Below, one piece after another: positions 1-16,675 of a DNA stretch of 16,675 nt. The translations under genes were made by a program, and so were the position numbers. A model generated the notes under the pieces. That model was given only the letters and a program-made list of their open reading frames with translations. It was not told the DNA's origin and made no database searches. Origin of the DNA: Clostridia bacterium (GTDB lineage Bacteria; Bacillota_A; Clostridia; Christensenellales; Borkfalkiaceae); the NCBI GenBank assembly GCA_017504735.1, contig JAFVQP010000199.1:1-16675 (forward strand), read 5' to 3'. The first letter of the stretch is position 1, and each line of letters begins with the position of its first letter.

Positions 1-367
1 AAGGGGGTAAAATCATCACGAGTATGCACTCAGGGAAAACCTTTTTCGCATTTAACGAACCGACCACGTCGATTTCCATAATCACCGATTTGGTCTTTAA
101 GGTTTCTTCTACGAAGGATTTTGGCGTACCGTAGTAGTTGCCAAAATGCTCGTCGTATTCCAAGAAATCGTTTTCCTCAATACGGCGCATAAATTCTTCA
201 CGGGAAAGGAAGAAGTAATGCTTACCGTGTATTTCACCTTCGCGCGGCTCACGCGTGGTGCAGGAAACGGATTCCACCACGTCGTCACGACGCTGTAATA
301 TTGTTTTTACAATTGTGCCCTTACCAACGCCCGAAGGCCCGGACACCGCCATCAATACGTGTTTCAT
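1..367 (-). CDS. gmk: Guanylate kinase, N-terminal part (gene continues past the left edge)
   Basis: Phosphorylates GMP (and dGMP) to GDP with ATP in the cytosol, an essential step of guanine nucleotide synthesis. The first 122 residues are present. They show the P-loop GPSGVGKGT at residues 10-18, the SCTTREPREGEI segment of the GMP-binding domain, the YGTPK motif, and EIDVVGSL, which matches the family's DVxG strand. The start at 367 is supported by GAGGGA about 8 nt upstream and by the usual position of the P-loop. It lies downstream of yicC, a very common pairing in Bacillota, and is probably co-transcribed with it across a 219-nt gap filled by a hairpin-octamer array. The 3' end is outside the window. 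Identification is secure. Confidence 0.96.
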   Translation of the reverse strand, partial: MKHVLMAVSGPSGVGKGTIVKTILQRRDDVVESVSCTTREPREGEIHGKHYFFLSREEFMRRIEENDFLEYDEHFGNYYGTPKSFVEETLKTKSVIMEIDVVGSLNAKKVFPECILVMILPP

Positions 368-387
368 ATAAATCCCTCATTGTATTA

Positions 388-586
388 CGGTGAAGTTTTC
401 GCTTTGCGAAAGTGAAGTTTGTTCCAAGTGAAGTTTTGCGTTCCGCAAAGTGAAGTTTGCCTGTCGGCAAGTTGCGGCTGAGGTTTAGTGAATGCACGAA
501 ACCATCTAATAAAGTGTGTGATAAGACACCTTACTGCGTCCAACGTCAGGTTGGAACTTCACTGTGGCTCTGCCACAACTTCACTA
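388..586. repeat. Octamer and mini-hairpin array A, between yicC and gmk
   Basis: On the plus strand GTGAAGTT occurs exactly at 390, 412, 428 and 450, and its inverse AACTTCAC at 555 and 577. The gaps are small hairpins: TTTCGC/GCGAAA (loop TTT), TTG/CAA (loop TTC), TTTGCG/CGCAAA (loop TTC), TTGCC/GGCAA (loop TGTC) and TGTGGC/GCCACA (loop TCT). Start-to-start steps are 22, 16, 22 and, on the inverse side, 22. The centre (471-550) holds GTTGCGGCTG and further short inverted repeats such as GTGT/ACAC and TCCAAC/GTTGGA. The array begins 2 nt after the yicC stop codon and ends before the gmk ribosome binding site. Function unknown. Confidence 0.88.
407..458. repeat. 52-bp core shared exactly with 3610-3661
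   Basis: This part of array A is identical base for base to 3610-3661 in array B. It covers three consecutive octamers and the two hairpin spacers between them. Sequence just outside the block differs. Confidence 0.9.
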
Positions 587-1462
587 TTATTCCAAATTCT
601 GTACTTGCTCGCGGATTTTTTCAATCTCGTTCTTTAATGCAAGCCCTGCGCGCGTAATCGTTACGTCGTTGCTCTTGGAACAGGTCGTGTTCGCTTCGCG
701 GTTAAATTCCTGCACCAAGAAATCGAGCTTTCTACCCACAATCCCCTCTTCCGCAATGCTTCTAAATTGCTCGATATGGGATTTTAATCTCGTCAATTCC
801 TCGTCGATATTGCTCTTGTCGGTGAAAACGGCAACTTCGGTCAACAATCTACCCTCGTCCATCTTCACGTCGGCAAGATATTCCTGCACTTTTGCCGTCA
901 GCTTTTCACGGTATTCCGCCGCCACCAAGGGTGCGCGAGTTGCAATTTCCGCAACCAACCCTTCAATGGTTTGTACCCTTGCAAGCATATCCGCCTTCAA
1001 TTTTTCCCCTTCCACCAAACGCATTTCGTTCAGCTTATCAAGGGCAACGTTGAGGGCAACGTCCAAGGCGTTCGTCATTTCCTCGTCCAAGGAAACGGTA
1101 TCTTCCTGCTTCAACACTTCGGGATAGCGCAACACCGAGGACAAGGTAACGTCGTCGGGCAAATCAGGGAACGCCTCTCTCAAGGCCTTCGCCGCCGCCA
1201 CGTAGGACGCCGCCAAGTTTAAATCGGGCGCAAGCGCGGTTTCTCTCTCACGCTTATCCTTCAAAGAAATGAACACGTCGGCGTGCCCACGCGTTAATTT
1301 CTTGCGGATGGTCGTCCGAATCACGTCCTCATACGCCGCAAAAATGCGCGGTGCCTTGATGGATACGTCCAAATAACGGTTGTTCACCGTCTTAATTTCA
1401 CAGGTCAGCTCTAAGCCGCCTTCTGCATATTCGCCTTTCCCGTAACCGGTCATACTAAGCAT
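587..1462 (-). CDS. yicC: YicC family endoribonuclease
   Basis: A 291-residue member of the YicC family, normal in length (about 290). The family signature SMTGYGKG lies at residues 3-10, and the conserved C-terminal DUF1732 region includes DEELTRLKSHIEQF and GRKLDFLVQEFNREANT. Homologues in Escherichia coli and Bacillus have been reported to have endoribonuclease activity, including a role in turnover of the small RNA RyhB; the substrate here is unknown. The start at 1462 is favoured over the internal Met at residue 4 because AAAGAGGTGAT sits about 8 nt upstream. It is the first gene of a yicC-gmk unit with its own extended -10 promoter. The next gene, gmk, starts 219 nt downstream, beyond an unusual repeat array. 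Confidence 0.95.
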   Translation of the reverse strand: MLSMTGYGKGEYAEGGLELTCEIKTVNNRYLDVSIKAPRIFAAYEDVIRTTIRKKLTRGHADVFISLKDKRERETALAPDLNLAASYVAAAKALREAFPDLPDDVTLSSVLRYPEVLKQEDTVSLDEEMTNALDVALNVALDKLNEMRLVEGEKLKADMLARVQTIEGLVAEIATRAPLVAAEYREKLTAKVQEYLADVKMDEGRLLTEVAVFTDKSNIDEELTRLKSHIEQFRSIAEEGIVGRKLDFLVQEFNREANTTCSKSNDVTITRAGLALKNEIEKIREQVQNLE

Positions 1463-1492
1463 ACGTATATCACCTCTTTTGTTATAGCAAAC

Positions 1493-1521
1493 ATTATAGC
1501 AAACTTTTTCAAAAATTACAA
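1493..1521 (-). promoter_or_regulatory. Sigma-A promoter of yicC-gmk
   Basis: On the minus strand TTGTAA, a 17-bp spacer and TATAAT, with TG one base before the -10 (extended -10). The decamer TTTGCTATAA is repeated immediately downstream, so a second, shifted -10-like element (TATAAC) is also present. The 5' leader is about 25 nt. Confidence 0.8.
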
Positions 1522-1566
1522 GCCCCCGCTGCCATGTTTTTTCAACTTTTTTATTAATTTTATAAT

Positions 1567-1601
1567 AAAATTATAAAAGAGCCGCTTTCTGCGACTCTTT
1601 T
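1567..1601 (-). terminator. Factor-independent terminator of ligA
   Basis: On the minus strand AAAAGAGTCGC and GCGGCTCTTTT pair over 11 bp (one T-G wobble) around the loop AGAAA, followed by an A/T-rich tail with T runs. It begins 16 nt after the ligA stop codon. Confidence 0.85.
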
Positions 1602-1616
1602 GCGTGCGATTTTCCT

Positions 1617-3563
1617 TTAATTTTCTATCATTGCCTTAAATTCTGCTTCGTCAATGATTTTGATGCCCAGCTTTTGCGCCTTGGCAAGCTTACTGCCCGC
1701 CTCTTCCCCTGCCAAAACCAAGGTCGTTTTTGCAGTAACCGACGATTGACAAACGCCGCCGCGTTCCTCAATCAACTTTTGCGCCTCACTCCGCTTGAAC
1801 GAGGACAACGTACCCGTCAAGACAACCGATTGTCCCGAGAAAATACCTTCCTTCTTTTCGTCCGACCATACGGGGGTCACGCCCACTTCGGTTAAAGCGG
1901 TCAACTCCGCAAGGTTGTTTTCGTCTTGGAAGTAGTCCAAAATCGCCTTTGCGGTGATCTCCCCGACGTTTTCCAAGGCAAGCAAATCGTCCAAGGCCGC
2001 CGCCTTTAAATTGTCCATATTTTTAAAGCGTGCCGCAAGATCTTTTGCCGCCACTCTACCCACACCGCCGATGCCAATTGCGTAAATGAACGCATCCATG
2101 GTAGGGGTCTTGCTCTTTTCAATCGCCGTTAAGAGGTTGTTTATCTTCTTATCCTTAAAGCCGTCAAGCTCCGCCAAATCTTCCGCCGTCAAACGGTATA
2201 AATCGGAAAATTTCGACATATTTTTCCGCTGTACAAGCAACTCCGCTGTGCTTTCGGAAAAGCCGTCGATATTCATCGCATTCTTACTTGCATAATGGTC
2301 CAACATCGCCACGATACGAGGGGTGCAAAGTCGATTCGGGCAGAACAAATGCGCCCCATTTTCCACCAAAATGCTACCGCAAGCAGGGCAAAGCGTGGGC
2401 TTTTCCACCTCTACGCTATGGTCAAAATGCTCGGTTGCGCCCAAAATTTCGGGGATAACCTCATTGGAACGGCGCACCAACACGCGTGAACCGATTTTTA
2501 CGCCCTTACGCAAAATATCGCCGTAGTTGTTCAAGGTCGCCCTCGACACCGTCGCGCCGCCAAGCTCTACGGGGTCAAGGAGTGCCAAAGGGGTCAATTT
2601 TCCCGTTCTCCCCACCTGCCAAATTACCTCTTTCAAGAGGGTGGTCACTTCTTCCGCCTCGAACTTATACGCAAGCGCCCAACGAGGGAATTTATCGGTA
2701 AAGCCAAGCTCTTCGCGAAGAAGTGCATCGTTCAATTTAATCACCGCGCCGTCCGTCAACACGTCTAAATTTTTACGCTCGATTTCCACCTCGGCAATCG
2801 CCGCCGCCACCTCTTCGGCGGAGTGGCAAACACGGAAGTAAGGGAACACCTTGAACCCCTCTTGGATAAGGAAGTCATGTGCGTTCGTTTGAGACATGGG
2901 TGCCCCGTCCGAGGTATAATTGACGTCGTAGAAGTAGATGTCGGGCTTGCGCGTTTCGGTCACTTTCGGGTCAAGGTTACGGATTGCGCCAGCCACCGCA
3001 TTGCGCGCGTTTTTCAACGGCTCTGCCGCCGTTTTGTTGTACGCATCGAGTACGGACAAGCGGATTACCGCTTCCCCGCGCACCTCTAAAGTGCCTTGAT
3101 ACGCAATCTTTAAGGGGAAGGAACGGATGGTCAAAACCTGCGCCGTCACATCCTCGCCAATGGTGCCGTTGCCACGGGTTGTCGCGCGGACAAATTGCCC
3201 TTTGTCGTAGGTCAAGCATACGGTCAAGCCGTCAAATTTATATTCCACGGTGTAATCGCAAGACTTGCCTTCGGCAAGTTTTTGCACGCGCGTTAAAAAG
3301 GCGTTCAATTCCTCTGAGGACACCGCCTTATCGAGGCTGAACAAGCGCGCGATATGCGTATGCTTTTCAAAGCCCTTAATCGGCTCGCCCCCCACTCGAC
3401 GGGTCGGGCTGTCGGGATAAACTTCGCCCGTTTCCTCTTCCAAACGGCGGAGTTCATCGTACAAGGCATCGTATTCCTTATCGGAAACGGTAGGGTTGTC
3501 CAGCACGTAATATTCGTGCGCCCATTTGTTGAGTATATCAACCAGTTCTCTTTGTCTGCTCAT
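1617..3563 (-). CDS. ligA: NAD-dependent DNA ligase LigA
   Basis: Seals nicks in duplex DNA using NAD+ during replication and repair. At 648 residues it is close to the usual 650-680. In order: domain Ia with YYVLDNPTVSDKEYDALYDEL (residues 19-39); the adenylation domain with catalytic Lys109 in EYKFDG; an OB fold (about 310-385); a zinc finger with Cys392, Cys395, Cys408 and Cys413; helix-hairpin-helix repeats (about 430-550); and a C-terminal BRCT domain (573-648). The motif usually written RGDGTTGEDVT reads RGNGTIGEDVT here. AAGGAA lies 6 nt before the start. It is the second gene of a pcrA-ligA unit, as in many Bacillota, with no clear promoter in the 230-nt gap, and it ends at a strong terminator. 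Confidence 0.98.
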   Translation of the reverse strand: MSRQRELVDILNKWAHEYYVLDNPTVSDKEYDALYDELRRLEEETGEVYPDSPTRRVGGEPIKGFEKHTHIARLFSLDKAVSSEELNAFLTRVQKLAEGKSCDYTVEYKFDGLTVCLTYDKGQFVRATTRGNGTIGEDVTAQVLTIRSFPLKIAYQGTLEVRGEAVIRLSVLDAYNKTAAEPLKNARNAVAGAIRNLDPKVTETRKPDIYFYDVNYTSDGAPMSQTNAHDFLIQEGFKVFPYFRVCHSAEEVAAAIAEVEIERKNLDVLTDGAVIKLNDALLREELGFTDKFPRWALAYKFEAEEVTTLLKEVIWQVGRTGKLTPLALLDPVELGGATVSRATLNNYGDILRKGVKIGSRVLVRRSNEVIPEILGATEHFDHSVEVEKPTLCPACGSILVENGAHLFCPNRLCTPRIVAMLDHYASKNAMNIDGFSESTAELLVQRKNMSKFSDLYRLTAEDLAELDGFKDKKINNLLTAIEKSKTPTMDAFIYAIGIGGVGRVAAKDLAARFKNMDNLKAAALDDLLALENVGEITAKAILDYFQDENNLAELTALTEVGVTPVWSDEKKEGIFSGQSVVLTGTLSSFKRSEAQKLIEERGGVCQSSVTAKTTLVLAGEEAGSKLAKAQKLGIKIIDEAEFKAMIEN

Positions 3564-3588
3564 AGTGTTCCTTTTTTTACTCCGTAAA

Positions 3589-3793
3589 AAGTTAAGTTTT
3601 CGCCATGGACGAAAGTGAAGTTTGTTCCAAGTGAAGTTTTGCGTTCCGCAAAGTGAAGTTTTTTGCGTTCTGCAAAAAGTTGTGGCTGTTATTTATATTC
3701 GCAATAACTTGCCCAAAGGCAAACTTCACTGGCGTAGCCAACTTCACTGTATCGAAGATACAACTTCACTGTGGCTTTGCCACAACATCACCC
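3589..3793. repeat. Octamer and mini-hairpin array B, between pcrA and ligA
   Basis: On the plus strand GTGAAGTT is exact at 3615, 3631 and 3653 with a variant GTTAAGTT at 3591. The inverse AACTTCAC is exact at 3722, 3740 and 3762 with a variant AACATCAC at 3784. Steps are 24, 16, 22 and 18, 22, 22. Spacer hairpins are TTTCG/CGAAA, TTG/CAA, TTTGCG/CGCAAA, TTTTTGCG/TGCAAAAA (one G-T pair), TGGC/GCCA, TGTATC/GATACA and TGTGGC/GCCACA, mostly with 3-nt loops. The centre (3679-3721) carries GTTGTGGCTG, close to GTTGCGGCTG of array A, plus GTTATT/AATAAC and TTGCC/GGCAA hairpins. The last inverse copy ends 2 nt from the pcrA stop codon. Confidence 0.88.
3610..3661. repeat. 52-bp core shared exactly with 407-458
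   Basis: Second copy of the three-octamer core of array A, about 3.2 kb away in an unrelated gene gap and without a mismatch. Confidence 0.9.
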
Positions 3794-6229
3794 CTATATC
3801 ACCGTCAACGGCGCAAGGCTTGCGGACAACTGCTTAATGCCCAGCCCTTCAAACGCAATATCCACAAACATATTGCTGCCCATGCCACGCACCGCCACGA
3901 TGACACCCACGCCAAATTTCGGGTGCTTTACGCTAACGCCGATTTTATATACGGACAAATCCTTACCGCCCGTCGCAGGTTTCGCCGCTTTGCCTACACC
4001 GCCGTACACAAAACCGCCGCTCTTCTTTTGCGCGTTTTGACCACCGTACGAAGTTGAACCGCCATACGAACCACCGCCGTAGGAGCTTCCACCGCCATAG
4101 CTTGTACCGCCGTAGCTGTTGCCATTCCACGGCGTACGGGTGATGGTAGAGCTTTGTTTGGGGATATTGCTATACCCGCCGTAGCTACCGCCGAAACTGT
4201 TTCTTCTGCCACCGTAATCATCGTTCGACGCATACCTGCCCCCACCGTATGCCGAATTTCCGTAGCTGTCGGGGTCGTCCCAATCGCTATACCCACGGGG
4301 CATAGGACGGGTTTCTTGGGGCAGTTCTATCACCGAAGAAAGTTCCTTTAAGAAACGCGAACGCATCGTCGGTTCACGCTTACCATAAAGGTATCTGCTC
4401 TTTGACCTTGTTAAGTACAAACGCTCCTTCGCACGTGTAATCGCTACGTACATCAAACGGCGTTCTTCTTCCATATCGTCGTCGTTGTTCACCGCACGCG
4501 ATACGGGTAAAATGTTTTCTTCCAAACCGCAAATGAACACGCACTTAAACTCTAACCCCTTTACCGCGTGTACGGTGGCAAGGGTAACGTAGTTACCATC
4601 GTCCATTTCATCCGTGTCCGAAGACAGGGTGACTTGGTTGAGATAATCGGTCAAGGTGGCGGTCGGGTTTAAACGGCTGTATTCCTCTACCGAGTTGATA
4701 AATTCTTCAATGTTCGCGCGTTTGTTGATACTTTCGTCGGAATCGTCCGCGTATGCTTCACGCATTTTCGTGTCGTCAATAATCTTTTTCACCAGCTCGT
4801 TGACGGGCAGTTCTTGGCTGTCAATGATCCACGCTTTTACCAAATCGCGGAAATCAATCAGCTTTTGACGGGTACCTGCCGTGAAGCCCAACTCGTTGAT
4901 GTCAATGAGGGCATCATACACCGAGGTTTCCGTTTCAAAGGCGTAATTTTGCAAGGTTTCCACCGTTTTCGCGCCGATACCACGCTTCGGGAAGTTGATG
5001 ATACGCACCGCCGCTTCGCTGTCGAACGGGTTGTTGATCAGGCGCAAATAAGCAAGCAAATCCTTGATTTCCTTACGTTCGAAGAACTTGAAACCGCCGA
5101 AGACCTTATACGAGATACCGTCCCCCGTGAACTCTTGTTCGAATGCTCGTGTGAGGGCGTTAAGTCGCATCAAAATGGCAAAATCGGAGAAGGAATACCC
5201 TTGGCGCACAAGCCCTGCGATGGTGTGCGCGATAAATCTCGCCTCGCCGCTTTCCTCGTCCGCTTCGTGCACTTTTACAGGCGCGCCTTCCTCGTTTTCC
5301 GTCCAAAGCTGTTTGTCCTTGCGCTTGCCGTTGTAACGGATTGCCGTGTTGGCAAGTTTTAAGATATTCTTTGTAGAACGGTAGTTGCGTTCGAGCTTGA
5401 ACACGCGCGCATTTTTAAAATCCTTCTCAAAGTGTAAAATATTTTCAATCTTCGCACCGCGCCAGCCGTAAATCGACTGGTCGTCGTCCCCTACCACAAA
5501 CAAGTTACCGTGAACGGAAGCAAGCAGTTTTATGATTTCATACTGCACTTCGTTGGTATCCTGGAACTCGTCCACGAGAATGTAACGGAAGCGTCCGCTC
5601 AAATACTCGCGTACTTCCTTTTCCTTGCGCAAAAGGTTGCGCGTTTCGTTTAAGAGGTCGTCAAAGTCGAGCGCATTGTTTTCACGCAGGTGCTTTTGGT
5701 AGCGCGCGTACACTTTTACAATATCGTCAATATCACGTTCCCCTGCGTATTCCTCACCGTAACGTTCGGGGTCAAGCCCCAACATTTTCGCGTTCGCAAT
5801 GTGCCATTTTACGTTTTTGAGGAGCTTTTCATCGTCAAAATCACATTCCTGGAAGGATTTTTTCACGATGTTGTTGCGTTCCACTTCGCTGTAAATGGAG
5901 AAGTTGGGCTGAATCCCTACTTCTTCGGGATACATACGCAAAATGCGCACGCACATGCTGTGGATGGTGCAAACCCACGAACGGGAAACGTCCACGATAC
6001 GGCTTAAACGCTCTTTCATTTCGTTTGCCGCCTTGTTGGTGAAGGTGATGGACAAAATCGCATCCGCAGGCACCCCAAGTTCCTCTACAATGTAAGCAAT
6101 ACGCGAGGTTAAAACGCGGGTTTTACCGCTGCCTGCGCCTGCCAAAACCAATACGGGGCCTTCCGTTTGTAATACAGGTTTGATTTGTTCGTCATTTAAT
6201 TGTTCTAAAATATCATCAATGTGTGTCAT
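3794..6229 (-). CDS. pcrA: ATP-dependent DNA helicase PcrA (UvrD/Rep family)
   Basis: Superfamily 1A 3'-5' helicase used in repair, recombination control and transcription-linked repair. The product is 811 residues if it starts at 6229, where MTHIDDILEQLN aligns with the usual PcrA N-terminus. Motifs: Q-motif near residues 10-18, Walker A GAGSGKT (31-37), LVDEFQDTN (motif II), GDDDQSIYGWRGA (motif III), NYRST (motif IV) and VKGLEF with the usual C-terminal motifs after it. From about 645 to 745 there is a long Gly/Tyr/Ser-rich linker with many SYGG units. The last 51 residues match the Tudor-like C-terminal domain (VKHPKFGVGVIV) that contacts RNA polymerase in other PcrA/UvrD proteins. There is no Shine-Dalgarno sequence and the -10 box lies 9 nt before the ATG. 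It heads a pcrA-ligA unit. Confidence 0.97.
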   Translation of the reverse strand: MTHIDDILEQLNDEQIKPVLQTEGPVLVLAGAGSGKTRVLTSRIAYIVEELGVPADAILSITFTNKAANEMKERLSRIVDVSRSWVCTIHSMCVRILRMYPEEVGIQPNFSIYSEVERNNIVKKSFQECDFDDEKLLKNVKWHIANAKMLGLDPERYGEEYAGERDIDDIVKVYARYQKHLRENNALDFDDLLNETRNLLRKEKEVREYLSGRFRYILVDEFQDTNEVQYEIIKLLASVHGNLFVVGDDDQSIYGWRGAKIENILHFEKDFKNARVFKLERNYRSTKNILKLANTAIRYNGKRKDKQLWTENEEGAPVKVHEADEESGEARFIAHTIAGLVRQGYSFSDFAILMRLNALTRAFEQEFTGDGISYKVFGGFKFFERKEIKDLLAYLRLINNPFDSEAAVRIINFPKRGIGAKTVETLQNYAFETETSVYDALIDINELGFTAGTRQKLIDFRDLVKAWIIDSQELPVNELVKKIIDDTKMREAYADDSDESINKRANIEEFINSVEEYSRLNPTATLTDYLNQVTLSSDTDEMDDGNYVTLATVHAVKGLEFKCVFICGLEENILPVSRAVNNDDDMEEERRLMYVAITRAKERLYLTRSKSRYLYGKREPTMRSRFLKELSSVIELPQETRPMPRGYSDWDDPDSYGNSAYGGGRYASNDDYGGRRNSFGGSYGGYSNIPKQSSTITRTPWNGNSYGGTSYGGGSSYGGGSYGGSTSYGGQNAQKKSGGFVYGGVGKAAKPATGGKDLSVYKIGVSVKHPKFGVGVIVAVRGMGSNMFVDIAFEGLGIKQLSASLAPLTVI

Positions 6230-6238
6230 AACGTTTTT

Positions 6239-6267
6239 ATTATAGCATATGCGGTAAATTTTTGCAA
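6239..6267 (-). promoter_or_regulatory. Sigma-A promoter of pcrA-ligA, giving an almost leaderless mRNA
   Basis: On the minus strand TTGCAA, 17 bp and TATAAT preceded by TGC (extended -10). Only nine bases (AAAAACGTT) separate the -10 from the ATG, so a start at the usual distance would give a leader of about 3 nt. Confidence 0.75.
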
Positions 6268-6286
6268 GCCCTGCCGTATGTTTTCC

Positions 6287-6317
6287 GAGAAAAAAGACCG
6301 AACAAAGTTCGGTCTTT
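6287..6317 (-). terminator. Terminator of the 134-aa gene
   Basis: On the minus strand AAAGACCGAAC and GTTCGGTCTTT form a perfect 11-bp stem with a TTT loop, followed by TTTTTTCTC. It begins 12 nt past the stop codon at 6330 and separates that gene from pcrA. Confidence 0.9.
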
Positions 6318-6329
6318 ACATTTTCACCC

Positions 6330-6734
6330 TTATTTAGCAAGAAGGGTGTCAAATTCGTATTCTTTACGGAAACGTTCAAGGGCGCGGAGATATTTTTCAC
6401 TTAAGTTTAGGGTGTAGCGTTGCTTTTCCGCATAGGACAGGGTGTCGTAATACGCCTTATCCGTAAGCCTGCCGATGGCATCGCTGACTTCCCCTTCGGA
6501 AAGAAGAATTTCCTTCACGCGCAGGTAAAAATCATCCTCTTTTTTCCCCTCGATTTGCGCCTCCACCTGCGTCTTGAAAAAACGCCCTGCTTTGCTTTCG
6601 TTAAGACCCTGCTCCCTTGCTTTTTCCTTTTTCTCGGAAAAATCCGCCTCACAGTTTTTCCAAAAATCACTCTTTATCCTGTGTTTTGCCAGCCTTGCTT
6701 CCTCACGCAAGGTACGTGCATTTTCGTTTGACAT
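6330..6734 (-). CDS. Small charged protein of unknown function
   Basis: A 134-residue protein that I do not recognise. It is rich in Lys, Glu and Arg, has no membrane segment or signal peptide, and looks almost wholly helical, with possible coiled coil in both the first half (EKKEKAREQGLNESK) and the last (SEKYLRALERFRKEYEF). The start at 6734 has GAGGTGA 5 nt upstream, which supports real translation. It sits 76 nt downstream of rpsU, with a strong terminator between them and no convincing promoter of its own, so it may depend on read-through from rpsU. It does not resemble YqeY, the protein often next to rpsU in Bacillota. It ends in its own terminator. Confidence 0.8.
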   Translation of the reverse strand: MSNENARTLREEARLAKHRIKSDFWKNCEADFSEKKEKAREQGLNESKAGRFFKTQVEAQIEGKKEDDFYLRVKEILLSEGEVSDAIGRLTDKAYYDTLSYAEKQRYTLNLSEKYLRALERFRKEYEFDTLLAK

Positions 6735-6770
6735 ACTTCACCTCATTTCGACCTTATTCGACATTTTTGC

Positions 6771-6802
6771 AAGAAAAAAGAACCCACTTTCGTGAGTTCT
6801 TT
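6771..6802 (-). terminator. Terminator of rpsU
   Basis: On the minus strand AAAGAACTCAC and GTGGGTTCTTT pair over 11 bp (one T-G) around a GAAA tetraloop, followed by TTTTC. It starts 8 nt after the rpsU stop codon. Confidence 0.88.
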
Positions 6803-6810
6803 CGTACTTT

Positions 6811-6987
6811 TTAGTTTCTGCTTCTCTTACGAGCTGCTTCGGATTTCTTCTTTCTTCTTACGGAAGGTTTTTCATAAAATTCCTTCTTTCTAAGATCGCC
6901 GATGATACCGTCGCGGGAGCATTTTCTCTTGAAACGACGCAACGCGCTTTCTACGTTTTCGTTTTCACCAACTCTTACTGTGGACAT
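6811..6987 (-). CDS. rpsU: 30S ribosomal protein S21
   Basis: A 58-residue basic protein of the small ribosomal subunit. Translation gives [20 protein letters not shown], then the conserved [20 protein letters not shown] segment and an Arg/Lys-rich tail ([14 protein letters not shown]), which matches S21 in sequence and length (about 58 residues in Bacillota). A GGTGA element lies about 6 nt before the ATG, with AAAGGA a little further up. It has a near-perfect consensus promoter, as expected for a ribosomal gene, and a strong terminator, and is probably mostly a single-gene transcript. Confidence 0.97.
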
Positions 6988-7032
6988 TCCTTTTCACCAT
7001 CCTTTGCCAATGCGTTTATTGATTACTCCGCT

Positions 7033-7061
7033 ATTATAGCAATTTCACCCTTTTATGTCAA
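7033..7061 (-). promoter_or_regulatory. Consensus sigma-A promoter of rpsU
   Basis: On the minus strand TTGACA, 17 bp, TATAAT, with TGC in front of the -10: both hexamers are perfect. This is the strongest promoter in the window and leaves a leader of about 39 nt. Confidence 0.92.
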
Positions 7062-7133
7062 GTCTTTTTTCGGCGTTTTTGCAACCTTTTTACGGAATTT
7101 TCCATTTTATACCGCCAAGGGCTGTCGAATGCT

Positions 7134-7153
7134 GACGTTTCTTGTCAAACGTC
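7134..7153 (-). other. Stem-loop just after the flavin reductase-rubredoxin gene
   Basis: GACGTTT and AAACGTC form a 7-bp stem with a 6-nt loop, which CTG/CAG can extend past a bulge. No T run follows on the minus strand, so it is not a standard terminator. It may be a 3'-end processing or stability hairpin. No better terminator is seen before the rpsU promoter. Confidence 0.4.
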
Positions 7154-7163
7154 TTTCAGTAAA

Positions 7164-7787
7164 TCAATTTACTTTTTCAAAATCGGATGCGGGGTGTTTG
7201 CACCAAGGGCAAATGAAATCGTCCGGCAGTTCGTCCCCTTCGTGTACGTAACCGCAAATTTTGCAAACCCACTTGCCTTTCGCGCTCGGTTCTTCCGTCT
7301 TTACCGCCTGGGGCTTGGGCTTGATATTGCTTTGATAATATTCGTACGTTACCGATTTTTCATCGCTTAATTTCTTTGCTTCGGTCACTTCCGCAACGAA
7401 CAAAGTATGGGTGTCATAATCGAGCATATCCACCACTTTACCGCTTAACACCGCGTTGGTATGTTCGGGTAAATAGTAGAGGCCGTTTTCACTCGTCGCG
7501 TACATGCCCCCCTCAAATTTGTCCACGTTACGTCCCGATTGAAAACCAAACTGCTTAAAAATTTCAAACGGCGTGCTTTCCGTCAAGATGGAAACGTTGA
7601 AAACGCCCGTCTTTTTCAAAAGCTCTTCGGAGTAGTTTGCCTTATTGACAAACACCACGATACGGGTGGGGTTGTCGGTAATCATAGACACCGTGTTTAC
7701 GATACAGCCGTTTTGTTTTTGTCCGTCCGTCGTCGTCAACATGAATAAGCCGTAGGTGATTTTGTACATTGCTTCTCTTTCAATCAT
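7164..7787 (-). CDS. Flavin reductase-rubredoxin fusion (high-molecular-weight rubredoxin type)
   Basis: A 207-residue soluble protein with an N-terminal FMN-binding flavin reductase-like domain (about residues 5-155; MYKITYGLFMLTT is the typical opening), a Lys/Pro/Glu-rich linker (156-171), and a C-terminal rubredoxin domain with iron ligands Cys175 and Cys178 (CKIC) and Cys193 and Cys196 (CPWC). This matches Hrb proteins of acetogens, which pass electrons from NAD(P)H to flavodiiron proteins. It follows the superoxide reductase gene, with no visible promoter or terminator between, so I infer it feeds electrons to that enzyme; rubredoxin is the known donor for superoxide reductases. Start: 7787 has AGGG about 9 nt upstream, while Met7 at 7769 is a possible alternative. 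Confidence 0.92.
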   Translation of the reverse strand: MIEREAMYKITYGLFMLTTTDGQKQNGCIVNTVSMITDNPTRIVVFVNKANYSEELLKKTGVFNVSILTESTPFEIFKQFGFQSGRNVDKFEGGMYATSENGLYYLPEHTNAVLSGKVVDMLDYDTHTLFVAEVTEAKKLSDEKSVTYEYYQSNIKPKPQAVKTEEPSAKGKWVCKICGYVHEGDELPDDFICPWCKHPASDFEKVN

Positions 7788-7810
7788 AATATTTATCCCT
7801 TATTGTTTAG

Positions 7811-7978
7811 TAGTGAAGTTTTCCGCAAGCGGAAAGTGAAGTTTTGATACAGCACAAAACTGTAAACAACCGCAAAGCGGTTAAGGCGCAAGCATTCGCT
7901 TGCTTTTGGGTGGGCTACCTTCTTTGCGAGGGCTCTGCCCTCAACCTCCCGCAAGGGGCAATGCCCCTTGACCCTAAA
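7811..7978. repeat. Repeat region C: two octamers and a GC-rich multi-hairpin block
   Basis: GTGAAGTT occurs at 7813 and 7836 (step 23) around the hairpin TTTCCG/CGGAAA. No inverse octamers follow. After TGATACAG (7845-7852) comes a run of inverted repeats: AACCGC/GCGGTT (loop AAA), GCAAGC/GCTTGC (loop ATTC), GAGGGC/GCCCTC (loop TCT) and AAGGGGCA/TGCCCCTT (1-nt centre). TGATACAG recurs at 7979-7986, so the hairpin block of about 126 bp is flanked by 8-bp direct repeats. It has no terminal inverted repeats and no gene. It lies in the 309-nt gap between the superoxide reductase and flavorubredoxin genes. Confidence 0.8.
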
Positions 7979-8096
7979 TGATACAGTACGCAATCCGTCG
8001 TAAGTGCATAGATGCGAGCAGTTCAAGACGGAGCGGGGGAGCTTACAAGTAGTAAGTGACCGAGCGACAACGCCGAAATGCGAAGTATATATGCGC
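7979..8096. repeat. Structured intergenic block abutting the superoxide reductase stop codon
   Basis: Non-coding and rich in short inverted repeats: CCGTC/GACGG (7995 and 8027) enclosing GCAT/ATGC, and CTTAC/GTAAG (8042-8056). It runs directly into the stop codon at 8097-8099. Its composition differs from the nearby coding DNA. It looks like a dispersed repetitive element, but there is no second copy in this window to prove it. No promoter or terminator is visible. Confidence 0.45.
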
Positions 8097-8447
8097 TTAC
8101 TTCGCCCAAAGGCCGTGGAGATTGCAGTAGGCATATACCGCAACAGCCTTATCGCCGTCCGCAAGCTTAAACGTGCATACGGGCGCATCGTTCGCTTTCA
8201 AATACTGTACTTGATAGCCCTGCTCCGTTTCCAAAGCCACCCATTCAATCAAATGCGCTTCCGTCATAGGGTGCGCCACGCTGCCTACGTCCACCTTTAC
8301 CGTCTTGCACTTCTTTTCCACAACGGGCACGTGCTTTTCCTGCGCAGCATCCGTGCTGCCTGCAATCAATTCTTTCCAACCGTCAAGGTTTAACGCTTCT
8401 TTCGAAATCAAGGTCTTTCCGTTTTCATTTACATATACTTTTAACAT
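8097..8447 (-). CDS. Superoxide reductase (desulfoferrodoxin family) lacking the rubredoxin-like centre
   Basis: Reduces superoxide to hydrogen peroxide in the cytosol of anaerobes, using electrons from rubredoxin. In 116 residues the catalytic iron site is complete: His39 (EKHVP), His59 and His65 (HPMTEAHLIEW), Cys108 and His111 (CNLHGLW). The N-terminal 36 residues align with the desulforedoxin domain of two-iron enzymes but hold none of its four cysteines, so centre I cannot form. This resembles the class III arrangement known from Treponema pallidum. A strong AAAGGAG lies 8 nt before the start. The gene has a consensus promoter overlapped by a 29-bp palindrome, and the rubredoxin-bearing flavoprotein gene follows it. 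Confidence 0.93.
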   Translation of the reverse strand: MLKVYVNENGKTLISKEALNLDGWKELIAGSTDAAQEKHVPVVEKKCKTVKVDVGSVAHPMTEAHLIEWVALETEQGYQVQYLKANDAPVCTFKLADGDKAVAVYAYCNLHGLWAK

Positions 8448-8468
8448 AATTTTTTCTCCTTTATTCTT

Positions 8469-8497
8469 CTCTTATTGAGATTTAATCTTGATAAGAG
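8469..8497 (-). promoter_or_regulatory. 29-bp near-perfect palindrome over the superoxide reductase transcription start
   Basis: Arms CTCTTAT/ATAAGAG and inner arms AGATT/AATCT are perfect. Only two positions per side and the centre fail to match. It begins inside the -10 box and extends past the predicted start site, as expected of a repressor operator, though it could also fold as a 5'-UTR stem-loop. It does not fit the PerR box (TTATAATnATTATAA) well, so the regulator is not assigned. Confidence 0.65.
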
Positions 8498-8524
8498 TAT
8501 AACATATAAGTTTGCTCTTGTCAA
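8496..8524 (-). promoter_or_regulatory. Sigma-A promoter of the superoxide reductase gene
   Basis: On the minus strand TTGACA, 17 bp, TATACT. The upstream operon ends at 8559 with only T runs and no convincing hairpin, so some read-through into this gene is possible. Confidence 0.88.
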
Positions 8525-8558
8525 TAGTTTTTGCAAAAAAAAGTAAAAAAATTCCAAA

Positions 8559-9371
8559 TTATTTCGATAAAACGTTGTTTTTATATAAAATTTCTTCTAA
8601 ATAAGTACAGCTTTCTTTTAATTCGGTCGGGTGTTGGTAATCGCCTGCGTACGCCTCTATCAACAATGCCCCGTCAAACCCTACGTCCTTTAAGCGTTTG
8701 ACTAAGGTGTCAAAATCGAAACCGCCTTTCCCAGGCAGACACATTTTACCGCTTTCGTCTATATCGGACACGTGCGCATACGCGAGGCGGTCGCCCATTT
8801 CCGTCAAATATTCCTCGTAAGGATAGCCCGAAATGCGTGCCTGCTTGATGTCCAAAACCCCGCGAAGATCGGGCAATTCTTGTGCAAGCGTTTTAAAAAC
8901 GGACGGGCGGTTATAGGTCGCCCATTCCACATTTTCAAGGCAAAGCCCCACACCATGTATGCGACAAACCTCTAAAATACGTGCAAATCCCTCTATCATG
9001 CGGGGAAAATTGTCAAAATTTGGCATACGTGCCGCACGCTTCATGCGGGCTGTGCCGTGAAAGGTGTAATAGGGTGCGCCGAGGGCATTTGCGCTGTCTA
9101 ACACCTTCTTTAGCCAAAAAAAGGCGTCTTCTCGGACACGCGGATGCACGGCGAAAAGCTGGGGTTCAAAATTCGTGTTTAAATCGTGGACGGAATTGAT
9201 AAGAAGCCCGCCCTTTTTCTCTTTTAAAATATCCGCAAAGGGATAACCATATTCGGAAAAAGACGTAAGAAAGACCTCAGCGGTTTTCACCCCAAGCGCT
9301 TCCAAAAGAGGTAACGCATCCTCTGTATTTTCTCGCAAAAACAGCGAGGCTGTCGATACACCCGCCTGCAT
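8559..9371 (-). CDS. Sugar phosphate isomerase/epimerase-like TIM barrel protein
   Basis: A 270-residue member of the AP endonuclease 2 / xylose isomerase-like TIM barrel superfamily, a normal length for it. Probable metal-binding residues sit at the strand ends: Glu146 (LENVEW), Asp174 (LDIKQ), His200 (AHVSDID) and Glu239 (LIEAYAGD). The family covers sugar isomerases and epimerases and also endonuclease IV. The sequence does not reveal the substrate, and the weak match to endonuclease IV makes a sugar role more likely. It is the last gene of the four-gene operon. Its ATG lies 2 nt after the nitroreductase stop codon with only a weak ribosome binding site, so translation is probably coupled. 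Confidence 0.85.
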   Translation of the reverse strand: MQAGVSTASLFLRENTEDALPLLEALGVKTAEVFLTSFSEYGYPFADILKEKKGGLLINSVHDLNTNFEPQLFAVHPRVREDAFFWLKKVLDSANALGAPYYTFHGTARMKRAARMPNFDNFPRMIEGFARILEVCRIHGVGLCLENVEWATYNRPSVFKTLAQELPDLRGVLDIKQARISGYPYEEYLTEMGDRLAYAHVSDIDESGKMCLPGKGGFDFDTLVKRLKDVGFDGALLIEAYAGDYQHPTELKESCTYLEEILYKNNVLSK

Positions 9372-9373
9372 TT

Positions 9374-9892
9374 TTACTCAATCCAAAATACACGATTTTC
9401 TTTGCGAGGTTTCTTTTCAGGGTCAATGTCCGCATAGCCCAAAATACAGTTGCCGATTCCCTCGTATTCCCCTTCTAACCCAAGCTTTTTCAAAATCGCT
9501 TTCCCTTCTGGCATCTCAAAGGTTTCCTTCGCGCGGTGAATCCAACACGCCCCCAAGCCGAGGGCATGTGCTGCCAACTGCAAGTTTTCCATCACGAGCG
9601 AGCCGTCGTAAAGGTAGGTGGGTACGCTCTTATCCGCGAGTACGACGAGCACCACGGGTGCGCCATAAAAAGGATCGCTGCGGAAAAAAGGATCCTTCCC
9701 TGCGTTCAATTTCGACAGTTCATCTCGTACCTGCCTATCGGTAACCGCCAAAATGATGGGCGATTGCTTGTTCAATCCCGAAGGTGCGTTTAAACCTGCC
9801 GCAATCACTTGTTCAATCAATTCTTTGGGTACGGGATCGGTTTTATACTTCTTTATGCTCTTTCTCGTGAGCATTGCTTCCATTGCATTCAT
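9374..9892 (-). CDS. Nitroreductase family FMN protein
   Basis: A 172-residue member of the nitroreductase superfamily, which binds FMN as a homodimer and reduces nitro groups, quinones or flavins with NAD(P)H. Visible family features are the N-terminal RKSIKKY (residues 10-16, the Arg that contacts FMN phosphate), APSGLNKQ (36-43), and GLGACWIHRA in the C-terminal FMN-binding part. The physiological substrate cannot be read from the sequence. AAGGAG lies 7 nt before the start codon and is made of the last codons of luxS, so the two genes are tightly linked. Met4 or Met7 are possible alternative starts, but the spacing favours Met1. Confidence 0.92.
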   Translation of the reverse strand: MNAMEAMLTRKSIKKYKTDPVPKELIEQVIAAGLNAPSGLNKQSPIILAVTDRQVRDELSKLNAGKDPFFRSDPFYGAPVVLVVLADKSVPTYLYDGSLVMENLQLAAHALGLGACWIHRAKETFEMPEGKAILKKLGLEGEYEGIGNCILGYADIDPEKKPRKENRVFWIE

Positions 9893-9896
9893 CGTG

Positions 9897-10358
9897 TTAC
9901 TCCTTATATTGAAGGTCGCTGACTTGCCAATTTTTCAGCACCTCGTACATTTCCTTACCAATTGCCTTTGCCCCTGCCAAATCGTGGTAGAGGTAATTGC
10001 CGCATTCTTCCTTTTTATTGCCAGGGATTTCCCCTTCGAAATCACGCGCAAATGCCATACTCTCACGCACAAGCGCAATGGCCTCTTCGTGCGATATCGT
10101 ATCGCGCGTAAGGAAGTAAAAACCCGTACAACAGCCCATCGGTCCGACGTAGATTACTTTGTCGCCAAGCTCGCTGTTGCGGGCGTAGGTAGCGAACAAA
10201 TGCTCTAACGTATGTCCTGCGCGCATATCCAAATAATCACCGCCGTTGGGTAATTTCATACGGATATCATACGTGATAACGTCGCCGTCTATACGTGAAA
10301 TATACATCCCCTTTTCAAGGGTATCGTGGTTGACTGTAAAGCTTGCAATTTTCTTCAT
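9897..10358 (-). CDS. luxS: S-ribosylhomocysteine lyase LuxS
   Basis: Cleaves S-ribosylhomocysteine to homocysteine and DPD, the precursor of autoinducer-2, as part of the activated methyl cycle. At 153 residues it is the usual size. The metal site is complete: His49 and His53 in HTLEH and Cys119 in EECGNY. Glu52 is the catalytic base and Cys76 of GPMGCCTG is the conserved active-site Cys. AAGGTGA precedes the start and overlaps the upstream stop codon, so it is co-transcribed with the RluA-type gene 9 nt upstream. No gene for the preceding enzyme (S-adenosylhomocysteine nucleosidase) or for a methyltransferase is seen in the window. Confidence 0.98.
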   Translation of the reverse strand: MKKIASFTVNHDTLEKGMYISRIDGDVITYDIRMKLPNGGDYLDMRAGHTLEHLFATYARNSELGDKVIYVGPMGCCTGFYFLTRDTISHEEAIALVRESMAFARDFEGEIPGNKKEECGNYLYHDLAGAKAIGKEMYEVLKNWQVSDLQYKE

Positions 10359-10367
10359 ATTTTCACC

Positions 10368-11435
10368 TTATTTACCAAAAAATTCTCTAAATGCAGGGGG
10401 CAGGGGTGCGTTGAACGACATAACCTCCTTGTTTATCGGGTGGACAAATTCAATGCGGGATGCGTGCAAACCAAGCCTTCCCAGAGGGTTTTTCACCTGC
10501 GTGCCATCCTGCTTTTTACCGCACTTATCATCCCCTACCACGGGACAGCCAAGCGATTGCATATGCACACGGATTTGGTTTTTACGCCCCGTTTCAATTT
10601 GTACCTTCAAAAGAGAATATTCGCCGTTTTCCTTTACCACTTCGTAGCGTGTAACCGCCTTTTGTCCCTTGGGATCGTTGGTCGAATAGACAATATTATT
10701 TTTATTCTCTTTCAAAAAGCTGGTGATTGTACCTTGCTTATTTTCCAAAATACCTTCCACCACCGCAAAATACTCACGCAAGGTCACCTGCTCGTTCCAA
10801 TGCAACTTCAGCATGGAATGAAGCTTGATGTTCTTCGCAAACACCAACACACCCGAGGTTTCCTTGTCGATACGATGTAAAACGTAAGGGCGGTTGTTTT
10901 TGCCTTGCGCCTGCATATATTCCAAGGCGTAGCCGTACGCACATTCCGTTTCCTTGTCACTCTCTACCGCCAAAAGTCCAACGGGCTTGTTGATTACTAG
11001 GAAATCCTCATTTTCAAACACGATACCGATTTGCGCAGGGGGCTTAGGTGCGGTTTTACGCTTTTGTGCAACGGGCCTTGTTGCGGTTGCGCCCTCTTTC
11101 ACAGGCTTCCTCGACAGCTTTACTTCATCGTCTTTGGCAAGCGGGAAATTGTACTGCGTTACCACACTGCCGTTGACAAGCACCTGACGTCGAACAAGCA
11201 AGGATTTTACGTTGTTTCGGGAAGTGTCACATTTACGAAGAAGAAACTCCATCAGCTCGTCACTGCGATTCACCTTATACACCGCCGTATAAACGGGGGC
11301 GCCGTTGACGCGTTCTACACCGTCCTTTTTCGGAGAACGAGCATGGGGTTTTGTCTTCGTTTCCCCCTTAAAATTGCGTTCATCTCGTACCTGCCCCGTC
11401 CGTTTTTGTCTATTTTTGTCGAAACCGTTTTGCAT
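10368..11435 (-). CDS. RluA-family 23S rRNA pseudouridine synthase
   Basis: Isomerises selected uridines in RNA, most likely rRNA, to pseudouridine. It has 355 residues: a basic, probably disordered N-terminal extension (1-50), an S4 RNA-binding domain (about 57-110), a Lys/Pro/Ala linker, and the RluA catalytic domain (about 137-355). The active-site Asp190 lies in HRIDKETSGVL, followed by the family's GRKNQIRVHM motif. It may correspond to RluC or RluD, but the target position cannot be read from the sequence. The start at 11435 has AAAGAGG about 9 nt upstream. It is the first gene of the operon that includes luxS. Confidence 0.93.
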   Translation of the reverse strand: MQNGFDKNRQKRTGQVRDERNFKGETKTKPHARSPKKDGVERVNGAPVYTAVYKVNRSDELMEFLLRKCDTSRNNVKSLLVRRQVLVNGSVVTQYNFPLAKDDEVKLSRKPVKEGATATRPVAQKRKTAPKPPAQIGIVFENEDFLVINKPVGLLAVESDKETECAYGYALEYMQAQGKNNRPYVLHRIDKETSGVLVFAKNIKLHSMLKLHWNEQVTLREYFAVVEGILENKQGTITSFLKENKNNIVYSTNDPKGQKAVTRYEVVKENGEYSLLKVQIETGRKNQIRVHMQSLGCPVVGDDKCGKKQDGTQVKNPLGRLGLHASRIEFVHPINKEVMSFNAPLPPAFREFFGK

Positions 11436-11467
11436 AAGCCTGCCTCTTTTCTCTTATTTACCTCTAT

Positions 11468-11496
11468 AGTATAGCACTTTTCCCCTGTTTTGTCAA
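11468..11496 (-). promoter_or_regulatory. Sigma-A promoter of the pseudouridine synthase-luxS-nitroreductase-isomerase operon
   Basis: On the minus strand TTGACA, 17 bp, TATACT with TGC before the -10. The leader is about 26 nt. Confidence 0.88.
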
Positions 11497-11502
11497 TGCT
11501 TG

Positions 11503-11543
11503 TAAAAACAAAAACAACCTTGCAGAAAAAATCTCTGCAAGGT
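11503..11543 (-). terminator. Terminator of the TRIC-type channel gene
   Basis: On the minus strand ACCTTGCAGA and TCTGCAAGGT form a perfect 10-bp stem with a 7-nt loop, followed by TGTTTTTGTTTTT. It starts 8 nt after the stop codon. Confidence 0.88.
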
Positions 11544-11550
11544 CTTTTTT

Positions 11551-12222
11551 TTATTTTTCTCGGTCATTTTCTTCCAAAGTAATTTTAGGCAATTTCCAGT
11601 GGTATTTCGTCGCGAGCATACGCACACCAAACACAAACAGCATCCCAAGTATGCCAGGGAAAATGGTACTTTTCATGCACAAACGCAATACGTAGTACAA
11701 AATAGCACCGCCGATTGACGCCATTGCATAGACGTGTTTTGTGAAGATATACGGCGGTGTTTCAGTAAGAATATCCCTCAAAACTCCACCGCCAACTGCG
11801 GATATTACCCCTATCACCAAGGATAAAAACACGTTTTCCTGCAGTTGATAGGTAAAAGCAAGCTCCGTACCCATCACGGTAAACGCCGCAAGCCCAAGGG
11901 CATCAAAAATATTGTTGATATGCTCTACCCTACCGCGCATACCGTCAAATTTTTTACGTTGCTTGTACGAAATCAAAAATACAATCAATGTGCTGGCACA
12001 CGCAACCAAGGCAATATACCATCTATCAAAGATGGTCGGGTACACCTTTCCGATGAGGATATCCCGCATAATACCGCCGCCGACCGCCGTAATGCACCCA
12101 ATCACCAGCACCCCAAATATGTCAAATTTTGCCTTAATGGCTACAAATGCACCCGAAACCGCAAAGGAAATTGTCCCAATGATTTCCAATATCAATAATA
12201 TAACGTCTATTTCCGTCCACAT
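11551..12222 (-). CDS. TRIC-type cation channel family membrane protein (UPF0126/YicG-like)
   Basis: A 223-residue integral membrane protein made of two related halves, each with the glycine-rich signature of the family: GGGIMRDIL at residues 48-56 and GGGVLRDIL at 144-152. Hydrophobic stretches at about 7-27, 36-50, 67-86, 104-124, 131-148, 164-182 and 187-203 fit the seven-helix topology of bacterial TRIC channels. Prokaryotic members conduct monovalent cations in vitro; the role in the cell is unclear. AAGGAAAG precedes the start at 12222. It is a single-gene unit with its own promoter and terminator, and the charged C-terminal tail (EENDREK) is probably cytosolic. Confidence 0.93.
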   Translation of the reverse strand: MWTEIDVILLILEIIGTISFAVSGAFVAIKAKFDIFGVLVIGCITAVGGGIMRDILIGKVYPTIFDRWYIALVACASTLIVFLISYKQRKKFDGMRGRVEHINNIFDALGLAAFTVMGTELAFTYQLQENVFLSLVIGVISAVGGGVLRDILTETPPYIFTKHVYAMASIGGAILYYVLRLCMKSTIFPGILGMLFVFGVRMLATKYHWKLPKITLEENDREK

Positions 12223-12256
12223 ATTGCTTTCCTTTTTACAAAAGCTATCTTTTCAT

Positions 12257-12285
12257 ATTATAGTATATTTCCATAAGAAAGTCAA
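12257..12285 (-). promoter_or_regulatory. Sigma-A promoter of the TRIC-type channel gene
   Basis: On the minus strand TTGACT, 17 bp, TATAAT. The leader is about 28 nt. Confidence 0.85.
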
Positions 12286-12328
12286 CGTGTTTTCAGGGAA
12301 GCCCTTTCCTTTTTTAATGCAAAATTTC

Positions 12329-12360
12329 ATATAAAAAACTCCCTTATGCAAGGGAGTTTT
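12329..12360 (-). terminator. Terminator of the secreted-protein gene
   Basis: On the minus strand AAAACTCCCTT and AAGGGAGTTTT form a perfect 11-bp stem with a GCAT loop, followed by TT and an A/T tail. Confidence 0.88.
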
Positions 12361-12373
12361 CTTATTTTTCATC

Positions 12374-13891
12374 TTATGCGTTTTTCGTCGGGAACCCGAA
12401 GGCTACGTTTTCAAACATGAATGAGCCATCCTTAGAGGAAACATTAGACGGAATCTCAAACCTGATACCGTAAGCCACAAGACCGTCCACCATCAAATCC
12501 GAAATCTTAATCGTTACTCTATACGCTTCAGTCTCCGTAGGAGTCTCTGTATAGGGCATATCGTCATCCGTATTCCCTTTATACATATTGTATACGGGAT
12601 ACAAGTCACTACCGTTCTTCACCGCATAGAAAGAGAAGGATACTGTTTCTACACCATACGCATGCAAGTTTGCGAAGAAGTCTTTTGATAAGGTAACCTC
12701 TTGGTCCTTACTGGGACTAGTCGTGTACAAGTTAATACCCGTCGGCTTACTAGTCTCATCATTTGGATCTACTCGTTGAGTTTCCGCCGTCCAAGAACCG
12801 CTAGACATATTTATCCCAAAGTTATTTACCACCTTTTGGGGATCATCTTCCAAGAATTCTTCCAAAACCGTATCTAAGGTCTTATCCTTATCTTCCTCGG
12901 AAATATCCGCAGCCTTTACGTAGTACATATGCAAGGTTTGCATACCTGCCGCATAAACAAGACCCGTTTGCGTCTTTTCCGAGATGGCTACGTCAAAGAT
13001 GAAGTCCATTCCATTCAACGCATCAACCATTGGTTTCGCAATGGGATATGCACTTACTTCCGAGTTGAGCTGTGCATACAAGGATTGCGTTTCCGTATGC
13101 AGCGTGGTCATTTCACTGCTCCCTTCCGTAGTTGCCTGCAAGTAATGGTGCTGTACCGTATAACGATAGGTATATTTGGTAAAACGATCCGTTTGCGCAA
13201 ATACGTCAATGTATTTTTCCTGCAAAACGTCTGCATTGCTCTTTTCTTCCTCCACCGCACGTTGCGCCACGTAATAGATACAACGGGTGTTGTTCGCCAC
13301 GTTGCCTTCATAATAAGGAGCGAACTGATAGGTGTAACCCGTTACCTCACCGTTTTCATTCGTTTGAGGAATTGCAACATACACTCTGCCGATAAAGGAG
13401 CGGGTGAAGTTGGATACTGCGATATTTGTGATAGAGCCTGCAATTTCGACGTTTGCATCCTCGTCAATGTTCTCGCAAGCCGCATTTGCTATGTGCAACA
13501 TGGAGATTTTTCCATTAGACGTTTGCGTTTCATTGCTAAAATAAAAGCTAGGATTTGCGCCAAATACCGTTTCTTCGTTGATTTCTACCGTTTTTGCCAA
13601 GTCTTTTGCAACAATAACTGCGCCGAACTTTGCGCCTGCTTCTTTCAAAGCGGTATATTCCGTTTCGCTGATTTCCGCGCTAAAACGCAAGCCGTTGTTT
13701 TCTACCACGTTACCTTCCGCATCCGTCAACGTCTTGATACGTGCCGCCGCACCGTTTTCCATCTTGAAGCTTTCCGTGCTAGGCACCGTCGCTGCGTTTG
13801 CAAGTGTCAAATTATGCACGCCTAACGCAACGCTAGCCGTTGCAAGTAAGGAAAGCGCCGCAATCATCATGTTATGTAACTTTTTCATCAT
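12374..13891 (-). CDS. Secreted protein of unknown function with a C-terminal beta-sandwich-like region
   Basis: A 505-residue exported protein that I do not recognise. A signal peptide (basic MMKKLH, a hydrophobic core at about 8-24, probable cleavage after ANA at residue 33) is followed by a region with NNGLRFSAEIS, then a Tyr- and acid-rich middle, and a C-terminal part (about 354-505) of alternating strands ending in SFMFENVAFGF. That end resembles the jelly-roll folds of carbohydrate-binding modules, but this is only an impression. There is no lipobox, LPXTG motif or C-terminal membrane segment, so release is likely. There are two adjacent ATGs: AAGGAGG lies 4 nt before the first (13891) and 7 nt before the second (13888), which may be the real start. 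It follows a small acidic ORF by 12 nt. Confidence 0.85.
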   Translation of the reverse strand: MMKKLHNMMIAALSLLATASVALGVHNLTLANAATVPSTESFKMENGAAARIKTLTDAEGNVVENNGLRFSAEISETEYTALKEAGAKFGAVIVAKDLAKTVEINEETVFGANPSFYFSNETQTSNGKISMLHIANAACENIDEDANVEIAGSITNIAVSNFTRSFIGRVYVAIPQTNENGEVTGYTYQFAPYYEGNVANNTRCIYYVAQRAVEEEKSNADVLQEKYIDVFAQTDRFTKYTYRYTVQHHYLQATTEGSSEMTTLHTETQSLYAQLNSEVSAYPIAKPMVDALNGMDFIFDVAISEKTQTGLVYAAGMQTLHMYYVKAADISEEDKDKTLDTVLEEFLEDDPQKVVNNFGINMSSGSWTAETQRVDPNDETSKPTGINLYTTSPSKDQEVTLSKDFFANLHAYGVETVSFSFYAVKNGSDLYPVYNMYKGNTDDDMPYTETPTETEAYRVTIKISDLMVDGLVAYGIRFEIPSNVSSKDGSFMFENVAFGFPTKNA

Positions 13892-13903
13892 TACGCCTCC
13901 TTA

Positions 13904-14056
13904 TTAAAAAGCACCTATCGGGTTCGCGTCTTCGTCGTCCCAATCGCCATTGTTGTCATCTGCATAAGAAGTACGGATGGCATCTTCTTCAGGAAACATT
14001 ACAATTTCCAGCATCCAAGGCATATATTTAATTTTTTGTTCGTCTTTCATAATCAT
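13904..14056 (-). CDS. Short acidic protein ahead of the secreted-protein gene
   Basis: A 50-residue ORF starting MIMKDEQ, with AAGGA just 4 nt before its first ATG and 10 nt before the second (14050, 48 residues); either may be used. The N-terminal half contains PWMLEIVMFPEEDAIRTS. The rest is very acidic and Asn/Gly-rich (YADDNNGDWDDEDANPIGAF). The P-x-x-E-h-h-x-F-x-x-E-D-x-I-x-T-S spacing reminds me of short ORFs often seen in Clostridia, but I cannot name the family. It lacks a signal peptide. It shares the promoter at 14119-14147 with the secreted-protein gene 12 nt downstream. It could be a peptide precursor, a partner of the secreted protein or a leader ORF. Confidence 0.65.
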   Translation of the reverse strand: MIMKDEQKIKYMPWMLEIVMFPEEDAIRTSYADDNNGDWDDEDANPIGAF

Positions 14057-14118
14057 ATCTTCCTTTTTTGCAAGCCAAAGTAACTTTATAGAAAATCCCA
14101 CCACATATGGTACCCCAT

Positions 14119-14147
14119 ATTATATGTTTTTCAGATAAAATTGTCAA
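14119..14147 (-). promoter_or_regulatory. Sigma-A promoter of the acidic ORF and secreted-protein unit
   Basis: On the minus strand TTGACA, 17 bp, TATAAT: both hexamers are perfect, implying strong expression. The leader is about 55-60 nt. Confidence 0.9.
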
Positions 14148-14225
14148 TCATTTTTACTAATAATTCCACACACACCCCCGTTTTGTGAAAAATGTTATCT
14201 TTTTTGATAAAAAGTTACATAATTA

Positions 14226-14257
14226 ATAAAAAAGAGGCTTATCCTTACGGATAAGCC
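14226..14257 (-). terminator. Terminator of the 238-aa gene
   Basis: On the minus strand GGCTTATCC and GGATAAGCC form a perfect 9-bp stem with a GTAA loop, followed by TCTTTTTTATT. It lies about 115 nt after the stop codon, so the 3' untranslated region is fairly long. That stretch (14258-14371) shows no gene. Confidence 0.85.
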
Positions 14258-14371
14258 GTCTTGCTTGTTAGATTTTACCCTACTGTACCCAAACAAACAC
14301 AATTATTCTCAAAAAGACAAAACGAATTATCCTCTACCTAACACAAGATGTATTTAGACCGCTTCCATTCG

Positions 14372-15088
14372 TTACGAGGTGTAATCCTCAAGAGCAGTTT
14401 TAAAGGCTTCTTGATACTCGGCTTTGACTTGGTAACAATCGTTCACATAATACCCATTGTCCGTTGCTTGGCCCCTTTCTTGCAACATAGTAAGATACAT
14501 TACACCGTCACATTCAATCATACGGAATCCGCCAAACAGCCAATATTCGTATTCCGCTACATCAAAATAACAATACGCTATATGCATCTCGCTATAATCA
14601 ATATACTGCGTGGTCTTTTCCACTTCCATAATATCCCGATAAGTAAGCCCTTCACCAAGCCTCAAAACAGTTTTTGAATCATCGCTTGCAGGATCCCCCA
14701 CAAAAACGCTAGAGATTATTTGCGTATCGTATTCGGCAATCGCCCGAAAATCTTCCCTTACAAAGAGATTCCCAGAATAATAAGCTAAAAGATTTTTCTC
14801 CGTATCAAGTTCGCTAACTCGCAACTGCGTAAATCCAGGAAAAATCCCCATATACGGAGCGTATATCGATGCTGTGGGCGTCATTTCTCCTTGTATTAAA
14901 ATCTCCACCCCAAGCTCTTCTTCATCGAGATAGAAATATTTTTCCCCATTATAGACAATGGCTTCCTCTTCTTGAATTCGTTTCACCACCGGATATTCCC
15001 CCGTCTCCGTGCAAAGGTAGACAAGCGATTGAACACAACAAACGATAAACGATAGTGCATATAAAATAACCGCGACAACATACTGCAT
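14372..15088 (-). CDS. Membrane-anchored or exported protein of unknown function
   Basis: A 238-residue protein that I do not recognise. One hydrophobic segment at residues 3-27 (VVAVILYALSFIVCCVQSLV) with almost no preceding positive charge could be a membrane anchor or an atypical signal sequence. The remainder is a soluble, acidic, Tyr-rich domain with many predicted beta strands (VYNGEKYFYLDEEEL, EYWLFGGFRMIECDGVMYL) that probably lies outside the membrane. There is no lipobox in the usual position. AAGGAGG is present but 13 nt from the ATG, which is longer than usual. It is a single-gene unit with a perfect consensus promoter and its own terminator. Confidence 0.78.
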   Translation of the reverse strand: MQYVVAVILYALSFIVCCVQSLVYLCTETGEYPVVKRIQEEEAIVYNGEKYFYLDEEELGVEILIQGEMTPTASIYAPYMGIFPGFTQLRVSELDTEKNLLAYYSGNLFVREDFRAIAEYDTQIISSVFVGDPASDDSKTVLRLGEGLTYRDIMEVEKTTQYIDYSEMHIAYCYFDVAEYEYWLFGGFRMIECDGVMYLTMLQERGQATDNGYYVNDCYQVKAEYQEAFKTALEDYTS

Positions 15089-15125
15089 AATTATGCTACA
15101 CCCTCCTTAGAATATCGCTATTTAC

Positions 15126-15154
15126 ATTATAACATAGCATATATTCTTTGTCAA
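15126..15154 (-). promoter_or_regulatory. Sigma-A promoter of the 238-aa gene
   Basis: On the minus strand TTGACA, 17 bp, TATAAT: both hexamers are perfect. Confidence 0.9.
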
Positions 15155-15221
15155 TAACCAAAATAAAAAAGGGCTAGGTTAATTTTATACACATATAGAA
15201 TAGCTTAAAACCCTTAAACAT

Positions 15222-15263
15222 AAAAGAAAAGTGTACTAAATCCGTGAGGAAATAGTACACTTT
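15222..15263 (-). terminator. Terminator of ppdK
   Basis: On the minus strand AAAGTGTACTA and TAGTACACTTT form an 11-bp stem capped by a 14-nt partly paired loop, followed by TCTTTT. T-rich sequence on the other side would also allow function on the plus strand. It is about 75 nt past the stop codon. An ATCAAACA/TGTTTGAT hairpin lies in between. Confidence 0.82.
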
Positions 15264-15337
15264 ATTTTTTAGTATTAGAGAATATCTAATTTTGTATCAA
15301 ACAGATGATTTCGCCTTGTTTGATGACACCTACGAGA

Positions 15338-16675
15338 TTAGTTGCGAGGGTTCTTAATGTTTGCCTGAGCAGCAGCCAAACGTGCGATGGGCACACGGTA
15401 AGGCGAGCAGGAAACGTAGGACAAGCCGATTTCGTGGCAGAATTCGATGGAAGAAGGATCACCACCATGTTCACCACAGATACCAAGGTGCATGTTGGGA
15501 CGGATTGCTTTACCGCCGTCAACTGCCATCTTCATAAGCTTACCAACACCCGTCGTATCCAATCTTGCGAAAGGATCGGATTCGTAAATCTTGTTTGCAT
15601 AGTATGCAGGCAAGAACTTACCAGCGTCGTCACGGGAGAAACCAAATGCCATCTGCGTAAGGTCGTTGGTACCGAAGCAGAAGAATTCTGCTTCTTTCGC
15701 GATTTCTTCAGCCGTCAAGCAAGCACGAGGAATTTCGATCATCGTACCAACTTCGTACTTGAGTGCGATACCGCTTGCTGCGATAACTTCTTCAGCCGTC
15801 TTAACAACGATATCCTTAACGAACTTCAATTCCTTTGTTTCACCCGTAAGAGGGATCATGATTTCAGGAACGAGGTTCCAATTAGGATGCTTCTTTATTA
15901 CGCTGATTGCTGCCTTGATAACTGCCTTCGTCTGCATAACTGCGATTTCAGGATAGGTTACGGACAAACGGCAACCACGGTGACCCATCATGGGGTTGAA
16001 TTCGTGCAAGCTTTCAATGATTTCCTTAATCTGAGCAACCGTCTTACCCTGTGCTTTTGCAAGAGCAGCGATGTCTTCTTCAGCGGTAGGAACGAATTCG
16101 TGAAGAGGGGGATCGAGGAAACGGATGGTTACGGGGTAACCGCCGAGTGCTTCGAACAAACCTTCGAAGTCAGCCTGCTGCATAGGTTCAATCTTAGCAA
16201 GCGCTGCTTCTCTTTCTTCAACGGTGTCGGAGCAGATCATTTCACGGAATGCGCCGATTCTCGAAGGGTCGAAGAACATGTGTTCCGTACGGCAAAGGCC
16301 GATACCCTGCGCACCGAATGCAACAGCTTGCTGTGCATCTTCGGGGCTGTCCGCGTTGGTTCTAATACCGAGTGCTTTATACTTGTCTGCAAGTTCCATA
16401 ATTCTGCCGAAGTAACCGGAGTTGGGATCTGCAGGAACAGTTTTAACCATCGTATCATAGATGTTACCCGTGGAACCGTCCAAGGAAAGCGCATCGCCTT
16501 CACGGAAGATCTTACCAGCGAGTTCGAAATATTTTTCTTCTTCGTGCATCTTGATGTCGCCGCAACCGGATACACAGCAGGTACCCATACCACGAGCAAC
16601 AACGGCTGCGTGAGAGGTCATACCGCCACGAACGGTCAAGATACCCTTCGCATATTTCATACCTTCGATATCTTC
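15338..16675 (-). CDS. ppdK: Pyruvate, phosphate dikinase, C-terminal half (gene continues past the right edge)
   Basis: Interconverts pyruvate + ATP + Pi and phosphoenolpyruvate + AMP + PPi; in anaerobes it often serves PPi-linked glycolysis. The window holds the last 445 residues of about 875. They include the swivelling phosphohistidine domain (GGMTSHAAVVARGMG; catalytic His at residue 22 of this part) and the C-terminal PEP/pyruvate-binding TIM barrel with FLDPPLHEF, MGHRGCRL, CFGTNDLTQM and GICGEHGGDP, and the active-site Cys region YVSCSPYRVPIARLAAAQA. Reading continues without a stop to the window edge (EDIEGM), so Met at 16660 is internal rather than the start. The gene ends at TAA 15338 and is followed by a terminator; its promoter is outside. 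Confidence 0.97.
   Translation of the reverse strand, partial: EDIEGMKYAKGILTVRGGMTSHAAVVARGMGTCCVSGCGDIKMHEEEKYFELAGKIFREGDALSLDGSTGNIYDTMVKTVPADPNSGYFGRIMELADKYKALGIRTNADSPEDAQQAVAFGAQGIGLCRTEHMFFDPSRIGAFREMICSDTVEEREAALAKIEPMQQADFEGLFEALGGYPVTIRFLDPPLHEFVPTAEEDIAALAKAQGKTVAQIKEIIESLHEFNPMMGHRGCRLSVTYPEIAVMQTKAVIKAAISVIKKHPNWNLVPEIMIPLTGETKELKFVKDIVVKTAEEVIAASGIALKYEVGTMIEIPRACLTAEEIAKEAEFFCFGTNDLTQMAFGFSRDDAGKFLPAYYANKIYESDPFARLDTTGVGKLMKMAVDGGKAIRPNMHLGICGEHGGDPSSIEFCHEIGLSYVSCSPYRVPIARLAAAQANIKNPRN

Follow-up and report, generated by a model that had tools for sequence, protein, structure and literature searches.

The closest described systems are the intervening sequences (IVSs) of 23S rRNA that carry an S23p/IVP open reading frame (ORF). 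The encoded family, PF05635, is common to those IVSs and to the elements described here; IVP is a pentamer in solved relatives, and we know of no catalytic activity for it. PMC4990558 describes, for the Coxiella IVS, as many as three heptamers in tandem and a degenerate one upstream of its ORF, together with a terminal inverted repeat. Avd of diversity-generating retroelements is described, in PMC10053308, as related to PF05635 in sequence and structure. The arrays in our window (the whole stretch of 16,675 nucleotides analysed, contig JAFVQP010000199.1 of a Clostridia bacterium) resemble IVSs in having complementary ends that form a stem (inverted words; fold of 3575–3795). They differ in lying between protein genes rather than in rRNA, in having their words separated by hairpins, and in that the window copies and most others seen here have no ORF; in relatives, word pairs number as many as 189 in one genome. 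A gathering-level Rfam search gave no match in the window, in keeping with the preliminary description, which knew of no named element with such a plan; none was found at nine IVP loci either (L341–L346, L106, L318, L131), and insertion into rRNA is not supported. The elements also recall MITEs, being short non-coding copies that resemble internal-deletion derivatives of a coding element, but here no transposase is linked and the ends are word arrays, not a fixed inverted repeat. CRISPR arrays have a repeat of about 20–40 nt and unique, non-palindromic spacers, whereas the word here has 7 nt and the spacers are self-complementary.

The repeat unit in the window is the heptamer GTGAAGT followed by a self-pairing spacer whose first base is T and whose last is A (Table 1). 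The preliminary description had taken the octamer GTGAAGTT as the unit; the word is indeed repeated, but its eighth base is part of the hairpin. The octamer-and-hairpin arrays themselves are real: the window has 15 copies of GTGAAGTT, where shuffles average 0.60 and have at most 4. The fourteen copies reported earlier are correct for the three gaps and one short for the window, the additional copy lying at 13404 inside a CDS, and 22 nt is, as claimed, the commonest start-to-start spacing within runs (5 of 9, the rest being 16, 16, 18 and 23). Arrays 1, 2 and 3 hold 4+2, 4+4 (including two degenerate words) and 2 words, respectively, with no ORF. Arrays 1 and 2 are arranged head-to-head, words leading to a core and then to inverted words, with the core at GTTGTGG or GTTGCGG. 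The core of array 1, whose sense strand was set to minus following the flanking genes, holds a second module (beginning GGACGCAGTAAGGTGT on the minus strand) shared with an element in genome G054. The spacers between words pair fully except for one imperfect hairpin (TTTCG..CGAAA), and even the short 9-nt spacer is a hairpin with a 3-bp stem and a 3-nt loop. This small hairpin, the head-to-head layout and the core had been overlooked earlier. The counterpart of array 3 in G056, between the same two genes, is a complete 4+4 element with the word GTGAATT.

Table 1. Features of the three window arrays (positions in the window; a point marks features given no strand).
Feature	Position	Strand
Array 1, between gmk and yicC: four words, core with extra module, two remaining inverted words	388..586	-
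Array 1 word GTGAAGT	390..396	+
Array 1 hairpin TTTCGC-ttt-GCGAAA	397..411	.
Array 1 word GTGAAGT	412..418	+
Array 1 hairpin TTG-ttc-CAA	419..427	.
Array 1 word GTGAAGT	428..434	+
Array 1 hairpin TTTGCG-ttc-CGCAAA	435..449	.
Array 1 word GTGAAGT	450..456	+
Array 1 hairpin TTGCC-tgtc-GGCAA, adjoins core	457..470	.
Array 1 core, begins GTTGCGGCTG on +	471..555	-
Array 1 inverted word ACTTCAC	556..562	-
Array 1 hairpin TGTGGC-tct-GCCACA	563..577	.
Array 1 inverted word ACTTCAC	578..584	-
Array 2, between ligA and pcrA: core flanked by 4+4 words	3591..3791	-
Array 2 degenerate word GTTAAGT	3591..3597	+
Array 2 imperfect hairpin TTTCG...CGAAA	3598..3614	.
Array 2 word GTGAAGT	3615..3621	+
Array 2 hairpin TTG-ttc-CAA	3622..3630	.
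Array 2 word GTGAAGT	3631..3637	+
Array 2 hairpin TTTGCG-ttc-CGCAAA	3638..3652	.
Array 2 word GTGAAGT	3653..3659	+
Array 2 hairpin TTTTTGCG...TGCAAAAA, adjoins core	3660..3678	.
Array 2 core GTTGTGGCTGTTATTTATATTCGCAATAAC	3679..3708	-
Array 2 hairpin TTGCC-caaa-GGCAA	3709..3722	.
Array 2 inverted word ACTTCAC	3723..3729	-
Array 2 hairpin TGGC-gta-GCCA	3730..3740	.
Array 2 inverted word ACTTCAC	3741..3747	-
Array 2 hairpin TGTATC-gaa-GATACA	3748..3762	.
Array 2 inverted word ACTTCAC	3763..3769	-
Array 2 hairpin TGTGGC-ttt-GCCACA	3770..3784	.
Array 2 degenerate inverted word ACATCAC	3785..3791	-
Array 3, remnant: word, hairpin TTTCCG-caag-CGGAAA, word	7813..7842	.

Beyond the window, 503 of 733 between-word spacers pair end to end with a 3- or 4-nt loop. 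Perfect pairing is found in 305 of the 523 distinct spacers, compared with 0.6% of shuffled ones. We compared distinct spacers differing in a single stem pair (593 comparisons, comprising all pairs rather than independent events, with perfect-versus-perfect hairpins necessarily in the compensated class): both sides had changed and still paired in 374, one side only in 157, and both sides without pairing in 62. Pairing is thus largely kept, which supports the earlier proposal of a kept structure or a hairpin-making mechanism. Stems so different yet mostly paired, and tandem expansions of the words (about 20 at L016; also L318), would fit a purely mutational upkeep of the hairpins, in which template switching copies arm onto arm with no function and the words are leftover repeats. 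We consider this very unlikely, since it leaves unexplained the single word per array, the 4+4 plan, the core, the association with IVP, the residue code and the strand bias of loops and wobbles described below; template switching may nevertheless contribute to the making of hairpins.

Both long window gaps fold as RNA better than 200 of 200 shuffles (z −4.50 and −4.63), 3575–3795 doing so as DNA too (z −5.95), and in minimum-energy folds of 3575–3795 words pair with inverted words while most hairpins protrude. Such a fishbone transcript might be cut by RNase III like the 23S rRNA IVS, bound by IVP and spread via RNA and a reverse transcriptase, as the likeness of PF05635 to Avd noted in PMC10053308 suggests. 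PMC4990558 points the same way, reporting heptamers, a terminal stem of 28 bp and excision by RNase III for a 23S rRNA IVS, although that stem comes from a strain with one heptamer fewer and its likeness to 4 × 7 may be chance. Moreover, in 55 of 65 tandem gaps (95 loci) the IVP gene is co-directional with both neighbours. We nevertheless regard an RNA-level element as possible but doubtful. Loops of 3 nt prevail (387 of 596 units). At IVP loci, spacers with the word on the sense strand have loops of pattern TNY in 55 cases, RNA (purine-N-A) in 5 and other in 9, against 6, 42 and 13, respectively, when the word is antisense. Wobbles at these loci fall on the anti-word strand 16 times versus 3, and over all distinct spacers 36 versus 18 (p 0.02). 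Both signatures track the strand opposite the word regardless of which strand is transcribed, and we therefore favour hairpins formed in single-stranded or negatively supercoiled DNA rather than in RNA.

Counting in relatives, a check suggested by the preliminary description, showed strong enrichment in 26 of 26 genomes, each picked via a locus carrying the pattern, with as many as 149 GTGAAGT pairs in one genome and 0–1 in the reversed control. The word is invariant in that an array has essentially one, but different arrays have different words, and in G074 even the halves may differ (GTGAATT left, GTGAAAT right). Neighbouring runs less than 150 bp apart are in 72 cases +−, in 5 ++, in 3 −− and in 1 −+, and runs most often contain four words (128 of the 294 that have at least two, overlapping loci kept in the count), so that the element plan is commonly four words, core, four inverted words. 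Array clusters (n=105) occupy 35 convergent, 61 tandem and 9 divergent gaps, with 3 more inside an ORF call. The scarcity in divergent gaps, the start of some elements a few bases from a stop codon, and the occupation of the pcrA–ligA gap and the gap next to def in several species would suit a reading in which nothing is mobile and IVP with its word arrays regulates the host, say through mRNA processing or 3′ ends. This is unlikely, however, given a copy number that varies from 0 to 189 word pairs among 57 species of one genus, the nested copies and tandem duplicates, and the presence of IVP in 21 of those 57 species. The elements do have inverted ends, but filled and empty pcrA–ligA gaps are too diverged to reveal target-site duplication; as neither target duplication nor a precise empty site was found, we infer mobility solely from scattered related copies and patchy presence.

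The word is tied to a protein family, a link beyond the preliminary description. An IVP ORF lies between left and right arrays in G001 (L106/L335) and G019 (L131) and, judged by eye, between array halves at L315, L317, L318 and L319; three ORFs so placed match PF05635 (E 2e-21 to 9e-27) and one TIGR02436 (E 4e-28). At least two word-hairpin-word units occur within 400 nt of 63 of 118 Clostridial IVP loci (20/28, 13/30 and 30/60 by set) compared with 3 of 200 random places (p 1e-29). Any unit occurs in the flanks of 22/28 IVP, 4/26 Y1_Tnp, 8/26 LigA and 20/200 random loci. The Y1 count bears on REP/REPIN elements moved by a RAYT (Y1 HUH) transposase that reads a short word and hairpin, which our elements resemble in being abundant, intergenic, inverted pairs of word plus hairpin, few of them in divergent gaps; some array-rich genomes (G054, G074, G015, G089) also have a PF01797 match. 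Stems of REPs, however, are not freely variable between copies, whereas those here are, with no conserved family stem among the distinct spacers; PF01797 has no match in array-rich G001, G017, G056, G057 and G071, and our elements, commonly with four words per arm, have no Y1 link and a four-helix-bundle protein as partner. A RAYT origin is highly improbable.

IVP genes thus lie in or beside arrays far above chance, and IVP subfamilies have their own words. A word was callable at 52 of 115 Clostridial IVPs (114 of the 118 PF05635 loci plus L131, itself found via its arrays) by a caller requiring an R-Y-K-A start, so that base 4 and parts of bases 1–3 are constrained by the method; 26 of the 115 lacked both a called word and inverted 6-mers. 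IVPs group by word on their tree, 19 words needing 22 changes against a mean of 40.1 and a minimum of 37 in 200 shuffles, and the two IVPs of G001 go with different words. IVPs labelled GTGAAGT or GTGAATT occur in four genomes of the genus, all four belonging to the 17 (of 57) in which GTGAADT pairs number 20 or more (p 0.006). The IVP of G073 is tied between ATGAATT and GTGAATT, yet GTGAADT pairs number only 5 in that genome; few copies of GCGATAT and GTTATAT lie outside the IVP element itself in their cognate genomes (G053, G050, G059). PF05635 matches are absent from several array-rich assemblies of unstated completeness, including G030, G056, G074, G017 and G071.

Three IVP residues predict word bases 1, 5 and 6. 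This code, found by a scan of many columns, was fixed in writing before new data were fetched; among 40 new IVP places, with a word called at 14 and none at 26, it was correct for base 5 in 12/12, base 6 in 14/14 and base 1 in 11/13, in loci that share clades with the training loci. On a tree built without the code columns, independent pairs on supported branches changed in the predicted direction on average 4.0, 3.9 and 3.8 times of 4 and never in the opposite one, which amounts to about four independent switches per site (p 0.125 each).

Inverted word arrays also occur in Bacteroidota. Scored as a 6-mer in one flank and its reverse complement in the other, with a total of at least 5, they are present at 32 of 52 IVP loci (one gene entering twice) versus 29 of 385 random flank pairs. 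These arrays have no hairpins, and in loci with a total of at least 6 (n=24) four is the commonest count per side (12 and 10).

Taken together, the window arrays are probably non-coding copies of a class of small, palindromic, likely mobile elements whose full form encodes the 23S_rRNA_IVP/four-helix-bundle protein (PF05635, TIGR02436); these intergenic arrays of a gut bacterium look like gene-less copies that would descend from such an element. In its full form, with the IVP gene between or beside two array halves, the protein would recognise the repeated word, and spacers folding out as mini-hairpins could let four words act as one tandem site, making folded Clostridial arrays equivalent to the hairpin-free Bacteroidota ones. 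IVP may help the element to spread, copies lacking the ORF relying on it in trans. To our knowledge, a repeat element built on spacers obliged to fold but free in sequence follows a new design principle.

More broadly, we lean slightly towards PF05635 proteins being widespread readers of words that follow a simple residue-to-base code, every subfamily having its own small mobile element of DNA (four words, a gene in some cases, then four inverted words; strand-specific DNA mini-hairpins spacing the words in Clostridia), and known rRNA IVSs and much unexplained intergenic repeat DNA of Bacteroidota and Clostridia being members or fossils of one class. Such an element would give abundant intergenic repeats an origin. 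For this long-unexplained family, a cognate word and a predictive code make function directly testable, and a few residues could serve to read, perhaps to alter, the sequence preference of this small protein. At E up to 0.001, PF05635 is found in 106 of 396 genomes drawn from the order of G001 and in 59 of 121 from one Bacteroidota family.

The preliminary description took the repeated unit to be an invariant octamer. The excess is strong, with GTGAAGTT occurring 15 times in the window where 0.6 occurrences are expected, but the unit is the heptamer GTGAAGT (hereafter the word), and the word varies between arrays and species. Close reading of the window corroborated the tiny hairpins between words: GTGAAGT is followed by a self-pairing spacer of 9 to 19 nt, with a loop mostly of 3 nt. 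The word-array observation is genuine. Arrays 1 and 2 share a core edge, GTTGTGG or GTTGCGG, and lie between co-directional genes, gmk/yicC for array 1 and ligA/pcrA for array 2 (gene names from ORFs).

Word arrays of the window
Array	Position	Arrangement	Words
1	388-586	plus-strand words, core, inverted words	4+2
2	3591-3791	plus-strand words, core, inverted words	4+4, two degenerate words included
3	7813-7842		two words left

Which words exist was determined without presupposing any of them, by scanning stretches from eight genomes, most of them not selected for arrays, for any 7-mer that recurs after a paired spacer. This returned GTGAAGT, GTGAATT, GTGAAAT, ATGAATT, GTGATAT and GCGATAT and, rarely, a few others; no words came from three of the eight genomes and almost none from shuffled sequences. 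The word is essentially constant within an array half and varies between arrays, between species and sometimes between halves, as in the relative G074 (left GTGAATT, right GTGAAAT). Runs are most commonly four words long, and adjoining runs stand head-to-head. The closing pair of the hairpin mostly follows the word, being T-A for GTGAAGT (432/436) and G-C for GTGAATT (60/64) and ATGAATT (22/23); it is looser for GTGAAAT (17 G-C, 9 T-A) and not word-linked for GCGATAT. The pcrA-ligA gap can be occupied in several species (the window, G054 and G074) by elements that share the plan and differ in words and hairpins. TGTGGC and TGTATC hairpins occur in a common order in the window (3709-3791) and in G054 (locus L213, 12717-12929), with GTGAAGT words in the former and GTGAAAT in the latter; here the words appear to have changed in concert and the stems to have persisted. 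Some arrays are longer. One of about 20 GTGATAT words, in which three hairpins recur in order, lies beside a GTGAAGT array (L016, 2410-3032) and is a case of growth by tandem duplication, and a GTGAATT array adjoining an IVP gene, with two alternating hairpins and nine in total (L318, 1100-1520), is another. GCGATAT elements in G074 (L223; L225, 18905-19533) lie nested between GTGAATT or GTGAAAT words, which looks like the entry of one element into another.

The claim that stems vary yet stay paired held up: perfect full-length pairing was found in 305 of 523 distinct spacers, against 0.6% of shuffles, and where two spacers differed at exactly one stem pair, both sides had changed with pairing kept in 374 of 593 comparisons. 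Since DNA and RNA both fold well, folding energy alone was dropped as a criterion between them. Most loops have the form C(TNY)G when read along the word strand and, correspondingly, C(GNA)G or C(ANA)G along its complement; among 204 distinct perfect spacers of odd length, 132 have a TNY loop and 181 a C-G closing pair. Of the single mismatches, 36 read as G.T pairs on the anti-word strand and 18 on the word strand (p 0.02). IVP loci show which strand is transcribed; loops at these loci were TNY in 55, RNA (R-N-A) in 5 and other in 9 when the word lay on the sense strand, and 6, 42 and 13, respectively, when it lay on the antisense strand; wobbles there numbered 16 on the anti-word strand versus 3. 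Both signals thus track the word and not the transcript, which favours DNA hairpins on the anti-word strand, and we lean towards the view that the hairpins form in DNA, opposite the word. In DNA, GNA loops give d(C-GNA-G) mini-hairpins unusual stability, and phage N4 promoters use hairpin extrusion. No known RNA family matched in the window or the IVP loci examined.

A 31-base pattern was found in at least 118 stretches of named genomes, mostly gut MAGs of Clostridia from animals. Among 130 matches listed in those stretches, all six stem pairs are Watson-Crick in 74 and at least five in 102; a separate check of 13 matches from 11 further records (Bacteroidota, Sulfurimonas, Treponema, an archaeon, Paenibacillus, Sedimentibacter and an actinobacterium) gave at most four. 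Counting the word in relatives, as the preliminary description proposed, gave 1 to 149 GTGAAGT pairs per genome in 26 genomes, each reached via a pattern-bearing locus, against 0 or 1 for the reversed control. Across 57 species of the nearest genus, where arrays are patchily distributed, GTGAA[AGT]T pairs number 0 to 189, against 0 to 6 for the reversed control; one whole element of four words, core and four inverted words accounts for up to about six pairs, and the richest genomes would therefore carry some dozens of elements. A viral origin was rejected after a pattern scan of viral contigs, in which none of eight stretches had a hairpin spacer by eye. Matches to the pattern of Lachnospiraceae/Butyrivibrio type are GTGAAGT clusters with non-hairpin spacers (L140, L053, L070, L086, L092 and L098), and a search for PF05635 in two such Lachnospiraceae genomes (G492, G493) did not find it.

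Clustering of array-adjoining genes identified, in two genomes, a protein of 117 residues encoded within the element. It belongs to 23S_rRNA_IVP (PF05635; hereafter IVP) and TIGR02436 ('four helix bundle protein') and matches the five-chain solved structure 2rld; the Xanthomonas relative is described as a homopentamer (PMC4990558). We know of no enzyme activity for IVP. The family is present in 21 of the 57 genomes of the nearest genus. At least two word-hairpin units lie within 400 nt at 63 of 118 IVP loci versus 3 of 200 random places, the Fisher p values, here and for copy number below, taking as independent loci that are not fully so. The Y1 (RAYT) transposase of REP/REPIN elements, PF01797, was rejected as an alternative partner, any unit being found in the flanks of 4 of 26 Y1 loci against 22 of 28 IVP loci. 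This test used 6- to 8-mer words; with 6-mers alone it failed, since the seventh base of the word interrupted the adjoining stem. An ORF stands between two array halves at six loci (L106, L131, L315, L317, L318 and L319), with the core edge clear on both sides of it at L315, L318 and L319; other IVP loci have an array on one side only. ORF-less elements look like internal-deletion copies of the IVP-coding element because they keep the same core edges. Since both core ends are alike, a short motif was not relied on to orient ORF-less cores, and the IVP orientation was used in its place. The element is probably mobile, and none of those examined yielded a resolved insertion junction. Several array-rich genomes, among them G030, G056, G074, G017 and G071, have no IVP match, and 26 of 115 Clostridial IVPs have no arrays by either test. 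Copy number of GTGAA[GT]T tracks the cognate IVP (4/4 genomes in the top 17 of 57, p 0.006), that of GCGATAT does so partly (3/3 in the top six, one mostly through its own element), and for GTTATAT copy numbers are small.

The word also matches the protein. A word could be assigned for 52 of the 115 IVPs, a set that includes L131 and leaves out L333, L345, L358 and L379 for want of a usable IVP ORF; the word caller fixed an R-Y-K-A start and left bases 5 to 7 free. Placed on the IVP tree, words need 22 changes, against at least 37 in 200 shuffles, and IVPs with a common word, from in and outside the genus, are united in clades; one genome, G001, has two IVPs and two words. A column scan (L335 numbering) linked residue 75 to base 5 (Q with A, E with T), residue 110 to base 6 (G with A; S, N, C or D with T) and residue 14 to base 1 (S or K with G; N or D with A). 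This rule, written before 40 unused IVP loci were fetched, predicted base 5 in 12 of 12, base 6 in 14 of 14 and base 1 in 11 of 13 cases, a word being callable at 14 of the 40. One of these, L528, has ATGATAT, a rare combination in the training set (1/52). On a tree built without the code columns, the independent switches that lie on supported branches follow the rule almost throughout at each site and none contradicts it, no single site being able to reach significance alone. The data demonstrate the association of arrays with IVP and the residue code; from them we infer that IVP binds the word directly, that the hairpins fold as DNA and that the element moves.

IVP arrays extend to Bacteroidota, in one family of which the protein occurs in 59 of 121 genomes. 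Inverted short-word arrays with a total count of at least five flank 32 of 52 Bacteroidota IVP loci (54 minus one without an IVP match and one without a flank; L444 and L447, the same gene, are both counted) versus 29 of 385 control pairs, and the commonest count per side in the 24 strongest loci is four words. Intergenic runs such as AGTTAAGG or AATTCATA repeats (L431-L484) are IVP-flanking inverted word arrays. Word-hairpin units were absent from 22 of the first 25 loci (L431-L455) and AT-rich or single in the other three; the arrays there are therefore without hairpins, which suggests that in Clostridia the hairpins would fold away and so bring the words side by side. According to PMC4990558, the Coxiella 23S rRNA intervening sequence has a terminal stem and, ahead of the IVP gene, three heptamers (in some strains two) and an additional degenerate one. 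In our reading these heptamers and stem resemble the Clostridial plan, the strain for which the stem length of 28 bp is stated being one that has fewer heptamers. In the open-access papers searched we found neither a word code nor any mention of non-rRNA IVP genes with word arrays; the arrays lead to a protein-word system for which we found no description in those papers.

Further repeats occur in the window. Positions 471-555, within array 1, hold a second module, GGA-N-GCAGTAAGGTGT ... TTTCGNGCATTCAC, also present within the pcrA-ligA element of G054 (L213, 4545-4943). After array 3, positions 7846-7990 carry more hairpins (CCGCAAAGCGG, GCAAGC..GCTTGC, GAGGGC..GCCCTC and AAGGGGC..GCCCCTT) with other linkers, possibly a different repeat family. 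Finally, GATGCGAGCAGTTCAAG is found both at 7997-8096 and, on the opposite strand, upstream of ligA in L203, amid further similar sequence, and is perhaps another dispersed repeat.
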